A stretch of 64,000 nucleotides of DNA from an uncultured Desulfovibrionaceae bacterium (lineage in GTDB: Bacteria > Desulfobacterota > Desulfovibrionia > Desulfovibrionales > Desulfovibrionaceae): the NCBI GenBank assembly GCA_944325195.1, contig CALUZB010000022.1, positions 1 to 64,000 on the forward strand, written 5' to 3'. Below are positions 1 through 64,000 of this stretch, piece after piece (within the stretch, counting starts at the first letter, position 1; every line of letters begins with the position of its first letter). The position numbers were made by a program, and so were the translations under genes. Below the pieces are notes generated by a model, which saw nothing but the letters and a program-made list of their open reading frames with translations, did no database searches and was not told the origin of the DNA.

Positions 1-2
1 CC

Positions 3-1301
3 TACAATTCCGATCAGCGCCTGATGATCGATTCGGAATTCCAGGCCATGGCCTCTGAAATCGAACGGATTGCCCGTTCCACCCAATTCAATGGGATCAG
101 GCTTCTGGACGGCTCGCTTTCCGGCGAACACAACGGAGCAGAGCTGGCGGCGACAGGCAGACTGAAAGTGCATTTCGGACCGAACAATGATGCGGCAGAG
201 GACTATTATTACCTGAACATCGACGATGCCACTCTCACTGGGCTGGGCCTACGCTATGGGGTTGGCCTGACCGCAACCGGGGTGAAAGAGGGAGTGATTT
301 TCCCTTTGGGCAAACTACCCGGTGCAAATGACAAGGGTTATCAACAGCAGAGCCTCTCGTCCGGCACTGTTTCCATGGCCTATATCCCCAAGGGCAGTAA
401 GAACGTCAGCATTATTGTGGACGGTCTGCCCGGCTGGGAAGACGACATTCAACTGTTCACCCGCGACGGTTATCACCTTTGCGGCACCCAGGTGAGCGAT
501 GACCCGGCCTTAAACGACATTTCCTGGGAGAAGAACCAAATCAACAGCCCTGCCGACGCAGCTAAGTTCATGACCCGGGAAAACGGCTTTCTCTCAAGCA
601 ACTACAAGTTTCCCGGCCAGGCCAACGACACCGGCAAGCCGGCCATGCAGGGCACATTCAACAGCGGGCTGGACCCAGCCGTGACTAAAGACACCTGGAC
701 GCTTGACGGCGGCATTACCCAAGCCTTTCAGCGCGACGGTCAGGCCGCAGCCATGAATATCACCTACAGCGGCGACTACTCCTGGCTGATCGGCAACAAA
801 CAGTCCATAGACTGGGCGGATCTGGGTGGCGACCGCGACCGCACCAAGGAAAAGGTAAGCATAGACACCGTTACGGAAGACCTGCTGTTGATTGTTTCCG
901 GAACCGGCATTTTCGATATTCAGGTGCAGTGGGACAATATGCCCAAGGCCGGCTTGTTGCCGGAGGGTGTGGAAGAGCAGATGGGCGATGGCGACGTCAT
1001 TTCCATCAGTACCCAGGAACTGGCCCAGAAGTCCCTGCCCCGTCTGGATGAGGCGATTATCAAAAAGGACGCAATCCGGGCTCACTTAGGCGCCATGCAG
1101 AACCGCCTGGAAAATACAATCAGCAATCTGTCCATTCAAGCCGAAAATTTGCAGACCGCAGAGTCGCGCATCTCCGACACGGACGTGGCCACGGAAACGA
1201 CCACGCTTGTGCGCAACCAACTCCTCACCCAAAGCGCCACAGCTATGCTGGCTCAGGCCAACGGTCTGCCTAAAATGCTGCTGGAACTGCTGAACAACTA
1301 G
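3..1301 (+). CDS. Flagellin, 5'-truncated by the window edge
   Basis: The frame is open from base 3, so the true start lies upstream of the window and the ATG at 24 is internal. The first visible residues carry the flagellin N-terminal D0/D1 signature (SEFQAMASEIERIARSTQF then NGIRLLDGS). The last 60 residues carry the matching C-terminal D0 helix (NLSIQAENLQTAESRISD, ending ANGLPKMLLELL). These helices pack in the filament core after export through the flagellar type III apparatus. Between them lies a long variable domain of roughly 300 residues that should be surface exposed. It has beta-rich character and two loosely similar blocks, around residues 110-160 and 275-315. It contains a cysteine at about visible residue 153, which is uncommon in flagellins. 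No Rho-independent terminator is evident after the TAG. The family assignment is firm; which of several paralogous flagellins it is cannot be told. Confidence 0.93.
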   Translation, partial: YNSDQRLMIDSEFQAMASEIERIARSTQFNGIRLLDGSLSGEHNGAELAATGRLKVHFGPNNDAAEDYYYLNIDDATLTGLGLRYGVGLTATGVKEGVIFPLGKLPGANDKGYQQQSLSSGTVSMAYIPKGSKNVSIIVDGLPGWEDDIQLFTRDGYHLCGTQVSDDPALNDISWEKNQINSPADAAKFMTRENGFLSSNYKFPGQANDTGKPAMQGTFNSGLDPAVTKDTWTLDGGITQAFQRDGQAAAMNITYSGDYSWLIGNKQSIDWADLGGDRDRTKEKVSIDTVTEDLLLIVSGTGIFDIQVQWDNMPKAGLLPEGVEEQMGDGDVISISTQELAQKSLPRLDEAIIKKDAIRAHLGAMQNRLENTISNLSIQAENLQTAESRISDTDVATETTTLVRNQLLTQSATAMLAQANGLPKMLLELLNN

Positions 1302-1657
1302 GTCGCTTCCCCTTCCAACTGCAATAATAATAGAGTGCCGGACTAATTTTATCCGCAGCCGATGTGCCTCCGCATAACAACACCCGTTCTGAAGCCACCG
1401 CAGCGATTTTCACTCTGAAATTACTATGGCTAAAGTTGAAAAAAAAGTGTACAAGTTCTCTTTGCGCAACTGCTTAATAACAGACGCAAATGAGCCGATC
1501 ATCCCGGGAATACCCTGGAAAACCGTCTCAAAACACGTTTGAAGGCTTCCAAATGCAATGCAAGGCGCGGCGTATAAATTGCCGCGGCAGGCCGGGAACC
1601 CGTTCCAGCCCGCAACTATCCCAATAAAACTTCATTTGCTTTGAAATGCCTTAAGTA

Positions 1658-1679
1658 TTGACCGTTGGTCACAGGTCAA
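1658..1679 (+). promoter_or_regulatory. Operator-like repeat upstream of glnN
   Basis: TGACC-GTT-GGTCA (1659-1671) is a perfect inverted repeat, and it is followed at once by a third half-site GGTCAA (1674-1679). This gives TTGACC / GGTCA / GGTCAA within 22 bases, 35 bp before the glnN start codon. The rest of the 412-bp gap from 1302 to 1713 shows no gene. Three half-sites in a nitrogen-assimilation leader suggest a repressor or activator site, but no regulator can be named. The leading TTGACC could also serve as a -35 box. Confidence 0.35.
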
Positions 1680-1713
1680 CAATGTTTTTCATCGTTATCA
1701 AGGAGCTGCTTCA

Positions 1714-3915
1714 ATGGTTTTTACTCCGCGTGAACACGCCATCAAGGAAATTGCCGAGACTCTCGCTGTTGCCCCCTGCAAGGAACCGGAGCTTAGCAAC
1801 ACCCAACGTTCCGATATGTTCGGCAGAGATGTGTTCAATATGCGCGCCATGCGCGAACGCCTGCCCAAAGGGGTGTTCCAGCGTCTGGAGCAAACCATTA
1901 AAAACGGCGCTCAAATGAACCCGTCAGACGCCGATGTAATTGCCAGCGCCATGAAAGACTGGGCCATGGAGCGCGGCGCCACTCACTACACCCACTGGTT
2001 CCAACCCATGACCGGCACCACCGCTGAAAAACACGATACGTTTCTTACCCCCACTTCAGACGGTCAGGTCATCAGTCAGTTTTCCGGCGACATGCTCATT
2101 CAGGGCCAGCCGGATGCGTCCTCGTTCCCCTCAGGAGGTCTGCGCTCCACCTTTGAGGCGCGCGGCTACACGTCCTGGGACCCAACCTCACCCGCCTTCC
2201 TGATTTCAGGGCCGTTGGGACGTACCTTATACATCCCAACCGTGTTTTACTCTTACACAGGTGAGTCACTGGATCGCAAAACTCCGCTGCTGCGCTCGGA
2301 AGACGCCTTATCCAACCAGTGCGTGCGCCTGATGCGTCTTTTGGGTAATACCAGCGTCACCGGGGTACAGGTAATGATCGGAGTTGAACAGGAATATTTT
2401 CTGATTGACCGCCGCCTGTATATGCTGCGCCCCGATCTGATTCTCTCCGGGCGCACCCTTTACGGTGCCCGCCCCCTGAAAGGTCAGGAATTGGAAGACC
2501 ATTATTTCGGCGCCATTCCCTCCCGGGTGATGGCCTTCATGCAAGATGCGGAAGATCAGTTGTTCGCCCTGGGCATTCCGGTGCTTACCAGACACAATGA
2601 AGTTGCCCCGGGCCAGTTTGAAATCGCTCCGGTTTATGAAAGCGCCAACATCGCCACCGATCATAATATGCTGATTATGGAAGTGCTGCGCACCACAGCT
2701 GAACGCCACGGTTTTGCCTGTCTTTTCCACGAAAAACCGTTCACCGGAGTGAACGGCTCAGGCAAGCACAACAACTGGTCGCTGCGCGATTCCAACGGCT
2801 ATAACCTGCTGGAACCGGGCGACACCCCCCGCGACAACGCCCAGTTTCTGCTGTTTCTGGCCGCTGTGCTCAGGGCCATGCACAAACACCCTGAAACCAT
2901 GCGCATAGGCACAGTGGGAGCCAGCAACGACCACCGTCTGGGCGCGCATGAAGCCCCTCCGGCTATTCTGTCGGTATATCTCGGCGAACAACTTACCTCG
3001 ATAATCAAAGCCATTGCGGGCAAACAGGATGGTTCGCCTTCTTGGGGCAGTCGCACCATGGAAATCGGCGTGTCCATTCTGCCACCTATGCCCATAGACG
3101 TGTCCGACAGAAACCGTACCAGCCCCATGGCCTTTACCGGCAACCGCTTTGAATTCAGAGCCGGCGGCTCTTCACAGTCGGTGGCCCCCATAAACATCGC
3201 TTTAAACGCCGCAGTTGCATCTGCCTTGGACGATATTTCCAGTGATCTGGAAAAATCAATAGCGGCCGGCGTTCCCCTGCTTAAAGCCGTACAGGATTTG
3301 CTGGCCCGTCTGTTCCAAGAGCATGAACCGATTATTTTCAACGGGAATAATTACTCTGAAGAATGGAAAAAAGAAGCGCAGAGACGGGGCCTTCCCAATT
3401 ACAGCAACACCGTGGTGGCACTTGAGCAATACAGTCGCCCCGATGTGATGAAGGTGTTCTGCTCACACGGGGTGCTGTCGGAACGCGAATTGCTGGCCCG
3501 TCAAGGCATCCTGATTGAAAATTATGTACGTACTGTATCCATTGAAGCTCAGGTTGCGCTTTCACTGGGCCGCACCAGTATTATGCCGGCGGTATTATCA
3601 TGGCAGAAAGATCTGGCTGATTTAATCCTCAGCACCCGCCAGGTTGTTGGGACGGACACTCCCATGCCGGAAGAAACGGTGTTCGCCCGCTTGCGCAGCC
3701 ACTCTACCGCTTTAATCGAAGAGTTGGATAAACTGGAAGCAGTATGGAATGAACTCAATACAATTGAGGAACCCATAAAAGCAGCCCGTTTCGCCCGCGA
3801 CTATGTACTGCCGCGCATGCGTTCCTGCCGGGCGGAAGCGGATGCCCTGGAAGAAATTATGGACAACCGCCGCTGGCCGCTGCCTTCCTATGAGGAAATG
3901 CTCTGGTTGAATTAA
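1714..3915 (+). CDS. glnN: Glutamine synthetase type III
   Basis: This is the ATP-dependent glutamate-ammonia ligase that makes glutamine for nitrogen assimilation, of the large GlnN class (about 700-730 residues against about 470 for GlnA). The 733-residue length, the GSIII N-terminal region around residues 65-190 (THYTHWFQPMTGTTAEKHD, then SPAFLISGPLGRTLYIP) and the catalytic-domain block GVNGSGKHNNWS near residue 345 all fit. The glycine-rich GTVGASNDHRLGAHEAPP segment, which carries ATP and metal ligands, follows near residue 405. The start is supported by an AAGGAG site just upstream. Type III enzymes are not known to be adenylylated like GlnA. dapF follows after 59 bp and may be cotranscribed. 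Confidence 0.97.
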   Translation: MVFTPREHAIKEIAETLAVAPCKEPELSNTQRSDMFGRDVFNMRAMRERLPKGVFQRLEQTIKNGAQMNPSDADVIASAMKDWAMERGATHYTHWFQPMTGTTAEKHDTFLTPTSDGQVISQFSGDMLIQGQPDASSFPSGGLRSTFEARGYTSWDPTSPAFLISGPLGRTLYIPTVFYSYTGESLDRKTPLLRSEDALSNQCVRLMRLLGNTSVTGVQVMIGVEQEYFLIDRRLYMLRPDLILSGRTLYGARPLKGQELEDHYFGAIPSRVMAFMQDAEDQLFALGIPVLTRHNEVAPGQFEIAPVYESANIATDHNMLIMEVLRTTAERHGFACLFHEKPFTGVNGSGKHNNWSLRDSNGYNLLEPGDTPRDNAQFLLFLAAVLRAMHKHPETMRIGTVGASNDHRLGAHEAPPAILSVYLGEQLTSIIKAIAGKQDGSPSWGSRTMEIGVSILPPMPIDVSDRNRTSPMAFTGNRFEFRAGGSSQSVAPINIALNAAVASALDDISSDLEKSIAAGVPLLKAVQDLLARLFQEHEPIIFNGNNYSEEWKKEAQRRGLPNYSNTVVALEQYSRPDVMKVFCSHGVLSERELLARQGILIENYVRTVSIEAQVALSLGRTSIMPAVLSWQKDLADLILSTRQVVGTDTPMPEETVFARLRSHSTALIEELDKLEAVWNELNTIEEPIKAARFARDYVLPRMRSCRAEADALEEIMDNRRWPLPSYEEMLWLN

Positions 3916-3974
3916 TCTCTCTAAAAGCGTATGCAGTTTAAAACGGCACTGCTGAAGACAATAAGGATTTTACT

Positions 3975-4814
3975 ATGCAGTTCACCAAAATGCACGGTTT
4001 AGGCAATGACTATATCTATATCAGTCTGTTCACAGAAACTGTAAATGACCCGGCTGCCCTGTCCCGCGCCATGAGCGATCGTCATTTCGGTGTGGGCTCC
4101 GACGGTATTGTGCTTATCGGTCCGGCCAGTCCCGGCAAAGACGCCGACTTCCGGATGCAGATGTACAACTCCGACGGCTCGGAAGCGGAAATGTGCGGCA
4201 ATGCCATTCGCTGTGTGGGCAAATTCGTGTACGATAACGGCCTGACCAATCAGACTACCCTAAAGGTCGAAACACTGGCCGGGATCAAAATTCTCGATCT
4301 GACTGTACAAAACGGCAGAGTAACCAGTGTTCGGGTGGACATGGGTGAGCCGCAACTCAAACCGGAACTCATTCCCATGACCGTTTCCGGCGAAGACTTT
4401 ATCGGGCAGGAAATCAGCGCGAACGGACAAATCTGTACCGCCACGGCAGTCTCCATGGGTAATCCGCATCTGGTCATTCCCATGCCGGATATTGCCGGGC
4501 TTGATCTGCCCGCCATTGGGCCGCAGTTTGAAAATCACCCGCTGTTTCCGCGCCGCACCAATACGGAATTCATCGAAAACCCGGATATGGACAATATCAA
4601 GATGCGCGTTTGGGAAAGAGGCGCCGGAGAAACTCTGGCCTGCGGCACCGGCGCGTCCGCTTCCCTGGTGGCCTCGGTGCTGGCGGGAAAAGCCAACCGC
4701 AAAGCCACTGTACACCTGCTGGGCGGCGACCTGATTGTGGAGTGGGATGAACAAACCAATCATGTATTTATTGATGGACCGGCCACAACCGTGTTCACCG
4801 GCGTGTGGGAATAA
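3975..4814 (+). CDS. dapF: Diaminopimelate epimerase
   Basis: It interconverts LL- and meso-diaminopimelate, the last step before lysine and the source of the peptidoglycan cross-linking residue. The protein of 279 residues has the normal length. It opens with the family signature [14 protein letters not shown]. The two catalytic cysteines of this PLP-independent epimerase are visible, C74 in [12 protein letters not shown] and C223 in [10 protein letters not shown], with the RRTNTEF block between them. An AAGGA-type ribosome site precedes the ATG. The neighbour dapL makes the LL-diaminopimelate it acts on, so the two genes form a coherent lysine module 74 bp apart. Confidence 0.97.
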
Positions 4815-4888
4815 CTCCGCAAGCTCCGAAACTGATTAACCATTGTCAAACAGCTTGGCAATTCGCAATATTTTAAGGAGATCTTTCA

Positions 4889-6112
4889 ATGACTCTCGTC
4901 AACAGCAACTACCTCAAACTGCCGGGCAGTTATCTGTTTTCTGAAATCGCACGTCGGGTGGCGGCTTTCAGCGCTGAAAATCCTGATGCTCAGATTATCC
5001 GAATGGGTATAGGCGACGTCACCCGCCCCCTGCCTCAAGCAGTAATCAACGCCATGTGCGAGGCGGCGCGCGAGCAGGGCGCCCCTGAAGGATTTAAAGG
5101 CTACGGGCCGGATCACGGCTATATGTTCCTGCGCGAATTGATTGCCGAACATGACTTTGCCGCGCGTGGAGTTAAGGTTGACCCTGATGAGATTTTCATC
5201 AGTGACGGCGCCAAGTGCGACGTGGGCAATTTCCAGGAGATTTTCGCACAGGATAATACCATTGCCATTACCGATCCGGTCTATCCGGTTTATGTCGATT
5301 CCAACGTCATGGCTGGCCGGGGGGGCGAACTTCAGCCCAACGGCGAGTGGAGCAACTTCATCTATCTGCCCTGCACGGCTGAAAACAACTTTGAACCTGC
5401 TCTGCCGCAACGCCGCCCCGACCTGATTTATCTGTGTTACCCCAACAATCCCACCGGCACCACCCTGACCAGGGACCAGCTTGCCCGCTGGGTGGAATAC
5501 GCACGTGAAAACAAGTCTGTCATTTTGTTCGACGCCGCGTATGAAGTGTTCATTTCCGAGCCCGACGTACCGCACAGCATTTATGAAATTCCGGGTGCAG
5601 ACGAAGTTGCGGTTGAATTCCGCAGTTTCTCAAAAACCGCCGGGTTTACAGGGTTACGCTGTGCCTACACGGTCGTGCCTCACAAACTTACGGCAAAAAG
5701 CCCCAACGGGGAAGACACGCCGCTGAACCCGCTTTGGGCGCGCCGCATGAGTACCAAGTATAACGGCTGTCCCTATGTGGTACAGAAAGCCGCAGCAGCA
5801 ATATATTCACCGGAAGGACGGAAGCAGGTGCTGGAAAACGTTGCCTACTATATGAACAACGCCAAAATCATCCGTGACGCCCTGAAAAACGCCGGGCACA
5901 CCCTATTCGGCGGTGTTAACGCGCCTTATGTCTGGCTGAAAACCCCCGACAACATGCTCTCATGGGATTTCTTTGACCTGATGCTGAACAAATACAATAT
6001 TGTGGGTACTCCGGGCGCGGGCTTCGGTCCCTCCGGCGAAGGTTACTTCCGCCTCACCGCGTTCGGCAGTATGGAAAACACCAAAGCGGCCATGCAGAGG
6101 CTGTTAAAGTAA
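4889..6112 (+). CDS. dapL: LL-diaminopimelate aminotransferase
   Basis: This PLP enzyme converts tetrahydrodipicolinate directly to LL-diaminopimelate with glutamate as amino donor, bypassing the succinylase (DapD/C/E) route. The fold-type I features are present: the substrate-loop region [12 protein letters not shown] near residue 70, the [10 protein letters not shown] motif near residue 180, and the Schiff-base lysine K249 in the context [16 protein letters not shown]. The DapL-typical [14 protein letters not shown] stretch follows. The length of 407 residues matches the family. A good AAGGAG site lies just before the ATG. Adjacency to dapF supports DapL over a generic aspartate aminotransferase, and the aminotransferase route is common in Desulfovibrio-type bacteria. 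Confidence 0.95.
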
Positions 6113-6143
6113 CGTCAATTTAAACAATGCCAAGGATTTTGTC

Positions 6144-6878
<735 letters not shown>

Positions 6879-7184
6879 CCAACCTGCGGTGTCGTAACCG
6901 CTTAAGGCTTGGGGTTACAAACCCATAATGAATAACAGAACACAAAGCAGGACTTACGGTAAATGCTGAAGCCACAGGATTGTTGTAATTGACTGCAGGC
7001 CGGAGTAGTGTTCGACTTGATGAAGGCTGGCTTTTCTGCCGCTTTGTTTCTTGTTGCCGGTGTTCCGGAACCGGAAGAAGTATAAGTTTAAGTTAATAAG
7101 GCGGCGTCAAATGTTAATACGCGATTACACCGCCCCTTGAATTCCGGGGTTAATCAGCGTTCCTGTTATTACGAGAGACAGCAT
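6879..7184. other. Gene-free spacer between purC and glmS
   Basis: These 306 bp hold no credible ORF. They contain the GTAACC/GGTTAC repeat near 6894-6918 and a 10-bp palindrome GTTCCGGAAC at 7062-7071. An in-frame TTG at 7137 would extend glmS, but this is ruled out by the need for an N-terminal cysteine. No glmS ribozyme is recognisable. The promoter of glmS is probably here, but I cannot place it. Confidence 0.4.
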
Positions 7185-9020
7185 ATGTGTGGGATTATCG
7201 GTTATGCAGGCCGCAGGGACTCTATCCCCTGCATAGTGGAAGGATTGCGACGGCTTGAGTACCGTGGCTACGATTCCGCCGGTGTAGCATATATCAACTC
7301 CGGTGAAATTGTCACCGTACGTGCCGAGGGCAAGCTGCATGCCCTGGACGAAAAACTGGCTGCTATGCCGAAAATATCAGTTCATACCGGCATCGGGCAT
7401 ACCCGCTGGGCAACCCACGGGGTGCCGGCTGAACGCAACGCCCACCCCCATCGCAGCAGTGACAACCGCATTGTTATTGTCCATAACGGCATTATCGAAA
7501 ATTTTGAAGAGCTGAAAATAGAGCTGACCAACAAAGGTTATACTTTCGCCTCAGAAACAGATACCGAGGTGCTGGCAAATCTCATTGCTGAAGGGCTCAA
7601 GCATACCGGATCCAGCCTGGAAGCGTTTGCTTGGGCTTTGCGCCAGGCAAAGGGGGCTTATGCGGTGGCAATGCTTTCCCTGGAAGAACCGGAGGTGATT
7701 TATGCCGCCCGTCTGTTCGCCCCTCTGCTGCTGGGGATTGGTCAGGGCGAAAATTTCGTAGCCTCTGATATTCCCGCTTTCCTGCCTTATACCCGCGATG
7801 TGGCCTTTCTGGACGATGGGGAAATCGCCAGAATAGACAGTGAATCGTGGCAGGTACTGCGCCTGGCTGACCTCACGCCAGTGCAAAAGAAAATCACCAC
7901 TATTGAATGGGATATGCAGGCAGCCCAGAAAGACGGCTACCCCCACTTCATGCTCAAGGAAATTTTCGAGCAACCCAAAGTGATTTTCGACTGCCTTACC
8001 GGCGCCCTGCCCAGCGGACGCAGCCGCAAACACCAAACCGTCAATTTGCCCGAACTCGATGATTTGCCCGTACCGGAGCGTCTGCATATTGTTGCCTGCG
8101 GAAGTTCATATCACGCGGGACTTTGGGGACAATATCTGTTCGAGTCGTGGGCCAGACTGCCGGTAAGCGTGGAAATCGCTTCAGAGTTCCGATACCGCGA
8201 TGTGATTCTGAATAAGGATTCAATGGTGCTGGCCATCAGCCAGTCGGGCGAAACTGCCGACACCCTTGCCGGAATGGAACTGGCAAAATCTTTGGGAGCC
8301 ACGGTTATTGGTCTGTGCAATGTGGTTGGTTCGTCGGTGGCGCGTGAGGCGGATCAGGTGCTGTTCACCCAAGCGGGACCGGAAATCAGCGTGGCTTCAA
8401 CCAAGGCCGTATGCTCGCAAATGATCTGTCTGGCCCTCATGGCCTTATACTGGGGCCAAAAGAAAGGAACCATTTCCGAGCTGCAATTCAAAGAAGCGAT
8501 CCGGGCATTGAAAAATCTGCCCACAAAAGTAGACTTGGCTTTGCCCACCATGCGCAATAAGGCCATTGCCCTTGCCAAGCGCTATCATAAGACCAAACGT
8601 GCATTCTTCATCGGACGCGGACACTGTTACCCCCTGGCCATGGAGGGGGCGCTTAAACTGAAGGAACTGGCCTATATTTCCGCTGAAGGCTATGCGGCCG
8701 GGGAAATGAAGCACGGCCCCATTGCACTGGTAGACCCGGAGCTGATTACCTTTGCCCTGGCCCTGGATGACCCTCTCTTCCCGAAAGTGAAGTCCAATAT
8801 TGAGGAAATGCAGGCGCGTCGCGGCAAAGTGGTAGCCATTACAAATGCCAAAACCGATATTAAAGCTGAACAGATCTGGCGTTTGCCGGCATCATACGGG
8901 CCTCTGGCAGCGTTTTTCGTCTTGCCGGCCCTGCAACTGGTCAGCTATGAGATCGCTGTTGCCCTTGGCTGCGATGTGGATCAGCCGCGCAACCTGGCAA
9001 AAAGCGTGACCGTGGAATAA
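7185..9020 (+). CDS. glmS: Glutamine--fructose-6-phosphate aminotransferase (isomerizing)
   Basis: It makes glucosamine-6-phosphate from fructose-6-phosphate and glutamine, the entry to UDP-GlcNAc, peptidoglycan and LPS. I place the start at the ATG giving MCGIIGYAGR, because the cysteine exposed after Met removal is the Ntn glutaminase nucleophile; a longer reading from the TTG at 7137 would bury it. The resulting 611 residues match the family. Glutaminase motifs GIGHTRWATHG and HNGIIENF lie within the first 110 residues. Two SIS sugar-isomerase domains follow, with CGSSYHAG and SQSGETADT in the first. The C-terminus ends PRNLAKSVTVE as expected. The ribosome site is weak (GAGAGA). Confidence 0.96.
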   Translation: MCGIIGYAGRRDSIPCIVEGLRRLEYRGYDSAGVAYINSGEIVTVRAEGKLHALDEKLAAMPKISVHTGIGHTRWATHGVPAERNAHPHRSSDNRIVIVHNGIIENFEELKIELTNKGYTFASETDTEVLANLIAEGLKHTGSSLEAFAWALRQAKGAYAVAMLSLEEPEVIYAARLFAPLLLGIGQGENFVASDIPAFLPYTRDVAFLDDGEIARIDSESWQVLRLADLTPVQKKITTIEWDMQAAQKDGYPHFMLKEIFEQPKVIFDCLTGALPSGRSRKHQTVNLPELDDLPVPERLHIVACGSSYHAGLWGQYLFESWARLPVSVEIASEFRYRDVILNKDSMVLAISQSGETADTLAGMELAKSLGATVIGLCNVVGSSVAREADQVLFTQAGPEISVASTKAVCSQMICLALMALYWGQKKGTISELQFKEAIRALKNLPTKVDLALPTMRNKAIALAKRYHKTKRAFFIGRGHCYPLAMEGALKLKELAYISAEGYAAGEMKHGPIALVDPELITFALALDDPLFPKVKSNIEEMQARRGKVVAITNAKTDIKAEQIWRLPASYGPLAAFFVLPALQLVSYEIAVALGCDVDQPRNLAKSVTVE

Positions 9021-9218
9021 CCATAATATTCAATATTCTTTGCAGAGCAAACGGTAAATATAGTTGACAATTGACCCGTCCGGCACTACGCGCCCTAATC
9101 TGATCGAATTGGCAACAGGGCTGAGCTTAAGCTTTAAAATCCTCTTGCTCGGGGCTGCTGATGATAGGGGCTTTAAAAACGTTATACTTGTCCACAGCAA
9201 AAACTCAAGGAACACAGA

Positions 9219-12200
9219 ATGCAAGTTAAACGTATCTTTGTTGAAAAACGGCATGAACACGCGGCAGAAGCCCGCTCCCTTTTCAACGACTTGAAAGACA
9301 GCCTGCATCTGGCCGGCTTGCGCAAAGTGCGCATACTGAATCGCTATGATGTGCAGGGGCTGGATGCAGCCCAGCTTCAGGAAAGTCTGACCACTGTGTT
9401 CGCCGAGCCCATGGTGGACGACTGCTATCTGGAAGAATTTCCCAAGCAACCCACCGACCGGATCTTCGGGGTGGAATATCTGCCGGGCCAATATGATCAA
9501 CGCGCCGACAGTGCCGCCCAGTGCCTGAAAGTAGCAAGCCGCGCGGAAACAATCCGGGTGCGCTGCGGTAAGGTATATGTGCTGTGTGGTGACATCTCCG
9601 ACGCGGAGTTCGCCAAGGTCAAGGCTTATCTGATCAATAGCGTAGATCAGCGGGAAGCCGCCCTGAAAAAACCGGAAACCTTGCAGGAAGCCTTCCCACC
9701 GCCTGCGGCGGTGCCGTTTGTAACCGGCTTTATTCACATGAATGCCACTGACCTGGAAGCAATGCGCAAAGACTGGGGACTGGCCATGAGCCCGGAAGAT
9801 CTGGCATTCGCTCAGGACTATTTCAAGAACCGGGAAAACCGTGACCCTTCTGAAACGGAAATCCGCATTCTGGATACTTACTGGTCGGATCATTGCCGCC
9901 ACACAACGTTCAACACAGAACTAACCGATATCCGCATCGAGGACGGCCCCTACAAGGCCGCCCTGGAAAGGGCCCTGGAATCGTATCTGGACATGCGCCG
10001 GACTCTGTATGGAAACGACCGTCGCCGCCCCCCCTGTCTAATGGACCTGGCCACTATCGGGGCCCGCTGGGCCAAGAAAAAAGGCTGGCTCACCAACCAG
10101 GAAGTGAGCGAAGAAAACAACGCCTGCAGTGTGGTAATTGAGGTGAGCACCTCCACTGGCCCGGAAGAATGGTTGTTAATGTTCAAAAATGAAACTCATA
10201 ACCACCCCACAGAAATAGAACCGTTCGGCGGCGCAGCCACCTGCTTGGGCGGGGCCATTCGCGACCCGCTTTCCGGGCGCGCCTATGTTTATCACGCCAT
10301 GCGCATTTCCGGAGCGGCCGACCCACGCACGCCGCTTGAGCAGACCTTGGCCGGCAAACTGCCTCAGCGCAAAATTACCAAAGAGGCAGCCCGGGGCTTT
10401 TCATCCTACGGCAACCAAATCGGCCTGGCCACCGGCTATGTGCAGGAGCACTATCATCCCGGCTTCATGGCCAAGCGCATGGAAGTGGGCGCCGTTATAG
10501 GGGCCGCCCCCCGGGCGCATGTGCGCCGCGAAAGTCCGGCCCCGGGCGACGTGGTGATTTTGGTAGGCGGACGCACCGGCCGCGATGGTATCGGCGGCGC
10601 CACCGGTTCCTCCAAAGAACACGACGCAGCCAGTATCAACACCTGCGGCGCGGAAGTGCAAAAAGGCAACGCCCCGGAAGAACATAAAATTCAGCGACTG
10701 TTCCGCAAACCGGAAGTTGCCCGGTTAATCAAAAAATGTAACGACTTTGGTGCGGGCGGCGTATCCGTAGCTATTGGCGAGCTGGCCCCCGGTCTGGAAA
10801 TAGATCTCCACTTGGTACCCCGAAAATATGAAGGGCTGAACAGCACGGAAATAGCCATTTCTGAATCACAGGAGCGCATGGCTGTGGTACTTGCCCCGGA
10901 AGATAAGGCCGCATTTATGGAGCATTGCGCCAGGGAAAACCTGGAAGCCACTCAGGTAGCTGTAGTTACTGCGGAACCGCGTTTGGTAATGCGCGACAAA
11001 GATGCCGTGGTGGTAAATGTGGCTGCAGACTTCCTCGACTCCGCCGGAGCACCGCGCAGTCAGGCGGCAGTCATTACCCAACCCGCTCCACAGTCATATT
11101 TCAAGCCGAGAGCTGACTCCGGCACCTTGCGGGCGGCGACTCAGGCAATTCTTTCCGATCTGAACGTCTGCTCGCAAAAAGGTCTGGTGGAAATGTTCGA
11201 CTCCACTATTGGCGCGGGCAGCGTGTTGACACCCTATGGCGGCAAATACGCCAACACCTTCACTGAGGCCATGGTGGCCAAAATCCCGGTGCAGGGCAAG
11301 GAAACCAGCACTGTTTCGGTAATGAGTTCCGGATTCAACCCGTTCCTGGCGGAATGGAGCCCGTTTCACGGCGGCCTGTTTGCAGTGGTGGAAGCGGTAA
11401 CTCGGGCAGTAGCCACCGGAGCCCGTCTGGAAGACTTGCGCTTGAGTTTGCAGGAATATTTTGAACGTCTGGGCACTGACCCCGCCCGCTGGGGCAAGCC
11501 AACCGCCGCTCTGCTTGGGGCGCTGATCGCCCAAAAACGCCTTGGACTGGCGGCTATCGGCGGAAAAGACTCCATGTCCGGTACGTTCAGGGCGGAAGAC
11601 TCCGACCGTGAACTCAACGTTCCTCCTACGCTCATTGCTTTTGCGGCAGCACCGGCCAATATAGTGGATATCATCAGTCCGGAATTCAAAGATGTGGACA
11701 GTCCGGTCTATCTGCTGCGCGCGCCGCTCTACCCCGACGGCACACCCGATTTCGATGAATTCAAACGCAATATGCAGACCCTGAACCGACTGATTTCACG
11801 CGGCAAAGTGCCCGCTGCCCACGGTGTGCGTTCCGGCGGTATGGTGGAGGCGTTGTGCAAAATGAGTTTCGGAAACATGATCGGAGTAAGCCTGAATGCG
11901 GATCTGACTCTGGAAGAACTGACCACCCCACTTTACGGTTCAGTGATTATTGAAGGGTTCCTTGACGCTGATCTGGAAGGATTGCCCCAGATCAAACAAA
12001 TCGGAACAACCAACAACCGCGGCACTCTGGAGTGGAAAGGCGAAAAAATCAAACTCACCGAACTTCTGCCCGTCTGGGAAGAACCTTTGGAAAGCGTGTT
12101 CCCAACCCGCGCCATGCCTGCGGCCCGCCCTAAGGATACTCCTTTTGTTGAACCGCAAGACTGGAAAGAACGCAACTACGCCTATCCTAAAACCAGCGTG

Positions 12201-13007
12201 CCCGCTCCTCGGGTGGCAATTCTCGCCCTGCCCGGCACCAACTGCGAGTATGACACCAAGCGCGCCTTTGAGCTGGCCGGCAGCGCCCCGATTGAGCCGT
12301 TCATTTTCTGCAACCAAAGCGCATTCGATGCGCAAAAATCCTGTGAGCAGTTCGCCCAACTGGTTCGCAACTCACAAATTCTGGTTCTGCCGGGTGGTTT
12401 TTCCGCCGGAGACGAGCCAGAGGGCTCCGGCAAGTTCTTTGTGTCTGTATTTCGCAATGCCCAAGTCCGCGACGCAGTTGAAGACCTACTCCATAACCGC
12501 GACGGCCTGATTCTGGGTATTTGCAACGGCTTCCAGGCATTGGTCAAAACCGGTCTATTGCCGTTCGGGCATATCCGGAATCTGGACGAAAACGCCCCTA
12601 CTCTTTCCTATAATAACATCGGCCGCCACATTTCCCAGATTGTCCGCACCCGGGTGGCGTCGGTCAAATCGCCTTGGCTGGCCTTGCATGAGGTAGGTGA
12701 TATACATATGATGGCGGTATCGCACGGCGAAGGCCGTTTTACCGCTCCCAACGCGACATTAAAGCAGTTGTTTGAAAACGGGCAGGTCACCTTCCAGTAT
12801 GTTGACCTGAAAGGTACGATCAGTCTGGAAACTCCGTTCAATCCCAATGGCTCTGATTTTGCAATTGAGGGCATTTGCTCTCCCGATGGTCGCATTCTGG
12901 GCAAGATGGGCCATACGGAGCGCTCCGGTTCCGGACTGCTGATCAACAATGCGTATGGAGACTTCAATCAGAAACTGTTTGCGGGCGGGGTAAAATACTT
13001 CAGCTAG
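9219..13007 (+). CDS. purL: Phosphoribosylformylglycinamidine synthase, fused single-chain form
   Basis: This enzyme converts FGAR to FGAM with glutamine and ATP, the fourth purine step. The 1262-residue chain fuses a PurS-like N-terminus (about 1-170), the two AIR-synthase-like halves with SDHCRHTTFNTEL near residue 225 and FKNETHNHPTEIEPFGG near 325, and a C-terminal glutamine amidotransferase. The amidotransferase starts at LALPGTNCEYDTKRAFELAG, with its nucleophile in LGICNGFQALV and a SHGEGRF block further on. The N-terminal sequence (VKRIFVEKRHEHAAEAR) resembles the fused clade I associate with Clostridia and streptococci more than the gamma-proteobacterial PurL. The gene stands alone. 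A strong hairpin follows at 13097-13129. Function is secure; the clade assignment is from memory. Confidence 0.95.
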   Translation: MQVKRIFVEKRHEHAAEARSLFNDLKDSLHLAGLRKVRILNRYDVQGLDAAQLQESLTTVFAEPMVDDCYLEEFPKQPTDRIFGVEYLPGQYDQRADSAAQCLKVASRAETIRVRCGKVYVLCGDISDAEFAKVKAYLINSVDQREAALKKPETLQEAFPPPAAVPFVTGFIHMNATDLEAMRKDWGLAMSPEDLAFAQDYFKNRENRDPSETEIRILDTYWSDHCRHTTFNTELTDIRIEDGPYKAALERALESYLDMRRTLYGNDRRRPPCLMDLATIGARWAKKKGWLTNQEVSEENNACSVVIEVSTSTGPEEWLLMFKNETHNHPTEIEPFGGAATCLGGAIRDPLSGRAYVYHAMRISGAADPRTPLEQTLAGKLPQRKITKEAARGFSSYGNQIGLATGYVQEHYHPGFMAKRMEVGAVIGAAPRAHVRRESPAPGDVVILVGGRTGRDGIGGATGSSKEHDAASINTCGAEVQKGNAPEEHKIQRLFRKPEVARLIKKCNDFGAGGVSVAIGELAPGLEIDLHLVPRKYEGLNSTEIAISESQERMAVVLAPEDKAAFMEHCARENLEATQVAVVTAEPRLVMRDKDAVVVNVAADFLDSAGAPRSQAAVITQPAPQSYFKPRADSGTLRAATQAILSDLNVCSQKGLVEMFDSTIGAGSVLTPYGGKYANTFTEAMVAKIPVQGKETSTVSVMSSGFNPFLAEWSPFHGGLFAVVEAVTRAVATGARLEDLRLSLQEYFERLGTDPARWGKPTAALLGALIAQKRLGLAAIGGKDSMSGTFRAEDSDRELNVPPTLIAFAAAPANIVDIISPEFKDVDSPVYLLRAPLYPDGTPDFDEFKRNMQTLNRLISRGKVPAAHGVRSGGMVEALCKMSFGNMIGVSLNADLTLEELTTPLYGSVIIEGFLDADLEGLPQIKQIGTTNNRGTLEWKGEKIKLTELLPVWEEPLESVFPTRAMPAARPKDTPFVEPQDWKERNYAYPKTSVPAPRVAILALPGTNCEYDTKRAFELAGSAPIEPFIFCNQSAFDAQKSCEQFAQLVRNSQILVLPGGFSAGDEPEGSGKFFVSVFRNAQVRDAVEDLLHNRDGLILGICNGFQALVKTGLLPFGHIRNLDENAPTLSYNNIGRHISQIVRTRVASVKSPWLALHEVGDIHMMAVSHGEGRFTAPNATLKQLFENGQVTFQYVDLKGTISLETPFNPNGSDFAIEGICSPDGRILGKMGHTERSGSGLLINNAYGDFNQKLFAGGVKYFS

Positions 13008-13096
13008 TGGCTGGGGAGCTATTCCCAACCTTGAACAATCACTGCTTGATTGAGGCTTCAAGCCGTAATATCCTACGCCTGGGTATGCTTCTCTTG

Positions 13097-13129
13097 GGGC
13101 TGCGGAAAATTCGTCAAATTCCGCAGCCC
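13097..13129 (+). terminator. Hairpin after purL
   Basis: GGGCTGCGGAA (13097-13107) pairs perfectly with TTCCGCAGCCC (13119-13129) across an 11-nt loop. The downstream run is only mildly T-rich, so it is a hairpin terminator of moderate credibility, 90 bp after the purL stop. Confidence 0.5.
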
Positions 13130-13295
13130 GGTATTCTGTTGCGGAACTAAAATGTCAACCGCTAATTCTGTTCCAGATTATAAATATTCACCCAAATGAC
13201 GGCCGTGGCTAAGCAGAGCAATCGCCGGTTTACAATTACCAAAAACAATCCATCATCTGAAACTACACTTGCCGGTTATCAATTCGAACTTAGTT

Positions 13296-13301
13296 TATAA
13301 T
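13296..13301 (+). promoter_or_regulatory. Candidate -10 box for rpoBC
   Basis: A perfect TATAAT occurs within AT-rich sequence 310 bp before rpoB. No well-spaced -35 is seen: TTGCCG lies 21 bp upstream, which is too far. If used, it would give a leader of roughly 300 nt that includes the terminator-like hairpin at 13452. Confidence 0.3.
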
Positions 13302-13451
13302 CTACCAAAAAACAATCAAAGGCCCTTGCTATTTTTGTTTGTTTGTTATATGTAGACCTACTTGTGCCTTAAACTTCAGCTGAATCACAACCAAAGGTGG
13401 TCAGTTGCCTATAGCTATAAAAAATTTGCTGGACATCGGCCTTTCAGAACT

Positions 13452-13482
13452 GCGAGCAACCCTTTGCGTGGGCTCGCTTTTT
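13452..13482 (+). terminator. Terminator/attenuator-like hairpin in the rpoB leader
   Basis: GCGAG (13452-13456) pairs with CTCGC (13473-13477), and CCC (13460-13462) pairs with GGG (13470-13472) around a 7-nt loop. TTTTT follows at 13478-13482. It is a plausible intrinsic terminator sited 128 bp before the rpoB start. In many bacteria a partial terminator adjusts rpoBC expression; that role here is inference. Confidence 0.5.
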
Positions 13483-13610
13483 CAGCTTGTAGACAGGTTT
13501 TTCAGCAAGCGGACCTGAGGCGGATTCCGGCTATCCAGCCTTTAAACCGGCCCTAGGCGGTATAAATGCATGTTTTGTGTGCTAACCGGTCAATTCTCGA
13601 GGTATAATTC

Positions 13611-17942
<4,332 letters not shown>

Positions 17943-18015
17943 GAAAAGTGATCGACCCGGCGGTAACAGCAAAAAACATCATTAGCAAGCACCTTTTATT
18001 TAAAAGGAATACAAT

Positions 18016-21000
18016 ATGAGTTTGGATGAATTGTTCAGCATAAGAGACTCCTCAAGCAACGTGGCCAATATCGCAAACATCAAGAACTTAAAGGCGATTC
18101 AGATTTCAATCGCCTCTCCGGAAGTGATCCGCGAATGGTCGTACGGCGAAGTGAAAAAGCCTGAAACCATCAACTACCGCACCTTCAAGCCGGAACGCGA
18201 CGGTCTGTTTTGCGCTAAAATTTTCGGCCCGGTTAAGGACTATGAGTGTAACTGCGGAAAATATAAGCGCATGAAGCACCGCGGCATTGTCTGCGAAAAA
18301 TGTGGGGTTGAGGTAATTGCCTCCAAAGTGCGCCGTGAACGTATGGGCCATATCCAACTGGCAGCCCCGGTAGCACACATCTGGTTTTTGAAAACTTTGC
18401 CGTCCAAAATCGGCACCCTGCTCGATATGACCATGGCTGATTTGGAAAAGGTGCTTTATTTCGACTCTTACATTGTGCTTGAACCAGGTGAGACTAATCT
18501 GTCTAAAATGCAGGTTATTTCAGAAGATCAGTACTTGCAGGTAGTTGACCGCTACGGCGAAGAAGCCTGCCGGGTTGGCATGGGTGCTGAAGCCGTGCGT
18601 ACTCTGCTTGAAGAAATCAACCTGGAAGAACTGCGCAATCAATTGCGGGAAGAATCACAGGCCACCCGCTCGCAAACTAAGAAAAAGAAGCTGACCAAAC
18701 GGCTTAAAGTAATTGAGGCGTTCATTGATTCCAATAACAGGCCGGAATGGATGATTCTGGAAGTAATTCCGGTTATTCCGCCGGAGTTGCGTCCGTTGGT
18801 GCCGCTGGACGGCGGCCGGTTCGCCACTTCCGATCTGAACGACCTTTACCGCCGGGTAATTAACCGCAACAACCGTTTGAAACGACTGATGGAACTGGGC
18901 GCGCCTGAAATCATCATCCGCAACGAAAAACGGATGCTTCAGGAAGCGGTTGACGCCCTGTTCGATAACGGACGCCGCGGACGCGCCATTACCGGCACCA
19001 ACGGGCGGGCGCTTAAGTCTTTGTCTGACATGATTAAAGGGAAACAAGGCCGTTTCCGGCAGAACCTGCTTGGTAAACGTGTGGACTACTCCGGGCGTTC
19101 CGTAATTGTAGTAGGGCCGAAACTGAAACTGCACCAGTGCGGTCTGCCCAAAAAAATGGCCCTGGAATTGTTCAAGCCGTTCATCTACTCCAAATTGGAA
19201 GAACGGGGCTTGGCTTCTACTATTAAGAGCGCCAAGAAAATGGTGGAACGCGAAGACCTGGTGGTTTGGGACATTCTGGAAGAAGTGGTGCGTGAATATC
19301 CCATTCTGCTGAACCGCGCCCCCACTCTGCACCGCTTGGGTATTCAGGCCTTTGAACCGCTGCTGGTGGAAGGCAAGGCCATTCAACTGCACCCGCTGGT
19401 CTGCTCGGCCTATAACGCCGACTTCGACGGCGACCAGATGGCTGTTCACCTTCCCTTATCCATTGAAGCCCAAATTGAATGCCGCGTATTGCTGATGAGC
19501 ACCAACAACATTCTGTCCCCGGCAAACGGAAGCCCGATTATCGTGCCCAGCCAGGATATAGTGCTTGGTCTCTACTACATGACTGTTGCCCGCTCCTTTG
19601 AAAAAGGCGAAGGCATGACTTTCTGTGCGCCATGGGAAGTAATCGCGGCCTACGATGCCGGAGTTGTGGCTCTGCACGCTAAAATCAAAGTGCGTATGGA
19701 AGACGGAAGTATTGTAGATACAACCCCGGGCAGAATTATTATTTGGGAAACCTTGCCTGAGGGCATCCCGTTTGCCAACGTGAACACTGTGCTGAGTAAA
19801 AAAGCCATTGCCCGTCTGGTGGGCGAAGCTCACGCCGAAGCCGGGGCCAAAACCACAGTTATCCTGTGTGACCGCCTTAAAGATATCGGCTATGAATTCG
19901 CGACTATTGCCGGCATCACCATTGGGGTGAAAGACCTGCGCATTCCCGACCGCAAGAAGGAAATCATCAATTCCAGCCAGCAGGAAGTGGACAGCATCGA
20001 ACAGCAATACCGCGACGGGATCATTACCCGAACTGAAAAATACAACAAGGTGGTAGACGTGTGGACCCGCGCCACTCAGGACGTATCTTCCGAAATGATG
20101 GCGGAAATTTCATACGACACTGCGGTTGATCCCAAAACCGGAAAGGAAGTGCGTGACTCTTCCCTCAACCCGATATATATGATGAGCGCCTCCGGCGCGC
20201 GCGGTAACCAGGACCAGATGAGACAGCTTGCCGGTATGCGCGGGCTGATGGCCAAACCCTCCGGGGAAATTATCGAAACGCCTATTACCTCAAGCTTCCG
20301 CGAAGGTCTGACGGTACTTCAATACTTCACCTCCACTCACGGGGCACGTAAAGGCTTGGCTGATACCGCGCTGAAAACCGCCAACTCCGGTTACCTTACC
20401 CGTCGCCTGGTTGACGTGGTCCAGGACGTAATTGTGTCTGAGCTTGACTGCGGCACTGTGGACGGCATTGATGTATCCCCGGTAATTAAAGGTGGCGACA
20501 TCAAAGTGCCCCTGGCCGAACAGATTCTGGGGCGCGTGCTGCTTTATCCGGTCCATGACCCTGAAACTAAGGCGGAACTGTATCCAGCCAACACATTAAT
20601 TGACGAAAAAATAGCCAGAGACCTCGATTCCCGCGGCATCAGCTCGGTGTCTATCCGCTCGCCACTCACCTGCCAATCTGAACGGGGCGTTTGCTGCCAC
20701 TGCTACGGACGAGATCTCGCCCGCGGCCATATGGTGAATATCGGCGAAACCGTGGGGATCATTGCAGCCCAATCTATCGGCGAGCCTGGTACCCAACTGA
20801 CCATGCGTACTTTCCATATCGGCGGTACCGCATCCCGTGAAATCGAGCGCTCAAGCATTGAAAACCAACATGCTGGCCGCGTGGTGATGTCACGGGTAAA
20901 AAGTGTGACCAACCGGGACGGTCAGGTAATGGTGTTGGGCAAAAGCGGTCAGATTTCCATTGTGGACGAACAAGGACGCGAACGGGAAAAATACCTGCTG

Positions 21001-22200
21001 CCCAACGGCGCCAAGCTGTTTGTGACCGAAGGACAGGAAGTGAAGAAAGGCACGTTGATTGCAGAATGGGATCCGTTCAACGAGCCGTTTGTTGCCGAAC
21101 TTGCCGGAGTGATTAAATTCACCGATATCGTGGACGGCAAGACCTATCAGGAAAAAACTGACGACGCAACCAAGATGAGCACTATCTCGATTATCGAGTA
21201 TCGCACCACTAACTATCGTCCGTCAATTTCCATTACTGATGAAAACGGAGAAGTGAAATTGCGTGAAGGCACCAACCTCCCAGCAGTATATTCACTGCCG
21301 GTTGGAGCAATTTTGATGGTACGCGACAAAGAAGAAGTGGTGGCCGGTGATGTTATTGCCCGTAAGCCGCGCGAGACCTCAAAGACCAAGGACATCGTGG
21401 GCGGTTTGCCCCGCGTGGCGGAGCTGTTTGAAGTACGCAAGCCTAAGGATATTGCAGTGGTCTCAGAGATTGACGGCATTGTTTCCTTCAGTGGAGAAAC
21501 CAAAGGCAAGCGCAAAATCACTGTGTCTCCCGAGGCCGGCGAACCTAAGGAATACCTCATTCCTAAAGGAAAGCATATCACCGTATCTGATGGCGATTTT
21601 GTGGAAGCAGGGGAAATGCTTACTGAAGGACATCCGGAATTGCACGATATCCTGGCCATTAAAGGCGAGAAATACCTCGCATCCTACCTGGTGGACGAAA
21701 TTCAAGACGTGTACCGTTTCCAGGGCGTGGGCATTGACGACAAACACATTGAAGTGATTGTGCGCCAGATGCTCAAGAAAGTAAGCATCATTGATCCGGG
21801 GGATACCACCTTCCTGGTAGATGAACAGGTAGACAAAGCTGAATTCAAGGCGGAGAACCTGCGGATTATCGCTGAAGGCGGACAGCCTGCCCAAGCACAA
21901 TCACTGGTTCTGGGGATAACCCAAGCCTCATTGACCACTTCATCCTTCATTTCGGCGGCTTCCTTCCAGGAAACCACCAAGGTGCTGACTGAAGCGGCCC
22001 TGCGCGGCAAGGTAGATAACCTGCGCGGACTGAAGGAAAACGTAATTGTCGGCCGCCTGATTCCCGCAGGTACCGGCTATCGCGAGTACGTCTATTCCGA
22101 CATCATGGTGCCGGAACAAAAAGAGAAGCCGGATAAATTCCTGGAAGATCTGGAAGAAGATCCTTTGTTAGTGGATATCAACTTGCCGGCGGCTGGTTAA
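18016..22200 (+). CDS. rpoC: DNA-directed RNA polymerase subunit beta'
   Basis: The beta' subunit carries the catalytic magnesium site, [12 protein letters not shown] near residue 475, and the N-terminal zinc finger [20 protein letters not shown] near residue 76. The C-terminal zinc site [19 protein letters not shown] and the trigger loop/bridge helix region ([18 protein letters not shown], then [16 protein letters not shown]) are present. The 1394-residue length is normal for Desulfobacterota and Proteobacteria. It forms an operon with rpoB and ends 19 bp before a strong terminator. An AAAGGAA site precedes the ATG. Confidence 0.98.
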
Positions 22201-22219
22201 GTGCTTAACATTTACATGA

Positions 22220-22250
22220 TGGAGGGCAGTAATCTGCCCTCCATTTTATT
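22220..22250 (+). terminator. Rho-independent terminator of rpoBC
   Basis: TGGAGGGCAG (22220-22229) pairs perfectly with CTGCCCTCCA (22234-22243) over a 4-nt TAAT loop, followed by TTTTATT. It sits directly after the rpoC stop. Confidence 0.92.
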
Positions 22251-22285
22251 GGTGTGCCATGAATGTATAATCTGCAGGACAGATG

Positions 22286-22921
22286 ATGTGGATATCTTAC
22301 AATAAACACCGGGGGGCTTTCGCCTGGTTGTTGCTCTGTTTCCTGCTGTGTGCAGTATTCTTTCACCCAAAGGCACACGCTCAGACCACCCCGGAAAATG
22401 TTCCAGTTACGCTAGGTGATTCAGGCCAAACGCAACCTGTTTTTGTTCTCAATAACTTTTATCTTTCCAGCAAAGAAAGCATGTTGACCGCCCGCCTGAC
22501 CGTAGGAATTGATAACCTGCAATATCTGAATGATATCTTGCGGGATGGAGCCAGATTGGTCATTGAATGCAATTCCAGACTTTACCGAAAACGCACTTTC
22601 TGGGCTGACGCTCTGATTTCAGAATATGAATTTTCCTCTAATTTAAATTATGACCCCTTGCAACGCAATTTCACTATTTTATCAGAGTCAGGGGCACTTA
22701 TCAGCAATTACAGTCTTGAAGAACTTCTGAAAGCCACTTGGGGCAATCTCGAAATGCCGCTGGCGGAATTCAATAAACTTGAAAAGGATGAAACTTACGT
22801 CGCAATCATCTCACTTGAGCTGAAGCACGCAAAAATGCCCCCCTGGTTGAGCAAGAATGTTTTCTTCTGGTCAGACGTGTTGATTCCCAAACAAGAATAT
22901 GAACTTGAGTTTGATTATTGA
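22286..22921 (+). CDS. DUF4390-type exported protein
   Basis: It is a 211-residue protein with an N-terminal hydrophobic segment (about residues 12-30, FAWLLLCFLLCAVFF) and a cleavage-like AHAQ, so it should enter the periplasm or stay membrane anchored. The body (LNNFYLSSKESMLTARLTVG, then LNDILRDGARLVIECNSRLY and RNFTILSESG) has the look of the DUF4390 family, found next to NtrY-like sensor kinases in Desulfobacterota and beta-proteobacteria. Its function is unknown. The ATG at 22286 has an AGGA site 6 nt before it; the ATG at 22283 is the alternative. It follows the rpoC terminator and precedes the kinase by 483 bp. Confidence 0.75.
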   Translation: MWISYNKHRGAFAWLLLCFLLCAVFFHPKAHAQTTPENVPVTLGDSGQTQPVFVLNNFYLSSKESMLTARLTVGIDNLQYLNDILRDGARLVIECNSRLYRKRTFWADALISEYEFSSNLNYDPLQRNFTILSESGALISNYSLEELLKATWGNLEMPLAEFNKLEKDETYVAIISLELKHAKMPPWLSKNVFFWSDVLIPKQEYELEFDY

Positions 22922-23404
22922 TTTACACACCGGATTGAAGTTGTTTTATAGAGCAGATTTATTTTTGAGACGCTTGTTTCGGCGGCAACGGCGGAAATAA
23001 ATCATTATTTAAGTTGGGTACGGCTGCCCCAATTGCATTTTACCGCGTAAAGTACATTTTCCTGCTCAGATGTTTAAGGAGCTTAACTTCATTTACCGCA
23101 GGGCTTACATAAATAACGACTAAAAGATTAAGCTGCAAGCCCTTACACAGCTTAATGCATTTTACATGTTACACATTTCGATTATTGATTGCCTGTGTTT
23201 TGCGGAGGGAACGTGGTTTTCGCTCAATTAAGGCACTGGCGTCTGTCTGTGCAGCCCCCCCACGCAAATTAATTCGAAGGGTAATTTGCTTTAAAATCCA
23301 ACGACGGCTTGAAAGTGTGTAATTTTAAAATAAACCTGCTATAAACATTTTTGTAGACCAAATTCAATCCATCCGCAGTATTCCGAACAAACAGCGGTAT
23401 AAAC
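22922..23404. other. AT-rich gap before the NtrY-like kinase gene
   Basis: I see no gene in these 483 bp. Notable sequence is the 9-bp inverted repeat at 23127-23156, a C7 run near 23254, and AAGTACATTTTCCTGC near 23048, which differs by one base from the outer right flank of the MITE-like element at 41740-41755. The base composition is lower in GC than the flanking coding DNA. Confidence 0.4.
23127..23156. promoter_or_regulatory. Long-spaced inverted repeat upstream of the kinase
   Basis: ATTAAGCTG (23127-23135) and CAGCTTAAT (23148-23156) are perfect inverted copies separated by 12 bp, about 250 bp before the kinase ATG. It may be an operator for a dimeric regulator or an RNA hairpin; there is no T-run, so it is not a terminator. 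Confidence 0.3.
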
Positions 23405-25612
23405 ATGACAAACGCTAAAGAAACGCACACCATTATTCAGATCAGTCCGGTCACTCAAACTGAACGTAAGCGCAAACGGACTGAATTCTTAATCGGTATG
23501 CTGGCCCTTTGCCTGATTGTGGGAATAACCACCTTCGCCCTGTCTCTGATCGGGGTGGAGTCAATGCTTTTTTTCGTGCTGCTCAACATCAATATATTGT
23601 TGCTGGCATTAGTGCTGTTTCTGGTCATTCGCAACGGCATCAAGTTACTGCTTGAACGACGTCGCGGGGTTATCGGCTCCCGCTTGCGCACTCGGCTGGT
23701 AGTTACCTTCATACTACTTTCACTCATACCCACCACAATGATGTTTATTGCCTCCACCCGGGCAGTTCAAAGCGCTGTTGATTACTGGTTCCGCAACCGC
23801 ATTGATTCATACATCCAAATGGCCCTGGGCGTGGGTGCACAATATGTTGACGGATTCACGGAATTTCTCCAGCTTCAGAGTCAATCTATACTGCTTGATG
23901 TGGAAAAACAGAACCTTGACCCCATGTCGGCTGATATGGGGGAATATCTGAAAAACCGCATACAAGATCTCCCCTATGCCTTAATCGGCGTGCTTACAGC
24001 CAATGGAACCCAAGGTTACTGGACTGCCGACGGCGATGCAGAGCTTGCCTGGCAAGACCTCCGAAACAGAATCAACTGGACGGATACATCGGAAAATGCT
24101 TATCGTAGTATTTTTCAACCCGGACAGGACGGAGACTACATTTTCGGCATACAGCCTCTGCCTACCCCGCCCAACGCTTCAATCAGGCCAAACAGCTTCC
24201 TGATTCTTTCCCTGCGCCTGGAGCAAGGCACCCTATACCGCCTTGACAGCTTGGCCAGAGGCAGCTCAGAGTACCGAGATTTGAAAGAGCTGCGCCGCCC
24301 CTTCAAAACAACCTTTTACTTTTTTCTAGCTTTAATTGCACTGATAATTACCCTGGGAGCCATGTGGGTGGGGTTTCGCCTTTCCAAACAACTAATTCAG
24401 CCTTTACAGGCATTAATGGACGGCACGGAACGAATAGCCAAAGGAGATTTGTCCATTCGATTCGATGACAGTGGAACTGATGAAATAGCCCTTCTGATTC
24501 AATCATTCAACCGCATGACCGACGATCTGGAACAAAGTAACCGTCGCATAATCGCCAGCAATGAGAAGCTGGAAGAGCGCACCAACTATATTGAAACTGT
24601 CTTAAACAGCATTGCCGCCGGAGTTATTTCGCTGAATACTGCAGAAAAAATCAGCACTGTGAATAAAGCTGCTTGTGAAATTTTTGGCCTTAAGCCGGAA
24701 AATTTCATTGACAAACATCCTTCAGACTTACTGCGCGGCAAGCAAGCTCAAACTATTACCAGACTGTTGGAACAGATTCGCAGATCCCCCGGCCTGCCCC
24801 AGCAACTTCAAATGAACGTAATTCTTAGAGACAGGGAGTGGAAACTGCTGATCACCGGAACAGCCTTGGTAGGAACAGATGGAACCTTTAACGGCGTGGT
24901 AGCCATTTTTGAAGATGTTACCGACCTTGAAAAAGCCCAGCGCATGGCGGCCTGGCGGGAAGTTGCCCGGCGCATAGCCCACGAAATCAAAAACCCCCTT
25001 ACGCCGATCAAACTGTCGGCACAGCGCCTGGAACGCAAATTCGGGGCTGCGGTGGATAACCCCACCTTTACTCAATGCACCAAACTAATAGTAAGCCAAG
25101 TTGAACAACTGCAACAAATGGTTGAAGAGTTCTCAAGTTTTGCTAAGCTTCCGGAAGTATCTTTACGCAGGGATAATCTGGCCCCTTTGTTAGAGGAGCT
25201 GCAACTCCTTTTTGCCAACAGCCACAGCTCCATTAAATGGCGCTTGATCATGGATGACTTGCCGGAAATCAATATGGACAGGGCCGCACTACATCGGGTT
25301 TTTCTCAACATAATGGCAAACTCCGCTGATGCCCTGCGCAACAGCAGCAACGGGGAAGTGACAACTGTTGCCCGCTTTAAGCCGGAACAAGGAGTTATTC
25401 TGGTGGAAATTTCCGATAATGGCCCGGGACTGAACAACGAAGAGCTGGACCGAGTCTTCGAGCCGTATTTCTCTAAGAAGAAAGACGGGACCGGTCTTGG
25501 GCTTACAATAGTAAAATCTATAGTGAACGATCATCGTGGCTATGTGCGTGCCAGAAACGGCATAGATTCCGGCGCGGTAATCAGTGTAGAGTTACCGGTT
25601 GCAGAAGATTAA
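23405..25612 (+). CDS. NtrY-like membrane sensor histidine kinase
   Basis: The 735-residue kinase has two or three N-terminal membrane helices (about 28-80 and 100-120), an extracytoplasmic region, and a further helix near 300-320. A HAMP domain follows (about 325-378, QPLQALMDGTERIAKGDLSI), then a PAS domain (about 395-500). The HisKA box is ARRIAHEIKNPLTPIKLS, whose histidine near residue 528 is the phosphorylation site, and a HATPase_c domain closes the chain (DNGPGL, GTGLGLTIV). The HEIKNPLTPIKLSAQRL form of the H box is characteristic of the NtrY family, which senses nitrogen or redox status. NtrY genes usually precede an ntrX response regulator, but none follows here: the next gene is an LprI-like protein after 243 bp. 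The partner must be encoded elsewhere. Confidence 0.9.
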   Translation: MTNAKETHTIIQISPVTQTERKRKRTEFLIGMLALCLIVGITTFALSLIGVESMLFFVLLNINILLLALVLFLVIRNGIKLLLERRRGVIGSRLRTRLVVTFILLSLIPTTMMFIASTRAVQSAVDYWFRNRIDSYIQMALGVGAQYVDGFTEFLQLQSQSILLDVEKQNLDPMSADMGEYLKNRIQDLPYALIGVLTANGTQGYWTADGDAELAWQDLRNRINWTDTSENAYRSIFQPGQDGDYIFGIQPLPTPPNASIRPNSFLILSLRLEQGTLYRLDSLARGSSEYRDLKELRRPFKTTFYFFLALIALIITLGAMWVGFRLSKQLIQPLQALMDGTERIAKGDLSIRFDDSGTDEIALLIQSFNRMTDDLEQSNRRIIASNEKLEERTNYIETVLNSIAAGVISLNTAEKISTVNKAACEIFGLKPENFIDKHPSDLLRGKQAQTITRLLEQIRRSPGLPQQLQMNVILRDREWKLLITGTALVGTDGTFNGVVAIFEDVTDLEKAQRMAAWREVARRIAHEIKNPLTPIKLSAQRLERKFGAAVDNPTFTQCTKLIVSQVEQLQQMVEEFSSFAKLPEVSLRRDNLAPLLEELQLLFANSHSSIKWRLIMDDLPEINMDRAALHRVFLNIMANSADALRNSSNGEVTTVARFKPEQGVILVEISDNGPGLNNEELDRVFEPYFSKKKDGTGLGLTIVKSIVNDHRGYVRARNGIDSGAVISVELPVAED

Positions 25613-25782
25613 TTAAGTACCAATAATAAGAGTGATTCAGCCCCATTGCTATTTGACTTTCCAAACTAACCTGGTAAATCCCATATCTCAAGCTTATTCC
25701 TCAAGGTCCATAGTTAAAAAAGGAACTCAAAGGTACGATCAGCGTTGTTTACAAGCACTCGTGCCTTATTCTGCCGTGGCAG

Positions 25783-25798
25783 TACCAAAACTTTGGTA
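25783..25798. promoter_or_regulatory. Palindrome upstream of the LprI-like gene
   Basis: TACCAAA-AC-TTTGGTA is a perfect 7+7 palindrome ending 57 bp before the ATG at 25856. Its position and compactness suit a repressor site; no regulator is known. Confidence 0.3.
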
Positions 25799-25855
25799 GT
25801 ATGTGTGATTGATCGACGATAAACAAAACTACTTTAAAACAGCATTGAGGAAATC

Positions 25856-26311
25856 ATGCGTAAATCCTTAGTTTTTATTCTCATGTCCATATTTCTATTG
25901 CCTACTGTTTCGTCCATTGCATTTGCTGAAAAAAGAACCTTTCCTGAATGGGATGCTTGCCTGGAGTCCAATGATAAGAATGGCGATTATAGCGATTACT
26001 CTATGAGAATGTGTGCCGCTGAGGAGCATACAAGGCAAAAAGCTCGCATGGATATTGCATACAATAAGTTATTACAACAGATAGCAAACGATGAATATGA
26101 TGAAAATAGTAATAAATTAAAAGCATTGGTCAAATCACAACAAGCTTGGGTTACATATACAGAAGAATACAGCGACTTTATAACGATTGGTGACGGAACT
26201 CTGGGTATGCATGTATCAATAATCTGGCTGGTCCATGCTACAGCTGAGAGGGCCGATGACTTGGAAATTGAACTTATAGATACTGAAACAACAGAAACTG
26301 GTGCTGATTAG
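25856..26311 (+). CDS. LprI-type (DUF1311) exported protein
   Basis: The 151-residue precursor has a clear signal peptide (SLVFILMSIFLLPTVSSIAF, cleavage after AFA near residue 24). The mature part shows the lysozyme-inhibitor LprI N-terminal-domain pattern: spaced cysteines in WDACLES and MRMCAAEE, then a helix DIAYNKLLQQI and the LVKSQQAWVTYTEEYSDF motif. Family members are periplasmic or surface proteins, and some inhibit lysozyme. The cysteine that often follows the QxxWxxY motif is absent here. The gene is noticeably richer in A+T than its neighbours and sits next to a decayed small ORF, so it may be acquired DNA. A GAGG site precedes the start. Confidence 0.65.
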   Translation: MRKSLVFILMSIFLLPTVSSIAFAEKRTFPEWDACLESNDKNGDYSDYSMRMCAAEEHTRQKARMDIAYNKLLQQIANDEYDENSNKLKALVKSQQAWVTYTEEYSDFITIGDGTLGMHVSIIWLVHATAERADDLEIELIDTETTETGAD

Positions 26312-26359
26312 AGGCTTATATAAGTAAATTGGAACCATTTCTTGAAGAAAAGGTGTTTT

Positions 26360-26520
26360 GTGGAAAATTTAACCCCATTTAAAGAGTGGGCATATTTCCC
26401 ATTCGCTATAGGATGTGTACTTTTTGTAGCGCGGGTATAATTATTACGATATATCAACCACGAATAATTTGAAGTTCCATGACTGGACTTTTCATAGGAA
26501 CTGTTCTTTTCCTTAGTTAA
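26360..26520 (+). pseudogene. Remnant of a small membrane-protein gene
   Basis: A GTG at 26360, 10 bases after AAAAGG, begins a 26-codon frame reading ENLTPFKEWAYFPFAIGCVL then FVARV, with a stop at 26438. If one base in the GCGCGGG run is skipped, the frame continues as AGIIITIYQPRII, meets a TGA, then SSMTGLFIGTVLFLS before TAA at 26518. The continued hydrophobic pattern across the shift suggests a two-helix membrane protein broken by one frameshift and one stop. I do not recognise the family. The whole gap 26312-26609 is AT-rich. Confidence 0.25.
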
Positions 26521-26609
26521 TAATAAAAGGGAGAGTAAGATTATCTGAGCGATTGCTTATGTCAATCATTTCCTAGATACACAGCATTTTGGAATCAAGG
26601 CCGGCAAAC

Positions 26610-27143
26610 CTACTTATATCCCGCCTCATAGCGGATAATTTTCCGGCCGTGCCGCTCAGATGTAGGGGGAAATTCTGAAAGTTCAAGGAAATAGCCGAAG
26701 CTGATGTAAAAAGTACGGTCGTCCAAACGCGCTGGTGAGTCGAGCTTAAAGTCAAAATACAGAGGCTCGGCAACCTTCATACCCTGTGGATACTCCTGCC
26801 TGTGCTGTTCTACAATCCTTCCCCGTTGATCGGTTACATAAACGACAACAGCAGCATGTTCATAATAGCCCGCCCACTCCGGCAGCACCCCCGCCGGTAT
26901 TCTGGCTTCACCTTTTACCCCGCCTTCCATACCGCTTTCTGTGTAGCCGATATATTGAAACTCAAGAGTATTGGTAACCTGGCTCATCGGCTGTTCCAAC
27001 AACCAAGGGTTGCCACTGGAATGAGTTGGAGAATAATGTTGACAACCTAATCCACCTAAAGGCAGGCACAGCACAAAAATAAGCCAGACTTCAACCAATC
27101 TGTACCTGGTGGATTTTATGGTCAACGCATAATTTAGAATCAT
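26610..27143 (-). CDS. Putative lipoprotein of unknown function
   Basis: The 177-residue product begins with a basic then hydrophobic segment (RLVEVWLIFVLCLPLGGLGC), and C34 is a plausible lipidation site although the lipobox is not canonical. The mature part (TNTLEFQYIGYTESGMEGGV, VVVYVTDQRGRIVEQHRQEY, TFYISFGYFLELSEFPP) looks beta-rich and has no motif I can name. It starts 12 bp after the kinase-like gene on the same strand with no clear ribosome site, which suggests translational coupling. An envelope location is inference from the signal alone. Confidence 0.7.
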   Translation of the reverse strand: MILNYALTIKSTRYRLVEVWLIFVLCLPLGGLGCQHYSPTHSSGNPWLLEQPMSQVTNTLEFQYIGYTESGMEGGVKGEARIPAGVLPEWAGYYEHAAVVVYVTDQRGRIVEQHRQEYPQGMKVAEPLYFDFKLDSPARLDDRTFYISFGYFLELSEFPPTSERHGRKIIRYEAGYK

Positions 27144-27155
27144 TGATTAAGCATA

Positions 27156-27740
27156 CTAGCTTTTCAACCAATCTACAATAGCTTTTGCACACTCATCCGG
27201 GTCAAGAGCATCGGCATGTAGAATAAAGTCTGCATATGCGTTATATAAAGCATAGCGTTCTGCAATCAAATCTTCAATAGTTTGCCCGGGAGCAATAGCC
27301 AAGCCGCGATTGGGGTTACGAGCTATTCTTTCCAGAATTATCGGTGTGCTCACTTCCAGAAAAACCACCGGCCCCATACCGGCCAAATGGTCCATAGCAG
27401 CCTTGCGGTAAACAACTGAGCCACCGGTTGACAGAACGGTTTGCTCCGCTTCCACTTTACACAGTACGGAACATTCTACATCTAAGAATTCTTCTTTACT
27501 CATCATATCGGTTACGGCCTGGAGATTAGTGCCGTAAGCCGCCTCAATAAGGTGGTCGGTATCCACCTGGGTCCACCCCATGTGTTTGGCAAGCGCCCGT
27601 CCTACAGTAGTTTTTCCGGCCCCGGCCATGCCGATAAGAGTAACACAACCATTATCCCGAACCCGGTTGTATATATTTTTTGACTCAGAAAAGGCAGACA
27701 CGCCGACAGACAACGCAGAATTTGAATTATTATTGTTCAT
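27156..27740 (-). CDS. Shikimate-kinase-like small-molecule kinase (possible homoserine kinase)
   Basis: The protein is 194 residues from the ATG at 27740, which has a GGAG site; a TTG two codons earlier is the alternative. It has an Asn-rich leader, a Walker A loop GMAGAGKTT (37-45), the acidic substrate motif DTDHLIE (60-66), and a lid region with NPNRG and AERYALY. This is the shikimate kinase fold. Two substrate-site features depart from true AroK: the FRxxE motif, whose arginine grips the shikimate carboxylate, reads FLDVE (85-89), and the TGGG loop is shortened to STGGS (104-108). From memory, a shikimate-kinase-like protein is the homoserine kinase of Desulfovibrio vulgaris Miyazaki, which makes that a serious alternative. 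It is transcribed with the downstream lipoprotein. Confidence 0.8.
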   Translation of the reverse strand: MNNNNSNSALSVGVSAFSESKNIYNRVRDNGCVTLIGMAGAGKTTVGRALAKHMGWTQVDTDHLIEAAYGTNLQAVTDMMSKEEFLDVECSVLCKVEAEQTVLSTGGSVVYRKAAMDHLAGMGPVVFLEVSTPIILERIARNPNRGLAIAPGQTIEDLIAERYALYNAYADFILHADALDPDECAKAIVDWLKS

Positions 27741-28053
27741 AAGCAAATCTCCAGGACTTATTGTATAAATCGCCTGTCAGAAGATTTAATATCTGGTAGT
27801 ACAAAATTACACGATATCAGACGACAACTTTCTTGCCCAAAGAGGATCGCACGGGTTGAAAGTCATTCATCAATGATCCCCCAAAGTAACCCTAATTCAT
27901 ATTCAGCAACTCAAGCACATTGCACACAGGCATTCATGACCCCGCCCGCTTTTACAGGCGGTAACTCTATATGGGGATTTTCAAGCTGCAAGCCGCCGAT
28001 ATTGAAAAGGCAGGCCCAAAATGAGCCTGCCTTCAAACGACAAATAATAATAA
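27741..28053. other. Spacer between the shikimate-kinase-like gene and rpsI
   Basis: The spacer carries no gene. It contains the rpsI terminator at 28005-28033, a CCGCC/GGCGG repeat near 27946-27962, and AT-rich sequence near 27760-27830 where a minus-strand promoter for the kinase-like gene is likely (TATACA-like boxes), none convincing enough to call. Confidence 0.35.
28005..28033 (-). terminator. Rho-independent terminator of rplM-rpsI
   Basis: On the minus strand AAGGCAGGC, a 9-nt loop and GCCTGCCTT are followed by further T residues (28005-28008 on the complement). It lies 21 bp after the rpsI stop. Confidence 0.82.
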
Positions 28054-28446
28054 TTAACGCTTCGAGTATTGGAAACGAGCGCGTGCGCTGCGCAAGCCAT
28101 ATTTCTTACGTTCCTTGGCGCGAGAATCGCGGGTAAGGAAACCGGCCTTCTTAAGCATACCCCGCAGGCTTTCATCAACCGTCAACAAAGCGCGGGAAAT
28201 TCCGTGGCGCACGGCTTCCGCCTGACCGGATACACCACCACCTGCCACACTGACTTTGATATCAAAGCGATCCAGCATTTTGGTTAAATGCAGGGGCTGA
28301 CGAATAATCATCTGCAAAGTTTTACGCGGGAAATATTCCTCAAACGGACGCCCATTTATAACAATCTGTCCGGAACCCGGATAAAGCCTGGTTCTGGCGG
28401 TTGCACTTTTACGTCTGCCTGTACCGTAATTGAATTCATTACTCAT
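28054..28446 (-). CDS. rpsI: Small ribosomal subunit protein uS9
   Basis: uS9 binds the head of the 30S subunit, with its basic C-terminal tail reaching the P-site tRNA. The 130-residue protein shows the family's start ([20 protein letters not shown]), the central [20 protein letters not shown] block and the invariant tail RFQYSKR. It follows rplM by 20 bp with a GGAG site, the universally conserved order, and is followed by a good terminator. Confidence 0.98.
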
Positions 28447-28466
28447 TTTTATTCTCCAAAAGCCCG

Positions 28467-28901
28467 TTAGCAGTCAAATTCCAAGGGCTGCGGATTTTGG
28501 GCGGCATGAGGGTGCTCGCATCCGGTGTATACTTTCAATTTTTTCAACATTGCCCGCCCCAGCCTGTTTTTGGGAAGCATACCCTGCACAGCCTTTATAA
28601 TTACCTGATCCGGTTTTTTATTAAGCATTTCTTTCAAGGTATCGGAATAAATTCCACCGGGGTAACCAGTATGGCGCCAATAAACTTTATCATCGAGCTT
28701 TTTCCCGGTAACACGGATTTTCTCGCAGTTCACCACCACGATAAAATCTCCGTTATCCATATGAGGCGCATATTCGGGCTTATGTTTACCGCACAAACGG
28801 CGTGCAATTTGAGTAGCCAGACGGCCCAGAGTTTTATTGCTGGCATCAACTACGAACCAGTCTCTCCGGATATCTTTGGGCGTTGGTGTAAAAGTTTTCA
28901 T
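28467..28901 (-). CDS. rplM: Large ribosomal subunit protein uL13
   Basis: uL13 is an early-assembly 50S protein. The 144-residue sequence has the expected [20 protein letters not shown] opening and the [31 protein letters not shown] and [10 protein letters not shown] blocks. It is the first gene of the rplM-rpsI operon. Its leader has a compact hairpin adjoining the ribosome site (28917-28941), discussed separately. Confidence 0.98.
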
Positions 28902-29347
28902 CCTTATTGCTCCTTAACAAGCTTGGAAAGTGAAAGCTTGTAAGCTGTTTATTCAACAATGTCAAGCATAAAATACCATAACGCCGTTCATAAAATCAAA
29001 CGACAGGTTTTAATGCTGGCCGCAACAACCCTGCGGCAACTTAAACCGCCATAACTGAGTTGAAAAGACATGTTCTCAACTCATAGCATAACTAACCTTC
29101 AGCTGATTCAAGACATTTATGGAACCGGATTCTGCATGTTTTGATCAGGTTCACCTTGAGATTAAGCCGGAGAGCTTGTAACGGGTAGCCGGACTTAAAT
29201 TGCGAAAACATCTTGAGGTTTAATTTCGCTAAGTTTAAAGTGCATTAGGCAATCGCTCAATTCGGCTGAAGTCATATACACCCAACCCGACAAAACTGCA
29301 ACCACTTTGGGAACTTCTACACTAACTCTTACTGGTAAGAACACGCG
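28902..29347. other. Divergent spacer between rplM and the HD-domain gene
   Basis: These 446 bp hold the rplM leader hairpin and a TTGACA (minus, 28960-28965). No gene is visible. The right half, 29040-29340, has no structure I can name; the promoter for the HD-domain gene presumably lies there. Confidence 0.35.
28917..28941 (-). promoter_or_regulatory. Hairpin abutting the rplM ribosome site
   Basis: On the minus strand ACAAGCTT (28941-28934) pairs perfectly with AAGCTTGT (28924-28917) over a 9-nt loop. The stem ends one base before the AAGGAG site at 28915-28910. uL13 represses its own operon in E. coli, so an autoregulatory RNA is plausible. Competing reading: TTGACA at 28965-28960 with TACAAG 17 bp on could be the promoter, in which case the distal arm would not be transcribed. 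Confidence 0.35.
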
Positions 29348-30616
29348 ATGACTGGAATAAGAAAGGTTTTTCTGCAATTTATTTTCTCCGGGGCGCACAT
29401 GAAGCGCTGGAATGACAAGCTGCGCCCCATGGATATGTTTGAGGTGGATAAACAAGCCCATAAAATGATTGTGGCCTGGCTTCTGCTTACCCTGAACTCT
29501 GCCGGACTCTCCGACAGGCAAAGAATAGAGCTTACCAGACAGGTTGTGGAGGGCGGCATCTTCGACTATTTTTACCGCTTGATTATCACTGATATCAAAC
29601 CACCGGTATTTTACCGTATCAAAGAAAATCGCGAGCACTATGCCGCCCTGTCGAAATGGGTGCTCGACGAACTTGCTCCTGTTTTATCCGGGCTGCCGGG
29701 CGGAGTCTGGGAACGCTTCCAGGCCTGGATTGAAAACAAGGTTAAAAATGAGTCGCCAAGTCTGGCTGAACAAATTCTCAATGCGGCCCATATGTACGCA
29801 AGCTCATGGGAATTCAACCTTATCAGGGATTTAAACTGGTTTGATGAGGAAATACCGGAAATAGAGGCTTCATTTCGGCAACTGCCGGTTGAATTCCTGG
29901 ACCTGCCCGGCGCCTCGGAGCTTTATGAAGCTCCACATGCGGATTTGAGCAAACGTTCCCCACTCGCCCGCTTCGCCGCCCTGTGCGGACAGTTGCGATT
30001 TCAGGCGCGCTGGTCGCAAACCCCGCGTATTCCTGAGACATCAGTAATGGGCCATATGTTCATGGTCGGCGCTTATGCCTATTTCTACAGCCTCCAGGCG
30101 GGAGCCTGTCCGGCCCGCGCTCTGAACAACTTTTTTGCCGGGTTGTTCCACGATCTGCCGGAGCTGTTGACCAGAGATATCATTTCCCCTGTCAAAAAAT
30201 CGGTAGAAGATCTGGACAGGTTGCTCCACGACTACGAGCTGCAACAAATGCAATCGCGCGTGTTCGCTCCCTTGCTGGCCGGCGGACACCCGGAACTGGT
30301 CGCCCGCCTTTCCTATCTGCTGGGCCTGGAAGTGGGTTCAGAGTTCCGTTCCTGCGCCAGAATCAACAATCAGGTTATCGGCCTGGATTTTAACGAATTG
30401 CACACCGCCTACAACCGCGACGAGTTCGACCCCAAGGACGGCGAACTTCTGAAAATGTGTGATGAACTGGCCGCATTTCTGGAAGCCTACACAGCAGTGC
30501 GCAACGGGGTCACCTCACCCGAACTGCAAGGAGCCATGTGGCGACTCAAAAACAATCGGCGAAATTACGCTCTGGGCAACATCCACTTTGGCGCCATTCT
30601 GGCTGATTTTGACTGA
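29348..30616 (+). CDS. HD-domain phosphohydrolase family protein (YfbR/HDDC2-like)
   Basis: The 422-residue protein has a helical N-terminal half and, from about residue 215, a metal-binding HD domain. The ligand pattern is H in SVMGHMFMVGAYAYF (near 235), HD in NNFFAGLFHDLPELLTRDII (near 267), and later aspartates. The HDLPE arrangement resembles COG1896 HD hydrolases such as the YfbR deoxynucleotidase, but the fold also includes other nucleotide hydrolases, so the substrate is open. The second start, M18 at 29399, is possible; the longer form is kept because the region before M18 looks like conserved protein. It ends at a run of nine G's and converges with the next gene. Confidence 0.75.
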   Translation: MTGIRKVFLQFIFSGAHMKRWNDKLRPMDMFEVDKQAHKMIVAWLLLTLNSAGLSDRQRIELTRQVVEGGIFDYFYRLIITDIKPPVFYRIKENREHYAALSKWVLDELAPVLSGLPGGVWERFQAWIENKVKNESPSLAEQILNAAHMYASSWEFNLIRDLNWFDEEIPEIEASFRQLPVEFLDLPGASELYEAPHADLSKRSPLARFAALCGQLRFQARWSQTPRIPETSVMGHMFMVGAYAYFYSLQAGACPARALNNFFAGLFHDLPELLTRDIISPVKKSVEDLDRLLHDYELQQMQSRVFAPLLAGGHPELVARLSYLLGLEVGSEFRSCARINNQVIGLDFNELHTAYNRDEFDPKDGELLKMCDELAAFLEAYTAVRNGVTSPELQGAMWRLKNNRRNYALGNIHFGAILADFD

Positions 30617-30785
30617 GATTGGGGGGGGGTGACCATTTCATAACTACTTCTGTCACCGGACGAGAGCCGGACACAGCGATAACACCGCCCTGAACGAACC
30701 GGAAACTACGCTTTTCAACGGAGTATTCCCCCATAAGTTGTCTGCAAGACGATTTGTGAAATGCGTTGCTGACCACAGGAGCCGA

Positions 30786-31865
30786 TTATGACCTGGCGGC
30801 CTGAAGATACGCCGCCCGCAATGCGGACTGAGGCATATTCTCCGCGAACAGCAAGTACATGAACCGCAAGTATTTCCGATGAATCTCTCCGGCTCTGCTT
30901 AAGCGCGATTGGATTACTCCCTGATAGTCGATTCCGCTTTTACCGCAAGGCCGCATGTCGGGCACGCTTGAAGCAGCCAGGCCGAACAAATGCCTGTTTA
31001 GCGCCTCCGCCCGATGAATTGCCCGATGACAGGCGTTCACTCTGGCAAATCCGGACTTTGCGGCTGCAAGGCAACGCTCCGGGTCATCCAGAAGCTTCCG
31101 CACTTTCAGAGCGGCGTCCGCATAATTATTCATCTCATATAAAAACAGATCTTTCTCCGGCTCAAACATTTCCGTCAAGCCATGCCCAACCAGGGGCGTA
31201 AGCAAAGCGCCGCCGCAGCCCAAGGCCTCAAACACGCGGAAGTTCAAATCGCCAAGCTCACAGTGGTTCAGCAACAATCGTGCTTTGGGATAAAGCTTGC
31301 GATAAGCACCGCGCCTGACCTGAAACCCCGGCAGTTCCCGGCTCAACGCCTGCATGAACTCCTTACGCAGCGGTGTGTTTTCAGAATTAATCGTGCCCAC
31401 AAACAGCAAGTCCCAGTCCCGTTGCGGCCAAGCTGCAAGCAGGACGCTTAAGTCTTCAGCTTCATAAGCACCCGGATCAGGAGGCAAATCAAAATCCTTG
31501 GCAAAAGGGGGGCAGTGCATGATCCGTTCGTTGGTCAGCTCCATATTCCGGAAACGAGGAATGTGATCTTTCAGACTTACCAGACAGACGTCAAACCCCT
31601 GAGCATAGTATGGATAGTAGGAATGAATATGAGAATCAACACAATAGAAAACAGTCAGGCAGGGAAATCTTTCCATGCCGGTCACAAAAGGAGGCCGACT
31701 TTTATCGGCAACCACCAGCACTTCCGGCGGACCGTCAGCAATTTCAACCAGATCTTGCCAGTTCAGCACAGCTGCATGCTCAAAGTTGTGCAATCGCACA
31801 TCCCAACCGCAACGCGCCATGTCTTTTGCAAAAAAAGGACTGCCCACCCAAAGCAATTTACTCAT
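30786..31865 (-). CDS. CgeB-like glycosyltransferase (GT-B fold)
   Basis: This 359-residue cytosolic protein has no membrane helices. The N-terminal half (LLWVGSPFFAKDMARCGWDV, FYCVDSHIHSYYPYYAQGFD, VCLVSLKDHIPRF) and the C-terminal half (DLLFVGTINSENTPLRKEFM, then NHCELGDLNFRVFEALGCGG and EPEKDLFLYE) match the CgeB/Glyco_trans_1_2 pattern, in which the FRVFEALGCGG loop binds the nucleotide sugar. Such enzymes accompany flagellar or envelope glycosylation loci in Desulfovibrio-like genomes. Donor and acceptor are unknown. It stands alone, convergent to the HD gene and divergent from the AsmA-like gene. Confidence 0.78.
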   Translation of the reverse strand: MSKLLWVGSPFFAKDMARCGWDVRLHNFEHAAVLNWQDLVEIADGPPEVLVVADKSRPPFVTGMERFPCLTVFYCVDSHIHSYYPYYAQGFDVCLVSLKDHIPRFRNMELTNERIMHCPPFAKDFDLPPDPGAYEAEDLSVLLAAWPQRDWDLLFVGTINSENTPLRKEFMQALSRELPGFQVRRGAYRKLYPKARLLLNHCELGDLNFRVFEALGCGGALLTPLVGHGLTEMFEPEKDLFLYEMNNYADAALKVRKLLDDPERCLAAAKSGFARVNACHRAIHRAEALNRHLFGLAASSVPDMRPCGKSGIDYQGVIQSRLSRAGEIHRKYLRFMYLLFAENMPQSALRAAYLQAARS

Positions 31866-32156
31866 AAGTCCCGCTCAAAAACCTTGTTAAGTTATTGGCT
31901 AAACGCTATATTAAAAATCAAAGTTCACAGCCTGACGGGGTCAGCCCGACCTGGTACTGTTATTTATCCGCATGGTGAATGTATCTGAAAACAGGTAGAT
32001 ATGCAAACTACCCAAACATTACAAACCGACTCAACTCAAATTGGTGTTGGCTGAAAAGCTCGAGCCGGGTTGCGATTTTCGGCTCACACAGCAGCTTGCA
32101 GCAGCAAGATCTGCTTTGTTTGATAATAAGACCTAGGCACAACATATTGTTCTCTT

Positions 32157-35100
32157 ATGCTTAACAGATTGCGCCGTCTATTCAAAAAAATTCTGAAAAT
32201 CATCTTAATACCGGCACTGTTCCTGCTGGCCATGACTGTTTTCGCTTATTTCTTCCTGGCTGAAATGCTGGAGTTGGACAAACGCATCCCCACCCTGCTG
32301 GCTAATAAACTGGGTGTGGAATGTCATGTGGAAAAGGTGCATATAATTTTTCTGCCCAAGCCGGGAATATTGTTGAGTAATACACTAATTCTACCACCGG
32401 GAGAAACGCTTGCTGCAAACGCACACCTTATCAACGCATCCAATCGTATTGACTCAATAATCCCGGAGAACGTTCCAACCGCCCCGTCGCACCCAACCGC
32501 AACATCTTATCTCGAAATCAGGCAGCTTGCTGTTTATCTCGATATTCCGAAGCTGTTCAACGGAGAATTTAAACCAGACGGGCTGGGCATTTCAGGTCTT
32601 TCTTTAAACCTTTCCAGCCCCGGGGAACTGCCCCGCATAACCCGGGATATTCTGGAGAAACTTGAAGAGGAAGCCGCTCCTGGGAAAAACTTGCGGCTCC
32701 ATAAAAGCCCAACAGCGGGGCACGGCGCTCAATCAGCCGCAGTCATTGTTGAGGAATCAAGCACGGAAACAATCGTCCGGCTATGGAATCTGCTTAAAAA
32801 AGTGAGCTTTTCGGAAGCCGGGGTATTTGTTCTGAACCCCGACGGTAAGTATGCGCCTTTGCTTGAACACATCAATCTTAAAGAGTTTTTCGGCACCATG
32901 AGCCTGTCATTTGATCTAAACATCCCTATTGACGACACCCCGTATATGATCAACACCAGACTCAGCGCAAGCAACTTCTCCACTGATTTTAATTCCCTGG
33001 ACTTTGATCTCGCGATTAATGCCGAAGATAAATACGGCTTTGACGCCGGCGTGAAAATGCATGTGCGCCATAACGACAGTACGTCTCTGGTGATTTTGGA
33101 CGATTTACTGTTAAAAACCGGAAAAAGCGTCCTGTCTGCCGACCTGACTCTGGACCTTGCTCCAAAAACTCCAGAAAACCAGGAAATGAGCTGGCAATTG
33201 AAAGGCCCAGCTCAACTCGTCGATTTTGACTTGCCGCGTTGGGTTTCCCCGCTCACAGCCATGTCTGCTGAAACACAGACCATGCTTTCCCAAATCACCG
33301 GCAGTCTTGAGCTGGAGTTCAGCCCCAAAGGAATTTTCCTGAATAATATTAATGTACATGCCGGTCCATATCCCTGGCAGGGCAACGGCAAAATCCTCAT
33401 GCCGGGGGAAAGCCCCCAATTGGGCTTTTATTTGAAAACCCCGGAGTTGCCGCTGGAAGTAGTTTTTCCGGCCCTTTGCGCGCCCGACTCTCCGCCGCGT
33501 TTCAGCTCGCCCGCCCCCCAGTTTTTACCCCCGCATTTTTTAAGCGGGGAAATAGGAAACACCCCTCCGGTAGAGCTGGTTCTGGAGGTGGACACCCTGC
33601 TTCTCCGCACATTGAAAATAGGCGGTTTCAAAGCGGAAATGCATAACCGTCCCCTGGACGTGCATTGGAAACTCAGCGCCACAGATCTGGCTGGCGGTCT
33701 GCTGGAAACCGTGATCCTGGATAACGATGACTACACACTAGTTTCCGAAGGAACGCTTTCCAGCGTGAACATTGCCGCCCTGCTGGCGGGAATGGGTTGG
33801 GAAGTGCCTGTTAACGGCCTGGTTGATTTAGAATATAACCTGGAAGGCCCAACCGCCACACCTGAAGATTTTCTGCAGAACCTGCGGCTGAACCTGAAGG
33901 CCGACGGCAAAAATTTATTACTGGCCGCTCAAGGAAAAACGCCGAACAGAAGCAAACGCAATTTCAATTTGTTCGAAAAAATGCACATTGACGCCCGCCT
34001 GGAAGGTCAAAACCTGCAAGCTCAAAATGCAAATGCCCGACTGCTGATTTCTGGAAAAATCAACGCAAGTCAGCAAACAGATGAATTAAAACTTCAAGTC
34101 AAGGGAGAGGTTAGTCAAGGCCTGGACAACAAAATTGAGCTGCCCGGCCTGAGTTTGGACGGAGAAATTTCAAGCCGGCTCGCTTTCCTTGGATTCAACA
34201 CGCGCCAAACCGGCAAAATAAACGGTAAGGTAAAATATTCAGAAGCTGGAAACAACTGCACTATCAATATCGATGAACTTGAATTTGCCGGGATAGGGGG
34301 TAAGGCTGAGATTAACGGAAATAATTTGAATAATAATCCAAAGATATCGGGAAAACTCAACTTAACAACTAAAAACTTGCGAAAATTCCTATCTGCAATG
34401 GAGGTAAGCGGGTTAAGCGTTCCCGAACCACTGCTCAGGGAAGCCGAACTAAAAACTCAATTCACTTCAGCCAGCAAACAAAACGGCAACTCTGAAACTT
34501 ACTTCCAGAACCTGGAACTGCGACTCGATTATATGCACTTCCAGGGAGAGGCCAGGTATGACCCGGAAAACAAAACTCGGATTGAGCTTACTGCCAATGC
34601 TATTGACCTTGACGCATATTTCCCGGATAAAAAGAAAGACGCTCCCCAATCTCCAGCCGCTCCCTGGCCGGTGGACGACTGGCTGAACAACAATTTTGAG
34701 CTTACCCTGACCACTCCCTACTTAATGTATATGAAGCTTCCCAATGAAAATCTGAAGCTGTCTGCAATTGCAGGCAAAGGACAGTTGCAGGCGGAGCTTA
34801 CCGCCACTATCTGCGGCGGCACATTCAACGCCCGTCTCAACGGCCACAGTCAAAACAACGCTTTGATAAGTGATATAAGCGCGCGACTTGAACACGCCAG
34901 CCTTGAACAGATAACCCTTGCCCGCAGCGGAGAGGTTTCCGCAGCCGGAGACTTGGAGCTAAGCCTTGATATTCACGGCAAAACCCGCTCGTCTGACGAC
35001 ATTCCGGCCGCTTTCAACGGCCAGTGGGCCTTCAACATCGGCAAGGGTTATTTCGTACGCTCCAAAACCAGCGGACCGGCCGGTAATCGCGAAGGGCCCA

Positions 35101-35435
35101 TGCAGGTAAACTTCGATTTCGTGAAAGGAAATGCCAAGATGCAGTCAGGAGTGTTGATTACCGACGACCTGCTGATGCGCGGCCCTTCCGCCCACATGGC
35201 GGGCAACGGCAAAGTTGACCTGGTAAATAAACAAATTGACATTGTTATGGATTTGAGCATGGGCGGCGTGGCTTTCCCCATCACCCTCAGCGGTGAAATT
35301 TCTAATCCGAAAGTGAACCTGCGCGGCGGCAAATTCGTAACCAACAACCTCACCAATATCGGCGGCGGCTTGATTGATTTGATAGGCGGGGTTATTACAC
35401 TGCCTATCAAGCTGATTGAGCTGGGTACGGAATAA
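32157..35435 (+). CDS. AsmA family protein
   Basis: It is a 1092-residue inner-membrane-anchored periplasmic protein. One N-terminal transmembrane helix (about 12-35, ILIPALFLLAMTVFAYFFLA) precedes a long series of beta-rich repeats. The C-terminal AsmA_2-type region (near residues 950-1090) reads GKGYFVRSKTSGPAG, LLMRGPSAHMAGNGKVDLVN and MDLSMGGVAFPITLSGEISN. AsmA-like proteins belong to the bridge-like group implicated in phospholipid transport between the membranes and in outer-membrane integrity; that role is inferred from the family. The ribosome site is poor. No close operon partner: the sensor kinase starts 272 bp on. Confidence 0.85.
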   Translation: MLNRLRRLFKKILKIILIPALFLLAMTVFAYFFLAEMLELDKRIPTLLANKLGVECHVEKVHIIFLPKPGILLSNTLILPPGETLAANAHLINASNRIDSIIPENVPTAPSHPTATSYLEIRQLAVYLDIPKLFNGEFKPDGLGISGLSLNLSSPGELPRITRDILEKLEEEAAPGKNLRLHKSPTAGHGAQSAAVIVEESSTETIVRLWNLLKKVSFSEAGVFVLNPDGKYAPLLEHINLKEFFGTMSLSFDLNIPIDDTPYMINTRLSASNFSTDFNSLDFDLAINAEDKYGFDAGVKMHVRHNDSTSLVILDDLLLKTGKSVLSADLTLDLAPKTPENQEMSWQLKGPAQLVDFDLPRWVSPLTAMSAETQTMLSQITGSLELEFSPKGIFLNNINVHAGPYPWQGNGKILMPGESPQLGFYLKTPELPLEVVFPALCAPDSPPRFSSPAPQFLPPHFLSGEIGNTPPVELVLEVDTLLLRTLKIGGFKAEMHNRPLDVHWKLSATDLAGGLLETVILDNDDYTLVSEGTLSSVNIAALLAGMGWEVPVNGLVDLEYNLEGPTATPEDFLQNLRLNLKADGKNLLLAAQGKTPNRSKRNFNLFEKMHIDARLEGQNLQAQNANARLLISGKINASQQTDELKLQVKGEVSQGLDNKIELPGLSLDGEISSRLAFLGFNTRQTGKINGKVKYSEAGNNCTINIDELEFAGIGGKAEINGNNLNNNPKISGKLNLTTKNLRKFLSAMEVSGLSVPEPLLREAELKTQFTSASKQNGNSETYFQNLELRLDYMHFQGEARYDPENKTRIELTANAIDLDAYFPDKKKDAPQSPAAPWPVDDWLNNNFELTLTTPYLMYMKLPNENLKLSAIAGKGQLQAELTATICGGTFNARLNGHSQNNALISDISARLEHASLEQITLARSGEVSAAGDLELSLDIHGKTRSSDDIPAAFNGQWAFNIGKGYFVRSKTSGPAGNREGPMQVNFDFVKGNAKMQSGVLITDDLLMRGPSAHMAGNGKVDLVNKQIDIVMDLSMGGVAFPITLSGEISNPKVNLRGGKFVTNNLTNIGGGLIDLIGGVITLPIKLIELGTE

Positions 35436-35498
35436 ACCGGATGGAACATAACTTCAGCAATATTGGTCAAATAATGGCTTCATTGTCGGCAAAGTCGC

Positions 35499-35560
35499 CC
35501 TGCAATAATCTGCAGGCAAAGATTATGAGAAACAGTGCAGAGCATTCAGGCCTGAATGCT
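35499..35560. promoter_or_regulatory. Two palindromes upstream of the two-component operon
   Basis: CCTGCA-ATAATC-TGCAGG (35499-35516) is followed by the perfect 20-bp palindrome AGCATTCAGGCCTGAATGCT (35541-35560), about 150 bp before the kinase start. The spacing places them where an upstream activator such as the sigma-54 response regulator of this operon could bind. I found no clean -24/-12 promoter between them and the gene. Confidence 0.35.
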
Positions 35561-35707
35561 TCGACATTAAGACTATGCCCCGGGGGACGCCGCCGCACGG
35601 GACGTTCTGTAATACAGAATAAACAAGATACCCCATACTTTCCCACTGCTTGCGGGAAGCAGCAGCTTTAAATTAATATATCTAATCTGTTCCCAGCGGA
35701 GAGAACT

Positions 35708-37408
35708 ATGGACGCCGAAATAAATACAGAGCGCAGCACCGTATTTTTAGCAGTGATAACGCTGGTCATTGTGGGTCTGGGCCTGGTTATCGGTTTGTGG
35801 CAGATCATCCAACGCCAGGAAGAAGCCATGCGCGAACACCTTATGCTGGCGTCAAGATCAGTGCTGCAAGCAGTGGAAAGCACTTTGTGGCGTGGTTATT
35901 TTGCCGATCCCAACCAGGCTCCCGGCATCACCCCGGAAACGGCAGAATTTTTCCGCGAGCTTGAGCAAAACGGCGACGTCATCTTTGTAAGCATTATGGA
36001 TTCCACCGGAGATAAGATCATTGCTTCCCTTCCCGGCCCGGCTTCCGGCGAATTTCACTTTGAACCGGAAATTCTGGGAAAAATAGTTGAAAAAGGAGAA
36101 TGGGGCGGCTACATGTCCGTAGGGCGCAAAAATGCGTATGTGTATGTGCGCCAGGTAAGCCATCCTGCCGACATCAAGTTACCTGAGAATACAGATTCAG
36201 CCTATCTGGTTGTTGCTTTTGACGTAGCCAAACACCAGGCCGCTTATAAAGGCTTCAAGCAAAATCTGCAATTTCAAACAATCTACATTTTGCTGGCGGC
36301 ATTTGCTGTATGGGTTCTGTCAATTTCATTTCTGAAACGACGCGCCTTGGCCGGACGAGCCGTGGTACTGGAACGTTTTCAGGCCACTCTGCTGGACAGC
36401 CTCCCCGACGGACTGATGTTGCTTGGGGAACACAACAAAATTGAAGCCGCCAACCCTGCAGCCCATAAAGTGCTTCAAACCCCCAGCGGGTCGCTGGTGG
36501 GGCGCACGGTCAGCACCCTGCCTGTTGAAATCTCCCAATGTCTGCAACTGGACCAGGTTACGGCAAGCGGCGCCTGGCGTCACTGTGTACTGGGCGGAGC
36601 ACATCTGGAAATTCTGGTGCAGCCGCTTGCATCAAATGAAAACACAGAGAAACAGACGATCATCCTGATCCGGGACCGCACGGAAATTCGCGAGTTGGAA
36701 AAAAACCTGTACGATGCTGAAAAGCTGGCGACCATAGGCACTCTGGCCGCAGGCATGGCCCATGAAATCAGAAATCCGCTCAGTGCCTTGCGTGGATTTG
36801 CCCAATATTTCGCAAAAAAGTTTGCAGGAGAAATGCCGGAAGAGAAATATGCCCAAACAATGGTACTGGAAGCCGATCGTCTTAATCGGGTGATTACGGA
36901 CCTGCTTGACCTTGCCCGCCCCAAACATATTGAACCGCGCATGGTCGATCTGAACACAATGGTGGAGGGATTGAAAACCTTAATCAGTTTTGACCTTGAA
37001 AAATCCAACGCACACCTTGTGTGCGACTTTGAAGTAGAAGAAGTTTTCGCAGATGAAGACAGCCTGAAACGCGCTTTGCTGAATTTAATCATTAACAGCC
37101 TGGAAGCGCTCGACAGCACGGAAGAAAATCGGGAAATCGAGCTGCTTTCCCACAGCGGCGGCGACGGCGTGTGGCTTACCGTGCGCGACCACGGCAGCGG
37201 CATGACGGAAGAACAAAAAGAACAGGCCTTTGAACCGTTCTATACAGGCAAATCAAAGGGCACAGGACTTGGCCTTGCCCTGGTTCATAAAACAATACGC
37301 GAGCATAACGGGAAAATTACCCTTGACTCCATGAGCGGGAAAGGAACTACCGTTTCCTTGTTTTTTCCCAACTATAATATTGAAGCGCAAACAGGCAATG
37401 GCAGTTGA
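35708..37408 (+). CDS. Membrane sensor histidine kinase (ZraS/AtoS type)
   Basis: The 566-residue kinase has helix 1 (about 13-36, VFLAVITLVIVGLGLVIGLW), a periplasmic sensor of about 150 residues, and helix 2 near 183-203. A PAS-like domain follows (about 215-320), then HisKA with GTLAAGMAHEIRNPLSALRG (phospho-histidine near 355) and HATPase_c with NLIINSLEALD, DHGSGM and KGTGLGLALV. This layout is that of kinases paired with NtrC-type regulators, and such a regulator follows 83 bp later. The signal is unknown. A GGAGAG site supports the ATG. Confidence 0.9.
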   Translation: MDAEINTERSTVFLAVITLVIVGLGLVIGLWQIIQRQEEAMREHLMLASRSVLQAVESTLWRGYFADPNQAPGITPETAEFFRELEQNGDVIFVSIMDSTGDKIIASLPGPASGEFHFEPEILGKIVEKGEWGGYMSVGRKNAYVYVRQVSHPADIKLPENTDSAYLVVAFDVAKHQAAYKGFKQNLQFQTIYILLAAFAVWVLSISFLKRRALAGRAVVLERFQATLLDSLPDGLMLLGEHNKIEAANPAAHKVLQTPSGSLVGRTVSTLPVEISQCLQLDQVTASGAWRHCVLGGAHLEILVQPLASNENTEKQTIILIRDRTEIRELEKNLYDAEKLATIGTLAAGMAHEIRNPLSALRGFAQYFAKKFAGEMPEEKYAQTMVLEADRLNRVITDLLDLARPKHIEPRMVDLNTMVEGLKTLISFDLEKSNAHLVCDFEVEEVFADEDSLKRALLNLIINSLEALDSTEENREIELLSHSGGDGVWLTVRDHGSGMTEEQKEQAFEPFYTGKSKGTGLGLALVHKTIREHNGKITLDSMSGKGTTVSLFFPNYNIEAQTGNGS

Positions 37409-37491
37409 CTCCGACCGCTCCGGAGTGCAGACGCGCTTAACCGCGCCCGGCCTTAAACCGATTTACGACAAGCGCTGGAAGAAGTGTGATT

Positions 37492-38937
37492 ATGAGAACG
37501 AACAGAGTTAAACGGCTTTTGGTAGTTGACGACGAAGACTCCCATCGCATGATGATCCAGGCCGTATTGCAAGACGTAGGTTGGATTGTGGACGAAGCTG
37601 AAAACGGAGAACAGGCTTTGGAATACCTGGAAGAAACCCGCCCGTCAGTAGTTCTGCTGGATATGCGCATGCCCGGCATGGACGGTCAGGAAACCTTAAA
37701 ACGCATTCTGGAAATGCACCCGGAGCTTCCGGTAATCATGCTGACCGCTCATGGTACGGTAGACACAGCGGTGGAAGCAATGAAACGCGGAGCCTACGAC
37801 TATCTGTCCAAACCGGCCGATAACGATGAGCTCATTGCCGTGCTGGATAAAGCATGGGAATACTCCATGCTGATTCTGGAAAACGACAACCTGCGACGCA
37901 AACTGCAAAACGCCGACCCTTCAGTTGAAATAGCCGGTTCAAGCCCAGCCATCCGCAAGGTGGTGGATTTCATCCGCCAGGCGGGACCAAGCGAGGCCAC
38001 AGTGCTGGTGCTTGGCGAGTCTGGTACAGGCAAAGAGCTGATCGCTCAAGCTTTGCATGACGCCAGCACCAGAGCCCACAACCCCTTGGTCAAGGTAAAC
38101 TGCGCCGCTCTGCCCGGGGATCTCCTGGAAAGTGAGCTTTTCGGTTATGTTAAGGGCGCATTCACCGGGGCGGTACGCGACAAACCCGGGCGTTTTCAAC
38201 TGGCTAAAGGCGGCACTATTTTTCTGGACGAAGTGGGAGAATTGCCCTTTCCTTTACAGGCCAAACTTTTGCGCGTGCTTCAGGAACGCATAGTCGAACC
38301 GTTGGGTGGGGTACACTCTGTGCCGGTGGATGTGCGCATCATCGCCGCAACTAACCGTAATCTGAAAAATGAAGTGGCTAAAGGCGCATTCCGCGAAGAT
38401 TTATACTTCCGCCTCAACGTGCTGGAAATTGTTTCCCCGCCCCTGCGCGAACGTCTGGAAGATCTGCCTATTCTGGTGAGTCGCCTGCTCGACAAACTCT
38501 CACGGAAAAACCGAAAACAGATCCAGGGAGTGAGCCCCTCCTTTTTAGACGCGCTGTACGGATATTCCTGGCCAGGAAACGTGCGGGAGCTGGAAAATGT
38601 GTTGGAACGAGCCCTGATTCTTGCCCGCACGGATATCCTCACCCCAGATTCACTGCCCGCGGAAATTCTGCAACCTGCAACCCCAACCCGTTTTCCGCCG
38701 ACAGACAATGTTTCCGGCCCGGCTCTGCCGGAAGCGGAACAACACGGTAGTACAGCCTCATTTCCGCACTCCCCGGAAATGAGCTACATCAGCTCGCGGG
38801 AAAATGCTGAACTGGAAGCTTTGAAAAAAGCATTGGAGACCTATGGCGGTCATCGGGAACGCACGGCCGACGCCTTGGGCATCAGCCGCCGTACCTTACA
38901 ATATAAACTTAAAAAATTCGGGCTTATTCGCCGCTGA
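37492..38937 (+). CDS. Sigma-54-dependent response regulator (NtrC/ZraR type)
   Basis: The 481-residue protein has a receiver domain with phospho-acceptor Asp in VVLLDMRMPGMDG (about residue 56) and Lys in LSKPADN. The AAA+ domain follows with Walker A GESGTGKE (about 176), the sigma-54 contact loop GAFTGA and the GGTIFLDEVGELP Walker B region. A Fis-type helix-turn-helix ends the chain (RTADALGISRRTLQYKLKK). It activates sigma-54 promoters when phosphorylated by the upstream kinase. I prefer the ATG at 37492 over the GTG at 37486 because of the GGAAGAAG upstream. cobT begins 6 bp after its stop, so the regulator is cotranscribed with cobalamin and transport genes. Confidence 0.93.
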   Translation: MRTNRVKRLLVVDDEDSHRMMIQAVLQDVGWIVDEAENGEQALEYLEETRPSVVLLDMRMPGMDGQETLKRILEMHPELPVIMLTAHGTVDTAVEAMKRGAYDYLSKPADNDELIAVLDKAWEYSMLILENDNLRRKLQNADPSVEIAGSSPAIRKVVDFIRQAGPSEATVLVLGESGTGKELIAQALHDASTRAHNPLVKVNCAALPGDLLESELFGYVKGAFTGAVRDKPGRFQLAKGGTIFLDEVGELPFPLQAKLLRVLQERIVEPLGGVHSVPVDVRIIAATNRNLKNEVAKGAFREDLYFRLNVLEIVSPPLRERLEDLPILVSRLLDKLSRKNRKQIQGVSPSFLDALYGYSWPGNVRELENVLERALILARTDILTPDSLPAEILQPATPTRFPPTDNVSGPALPEAEQHGSTASFPHSPEMSYISSRENAELEALKKALETYGGHRERTADALGISRRTLQYKLKKFGLIRR

Positions 38938-38943
38938 CAAGTT

Positions 38944-40044
38944 ATGAAAACCGTTCTGAATAATTTCATTGATGAAATCCACCCGCCTTGCGCCGGCCTT
39001 ACCCGGGAGGGGCAGGCTTATCTGGACAATCTGACCAAACCGGTAGGCAGCTTGGGAAGACTGGAAGAAACTGCACTAAAAATCTGGCGCATTCAGGGCA
39101 AACGCCCTCTGGCCGTTGATCCGACTCTGATTTATACCGTAGCCGGCGATCATGGCGTCACTGCTGAAAATGTCAGTCTCTATCCACCGGAAGTGACCAG
39201 ACAGATGGTTGAGAACTTTCTGAACGGCGGTGCCGCTATCAATGTCCTGTGCAACTCACTGGGCATAGAACAAATGGTTGTGGACGCAGGCTGTTTCGGA
39301 CCGAGCTTCCAGCCCCATGCCAAGCTGCTGGAAATGCGGTCCGGCAACGGCACGGCGAATTTTACCAAAGGCCCGGCCATGAGTCTCTCGCAATGCTGGA
39401 GCTGCCTGAACCACGGCATAACCTTAGCAAGAAAGGCGTCGGATCAAAAATTTAACACTGTCGGTCTGGGAGAAATGGGCATTGGCAACAGCACTGCCGC
39501 TACTGCTCTTTTCTGTGCGTATCTTGATTTAAGGCCGGAAGAAATCGCAGGCGTGGGTGCAGGTCTGCCGCCCGGCGGGCTTGCTCACAAAACCGCTGTC
39601 TTAAATCAGGCGCTTCGAGTAAACCGGGCAGCACAACAAAATGGCGATGCCCTGGAAATTCTTGCAGCTTTCGGCGGCTTTGAAATTGCCACTCTGGTCG
39701 GCATCATTCTAGGGGCGGCCCACGAAAATATGTTGATCGTAGTGGATGGTTTCATCAGCACAGCCGCCTATGTGGCGGCCTGGAAACTCTGCCCCATGGT
39801 AAGAGAGTATTGTATTTTCAGCCACAAGTCCAAGGAATCAGGCCATGCGCTCATACTGTCCCGCCTGAATGAAACTCCCCTGCTGGACTTGCAGATGCGT
39901 TTGGGCGAAGGCACAGGCGCGGCCTTAGCCATCAGCCTTATCCGCAGCTCAGCGGCTATATTCAACCAGATGGCCACTTTTAATTCAGCCGGAATCAGCG
40001 GCCCGGCCGTAGCCAAACCCAACGGTGATGAAAATGACAAGTAA
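38944..40044 (+). CDS. cobT: Nicotinate-nucleotide--dimethylbenzimidazole phosphoribosyltransferase
   Basis: CobT activates the lower-ligand base of cobalamin as alpha-ribazole phosphate. The 366-residue protein shows the family blocks NLTKPVGSLGRLE near residue 28, VAGDHGVTAENVSLYPPEVT near 60, GEMGIGNSTAATALF near 178, and the catalytic glutamate in RLGEGTGAALA near residue 322. It lies 6 bp after the response regulator and overlaps the next ABC ATPase gene, an unusual setting: CobT is normally with cobU/cobS/cobC. No cobalamin riboswitch is possible immediately upstream because of the tight spacing. Confidence 0.95.
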   Translation: MKTVLNNFIDEIHPPCAGLTREGQAYLDNLTKPVGSLGRLEETALKIWRIQGKRPLAVDPTLIYTVAGDHGVTAENVSLYPPEVTRQMVENFLNGGAAINVLCNSLGIEQMVVDAGCFGPSFQPHAKLLEMRSGNGTANFTKGPAMSLSQCWSCLNHGITLARKASDQKFNTVGLGEMGIGNSTAATALFCAYLDLRPEEIAGVGAGLPPGGLAHKTAVLNQALRVNRAAQQNGDALEILAAFGGFEIATLVGIILGAAHENMLIVVDGFISTAAYVAAWKLCPMVREYCIFSHKSKESGHALILSRLNETPLLDLQMRLGEGTGAALAISLIRSSAAIFNQMATFNSAGISGPAVAKPNGDENDK

Positions 40045-41053
40045 ACCGGCCGCCCCGTCCGTCTCTCACCCCCCTGCAACGCCCCGCCAACAGCAGGAAC
40101 CCGCCCTGATATTGCAAAGCATATCCAAAACCTTTGCTGTTAAAAAAGGAGTGCTGGCCAACCAGGGATTGCTGAGGGCAGTAAGCGATGCCAGCCTCAC
40201 CCTGTACAAGGGAGAAACACTCGGGCTTGTGGGAGAATCAGGTTCCGGTAAATCCACGCTGGGGAGAATTGCTGCCGGCTTGCTTGAGCCTGATAGTGGA
40301 GAAGTGCTGTTGCGCGATAAAAGAATAGTACGCCCGGGTGAACAGCCTGTTCAGATGATTTTTCAAGACTCTTCCTCGGCGCTTAACCCCCGGCACAGCA
40401 TCGGCTGGAGCGTGCGTGAACCGCTTGATATAGCTGAAAGCAACCTTCCCCTTTCCATACGAAAGAAAAAAGTGGAGCATATACTCCGATTAGTTGGGCT
40501 TATGCCGGATCAGGCCGCCCGCTTTCCCCACGAATTCTCCGGCGGGCAACGACAACGGGTGGTTGTGGCCCGTGCCTTAATCTGCAACCCGGAAATAGTT
40601 GTTTGTGACGAGCCGGTATCATCTCTGGACGCTTCCGTACAAGCCCAAGTGTTGAATTTACTGCTCGATCTCAAGGAACAGTTCGCGCTTTCCTATCTGT
40701 TTATCTCGCATGACCTTGGCGTGGTTGGACACATGAGCGACCGGATTGCAGTGATGTATCTGGGCAGAATTGTAGAACTATCCGACACAGAAGAGCTGTT
40801 TGCACAACCGGCTCACCCGTACACCCAAGCTTTGCTGGCTTCCCAACCGGGTCTGCCCGCAGACGGTCAGGCTGGTACCATAAAAAGGGCAGAACTGCTT
40901 GGCGACCCGCCCAGCCCGCTTAATCTGCCTGCGGGTTGCGCGCTGCACCCCCGTTGCCCATTTGTCATGCCCATTTGCCGGGAGAAAGTCCCTGAACTGA
41001 AACCGGTTGCAGGGACAACAGCCCATCTGGCCGCTTGTCATTTGTGCGGTTAA
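40034..41053 (+). CDS. Oligopeptide/dipeptide ABC transporter ATP-binding protein, OppF/DppF type
   Basis: This is one of two nucleotide-binding subunits of a peptide or nickel importer. Walker A GESGSGKS, Q-loop IFQDSSSALNPR, signature FSGGQRQRVVVARAL, Walker B IVVCDEPVSSLD and the H-loop FISHDLGVV are all present. The C-terminal oligo_HPY region with AHPYTQALLAS and CALHPRCPFVMPICRE (cysteines) marks the Opp/Dpp group. OppF-type features are the internal DSS after the Q-loop and the long N-terminus. Starts at 40025 (GTG), 40028 and 40034 are all in frame; each overlaps cobT. No permease or binding protein gene adjoins it. The matching OppD-type gene is at 59763. Confidence 0.9.
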   Translation: MTSKPAAPSVSHPPATPRQQQEPALILQSISKTFAVKKGVLANQGLLRAVSDASLTLYKGETLGLVGESGSGKSTLGRIAAGLLEPDSGEVLLRDKRIVRPGEQPVQMIFQDSSSALNPRHSIGWSVREPLDIAESNLPLSIRKKKVEHILRLVGLMPDQAARFPHEFSGGQRQRVVVARALICNPEIVVCDEPVSSLDASVQAQVLNLLLDLKEQFALSYLFISHDLGVVGHMSDRIAVMYLGRIVELSDTEELFAQPAHPYTQALLASQPGLPADGQAGTIKRAELLGDPPSPLNLPAGCALHPRCPFVMPICREKVPELKPVAGTTAHLAACHLCG

Positions 41054-41182
41054 GCGTTCCTATGTTACTGACAGGCACATTGCGTTGATACCTGGTGCGG
41101 CTTAAAAGGGATGTACCTGCAAACCGTAGCAACATCAGAAGTATTCCTTCCCCTTTTATCCAGTACAGCTCTCGGCCAGCCG

Positions 41183-41214
41183 GAGCGTTATAAGCTTTTA
41201 AGGTCATAACGCTC
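41183..41214. repeat. Hairpin in the spacer after the OppF-type gene
   Basis: GAGCGTTAT (41183-41191) and ATAACGCTC (41206-41214) form a perfect 9-bp stem with a 14-nt loop, between the ABC ATPase gene and the convergent UPF0174 remnant. There is no T-run; it could help end either transcript. Confidence 0.3.
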
Positions 41215-41275
41215 TGACTGTCCTTACAACGCATTCGATTAAGTACTGAAACGAAAATCTCAAGCACAATATGCG

Positions 41276-41601
41276 CTAAAAAGATATTTTCTCTGCCTGC
41301 TTTTCATATATATACTTCCGCCTGAGATAGGCTATTTGAATAACTGCCGGTATGGTTACTCTGAATGCCGGGCCAGCAATATCTATTGCAGTCCAGAGTC
41401 CTGTAATAGCCCAACCTATCGGACCTGTGAGAATTGTCATGGTTCGTGTTAATGCCGCATTCCCGGCAATTGATAACCCGCGGCCGATTAAGACTTTCAT
41501 AATCCCATTAACGATTATTACCGTCAGTTGATAAGATTTGAATCCACCGGCCCTGAAAACTACTTGAAAAATTCCAGCTCTGTATCGAATCTATAAGCCA
41601 T
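41276..41601 (-). pseudogene. Decayed UPF0174/DUF3944 (YaaW-like) gene with internal deletion
   Basis: From the ATG at 41601, behind a perfect AAGGAG site (41612-41607), the frame reads [13 protein letters not shown] and stops. This is the expected N-terminus of DUF3944/UPF0174 proteins. A different frame, open from about 41575 to the stop at 41276, reads [53 protein letters not shown] and [18 protein letters not shown], the conserved C-terminus of the family. Intact members are well over 200 residues, so the central part is deleted with a frame change. A MITE-like element lies 27 bp upstream of the start. Only the 74-residue C-terminal ORF remains intact as a frame. Confidence 0.75.
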
Positions 41602-41627
41602 AAACACTCCTTTGAGCCGACAAAAAG

Positions 41628-41746
41628 GTGTACTTCTCCGCCATACACTCATGGAGTGCATGATTATCAGCATAGTTTGATTATTGGGATTTTTTATGCT
41701 ATTAGGTTAAAAAAATGATAACGTAGAGCATGGCGGAGAAGTACAC
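41628..41746. mobile_element. MITE-like element, 119 bp with 17-bp perfect terminal inverted repeats
   Basis: GTGTACTTCTCCGCCAT (41628-41644) and its exact reverse complement (41730-41746) bound an AT-rich core. The core has a small CACTC-ATG-GAGTG hairpin near the left end and no coding capacity. This is the form of a miniature inverted-repeat element or an internally deleted insertion sequence. A convincing target-site duplication is not visible. It sits in the promoter position of the decayed UPF0174 gene. The family is not assigned. Confidence 0.55.
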
Positions 41747-42020
41747 TTTCCTGCCACTTCGGAAAGAGGAATTTTATTCTGAATATTGTCTTTAAATAGC
41801 TCGTTGCAGCCAATCATACCTGTATCAGGCAAAATCGAAAAACCCACCGGGAACGGGATTCTGAATTACAACTAAATAACCAGCGCATCAGGAAGCTGTT
41901 TTTGAATCAGGCTTTCTAACAGTGCTTCTTGCGCGTTACCATAAGTGCATGGGCGGAAACTGGAGCTTCCGGTTTCCGCCCAAAGAAGTCGATGTATTTG
42001 TGATTGAACACTTGTAGGAT
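41747..42020. other. Spacer between the MITE-like element and ilvD
   Basis: No gene is apparent in this spacer. The only clear structure is the long hairpin at 41951-41981. Confidence 0.35.
41951..41981 (-). terminator. Strong hairpin after ilvD
   Basis: GGGCGGAAAC (41951-41960) pairs with GTTTCCGCCC (41972-41981), and the inner TGGA/TCCG bases extend the stem almost to a 3-nt loop. It lies 39 bp after the ilvD stop. No T-run follows on either strand, so it may act as a Rho-type or transcript-end stabilising hairpin. Confidence 0.45.
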
Positions 42021-43691
42021 TTACCTGATTATTGCTCCGCCGGCCGCTGACCCTACATCACGGGCATACCGACGCAAAAACCTTGACTTGACGTTAGGCT
42101 GTCGGGGGCTTGCATTTTGGCGGCGACTAGCCAGTTCTTCCTCGCTTACCAACAGCTCAAGCCTGCGGGCGGGGATATTGATTTCAATTTCATCACCGTC
42201 CTGCACCAGAGCAATCGGTCCGCCTTCAGCCGCTTCAGGTGAAATGTGCCCTATAGACGCCCCCCTGGTTGCGCCGGAAAAACGCCCGTCCGTAAGCAGG
42301 GCCACGCTGGAGCCCAGCCCCATTCCCGCTATGGCTGCAGTGGGGGCAAGCATCTCCCGCATTCCCGGGCCGCCTTTGGGCCCTTCGTAGCGAATGACCA
42401 CAATATCGCCCGCTTTTACCTCGCCGTTTAAAATAGCTGTGGCCGCAAGCTCTCCGCTGTCGTACACCTTAGCCCGTCCTTTGCGTTGCATCATTTCCGG
42501 GGCAACAGCCGACTGCTTCACCACCGCCCCGTGGGGCGCGATGTTCCCCTTAAGCACAGCAATTCCGCCCTCCTTGGAGTATGGATCATCTATTGGCCGA
42601 AGCACATCGCGATTAGCTATATGTGGGCGGCAAGTCTCAAATCGTTTCAGATTTTCGCCTAAACTGCACCCGGTTACAGTCAACACGGATGTATCAATCA
42701 AACCGGCGGAATTTAGTTCAGAAAGCACCGCCATAATCCCCCCGGCCCGATTCAAGTCTTCCATATAATAAGGTCCGGCAGGAGAAAGTTTGCACAGGTT
42801 CGGGGTAATCCGGCTTAACTCGTCAAACAAATCCAGGTTGACCGGCAATTCCGCCTCAGCGAAAATAGCAGGTAAATGCAGCACCGTATTGGTTGAACAG
42901 CCGAGGGCCATATCGGAGATAACCCCATTGCGAATCGCTCCTTCCGTTACTATATCGCGGGGCAAAATGTTTTTCTCAAGCAATTCCATTATCTTGGAGC
43001 CGGCCTGCTTAGCCAGGCGTACCCGGGCCGCCGACACCGCCGGAATAGTGCCGTTGCCGGGAAGAGCCAGGCCTATGGCCTCGGCCAGGCAGTTCATGGA
43101 GTTGGCAGTAAACATCCCGGCACATGAACCGCAACCAGGACAGGCGTTTTCAGCCATATGTTCCAGCTCTTCCGCGCTCATTTCTCCTTTGCTTACCCGC
43201 CCCACGCCTTCAAACATCGATACAAGATCAGTATCACGACTTCCGCCGGGCAACATAGGGCCGCCCGACACCAGTAATGCGGGGATATTCAAACGCAGCA
43301 TAGCCATCAAGGCGCCGGGCACCGATTTATCGCAATTGGGAATACATACCAAGCCGTCAAAGGGGTGAGCTGTTGCCATAATCTCAATGCTGTCCGCTGT
43401 GAATTCACGACTTGGCAGAGAGAAACGCATTCCGGCATGGCCCATGGCGATGCCGTCGCACACCGCAATACAGGGAAACTCTATAGGGGTTCCCCCGGCT
43501 GACCGTATTCCCGCTTTGACCGCATCGGCGATGATATTTAAATGAACGTGCCCGGGAACAATTTCATTGGCAAAGTTAGCCACCCCGATCAATGGTCTTT
43601 CCATTTCCTCACGGGTAAGCCCTAAAGCATACATTAATGAACGGTGCGGGGCCCGCTCCGGGCCAAAAGTCATCTGCTTACTTCTTTTCAT
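42021..43691 (-). CDS. ilvD: Dihydroxy-acid dehydratase
   Basis: IlvD removes water from 2,3-dihydroxy-isovalerate and its homologue, the third common step to valine, isoleucine and leucine, using an iron-sulfur cluster. The cluster cysteines appear in [20 protein letters not shown] near residue 120 and [20 protein letters not shown] near residue 190, and the C-terminal region has [20 protein letters not shown]. The 556-residue length is normal. The ATG is supported by a GAGG upstream. It stands alone between two hairpins; no ilvBNC partners are seen nearby. Confidence 0.97.
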
Positions 43692-44022
43692 TATCCAAAC
43701 CTCAATACTGAACGAGAGAAAACAAAACCGTTTGAACTAAATATACTCCCGTCCACAATTTCAACAAAACACAGCGGAATTATTGTTCCGACCGGAAGGG
43801 AAAGTGTCGCTTTAGCTTTGCCTGCCCCTGGAAACAAAACTTAGCCTCAACAACACCACCCAGACAATACCTGCAGCTGCCCGCTCTCACTTTCCGGACG
43901 AATGGTATTGCAAGCCGGTTTTTATCAAACTGCACAAATAATTACGGTGAAGGCTGATGCGCGAGCGGCAGCTTACGCCGCCGCTCGCGATTGCGTTATA
44001 ATCAGGTAACTATCCGGAACGC
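43692..44022. other. Spacer between the Sel1-repeat gene and ilvD
   Basis: This 331-bp spacer holds no gene. It contains the Sel1-gene hairpin (43960-43989) and a short CGGAA/TTCCG repeat near 43779-43794. The ilvD promoter should be in its right half on the minus-strand reading, but no clear boxes stand out. Confidence 0.35.
43960..43989 (-). terminator. Strong hairpin after the Sel1-repeat gene
   Basis: CGCGAGCGG (43960-43968) pairs with CCGCTCGCG (43981-43989), and the stem continues with C-G, one mismatch, then GC/GC around a TTAC loop. It lies 33 bp past the stop codon of the minus-strand gene. No T-run follows. Confidence 0.45.
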
Positions 44023-45327
44023 TTACATAGGCATGGTTTTAGGCTTCCAGTCTTGGGCTCTGCGCTCAACCGCCTTGCGTTGCTGCTCACTAAGCTGCTG
44101 CCCTATACCTGTGCGCATACCGCGCGTTTCCTCTACCGGCTCGGTAGCCTCGGCAAGCACAGCCCAATAGTATGCCTCGTTGATATCCTTTTTTACGCCC
44201 ATACCTTCATAATACATACCCGCTAAACGGAACATGGCCACCGTATCGCCCCAGGTCGCAGCCTGACCAAACCAGTGTGCCGCCCTTTCCAGATCTCTTG
44301 TCGTGCCGATTCCCTGGAAATAAAGCTCACCCAAAAAGCCTTGGGCTATAGGCAATCCTGACTCTGCGGCCTGTTTACAAAAGGTAAAGGCTTCAGATTC
44401 ATTTTTTGCAACGCCACGCCCGCTAATCAAGCAATCGGCCAGAAAGAACTTAGCCAGAGCAGAACCCTGATTGGCGGCTTTACGTAGCCAGGCCACGCCT
44501 TCTGCCGGATTTTTGTTGCTTTCAAGCAGAATAGTCGCCAAATTTACTTGCGCCCGCACGTTGCCGGCATTGGCCGGGCCTTGGTAAAGCCTGATCGCTT
44601 CGTCAATATTCTGGGGCACCCCCTCGCCTTTGGCATATTGCGTGGCAAGCGCAAACTGAGCAATGCCAAGCCCCTGGTCAGCGGCTTTTTTAAAATACTC
44701 CGCCGCCTTGGCCGAATTCTGTTGCACGCCGGCGCCCGTTGCATAAAGCATCCCCAAGCTATACAAGCCGTTGGGGTCGTTCTGAGCAGCCGCCTGTTCA
44801 AACAGTTGGCGGGCTTTATTTTCATCGCGGGGTACCACCCGCCCCATAAAATAATATTTTCCAAGCGCGGCCACGCCCGGAATGTATCCTGCCTCGGAAG
44901 CTTCCTGGGCCATACGCAAGCCGGTTGCCGCCGCTTTATCTTCCCGATGGTACAGCAATAACTCCGCCAGCACATACTTGCCCTCCACTACGCCGGCTTC
45001 CGCCGCTGTTTTGGCGTAGAGCGCGGCCTTATCCACATCAATGGGCTCACCACCATTGTAGTAATAAAGGGCAAGACTGGCGTTGGCTGCTGCGTCTCCC
45101 GAAGCGGCATGCTTTTCAGCATCACTCAATTCTGATTGGGATTTAATCGGCTTAACATCGCCCGGCATCACAACAGGGGCGGGTTGCGTAGCGTTCTGAG
45201 AGGTCACAGAGGGCTGCTCGGCCGTGCCCACCGGCGCAGTGGGCTCACTGTCCACCGCCTCCTTTGTTCCACACGCAGAAGTTATGAGAAAAATGCTCAG
45301 ACAAAATATCGGCAAAATGCGTTTCAT
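44023..45327 (-). CDS. Sel1-repeat (SLR) lipoprotein
   Basis: The 434-residue protein has a lipoprotein signal (ILPIFCLSIFLITSAC, lipidated at C19) and a Pro/Thr-rich linker. About nine Sel1-type TPR-like repeats follow from residue 70 to 415, for example LYSLGMLYATGAGVQQNSAK and AAHWFGQAATWGDTVAMFRL. Sel1 repeats form alpha-solenoid surfaces for protein-protein contacts; envelope SLR proteins act in diverse roles, so no specific function is claimed. A GGAG site supports the start. It is transcribed away from the ech operon. Confidence 0.85.
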   Translation of the reverse strand: MKRILPIFCLSIFLITSACGTKEAVDSEPTAPVGTAEQPSVTSQNATQPAPVVMPGDVKPIKSQSELSDAEKHAASGDAAANASLALYYYNGGEPIDVDKAALYAKTAAEAGVVEGKYVLAELLLYHREDKAAATGLRMAQEASEAGYIPGVAALGKYYFMGRVVPRDENKARQLFEQAAAQNDPNGLYSLGMLYATGAGVQQNSAKAAEYFKKAADQGLGIAQFALATQYAKGEGVPQNIDEAIRLYQGPANAGNVRAQVNLATILLESNKNPAEGVAWLRKAANQGSALAKFFLADCLISGRGVAKNESEAFTFCKQAAESGLPIAQGFLGELYFQGIGTTRDLERAAHWFGQAATWGDTVAMFRLAGMYYEGMGVKKDINEAYYWAVLAEATEPVEETRGMRTGIGQQLSEQQRKAVERRAQDWKPKTMPM

Positions 45328-46090
45328 ATTAACTCCAAAAATGACGGCACTTCATCCGCAAATACAGGACGGCAACCAACGTTCGCACGTCCATTTCAAG
45401 GTTTATCAGCCGATTGTTGCAAATCAGGCTCAGGCGTTGCACATGATTCAAAAATCATTTCATAACTGCCTTCCAAAGTCAGACTCTCATCTGCCACACC
45501 GGCAAACCCCCTGGCCGAAAACTGCGATTTTCAGCGACGTGAACCGTGTAAACGGCCGCCAGGCAAATTTATGAAATGAGCTACAGGTTGACTATACCTC
45601 TAAATCAATTATTAGAAAAGAGTTAAGCCCGGTTTTTCCAAATCGGATACTTTATCATTTATGCAACATTAATATATTTGCATCTATCAAATAGTGATTT
45701 TATTCACAATTATCTTCAAGATATAACCATTAATAATTTATGAAGATTGCTCACAATCCATGTACTTAAAATCACAAAATTTCAAGCCTATCTATTGACT
45801 AAATTTAAAAAGCAGGATAGCCAATAATCGGTGGTTGAGGGCAGTTGGTCAATCACGGCTTACCCTGTCTCTGTTGTTAGCATCGTATGCCACATGCCGT
45901 CAGATTTGAAATCTTTCAAGGTGGGGTTTTGAATTTTTGAGGCCAAAGCCTTGTGAAAGATTTCTTGAGTCTGCACAGCATAAATCAGGCGTGCATCATA
46001 TATGCTGAATGCCTGATGGCAAACGTGCCGACCAGCGGCGGGCAACCATTGACCAGCGAATAAAATTTTTTAAACTGTTTAGAGGTGACT
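45328..46090. other. 763-bp divergent gap between the Sel1 gene and echA
   Basis: This is the longest gene-free stretch in the window. Its centre, about 45595-45830, is markedly AT-rich. It holds the CRP/FNR-like palindrome at 45692-45709 and a TTGACT box at 45795-45800 with TAGCCA 17 bp later (weak). A 61-codon minus-strand frame at 45860-46045 has no support as a gene. The long leader between these boxes and echA (46091) is unexplained. Confidence 0.5.
45692..45709. promoter_or_regulatory. CRP/FNR-family-like operator upstream of the ech operon
   Basis: TAGTGA-TTTTAT-TCACAA matches the dyad TTGTGA-N6-TCACAA recognised by CRP/FNR-superfamily regulators, with one mismatch in the left arm. 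As I recall, Desulfovibrio HcpR uses this consensus for energy-metabolism genes. It lies about 380 bp before echA and 365 bp before the Sel1 gene, so which side it serves is open. Confidence 0.4.
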
Positions 46091-48049
46091 ATGCTTGATG
46101 GCTTGGCTTTTGCCTGCATTGCGCTCCCCATTCTGACGGCGGTGCTGGTGCTTCTTTTCCGGGCCTGCTCAATCAGGAAAGCGCTTGTTGTTGCAACCGG
46201 GGTTATTTTGGCGATTGCTTCCTTGTGTCTTGCCAAAACCGGTGCATTCCTGCTCACGGCCGACACCATGCTTGGGATCAAAGTGGACAGCCTGATTTTG
46301 CTGCTCGATTTTGTTCTGATGGCGGTGATTCTTATTCTCGGGTTACGACTTACAAACTGGATTATCGTTTGTTTAGCTGCGGCCCAAATTGCCGGAATGC
46401 TTTATATTGAAGGTTTTATCGGGGTTGGTGATACCGCCCCTATTCTGCCCAAGCTTGGCCTGTTTGCAGATAACCTCTCTTTGATAATGGTGCTGGTCAT
46501 CTCGCTTGTCGGCTCACTGATCTGTATATATGCCCTGGGATATATGCGCGTACATGAGGAGCATCTACATCTGGAAAAGTCGCGTCAGCCGCGCTTCTTC
46601 TTTTACATGCTGATGTTTTTGGGCGCCATGAACGGCTTAGTGCTGGCAAACAACCTGCTCTGGCTGTTCTTCTTCTGGGAGTTGACCACCCTGTGTTCGT
46701 TCATGCTGATCAGCCATGACGGCACTGACGAAGCCCGACGCAACGCCACCCGCGCCTTGTGGATGAACATGCTTGGCGGCATGGCTTTTGTGTTCGCTCT
46801 GATGTTGCTGAAAAAGGCAAACGCCGAACTTTCGGTACTTGCCCTGATTTCCAGCGGCAACACCCTTTATCTCATGCCCATTGTCCTGTTGTGCTTTGCC
46901 GGGTTCACCAAATCCGCACAGGTGCCCTTCCAGAGCTGGCTGTGCGGGGCCATGGTTGCGCCTACCCCTGTATCCGCCCTGCTGCACTCTTCAACCATGG
47001 TCAAGGCCGGCGTGTTTATTGTGCTGCGCTTGGCTCCAGGGTTTGAAGGCACATGGTTCTCGGTAGTTCTGGCCGTTTTCGGCGGGTTCACCTTCCTGGC
47101 CACTTCTGCTCTTGCAGTGGGCCAGAGCAACGGTAAGAAAGTGCTTGCTTACTCCACCATTGCCAACCTGGGCCTGATTATCGCCTGCGCGGGTATTAAT
47201 ACTCAGGCCGCCATTGCCGCCGCCATTATGATCATTGTGTATCATGCCGTGTCCAAGGCACTGCTCTTCCTCTGCGTGGGGGCCATTGAGCAGCGCATTG
47301 AGTCCCGCAACATCGATGACATGCGCGCCCTGTATCGGGTAATGCCGCGCACAGCCGTTATTACCGCCATAGGCATTGTCAGCATGATGCTTCCGCCTTT
47401 CGGCATGTTGCTGGGTAAATGGATGGCCATTGAATCAGCCTTGAACATGAATTTTGCCATGCCCATTGTTATCAGTATGCTCGCCTTCGGTTCCGCCCTT
47501 ACCGTGTTGTTCTGGGGGCGTTGGGCGGGGATGCTGCTTGGCACAAGTTCCCCCAGTCCGGTTCGGGTCAGTGAAGGGCAGCCTTGCACGATCAGCTTTG
47601 TCCTGATGGTTCTGACAATAACGGCGGTGCTGGCCTCTCTGCTTTCACCGCTGCTTTATACTGCCTTGGTCAAGCCGGCCACGCTTATAGCCGCGGGCCC
47701 GGACAGCGGCTACTCTGTTTGGGGAGCTTTGGGAGCATTTTACAATAATACCGGAATGTTTGCGGTCTACCCCCTGTTTATTGCCATTGCCGCCGGGTTC
47801 GTCTGGGCCATGCGCGCCGCGAAAAAGGCATCCAAGTTACAGGGAGCGGATCCCTTCCTCTCCGGAGCCAACGCTAAGGCTGAAGACGGCGAGGCCGGTT
47901 TTATCGGGCCCATGCGGATTATAACTACACCGACAATGGGGAACTATTATCTGTCTAATATTTTCGGCGAAGGCAAACTGACCGGCACAGCCAACGCGGT
48001 TGCCATCACCTTGCTTGCGCTCATGGCTGGAGGTGTAATGTGGAACTGA
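46091..48049 (+). CDS. echA: Ech hydrogenase subunit A (NuoL/MrpA-like antiporter subunit)
   Basis: EchA is the large ion-translocating membrane subunit of the energy-converting [NiFe] hydrogenase, which evolves H2 from reduced ferredoxin while pumping ions. The 652-residue protein has about fourteen to sixteen hydrophobic helices and the proton-channel signature of the Nqo12/13/14 family: FWELTTLCSFMLISHD with its glutamate, FTKSAQVPFQSWLCGAMVAP with the membrane lysine, and SALLHSSTMVKAGVFIVLRL. I use the ATG at 46091, 6 nt after AGAGG; a GTG two codons earlier also fits. The 3' end overlaps echB by 10 bp. Confidence 0.94.
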   Translation: MLDGLAFACIALPILTAVLVLLFRACSIRKALVVATGVILAIASLCLAKTGAFLLTADTMLGIKVDSLILLLDFVLMAVILILGLRLTNWIIVCLAAAQIAGMLYIEGFIGVGDTAPILPKLGLFADNLSLIMVLVISLVGSLICIYALGYMRVHEEHLHLEKSRQPRFFFYMLMFLGAMNGLVLANNLLWLFFFWELTTLCSFMLISHDGTDEARRNATRALWMNMLGGMAFVFALMLLKKANAELSVLALISSGNTLYLMPIVLLCFAGFTKSAQVPFQSWLCGAMVAPTPVSALLHSSTMVKAGVFIVLRLAPGFEGTWFSVVLAVFGGFTFLATSALAVGQSNGKKVLAYSTIANLGLIIACAGINTQAAIAAAIMIIVYHAVSKALLFLCVGAIEQRIESRNIDDMRALYRVMPRTAVITAIGIVSMMLPPFGMLLGKWMAIESALNMNFAMPIVISMLAFGSALTVLFWGRWAGMLLGTSSPSPVRVSEGQPCTISFVLMVLTITAVLASLLSPLLYTALVKPATLIAAGPDSGYSVWGALGAFYNNTGMFAVYPLFIAIAAGFVWAMRAAKKASKLQGADPFLSGANAKAEDGEAGFIGPMRIITTPTMGNYYLSNIFGEGKLTGTANAVAITLLALMAGGVMWN

Positions 48050-48906
48050 GTATCTTCTCCCTGATCGTTGCATTGATCTTGTTGCTGCTTTCCCCGCTCG
48101 CAGGGGGATTTGTCACCGGGGTTGACCGCAGGCTTACCGCCTGGCTGCAATCGCGCTATGGCCCGCCTCTGCTCCAGCCGTTTTATGACGTGCTCAAACT
48201 GCTGGGCAAAGCGCCGATGATCGTCAATTCCTGGCAGGTGCTTTGCGCTTACATTTACCTCGCTTCCGCGATTATTGCCCTGTTTATCTTCTTCCTCCAG
48301 GGCGACTTGCTGCTTATCTTCTTTGTAGTGACCGTGGGTGCGGTAGCTCAGGTAATGGGGGCTATGACCGTGAACTCGCCGTTCGGCCAGACCGGCGCCC
48401 AGCGTGAACTGTTGCAGATGCTGGCTTATGAGCCTCTGCTGGTAATGGTATTTGTCGGTATGGCCAAGGCGGCCGGCAGCTTCAACATATCCGACATCAT
48501 GAATGTGCAGGAACCGCTGTTGTTCTCATTGCCGCTGTTGTTTGTGGTGATGATGATTGTCATGCTGATCAAGCTGCGCAAGTCGCCGTTCGATATCTCC
48601 AGTTCCGGGCACGCTCACCAGGAAATCGTCAGCGGTATTCATACCGATTATTCCGGGCCGCAACTGGCTTTGCTGGAAATCGGACACTGGCTGGAAGTGG
48701 TGCTGTTGCTCGGCATCACCGCCCTGTTCTGGACCTCCCAGACTACCGGCATTGTGGGTGTGGTGCTGATTATCATTGAAACCTATTTTGTGGAAATTCT
48801 CATTGATAATATCTCCGCCCGCATGACCTGGAAGTGGATGCTGCGCACTTCACTTTGCATGGGCATGGTACTGGCTCTGGTCAACATTTTCTGGCTGTAT
48901 TATTAA
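48040..48906 (+). CDS. echB: Ech hydrogenase subunit B (NuoH-like)
   Basis: EchB is the membrane subunit that links the peripheral hydrogenase to the ion channel, homologous to complex I NuoH. The 288-residue protein has about eight helices and the conserved cytoplasmic loops: GGFVTGVDRRLTAWLQSRYG and PPLLQPFYDVLKLLGK near the N-terminus, then GAQRELLQMLAYEPLLVMVF near residue 120 and KSPFDISSSGHAHQEIVSGI near 185. The start is GTG, overlapping the end of echA (TGGAGG site inside echA), typical of coupled translation. Confidence 0.94.
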   Translation: MELSIFSLIVALILLLLSPLAGGFVTGVDRRLTAWLQSRYGPPLLQPFYDVLKLLGKAPMIVNSWQVLCAYIYLASAIIALFIFFLQGDLLLIFFVVTVGAVAQVMGAMTVNSPFGQTGAQRELLQMLAYEPLLVMVFVGMAKAAGSFNISDIMNVQEPLLFSLPLLFVVMMIVMLIKLRKSPFDISSSGHAHQEIVSGIHTDYSGPQLALLEIGHWLEVVLLLGITALFWTSQTTGIVGVVLIIIETYFVEILIDNISARMTWKWMLRTSLCMGMVLALVNIFWLYY

Positions 48907-48924
48907 TGATAACAGGAGACTGCT

Positions 48925-49425
48925 ATGGGTCTTATCAATAAACTAATTAACAAAAGCCGTTTGAAGTCGCCCTGGGTGGTGCATTATGACTGCGGTTCGT
49001 GCAACGGCTGTGATATTGAAGTGCTGGCCTGCCTGACACCGGTGTACGACCTCGAACGTTTCGGGATTGTGAATGTGGGCAACCCCAAGCACGCCGACGT
49101 ATTGCTGGTTACCGGTACGGTGAACAAACGGAATCAGGCGGTGCTGAAGAACATTTATGACCAGATGCCTGAACCGAAAGCAGTAGTGGCCATCGGCACC
49201 TGCGGAATGAGCGGCGGCATGTTCCGCGACTGTTATAACGTGATTGGAGGCGTTGACCGAGTTATTCCGGTTGACGTGTATGTGCCCGGTTGTCCGGCTA
49301 AGCCGGAAGCGATAATTGACGGGGTGGTCAAAGCGCTTGAACTGGTAAAAGCCAAGCTGGAAGGCGCCCCGGCATCACGCCCAAACTCCCCGGAAGATCC
49401 CAAACCTGAAATAGATGTGGCTTAA
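48925..49425 (+). CDS. echC: Ech hydrogenase subunit C (small subunit, NuoB-like)
   Basis: EchC holds the proximal [4Fe-4S] cluster of the hydrogenase. Cluster cysteines are seen in DCGSCNGCDIEVLACL (C23, C26), in AIGTCGMSGGMF near residue 92 and in VPGCPAKPEAIIDG near 122. The 166-residue length is normal, with an acidic C-terminal tail (SPEDPKPEIDVA). The start is well supported by AGGAG. It follows echB by 18 bp. Confidence 0.95.
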   Translation: MGLINKLINKSRLKSPWVVHYDCGSCNGCDIEVLACLTPVYDLERFGIVNVGNPKHADVLLVTGTVNKRNQAVLKNIYDQMPEPKAVVAIGTCGMSGGMFRDCYNVIGGVDRVIPVDVYVPGCPAKPEAIIDGVVKALELVKAKLEGAPASRPNSPEDPKPEIDVA

Positions 49426-49447
49426 CGCCGCTGGTGAGGATAATGAC

Positions 49448-49840
49448 ATGAACGCTTTGGAAAACGTAACCGAAGTAAGCCTGGAAAATGTGCGCGAACA
49501 GGTATCCGACATTATTAAACAAGGCTGGCGCTTCGTCACCATTACGGCTGTTGATCTGAACGAGAACGAGCTTGAGTTCCTCTATCATTTCCACAGTCCC
49601 GAATTTGACATCAAACACTTACGCCTTACCTTCCCTAAAGGCACAGTGGTTCCATCCATTTCCGGCGTTTTATTCTGCGCCCTGCTGGTGGAAAATGAAA
49701 TAAAAGATTTGTTTCACGTCGATTTTGACGGACTGGTGCTTGATTATAACGGCACGTTTTACACCAACCTGGATGAACTTGACGAGGGTGAGCGCATCAC
49801 CGCTCCCTTTGCCACTTTCACTGCCGTACAAAAGAACTAA
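49448..49840 (+). CDS. echD: Ech hydrogenase subunit D (NuoC-like)
   Basis: EchD is the small accessory subunit corresponding to the 30-kDa (NuoC) protein of complex I. The 130-residue product shows a weakly conserved alpha/beta pattern (GWRFVTITAVDLNENELEFL, HLRLTFPKGTVVPSISGVLF, FHVDFDGLVLDYNGTFYT). I use the ATG at 49448, preceded by GGTGAGGA; an earlier ATG at 49415 overlaps echC and has no ribosome site. Assignment rests partly on its position between echC and echE. Confidence 0.88.
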   Translation: MNALENVTEVSLENVREQVSDIIKQGWRFVTITAVDLNENELEFLYHFHSPEFDIKHLRLTFPKGTVVPSISGVLFCALLVENEIKDLFHVDFDGLVLDYNGTFYTNLDELDEGERITAPFATFTAVQKN

Positions 49841-49858
49841 GGAATAAGGTGAGACGTT

Positions 49859-50938
49859 ATGTCCAGAACAATAATCCCGTTTGGCCCGCAGCACCCGGTA
49901 CTGCCCGAGCCACTGCACCTCAAGCTGGTGGTGGAAGACGAAATTGTGACAGAGGTTATCCCAAACCTCGGCTATGTGCACCGCGGCCTGGAAATGCTGG
50001 CTAAAGTGCGCGATGTGCATCAGATGATTTATGTGGTTGAGCGTGTCTGCGGTATTTGCTCCTGTCTGCATGCGCTGGCCTACTGCCATGCCGTTGAAAA
50101 ACTGTATAACCTGGAAATTCCGCCCCGGGCCCAGTATCTGCGGATCATCTGGTCAGAACTGCACCGGATGCACAGCCATATGCTCTGGCTGGGGCTGTAC
50201 GCTGAGTCGTTCGGCTTTGAAAGCCTGTTTCTGGCCTTCTGGAAGGTACGCGAACGCATTATGGATATCATGGAAGCCACTGCCGGCAACCGGGTAATCA
50301 TTTCCACCAACATCATCGGCGGAGTACGTCGCGACATCAGCCCGGAGAATCTGCGCTGGATCATGAATGAAATGGATCTGGTGGAAAAAGAGTTCAAGCA
50401 ACTGATGAGCACCATGCTGAAAGACTATACTGTGGAGTCGCGCACCCGCGGTAAGGGCTATCTGTCCAAGGAAGACGCTTACGCGCTGGGGGCCTGCGGC
50501 CCCACCCTGCGTGGAAGCGGCTGGGCTATTGACTCGCGTATGCTTGCTTACGACGCCATCAAAGACATTTCCTTTGAGCCGGTTGTGGAACACGATTGCG
50601 ACTCCTACGCCCGCAGCGCCGTGCGCTTCCGGGAAGTGTTGCAGTCAATAGACATTGTGCGCGAATGTATCTCCAAAATTCCGGATTCGGAACTGGCTGC
50701 ACCGGTAAAAGGTAACCCGCCGGCGGGCGAGGCATGGTCAAATGTAGAGCAGCCACGCGGCGAACTATTCTATTATGTGAAGAGCGACGGCACTAAAAAC
50801 CTGCCGCGTGTGCGCATAAGAACCCCCACTTTCGCCAATATCCCCCCTCTGCTGGCCATGCTGGGCGGTTGTGAGTTGGCGGATGTTCCGGTAATCACCC
50901 TGAGCATTGATCCCTGCATCAGTTGTACGGAAAGATAA
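49859..50938 (+). CDS. echE: Ech hydrogenase subunit E ([NiFe] large subunit, NuoD-like)
   Basis: EchE binds the Ni-Fe site. The two CxxC ligand motifs are present: RVCGICSC near residue 62, and DPCISCTER as the very last residues of the 359-residue protein. Ending at this motif means there is no cleavable C-terminal extension, so no maturation protease should be needed. The opening IIPFGPQHPVLPEPLHLKLV and the loop GYVHRGLEMLAKVRDVHQM match group 4 hydrogenases and NuoD. The start has an AAGGTGAG site. It is followed 13 bp later by echF. Confidence 0.96.
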   Translation: MSRTIIPFGPQHPVLPEPLHLKLVVEDEIVTEVIPNLGYVHRGLEMLAKVRDVHQMIYVVERVCGICSCLHALAYCHAVEKLYNLEIPPRAQYLRIIWSELHRMHSHMLWLGLYAESFGFESLFLAFWKVRERIMDIMEATAGNRVIISTNIIGGVRRDISPENLRWIMNEMDLVEKEFKQLMSTMLKDYTVESRTRGKGYLSKEDAYALGACGPTLRGSGWAIDSRMLAYDAIKDISFEPVVEHDCDSYARSAVRFREVLQSIDIVRECISKIPDSELAAPVKGNPPAGEAWSNVEQPRGELFYYVKSDGTKNLPRVRIRTPTFANIPPLLAMLGGCELADVPVITLSIDPCISCTER

Positions 50939-50951
50939 AAGGGGAAATAAT

Positions 50952-51395
50952 ATGTACATGACCAAAAACGTTCTCAGAAATCTGTTCACCAGAAGCGCCA
51001 CCCGTCTGTATCCGTTTGTAAAACGAGATATCTTTGAAAATGTGCGCGGTGCTCTGGACATTGAAATTGATAAATGTATCTTCTGCAAGGCCTGTCAGTT
51101 GCGCTGCCCGGCCCGCTGCATCAGTGTTGACAGTAAAGCCGGAATCTGGTCTTTCGATCCAATGGTCTGCGTCGCCTGCGGGGTGTGCGTTGCCGTGTGT
51201 CCTAAAAAATGCCTGCATATCGGCAAGCAATACCGGGCGCCGCTCTTGTCCCGCGGCATAATCAGCCATCAGGGAACGCCCCGGGCGCCCAAACCCAAGC
51301 CGGATGCTCCGGCTGCCGGCTCTTTACAAACGCCGTCCGCTGATACTGCACAGCCGACCGGCTCCATTCAGGAAGCAGAGCCAGCCGGAAACTGA
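50952..51395 (+). CDS. echF: Ech hydrogenase subunit F (2x[4Fe-4S] ferredoxin-like)
   Basis: EchF is the electron-entry polyferredoxin subunit, homologous to NuoI. Two [4Fe-4S] motifs are plain: C42, C45, C48 and C52 (CIFCKACQLRCP) and C73, C76, C79 and C83 (CVACGVCVAVCP). I use the ATG at 50952 behind AGGGGAAA; the upstream ATG at 50907 lies inside echE. The conserved part ends near residue 104, after which a Pro/Ala-rich, presumably disordered tail of about 43 residues extends to residue 147, unusual for this subunit. It is the last gene of the operon. Confidence 0.94.
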   Translation: MYMTKNVLRNLFTRSATRLYPFVKRDIFENVRGALDIEIDKCIFCKACQLRCPARCISVDSKAGIWSFDPMVCVACGVCVAVCPKKCLHIGKQYRAPLLSRGIISHQGTPRAPKPKPDAPAAGSLQTPSADTAQPTGSIQEAEPAGN

Positions 51396-51756
51396 ACAAA
51401 CCACATTCAAGAATATAGTCGAGAATAGTTAACTGCAAAGGCAGAGATTAAAATCTCTGCCTTTTTATTGATACTTACTGCAACACATTGAAATAACAGA
51501 GGATTTTGCAATAGTTGAACTTTTCAAATCTTCCGCAATGGTAATTACAGACTATCACATAAAATGAGAACGGCACAACTGAAATCAATAGGCGAATGCT
51601 TCCTAATGCAGGGCTGACGCTACCTAAAAAAGTCAAGCCCCCTAAAATAAGCCTTGAGAAAGATGAGAAGGATTTCCAGCCGTTTCACAAGCCTTCTTTA
51701 ATCCCAAATGGGAAAAAGCATTAGTGTGCTGATTATTACACACCAAGCTTCTCACT
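51396..51756. other. Spacer between echF and the XRE regulator gene
   Basis: It holds the ech terminator. The remaining 290 bp have no gene I can support. Confidence 0.4.
51437..51466 (+). terminator. Rho-independent terminator of the ech operon
   Basis: AAAGGCAGAGATT (51437-51449) pairs perfectly with AATCTCTGCCTTT (51452-51464) over a 2-nt gap (effectively a 4-6-nt loop), ending in TTTTT. It sits 42 bp after echF. Confidence 0.93.
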
Positions 51757-52206
51757 TTAAGTTTTTTCCTCTACACGCTGCTCTGAGTAAGCCTGCTTAG
51801 CTGGAGTATGCGTTGCTCTTTGGAAGTCTGCTTTTTGGATAATCTCAGACTCAGTCTGCATATGAGATATGGCCAGCTTGTAGGCCCTAATCGCCTCAGC
51901 CCTAGCCTCCAGGAGTTGCTGCTCCAAGGAAGAGACCTTTTCCTCTAACTTAGCAATAGTTTCAGCGGCAGTATATTCTACCTTAGGTTCTTCCTCCTCT
52001 AAACACATTGCCCCACTCCCCATAAGAAGCCATTGCAAGCTGACACCGGTTAACGAACAGATTTTTATAACAACATCGCTATTGGGCAGATTTTCATTCC
52101 GCTCATAAAACCCCAGCGATCCTTTACTGATTTCCAGAGCCTTTGCAAAAGCCGCTTGGCTCATGCCCCCACGGGCCATGCGAATCCTGTCTCCTAAGGT
52201 GTTCAT
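51757..52206 (-). CDS. XRE-family transcriptional regulator with coiled-coil tail
   Basis: The 149-residue protein has a cro/C1-type helix-turn-helix in residues 5-62 (SQAAFAKALEISKGSLGFYE, recognition helix within SKGSLGFYERNENLP). A predicted coiled coil follows (about 85-118, ETIAKLEEKVSSLEQQLLEA) and a charged end. HTH plus coiled coil suggests a dimeric phage-type repressor without a peptidase domain. The ribosome site (GGAGG) is 15 nt from the ATG, longer than usual. An inverted repeat of operator form lies directly upstream and could mediate autoregulation. Nothing phage-like is adjacent. Confidence 0.85.
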   Translation of the reverse strand: MNTLGDRIRMARGGMSQAAFAKALEISKGSLGFYERNENLPNSDVVIKICSLTGVSLQWLLMGSGAMCLEEEEPKVEYTAAETIAKLEEKVSSLEQQLLEARAEAIRAYKLAISHMQTESEIIQKADFQRATHTPAKQAYSEQRVEEKT

Positions 52207-52235
52207 CGGGTAAAAGTTCTGTCCTCCAAAGTTTC

Positions 52236-52263
52236 ATCTTAAGTTTATCCAAGCACTTAAGAT
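52236..52263. promoter_or_regulatory. Operator-like inverted repeat upstream of the XRE gene
   Basis: ATCTTAAG (52236-52243) and CTTAAGAT (52256-52263) are perfect inverted copies 12 bp apart, beginning 30 bp upstream of the XRE start on the minus strand. Distance and symmetry fit a self-binding repressor. The further spacer to 52612 is AT-rich and without genes. Confidence 0.45.
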
Positions 52264-52612
52264 AATATCCTGATAATACTTAGCTTTTTCTTTGGATAAT
52301 TTTCTAGAATTTTTACCAATAATTCTGCTTTACATGGACAGAAAAATATCCTATAAACAGAACCACGGGTGGTTGCCATTTCCATTGCTAAATTAAAGAT
52401 TAAGCAACTGCTCAACAATAGTCAACGTCTGTTACCTATGGAGTTTTGACAGTGAAACAGTACTTCCTTTTTGGCAGCACTACATATTAATATTTTCTTA
52501 AGCTTGTCAGGATATACACTTTGATAGGTCAATACCATAAACGCATCATTGCTTGCTGACCATAAATTAATGTGTTCCCACTGTAAGCTGGGTACCTTTG
52601 AAAGGAGTCATT

Positions 52613-53641
52613 ATGGTAGTACATTTCAGTTCTCCCTATCATAGAAAACCTTTTCAGAATTGCTCAAGGGAATTTCAATTCCCCCTATCAGATATGACAA
52701 ATGTAGATCTGCTTGCTGAATTGGAGAGGTTGGAGCGTAAGCTGCATTTTTTGGAAGCAATTATTGATGAGCTGCCCAACCCTATCTTTGTTAAAGACAG
52801 TGCGGCTGAATTTTGTCTATTTAACAAGGCCTATGAGCAGTTTTTTCAGGTACAGAGGGAAAAGCTGAACGGCCTGACCGTGCTGGATCTTGATTATTTA
52901 GATCCTGAAGAGCGGGAATACTACCAGAGAGAAGACCTGAACGCTATTGAAAACGGCACGGAAGTTCATTATGAAGCCAGCTATGCCACTCCAACAGGCA
53001 AGCGGCATACTCTGTATTGGAGTAAAGGTATCTGTGTGCCTGCTTCAGGTGAAAAAGGCCTGGTAGGAACAATTGTGGATATCTCCGCTCAGAAACGCCT
53101 GGAACAAGAGCTTCTGGCCAAGAGTACTGAGTTGGAACAAACCCTCAAGGAGCTTAGCCGGCTCAGCCAGACGGACTCCCTGACAGAGCTGCATAATCGC
53201 CGCTTTCTTGAAGATCGCCTGCAGGAGTATGTTTCCGTCAGCAATCGTTATGGGCAGACATTCAGTCTGCTGATGGCGGATCTGGATCATTTCAAGCGCA
53301 TTAACGACACGTTTGGTCATGACGCAGGCGATAAAATTCTGAAGGCCTTTGCTGATATTCTGCGATGCAACTGCCGCAACTGCGACTATTGCGCCCGTTT
53401 TGGCGGCGAGGAATTCATGCTGTTTTTGCCGATGACCAGAGCTGAGGATGCCCGCATGACCGCGGAACGCATCCGCCTTGCTACCCGCGAGGGTTGTTTC
53501 CTGCCAGATGGGCATTGTCTGACTGTGAGCATCGGCGTTACGGAGTTTCAGGCCGGTGACACGCCCGACACGCTCAAAAAACGGGTGGACCAGGCCCTGT
53601 ATCAAGCTAAAAATAACGGACGCGATCAGGTTGCAGGCTGA
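52613..53641 (+). CDS. PAS-GGDEF diguanylate cyclase
   Basis: This enzyme makes the second messenger cyclic di-GMP from two GTP. The 342-residue protein has a PAS domain (about 45-165, LEAIIDELPNPIFVKDSAAE), a short coiled linker, and a GGDEF domain with DSLTELHNRRFLEDRL and the active loop GGEEF (264-268). An allosteric inhibitory I-site RNCD lies five residues before it (255-258), within an unusually cysteine-rich stretch. The start follows a perfect AAAGGAG. There are no membrane helices, so it is cytosolic, and the PAS domain presumably senses a small ligand or redox state. It is divergent from the XRE regulator. Confidence 0.92.
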   Translation: MVVHFSSPYHRKPFQNCSREFQFPLSDMTNVDLLAELERLERKLHFLEAIIDELPNPIFVKDSAAEFCLFNKAYEQFFQVQREKLNGLTVLDLDYLDPEEREYYQREDLNAIENGTEVHYEASYATPTGKRHTLYWSKGICVPASGEKGLVGTIVDISAQKRLEQELLAKSTELEQTLKELSRLSQTDSLTELHNRRFLEDRLQEYVSVSNRYGQTFSLLMADLDHFKRINDTFGHDAGDKILKAFADILRCNCRNCDYCARFGGEEFMLFLPMTRAEDARMTAERIRLATREGCFLPDGHCLTVSIGVTEFQAGDTPDTLKKRVDQALYQAKNNGRDQVAG

Positions 53642-53725
53642 CTTGTTTATCAAACGACTTCAACAATTGACTGAGCTGCGCTGGAGCAATTGCTTCCAAC
53701 TTGTTTCACTCTAATACGTCTGCCG

Positions 53726-54994
53726 TCAAGTTTCTCCAGCCAGCCCTTCCTGCCAATCAGCGTACAGCGCCGCCAACTCCGGCTCGTTCGCACGCATAGC
53801 CCAGCTTTTCAGCTTTTCTCCTTTGTCGAGCAAAATCTCCACATCTTCGAGCTGCCCAACAATGAATTGGAGTTTCTGCCGGGCCTGGTCAGCCAGTTCC
53901 ACATTCCCGGCCTGGGACGCCGCCTGAAGCAATGCTCGGAAATATGGCAGTAGAGGAAAAAAGTTGCATTGCAACAGTCTCACCCCGGAAGCTTCCCGGT
54001 ATTGCCCGTTAGCCTCCAGAAATCCGGCCAGCAGTTCATAGCCAGTCCGCCATAACGGCTCTTTCTGTACACCCTCCCACCATAAGCCCGGGGCAAGTTC
54101 CAGGCCTGCGCCGATGTTACCTGAAAATCCGGGGGCAAAATCAGCGTTCATCGCCCTCTCTTGCTCTGCAGGCAGACAAATGAACAACTCCAGCCAAGGA
54201 GTCAGGGCCAGGTCAAAGCCGTCCCGGCGGGCGTGCCGGTGCAAATCCGGGGCAAAAGCGCCGGAACAACGCTGATTCAGCAACTCTGCATTTTCCCGAT
54301 CATAGCTTGCCCGCCCCGGTGTCTGACTTTCCAAATGGACAATCCGGCTTTGGGGAACAACTGCCAGTGTCTTCCCCAACGCGCTGATTCCGGCGCACAA
54401 TTCCAGGTCTTCCGAACCGTTGATATAGCCCTCGTGGAACCGTCCGGCTGCATTAAACAAATCCCGGGGCACCATAAACGCCGCCCCGGTGATTGCCTGC
54501 AGCCTGCGACGCGCTTTCACCACCCGGTGAGCGGCCGGGAAGTTTGCATACAAATGTTCAGTGGCAAGGGTAGGTGAGAAAGCAATTCCCAAATGCTGCA
54601 CCTGCTCTGACTGCGGGTAAAGCAACAGCGGACCACAGGCCCCCAGCCGGACATCCCGGCGCAACTCGGCCAGAAGTGGGGCCAGCCAACCCGGCTGGAC
54701 TAATGTATCATTATTCAGGAAGAACAACAAAGGCGCGTCCGCAGTTGCAGCGCCCTGATTGCAGGCCCGGGCAAATCCCAGGTTTTCCGAGTTGCGGATT
54801 AGCGTGAAAGCAGACCCGAAAAGCTGTTTGCCGAATTCAGGAAGGACACGTGCTGTTTCATCAGCCGATCCGTTATCGATCAGCAAAACCTGCATGAAGT
54901 CTCCCGGAGTGTTCTCTCTCAAAGACTTCAAGCAATTACAGGTAAGCTCCCAGCAATTCCATACCGGAATGATTACACTGATCTGAAACTTCAT
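53726..54994 (-). CDS. Glycosyltransferase family 2
   Basis: The 422-residue enzyme has an N-terminal GT-A domain: ISVIIPVWNCWELTCNCLKS, the nucleotide-binding LLIDNGSADET near residue 40, and the NNDTLVQPGWL acidic motif near residue 93. An acceptor region ITGAAFMVPRDLFNAAGRFH with NGSEDLELCAG follows. The C-terminal 170 residues are helical and of unknown role. It resembles rhamnosyl-type GT2 enzymes; donor and acceptor are not determined. Its ATG overlaps the stop of the upstream gene by four bases (ATGA), so both are translated together. Confidence 0.85.
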   Translation of the reverse strand: MKFQISVIIPVWNCWELTCNCLKSLRENTPGDFMQVLLIDNGSADETARVLPEFGKQLFGSAFTLIRNSENLGFARACNQGAATADAPLLFFLNNDTLVQPGWLAPLLAELRRDVRLGACGPLLLYPQSEQVQHLGIAFSPTLATEHLYANFPAAHRVVKARRRLQAITGAAFMVPRDLFNAAGRFHEGYINGSEDLELCAGISALGKTLAVVPQSRIVHLESQTPGRASYDRENAELLNQRCSGAFAPDLHRHARRDGFDLALTPWLELFICLPAEQERAMNADFAPGFSGNIGAGLELAPGLWWEGVQKEPLWRTGYELLAGFLEANGQYREASGVRLLQCNFFPLLPYFRALLQAASQAGNVELADQARQKLQFIVGQLEDVEILLDKGEKLKSWAMRANEPELAALYADWQEGLAGET

Positions 54995-56535
54995 ACCTCC
55001 CCCAAGGCCTGTTCAACTCTGGCGCACTTGCGGAAAAGATCGGCCTTCACACGGTTAAAGTTCTCCTCACGCAATTTAGCGACTTTTTTCGCGTCCAACA
55101 AAAATTCAAGCTTGATTTTGTTTCCCATTATATGCGCCTGCTGGGGCACGCGCATGGCCTGGCGCAAACTGGAATGCTGCATATGGCGCACCTGCAGTTG
55201 CCCATGATAACAAGTTGGATAACCGGCAAGACTTGAGCGCAAATCACGTTCCAGATCGTCAAACTGGCTGGGATTGAAACGCACGTCAAATGCACCCGCC
55301 TGCTCAACCGCCCGCATATTCAGCAGATGACAGCAACCGGTCACAGAAACACACGGCCGGGTATAGGCATACATTGCTTCCCCGGTTTCACCCATGCCGG
55401 AACAAAAGGGGAAAATGTTCTCGTCCAGATCTTCAAAGCTGTGTACGGCTTCTTCCGGAGCAAGCAAATGGAAATCAGCCGCCTGAACGGCAAAAGGTGG
55501 AATATGATCGGTGATACGACAACCCACGGCCCCGTAAGCTGGGTTGGCCGCAGCACACAGACCTTGCAGCCAGCCCGAGGGCAGAATAATATCATCATCA
55601 AGAAATACAGCCCAAGGCTCCCGCTTGACTTCCGGCAAGGACAGCAACCAGTTGCGGGCCGCGGGCGCACCCACATTGGCTGGAAGATGAATCAGAGTAA
55701 ACCGGCCGGGCCAGTCGCGCTCGTATCCCCGGATCATTTCCAGGCTGTTGTCTGTTGAGCCGTTATCCAACAAAAACACAGGCGCGCCATCAATACCGGA
55801 ATCACGCAAACTGGCCAACGTTTGCGCCAGCGCCTCACATTTATTCCAGGAGTAAAGCAGTATGGGGGGCAGCGGCGTATCTTTGCCGAGTTTTAGCACC
55901 GGCTTGAGCGGACAAAGCAGATCATGTAGTGCCAAGCAGAAATTGGTGTGCCAGAAGAACTCGTGCCACACCGGCTTCAAGCCGGCAAATTCAACTTCCT
56001 GACGCAGCTTCCAGGCCAGTTCAAGGCCAGCCGTAGCCTTCCACAAACCGAACAGACCGACGTCCACCTGCCCGACAGCCTTTTCAGCTCCCACCGGGTC
56101 ATGCGCAAGCATCTGCTCAGCCAGCAGTCGTTGAGCAAGCGCTGCTTTCCCGGGAAAATCCGGAAGTCGGGCCATAAACCCGCCCAAGTCGTCCGGATTA
56201 TCGAACCGTGCCGGAATTTCACCGGGAAATCCGGCCAGGGCCCGTGCTGTTTCCCCGGCCAAAACGCCAGAGGCCCCGAAATCCGCCCCGGCTTCCGCCA
56301 GAGTTGATAACAGTCGCAGCACATCCCGATTCAACGGATGATGTTCCCAGGCCCAACGCGCCAGACCAAGCGCCGCCAGCAATAAAATATCCCTGCTTGC
56401 CGCCGGCAGATCCGCGCTGAGGATTTTCACCAGCATCTGCACTTGGGCGGCCGGGCTTGCCGCACCATACGCCCAAGCCGGGTTGAAGCTTAAAACCTGT
56501 TCCAGAGTTCTGATTTTGTTGCTGACTTGAATCAT
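54991..56535 (-). CDS. Glycosyltransferase family 2 with helical N-terminal domain
   Basis: The 514-residue protein has an N-terminal helical region of about 215 residues. The GT-A domain follows: PPILLYSWNKCEALAQTLAS, FLLDNGSTDNSLEM, ANVGAPAARNWLL and the DDD motif in AVFLDDDIILPSGWL. A conserved RPCVSVTGCCHLLNMRAVEQ and a PSQFDDLERDLR acceptor loop complete it. I use the ATG at 56535; a TTG at 56544 is the alternative. It is clearly paralogous to the divergent gene at 56788, sharing domain order and all of these motifs. It is likely to glycosylate a surface polymer or protein. Confidence 0.85.
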   Translation of the reverse strand: MIQVSNKIRTLEQVLSFNPAWAYGAASPAAQVQMLVKILSADLPAASRDILLLAALGLARWAWEHHPLNRDVLRLLSTLAEAGADFGASGVLAGETARALAGFPGEIPARFDNPDDLGGFMARLPDFPGKAALAQRLLAEQMLAHDPVGAEKAVGQVDVGLFGLWKATAGLELAWKLRQEVEFAGLKPVWHEFFWHTNFCLALHDLLCPLKPVLKLGKDTPLPPILLYSWNKCEALAQTLASLRDSGIDGAPVFLLDNGSTDNSLEMIRGYERDWPGRFTLIHLPANVGAPAARNWLLSLPEVKREPWAVFLDDDIILPSGWLQGLCAAANPAYGAVGCRITDHIPPFAVQAADFHLLAPEEAVHSFEDLDENIFPFCSGMGETGEAMYAYTRPCVSVTGCCHLLNMRAVEQAGAFDVRFNPSQFDDLERDLRSSLAGYPTCYHGQLQVRHMQHSSLRQAMRVPQQAHIMGNKIKLEFLLDAKKVAKLREENFNRVKADLFRKCARVEQALGEV

Positions 56536-56567
56536 ACCACTCAATTCTTGATTAAAGATTCATTGAG

Positions 56568-56586
56568 AGGCAATATAACATTGCCT
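56568..56586. promoter_or_regulatory. Palindrome between divergent glycosyltransferase genes
   Basis: AGGCAAT-ATAAC-ATTGCCT is a 7+7 perfect inverted repeat lying 33 bp upstream of the minus-strand gene and 200 bp upstream of the plus-strand gene. It could be a shared operator; no regulator is identified. Confidence 0.3.
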
Positions 56587-56787
56587 GGACGCTCAAAGCA
56601 AGGTAAGTTAACGGATATTTCCGCCGCCAGTGTGGCTGATTGCCGGGTAAACACCGTTGTGCAGAGCTGATGCTGCATGGCATCAGGTTGACAAGGACAA
56701 GCCGCCCTCCCGCAAGCCACACGAGCAAGCCGGTAATGCCGCGCTTTTCGGCAAGGCGCTCAATTGCATTCAGAACCCGGAGTATTT

Positions 56788-58446
56788 ATGAATACAGCAA
56801 CCACTTACAGCAACTTCTGGAACGGCCCCTTCAACCGCCTGCCGCAAGCCCTTAGGCAACGCCTGCTGATGGGCAGTGCCGGCCTGGTACATCTGGCGGA
56901 ACTGGCGGAAGCAACTCTGAACCTGGTGGCGGAACAGGGCAAACGTGAATTTCTGGCTCTGGGCAGTCAAATCCTGCTGGCCGCTTACGAGTCCGATCCG
57001 CTGAACGCATCCTTTGCGGCCCAAGTGGAAACGGTGGAAAAGGTCAACCCGTTTATTCCCCAGACTATGCACCCCCTGTTGAAGTGGCTTCGCACACACT
57101 ACAAAGAACCGGACAATCTGCGCTACCTGATGCGCCTTTTGGAACGCCGGGAAACAGACAAGACCCTGAACTACCTGGAAACACAACTCGATAAGGAACC
57201 GGGCAACATCTTCTGGCTGCATCACGCTGCCGGTTTCGGCATAATGGAAAACCAGCCGGATTGGCTCCTGGATCAGATCGAGCGTCATCCGGATCTGCCC
57301 GCCCCCCTTGCCGCGTATCTCAAGGCCAATGCGGTTTACGCTAAAGGTTGCTGGGAGCAGGCGGCGGAACTTTACGCCCAGGCAACCGCCAGTCTGCCTC
57401 TATTCACCTGGCAGGAACAACAGGCTCAATGTCTGCTCAAAACCAATGAGAAGGAACTGGCCGCGCAACTTCTGCGAACTGTAGCCATTGCCCACCCCTG
57501 GCGATTGAACAGTCTGCTGCGCCTGTTTGATCTTGAAAGCGGTCTGGCCGCCCGGGTAGTTGCGCCTGAAGGCACAGGGGCAATTCTTTTTTATACCTGG
57601 AACAAGGCAGATCACCTTAACCAGGCTCTGGCTGCGGTCTGCGACAATGAGCGTTATGGGGCCCGGGTGTTTGTGCTTGACAACGGCAGTACCGATCACA
57701 CCCCACAAATTCTGAAGTCCTGGAAAGAACGCATGGGCGACGCTCTCTGCCTTGTCACCCTGCCGGTAAACGTGGGAGCGCCCGCCGCCCGTAATTGGCT
57801 GGCCGCTCTGCCGGAAACAAAACAGGCGGACTGGCTCGCCTATATGGACGACGACGCCATTGTCCCCCCTGATTGGCTGGGCCGGTTCGGCGCGGCTATG
57901 CATGCCTACCCTGAAGCAGGAATTTACGGCTGCAAAATTGTGGACATGCACACCGACATGACAATCCAAAGCGTCGATTTCCACCTGTTGCCCTGTCAGG
58001 GGAAAATGGACGAAAACAACCTGATTGAGCGCAAATTTCAGGTTTCCTCCCTGCAACTGCAAGGTTTCAACTTCGGGCAATTCGATTATCTGCGTCCTTG
58101 CGCCTCGGTAACCGGCTGTTGTCATCTGTTCAGACGTGAAGTGTTTGACCGCGTGGGCGGCTTTGACCTGCGTTACTCCCCCTCCCAGTATGACGATCTG
58201 GAGCACGACCTGCGCGCCGCCATTGAAAATGAATTGCCGGTATATCAGGGGCACATTACCGTTCGCCACGCCAAGCGCACCGGTAAAGACGCCCAGACCA
58301 ATCCTTCCCAAATGAGCAACGCCCTTGGCAATTTGATGAAGCTGCACATGCGCTACACCCGGGAGCAATTCGCTCAGGTAATGGAAAACGACGCCAATGC
58401 CGCTCATGCGGATATTCTGCGTAAAACCCGCCAACTTGAGGCGTAA
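56788..58446 (+). CDS. Glycosyltransferase family 2, paralogue of the divergent gene
   Basis: The 552-residue enzyme has a helical N-terminal region (about 1-255, possibly TPR-like) and a GT-A domain. Its motifs run in the same order as in its neighbour: GAILFYTWNKADHLNQALAA, FVLDNGSTDHTPQI, NVGAPAARNWLAALPE, YMDDDAIVPPDWL, RPCASVTGCCHLFRREVFD and PSQYDDLEHDLRAA. The ATG at 56788 has a GGAG site; an ATG at 56764 is an alternative. The next gene starts immediately after its stop (TAA-ATG), so they form an operon with the OppD-type gene. Confidence 0.86.
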   Translation: MNTATTYSNFWNGPFNRLPQALRQRLLMGSAGLVHLAELAEATLNLVAEQGKREFLALGSQILLAAYESDPLNASFAAQVETVEKVNPFIPQTMHPLLKWLRTHYKEPDNLRYLMRLLERRETDKTLNYLETQLDKEPGNIFWLHHAAGFGIMENQPDWLLDQIERHPDLPAPLAAYLKANAVYAKGCWEQAAELYAQATASLPLFTWQEQQAQCLLKTNEKELAAQLLRTVAIAHPWRLNSLLRLFDLESGLAARVVAPEGTGAILFYTWNKADHLNQALAAVCDNERYGARVFVLDNGSTDHTPQILKSWKERMGDALCLVTLPVNVGAPAARNWLAALPETKQADWLAYMDDDAIVPPDWLGRFGAAMHAYPEAGIYGCKIVDMHTDMTIQSVDFHLLPCQGKMDENNLIERKFQVSSLQLQGFNFGQFDYLRPCASVTGCCHLFRREVFDRVGGFDLRYSPSQYDDLEHDLRAAIENELPVYQGHITVRHAKRTGKDAQTNPSQMSNALGNLMKLHMRYTREQFAQVMENDANAAHADILRKTRQLEA

Positions 58447-59757
58447 ATGGACGCCGTCTTAATCGAGTTGCTTAAAGCCTATTCAGAAGAGGTTATGGCT
58501 TACAGTCTGAAGCCTGCCCGCTCTGCCCAAGCCGGTGGCCCCAGCGGCTCTTCCGGAGAACATAGCAAGGCTGAGGCTGCAAGAATTAACTGTCCGGCTA
58601 ACCAAACGCCCCCTTTCAGCGATTCCGTCGAGGACGGACAGGCGGAAGAAAAACATTTAAGCCGACTGGAACGGCTGCTGGCTAAAAGCGGCCGCAAAAA
58701 TCTGGTTGTTTTCGGCGTGGCCAATCACATGTTCGTTGGTAGTTGTGCACGCTTGTGCAATGAATACGACTACAATTTATTCCTTTGCGACTTGGACATA
58801 CCGCGTGCGCGCGCATTCAGACAAAGTCGGGCCTGGTCGGATATTACCAATGCCGCCGGCACCTTTATTCCGGTATTCGACGCCTCCGCCCGGGCAATTC
58901 TTGCCCTGCTCGCCGGGGTTGGTCTGACTGTTGAAAACAGCGTTTTTTACCTCTGCCCCGGTCTTTCTGCCCCCGAAGCCCGAAATTTGCAAGTCTGTAT
59001 GAAGCTGTTCCAACGCAGTCACCCCGTTTACCACACAGAAAACACAAAGGGCCCGGAGCTCCAGATGTCCGCAGACAAGGAAATATCAATTTTAACCATT
59101 CTGCATCCGAACGAGCCGGACATAACAGAGTTTTGCACGCAAATACCCACCGGCATCAGGGAACTGGTCATCGTTTGGGACAGTCCCACCCCTTTCCACC
59201 GCCCCCTTTCCGCCGCCTGCCCCATTGTACAATGTCACCGCGATTTAGATGGAAATTTCGCGGCTCAACGCAACTTTGCCTTAAGCTTATGCGCCGGCAA
59301 TTGGGTGCTGGCCCTTGACGGCGATGAGCGTCTGGACGCGGCTGGCTGGGCGGCTGTAACTCAGGCTGTGGCCGAACAACCGGCCGAAGCGTATTTCCTG
59401 CCCCGGTTCACCCTGTTTCCGGATATCCGGCACTTCCGCATGGGCTACGGCCTCTGGCCGGATTATCAGTTACGCCTGTTCCGTCGCACCGGGAAAACCC
59501 GGTTCACTCACCCGGTGCATGAAATTCTTACCGGAGTTGCCGGGCCGAAAGCAATTCTGGCTGGAGCGCCTATACTACATCTAAGTTACGTTATAAAAAA
59601 CCGGGAATTGCTGGAAGAACGTCTGGAAGTGTTTAATCAGGCTATGGGAAAGGCTGCCCACCATTTAAGCCGGGAATATCCGCACCTTTCCCTGACCTGG
59701 CTACAAAAACTCAAAGCGGTCTGTCCCGATCTGAAGTATCTTTTATTGGCGGAGTAA
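58447..59757 (+). CDS. Glycosyltransferase family 2-like protein with extra N-terminal domain
   Basis: The first about 210 of 436 residues form a separate region (LVVFGVANHMFVGSCARLCN, DYNLFLCDLDIPRARAFRQS), possibly a nucleotide-sugar or methyltransferase-like alpha/beta fold that I cannot name. From about residue 215 a WaaE/KdtX-type GT2 domain follows: AAQRNFALSLCAGNWVLALD, then GDERLD (the DxD-like site), GLWPDYQLRLFRR and FTHPVHEIL. It starts directly after the preceding gene's stop and ends 5 bp before the OppD-type gene. The acceptor is unknown. Confidence 0.75.
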   Translation: MDAVLIELLKAYSEEVMAYSLKPARSAQAGGPSGSSGEHSKAEAARINCPANQTPPFSDSVEDGQAEEKHLSRLERLLAKSGRKNLVVFGVANHMFVGSCARLCNEYDYNLFLCDLDIPRARAFRQSRAWSDITNAAGTFIPVFDASARAILALLAGVGLTVENSVFYLCPGLSAPEARNLQVCMKLFQRSHPVYHTENTKGPELQMSADKEISILTILHPNEPDITEFCTQIPTGIRELVIVWDSPTPFHRPLSAACPIVQCHRDLDGNFAAQRNFALSLCAGNWVLALDGDERLDAAGWAAVTQAVAEQPAEAYFLPRFTLFPDIRHFRMGYGLWPDYQLRLFRRTGKTRFTHPVHEILTGVAGPKAILAGAPILHLSYVIKNRELLEERLEVFNQAMGKAAHHLSREYPHLSLTWLQKLKAVCPDLKYLLLAE

Positions 59758-59762
59758 AATCA

Positions 59763-60842
59763 ATGCCGGAGCAAATACTGTTAAAGGTAGAAGAGCTTAC
59801 AGTCAGTTTTTATAAGAACGACCCGCGCCTATCCAGACGCGTTGAAGGCAAGGCCATAGAGAACTTAAGCTTCATGCTTGAGGAAGGAAAGACCCTGGCC
59901 CTGGTAGGAGAGTCGGGCTGCGGCAAAACAATGACTGCCTATGCCTTAATGGGTCTGGTGCCGGAACCGGGCAAAATCAGCAGTGGAGCGGTCTGGTTCC
60001 AGGGAGAAAACCTGCTGGAACTGCCGGAGCCCAAACTGCGTCAACTGCGCGGCAGCCAGTTGTCCATGATTTTTCAGGAGCCGATGACCGCCCTGAACCC
60101 GGTGCTCACTATCGGCAATCAAATTGAAGAGGCGGTTACCGCCCACCGCAAATTACCCCGCCGCGAACTTAGGCAACTGGGTGTGGAATTACTGCGTCAG
60201 GTAGGCATTCCCTCTCCGGAAGAACGCTATAATGACTATCCCCACCAGCTCAGCGGAGGCATGCGACAGCGGGTGGTGATCGCAATGGCCCTGATCAACC
60301 GCCCCAAGCTGATCATTGCCGACGAACCCACCACGGCACTGGACGTAACTATTCAGCGCCAGATTCTGGACTTGCTGAACCGGCTGTCTAAGGAAAACCG
60401 CACAGCCACTCTCTTGATTACCCACGACCTAGGGGTAGTGCGTGAAACAGCCGATGAAATTATCGTAATGTATGCGGGAAGGATTATGGAACAGGCCACG
60501 GCCCCAGATTTGTTCGCAACCCCGCTGCATCCCTACACTCAAGGGCTGATGGCTTCCATACCGGGACTGCCCTTCCGACAGAGAGAAGATTGCGTTAAAT
60601 GCAATAGCGTTGCACGCACAGACCCGCTGATTGTACTTTCCACCGGGCAGAACAGGCAAACCCGGCTTCAAACCATACCGGGCACAGTTCCCAGCCTGTG
60701 GAACAAGCCGATCGGCTGTCCGTTCAACACCAGATGTCCGCAGGCCTTCCGCAGATGTTTCTGTGAATTGCCCCCACTACTCCCCACGAATGCAGACAGT
60801 AACCACATTCATTATGTGCGTTGCTGGTTGCTGCAAAAGTAA
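59763..60842 (+). CDS. Oligopeptide/dipeptide ABC transporter ATP-binding protein, OppD/DppD type
   Basis: This 359-residue nucleotide-binding subunit has Walker [10 protein letters not shown]-loop [20 protein letters not shown] (the OppD/DppD hallmark), signature [15 protein letters not shown], Walker [19 protein letters not shown] and H-loop LITHDLGVV. The oligo_HPY C-terminus [13 protein letters not shown] with [15 protein letters not shown] follows, where cysteines may bind an iron-sulfur cluster as in some DppD proteins. No permease or binding-protein gene is adjacent. It is the last gene of a glycosyltransferase operon; its natural partner type, OppF, is at 40034. Confidence 0.92.
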
Positions 60843-61067
60843 TGGAGTGAAGGATAAAGTACTGCATGTATAGCATTTCCGCACTGCAAAGGATTTGCTT
60901 AACCGGGCTGCAAATCCTCAGGATTGCAAGTGCCCGTACAGGATATTACCGGCGCGCATGAGCCGCCTCCAGCATTAATTTCCTGCCGCAACTTCAGCTA
61001 TACTTAGCGGATCTGTTCAGGCTAAACTCGCATTGGCGACTTTATTCTCGGCTGTACTGACACAGCG

Positions 61068-61092
61068 GCGGGCGGCAGTTCCTGCCGCCCGC
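61068..61092. terminator. Strong hairpin between convergent genes
   Basis: GCGGGCGGCAG (61068-61078) pairs perfectly with CTGCCGCCCGC (61082-61092) over a 3-nt loop. It stands between the OppD-type gene and the convergent OB-fold gene, so it can serve both. No T-run on either side. Confidence 0.45.
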
Positions 61093-61124
61093 TCAAACAA
61101 ACTAAAAGCAATGTTTACTAATCG

Positions 61125-61484
61125 TTAAATCTTTCTTATAAGATCAACGTCTATTTCCACGCTGTTCCAGTCCTTGTCCACTTCACCCTGAATTTCTACT
61201 TTGTCATTAGGGGTAATGTTCTGACCAGCCCATTTATGATTATCTATGTCCACAGTGATGTTCCCGGTATTATCCTGGAACAGGTATCTGTCGCCGCCGA
61301 GATGCTGGACAATATTCCCCTGTAATGTAACGTAGGTGTCATCACGCATAGTTTTAGCCTGCTCCACGGTAGAAGCACTGACACTGGGTCCCTGGAATCC
61401 GCCCCCTACTTGGGCGTGCGCGGCAACCCCGCTGAAACAAACGGCCAAAGCAAAACAAGCAGCAATCAATATCTTCTTAAGCAT
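61125..61484 (-). CDS. YgiW/YdeI-type OB-fold stress-tolerance protein
   Basis: The 119-residue precursor has a signal peptide (ILIAACFALAVCFSGVAAHA, cleavage after AHA near residue 24) and a bacterial OB-fold (BOF) domain: RDDTYVTLQGNIVQHLGGDR, YLFQDNTGNITVDIDNHKWA and EIQGEVDKDWNSVEIDVDLI. The group includes periplasmic proteins of E. coli (YgiW, YdeI) linked to oxidative, metal or antibiotic stress; the molecular role is unclear. The start has an AGGAGA site. It is convergent to the OppD-type gene and downstream of the Pat gene by 43 bp. Confidence 0.88.
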   Translation of the reverse strand: MLKKILIAACFALAVCFSGVAAHAQVGGGFQGPSVSASTVEQAKTMRDDTYVTLQGNIVQHLGGDRYLFQDNTGNITVDIDNHKWAGQNITPNDKVEIQGEVDKDWNSVEIDVDLIRKI

Positions 61485-61527
61485 ATCCGTTTCTCCTGAT
61501 GGTTAATTAGTTAGTGTTTTAACTAGG

Positions 61528-64000
61528 TTACAATTCCATTACCAGCTTTACCGCCTGCGGCTCATCGGGCATATCTTCAACCCGCATCCCAACCTTGCGC
61601 GCCAAGGCCTGCATGGCTTTATTCTCGCGCATGGTTTCCGCATACAGCACTTTCGAACCGCGCTTGCGGGTATAATCAATCATTTTCTGTAAAAGCTTAC
61701 TTCCCAAGCCTTGTTGCTTAAGCTGACTGCTGACCATCATCCCGAATTCAGCGGTGTGATTATCCGGAGTGGTGGCCGTGCGGACCACTCCCACTATTCT
61801 CCACGCCCCATTATGGAACCAGGTAGCCACAAACGCCATTTCGCGCTCATAATCCAACTGGGTGAATTCGGCCATCTCATTGTGGTCGAATGTATGCACG
61901 GCATTGAAAAAACGTAGGCGCAAGTCTTCCTTGGTTTGTTCATCAATGAATTCCTTAAGCGCAGGCTCATCTTCAGCCCGTATGGGTCGCAACACTATAT
62001 CCATGCCGTTGGGCAAGGTGAACGATTCTTCCAGATCGCGCGGATAAGGACGAATAGCCAAGCGCTCCTCGCCGCTAAGCTCCGTTTCTGCTATCTCTAT
62101 TCTTCCTCCCAATACCAGCACGCCCAATTCACTTACATACACCGGGTTGAGGTCAATACCCTGGATTTCCGGCAAATCAATAACCATCTGATCAATATGT
62201 ATAATCGCGCGGCAAAGCTCATCCAAATCCACAGGCGGCTCACTGGAAATCATCACTTTGGAAATCCGGGTACGTGAAATCAACTCTCTGGCCAGAGACA
62301 TGTTCAGGGGCGGCAAGGCCACGGCCTTATCATTCACGGCGTCCTTCAGAAGCCCGCCGTGCCCCAGATAGATCACCGGGCCGAACGCCGGGTCGAGCTT
62401 CATTTCAATGAAAAGCTCCTGAGCGGAAATGCCGCGTTTCGAGGCATGAACGCTCACGCCTTTAACTTCTCGAACCAAGGGGTCATTTCCCGCTGCCGCC
62501 AGCAGGTTTTGCAGGGTAGTAACCGCCGATGCCTGCGAATATATGCCATGCACCGCATACTGTTTATGCCCGCTCATAGGCTGAACCGGCTCCGCCTCAC
62601 CACGGAATTCAACATCCAGGGTGATGCTCACAGGGAACCCGATGTCCTGAGCGGCTTTGGCGGTTTTCGTCCCAATCTCCTCTTCATTTTCCAGATAGGT
62701 CGATTTAGTCAAAGGCATTCGGTAAGCCGCAAGCAGTTGACGCACCTCCAGGCGGGTCAGGCTGGCGCGCCCTTCGTTTAGAGCGCGCCGAATAATTGTT
62801 CTGCCCACTTTCGGGTCGGGGGTAGCGGATTCATTCAGAGGATCGGGGGTTTCCTTAAGCATACTCTGGTTGCGGGCGTACTCTCCCAGATAGGTAAACG
62901 CGCGAATAGCCTGTTCGGGTGTACTGTAATTGGGTATGCCGATTTTATCCATTTCATGCCGGGCATCAGCCGATGATTCATCGCCCATCCATGAAGTCAA
63001 CACCATGCGCTTGCACTTTTTAAGCGGCTCTACCAGAGCCTTGGCAACTTCAAACGGATTGTTGCCCGCAAACGGCACATACATCATTAAAATAGCGTCC
63101 ACGCCCTTGTCTCTAAACAAAATATCCATAATCTGGCGGTAAATTTCACCACTTGCGTTGTATACCACCCCAACCGGGTTTGAGTGCGACCAGTTGCTGC
63201 CAAGCAACCCGTTCAGTTCCCGGATAGTGTTGTCGGAAAGCTCCGCCAAGCTTCCGCCTGATCCGAACAAGGCATCGGCTGCCATTACCCCGGCGGAAGA
63301 TCCGTTGGTGATAATTGCCAATCTTTCACCTCGGTATGGTTTGGGATTGGACAAAGAACGGGCCGCGTGAAACAGCGAGCCGATATCATGCACCCTGAGC
63401 ATTCCGGCTCGGCGGAAAGCGACATCGTATACTTCTTCCGGGGTGAACTCTGTAGTGCCGGCATTGGCGATATCGCGCACCTTCAACCGCTCTATCGCCT
63501 TGCTTGGCCGCATCACCACCACAGGTTTGTTTTTGGCCGCTGCCCGGGCGGCGGACATGAACTCGCGGGCATTTTCAATATGCTCCAGATAAATCAGAAT
63601 CGCCTTAGTGTGGCTGTCTGTAACCAGGTAGTCAAGCATATCGGAAAAGCCTATATCCATGCGGGCGCCCAAAGAGATAACATGAGAAAACCCCACGTTA
63701 TTGGCTTTAGCCCAATCAAGCACCATGGAAAACAAACTGTCTGATTGCGACATAAACGCCATGCGCCCCGGCGCAATGGAAGTGTGGGCCATGGTGGCGT
63801 TCAAATGAAACCACGGCACCATTACCCCCAGACAATGCGGCCCCAGTATGCGCATTTTCGGAGAATTGGCCGCACGCAGCAAATCTGATTTAATCTGTGA
63901 AGCCTTTTCCGGGCTTACCCCGCTAAGGCCGCCCGCCAACAGAATGGCCGCCCGCGCGCCTCTGTGCCGAAGTTGGTTCAATACATCAGGGGCTCGGTCA
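61528..64000 (-). CDS. patZ: Pat-type lysine acetyltransferase (acyl-CoA synthetase-like plus GNAT), 5'-truncated by window
   Basis: The frame is open to the window edge, so the N-terminal CoA-binding region lies outside. Visible are the succinyl-CoA-ligase-like domains (RRAGMLRVHDIGSLFHAARS, LAIITNGSSAGVMAADALFG), a degenerate ATP-grasp domain (PVIYLGHGGLLKDA, ALPPLNMSLARELI) and a C-terminal GNAT domain (AIRPYPRDLEESFTLPNG, then QQGLGSKLLQKMI as the acetyl-CoA motif). The order and sequence track E. coli PatZ (YfiQ), which acetylates and shuts down acetyl-CoA synthetase. The phospho-histidine loop of active ADP-forming synthetases (SHTGxxAG) is replaced by ANAGTTEFT and the HKS motif is lost, so the synthetase part is probably non-catalytic. 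Confidence 0.88.
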   Translation of the reverse strand, partial: DRAPDVLNQLRHRGARAAILLAGGLSGVSPEKASQIKSDLLRAANSPKMRILGPHCLGVMVPWFHLNATMAHTSIAPGRMAFMSQSDSLFSMVLDWAKANNVGFSHVISLGARMDIGFSDMLDYLVTDSHTKAILIYLEHIENAREFMSAARAAAKNKPVVVMRPSKAIERLKVRDIANAGTTEFTPEEVYDVAFRRAGMLRVHDIGSLFHAARSLSNPKPYRGERLAIITNGSSAGVMAADALFGSGGSLAELSDNTIRELNGLLGSNWSHSNPVGVVYNASGEIYRQIMDILFRDKGVDAILMMYVPFAGNNPFEVAKALVEPLKKCKRMVLTSWMGDESSADARHEMDKIGIPNYSTPEQAIRAFTYLGEYARNQSMLKETPDPLNESATPDPKVGRTIIRRALNEGRASLTRLEVRQLLAAYRMPLTKSTYLENEEEIGTKTAKAAQDIGFPVSITLDVEFRGEAEPVQPMSGHKQYAVHGIYSQASAVTTLQNLLAAAGNDPLVREVKGVSVHASKRGISAQELFIEMKLDPAFGPVIYLGHGGLLKDAVNDKAVALPPLNMSLARELISRTRISKVMISSEPPVDLDELCRAIIHIDQMVIDLPEIQGIDLNPVYVSELGVLVLGGRIEIAETELSGEERLAIRPYPRDLEESFTLPNGMDIVLRPIRAEDEPALKEFIDEQTKEDLRLRFFNAVHTFDHNEMAEFTQLDYEREMAFVATWFHNGAWRIVGVVRTATTPDNHTAEFGMMVSSQLKQQGLGSKLLQKMIDYTRKRGSKVLYAETMRENKAMQALARKVGMRVEDMPDEPQAVKLVMEL

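Follow-up and report, generated by a model that had tools for sequence, protein, structure and literature searches.

The window, a 64,000-nt stretch from the genome assembly of an uncultured Desulfovibrionaceae bacterium (98.3% complete, 27 contigs), carries a gene for a kinase of the shikimate-kinase fold at 27156–27740. The open reading frame lies on the minus strand, with its ATG at 27740 and its stop codon ending at 27156, and specifies 194 amino acids. Based on the NCBIfam model NF040667, the Pfam family SKI, and a phylogenetic tree, its product is a predicted homoserine kinase of the DvMF_0971 type. Reading of the sequence revealed a Shine-Dalgarno-like GGAG located 8 nt 5′ of the ATG (27749–27752, minus strand) and, 3′ of rpsI, a stem resembling an intrinsic terminator, AAGGCAGGC ... 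GCCTGCCTTTTC (28005–28033, minus strand). The stem was absent from the output of the consensus terminator scan, probably because its loop exceeds the length that the scan permits. Given this terminator-like stem after rpsI, the kinase gene probably forms a separate transcription unit. Using Rfam at the gathering threshold, no leader or riboswitch was found near the gene.

The neighboring stretch at 26610–27143 (minus strand) encodes a 177-residue lipoprotein-like protein with an LGGLGC lipobox and no Pfam matches. About a dozen Desulfovibrionales loci encode a homolog of it 3′ of the homoserine-kinase gene and in the same orientation. At two loci, L014 and L024, a gene for a cysteine-rich protein of the CxxCxxxCC type lies between the kinase and lipoprotein genes; it is absent here. 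Overall, the genes neighboring the kinase homologs vary by lineage, and searching the flanks of these homologs with the hom and thrC genes of this genome found neither. In two Desulfovibrionaceae-related loci, L042 and L052, aroE is directly upstream of the homolog, an arrangement that, taken alone, would suggest a shikimate role.

The nucleotide-binding elements of the kinase are intact, as the initial annotation had stated. Computed motif positions place the Walker A sequence, GMAGAGKTT, at residues 37–45 (27606–27632; this and all following motifs are on the minus strand) and DTD at residues 60–62 (27555–27563), the latter aligning with D32/D34 of the shikimate kinase of Mycobacterium tuberculosis. 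The shikimate pocket, in contrast, is altered. Specifically, FLDVE at residues 85–89 (27474–27488) has Leu86 in place of the shikimate-binding Arg58, and STGGS at residues 104–108 (27417–27431) has Ser108 in place of the pocket residue Gly81. Both changes, the loss of the FRxxE arginine and the reduction of the TGGG loop, had been read from the sequence initially and were recovered here, the former at the same residue numbers. A third change lies in the LID, where Arg145-Gly146 (27303–27308) retains the Arg117 equivalent and replaces Pro118 with Gly. Thus, the window protein has L, S, and G at the Arg58, Gly81, and Pro118 positions, whereas all 28 canonical AroK proteins have R, G, and P. The equivalents of Asp34, Arg117, and Arg136 are all retained in the alignment, the last as the invariant Arg162 (27255–27257). 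In the M. tuberculosis enzyme, Gly79–81, Pro118, and Leu119 are among the residues forming the lipophilic part of the pocket, Arg136 serves as the anchor of the shikimate carboxylate, and Asp34 binds a hydroxyl (PMC7144000).

Profile searches matched the window protein to NF040667 (hom_kin_desulfo, 'homoserine kinase') at 239.9 bits against a curated cut-off of 197, with protein residues 32–193 covering model positions 2–163 of 163. The protein also matched Pfam SKI (107.8 bits; cut-off, 22.1). Its best score against the shikimate-kinase equivalogs was 92.2 bits, compared with a cut-off of 161 for that model and of at least 142 for all of them. The ThrB model, TIGR00191, was not among its NCBIfam matches. 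The AlphaFold2 model had a pLDDT of 86, residues 1–20 being of low confidence, and its nearest solved structures (best ten; TM 0.78–0.89 by target) were shikimate kinases, with those of Acinetobacter baumannii, Escherichia coli, and M. tuberculosis among the top matches. In a tree of 90 proteins, computed using a quick search and with the signature columns included, the 28 canonical AroK sequences were split from all TGGS proteins (SH-aLRT 99). The Desulfovibrionales set formed one clade within the TGGS group (SH-aLRT 96), and the window protein fell inside it. The window gene is an ortholog of the known non-orthologous homoserine kinase. Current NCBI models already recognize it and would name it correctly. 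The earlier concern that automatic annotation would wrongly yield aroK no longer applies to current NCBIfam.

We evaluated which pocket residues mark this type of kinase. In the aligned Desulfovibrionales orthologs, TGGS was present in 29/29 and a residue other than Arg occupied the FRxxE position in 28/29. Of the 44 Desulfovibrionales sequences, 43 had L, I, or V at the Arg58 position; the remaining one, a Desulfovibrionaceae protein (L028), retains the Arg of FR together with TGGS. Ser108 and Tyr111 (27408–27410) did not vary in this set. Outside the order, the Arg58 equivalent was retained in 26 of 65 TGGS-clade members, Tyr111 was present in 60 of 65, and the serine was invariant throughout the clade. 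Gly occupied the Pro118 position in 107 of 109 sequences. Arg58 loss was ruled out as a diagnostic residue because Arg is present in L028 and in the 26 outside members: it is a lineage trait, not the defining mark of the kinase type. Leu86, to which the initial annotation had given weight, is thus real without being diagnostic. The outside set was gathered by a genome scan in which TGGS[VA][VI]Y was one of two patterns, so the constancy of Ser108 and Tyr111 in that set is in part a selection effect. The Pro118-to-Gly change is independent of the scan pattern.

The genome encodes homoserine dehydrogenase (hom) and threonine synthase (thrC), and two SKI genes: that of the window and one on contig 18 (18998–19459). 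The product of the latter has FRDAE and STGGG and matches the AroL equivalog at 172.4 bits, above the cut-off of 161. This gene adjoins aroC, and an aminotransferase gene and hom lie approximately 2 kb away. The second kinase with FRxxE for which a search had been proposed is accordingly present. A search for ThrB had likewise been proposed, and neither type was found in the 98.3% complete assembly: TIGR00191 yielded no match over the cut-off and a single weak one of 12.7 bits, and the alternative ThrB (TIGR00938) was not found. The 12.7-bit match is a GHMP kinase of the IspE type, encoded next to hslV, and was rejected as a ThrB. The genome's match to TIGR02535, a model of a candidate homoserine kinase that is itself unproven, is a piece of gpmI and was also set aside. 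Among 39 relatives, all 35 of good completeness had matches, and these 35 nearly always carried two SKI genes, a homolog of the window gene and an AroK.

The protein could in principle be a second, diverged shikimate kinase, forming with the contig 18 enzyme a pair such as AroK and AroL of E. coli. Its Pfam SKI match is in keeping with such a role, as are its solved-structure neighbors, all of them shikimate kinases, and the aroE genes adjoining the L042 and L052 homologs. We nevertheless consider this role highly improbable: a canonical AroK is already encoded beside aroC, three pocket positions are altered, the homoserine step would be left without an enzyme, and mutation of the homolog in Desulfovibrio vulgaris results in threonine auxotrophy (PMC5764234). 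The window protein is very probably not the shikimate kinase of this genome.

Based on the NF040667 match, the intact nucleotide and Mg site, and the altered shikimate pocket, together with the presence of hom and thrC, the lack of any other known homoserine kinase, and the separate canonical AroK, we predict with a probability of roughly 95% that the window gene encodes the cell's homoserine kinase for threonine synthesis. This was also the function proposed initially, and the family score and the genome complement favor it. The D. vulgaris Miyazaki genetics mentioned in that proposal do exist. Specifically, mutants in DvMF_0971, a gene annotated as encoding a shikimate kinase, are rescued by threonine; the gene complements an E. 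coli thrB mutant; and DvMF_1410, encoding the shikimate kinase (aroK), is apparently essential (Price et al. 2018, PMC5764234). These data also bear on whether the window enzyme phosphorylates both homoserine and shikimate, as its retained fold, ATP site, and Arg136 might allow. The threonine rescue of the DvMF_0971 mutants and the apparent essentiality of DvMF_1410 imply that DvMF_0971 does not serve as an AroK backup in vivo (PMC5764234), and dual function is extremely unlikely.

As a homoserine kinase, the enzyme would phosphorylate L-homoserine on its hydroxyl, taking the gamma phosphate from ATP and supplying threonine synthase with O-phosphohomoserine. Arg162 would still bind a carboxylate, here that of homoserine, and the second Asp of DTD would still orient or activate the hydroxyl. 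Leu86, Ser108, and the loop opened by Gly146 may remodel the pocket to fit a small, linear amino acid.

Scanning a single genome for each species identified 80 loci across several phyla. The TGGS clade, sister to AroK, includes proteins from other Desulfobacterota, Gammaproteobacteria, Clostridia, and Nitrospirota. In the phylum sample, NF040667 scores split cleanly, with 141–250 bits in 47 genomes and at most 128 bits thereafter. For eight members from outside Desulfovibrionales, NF040667 was by far the best NCBIfam match, at about 163–193 bits; as the tested members, at 160–193 bits, fall just short of the cut-off of 197, the model would not name them. Two SKI genes were present in 38 of 40 genomes carrying an outside TGGS kinase, and ThrB (TIGR00191) over the cut-off was absent from 49 of 50 carrier genomes, the exception being a Paenibacillus. 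From these two counts, the outside proteins may be unrecognized homoserine kinases. Candidates occur in Clostridia, Gammaproteobacteria such as Marinobacter and SAR86, Nitrospirota, and other Desulfobacterota. Judged from the AroK–TGGS split in the tree and these counts, the odds are about even that the Desulfovibrio enzyme represents one branch of a broad, old AroK-sister clade (TGGS / R-G) of such kinases. We found no test of function for the look-alikes in other phyla.

Exclusion of other candidate enzymes was evaluated in the phylum sample. TIGR02535 was depleted among carriers (29/47, versus 211/250 non-carriers; Fisher p = 0.0009), an effect entirely due to Desulfovibrionaceae. Outside that family there was no exclusion (p = 0.63), with 29 of 36 carriers also having TIGR02535, and the test gives no support there to the broad-clade reading. 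ThrB did not overlap with the kinase carriers in the phylum, a comparison of low power because ThrB exceeded the cut-off in just 6 of 297 genomes. Many Desulfobacterota outside Desulfovibrionales have a TGGS-type kinase and TIGR02535 together, so at least one of these families may not make phosphohomoserine there. Two genomes (L071 in G349 and L106 in G364) had a TGGS-type SKI gene only, and no canonical shikimate kinase was found in them; either these are incomplete bins, or the TGGS protein or another enzyme covers the shikimate step.

The function assigned to the window gene was largely expected, this type of enzyme being known from genetics in Desulfovibrio. The assignment completes the threonine pathway in this genome and keeps the cell from being wrongly called a threonine auxotroph or credited with a redundant aroK. 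Homoserine kinase is among the commonest gaps in amino acid pathway prediction, 29 of 148 prototrophs having a low-confidence assignment for it (PMC7311316). TGGS with R-G, versus TGGG with R-P, provides a simple signature for listing candidates in phyla with a possible gap.

The reaction inferred for the window protein is that of ThrB, a GHMP kinase (TIGR00191), and of the alternative ThrB (TIGR00938), whose folds are unrelated to the shikimate-kinase fold. With AroK and AroL the protein shares the fold, P-loop, DTD, Arg117, and Arg136; it differs from them in Arg58 to Leu, Gly81 to Ser, and Pro118 to Gly, and in missing all shikimate-kinase equivalog cut-offs. In the termite-gut bacterium 'Candidatus Desulfovibrio trichonymphae', a second 'shikimate kinase', RSDT_0983, was inferred to be the missing homoserine kinase (PMC7608387). 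The window gene resembles RSDT_0983 in this respect, although the latter belongs to a reduced-genome symbiont and its role there is a prediction only (PMC7608387). The closest counterpart is DvMF_0971, likened to the window gene through the family model and the genomic situation: common to both are the fold, NF040667, a second SKI gene, and the lack of ThrB. The window copy differs in adjoining rpsI and in having a 30-residue N-terminal extension, mostly of low model confidence. In Miyazaki F, aroK (DvMF_1410) and hom (DvMF_1412) are near each other by number and DvMF_0971 is elsewhere (PMC5764234), a proximity of AroK and hom away from the kinase gene that is mirrored on contig 18 here.
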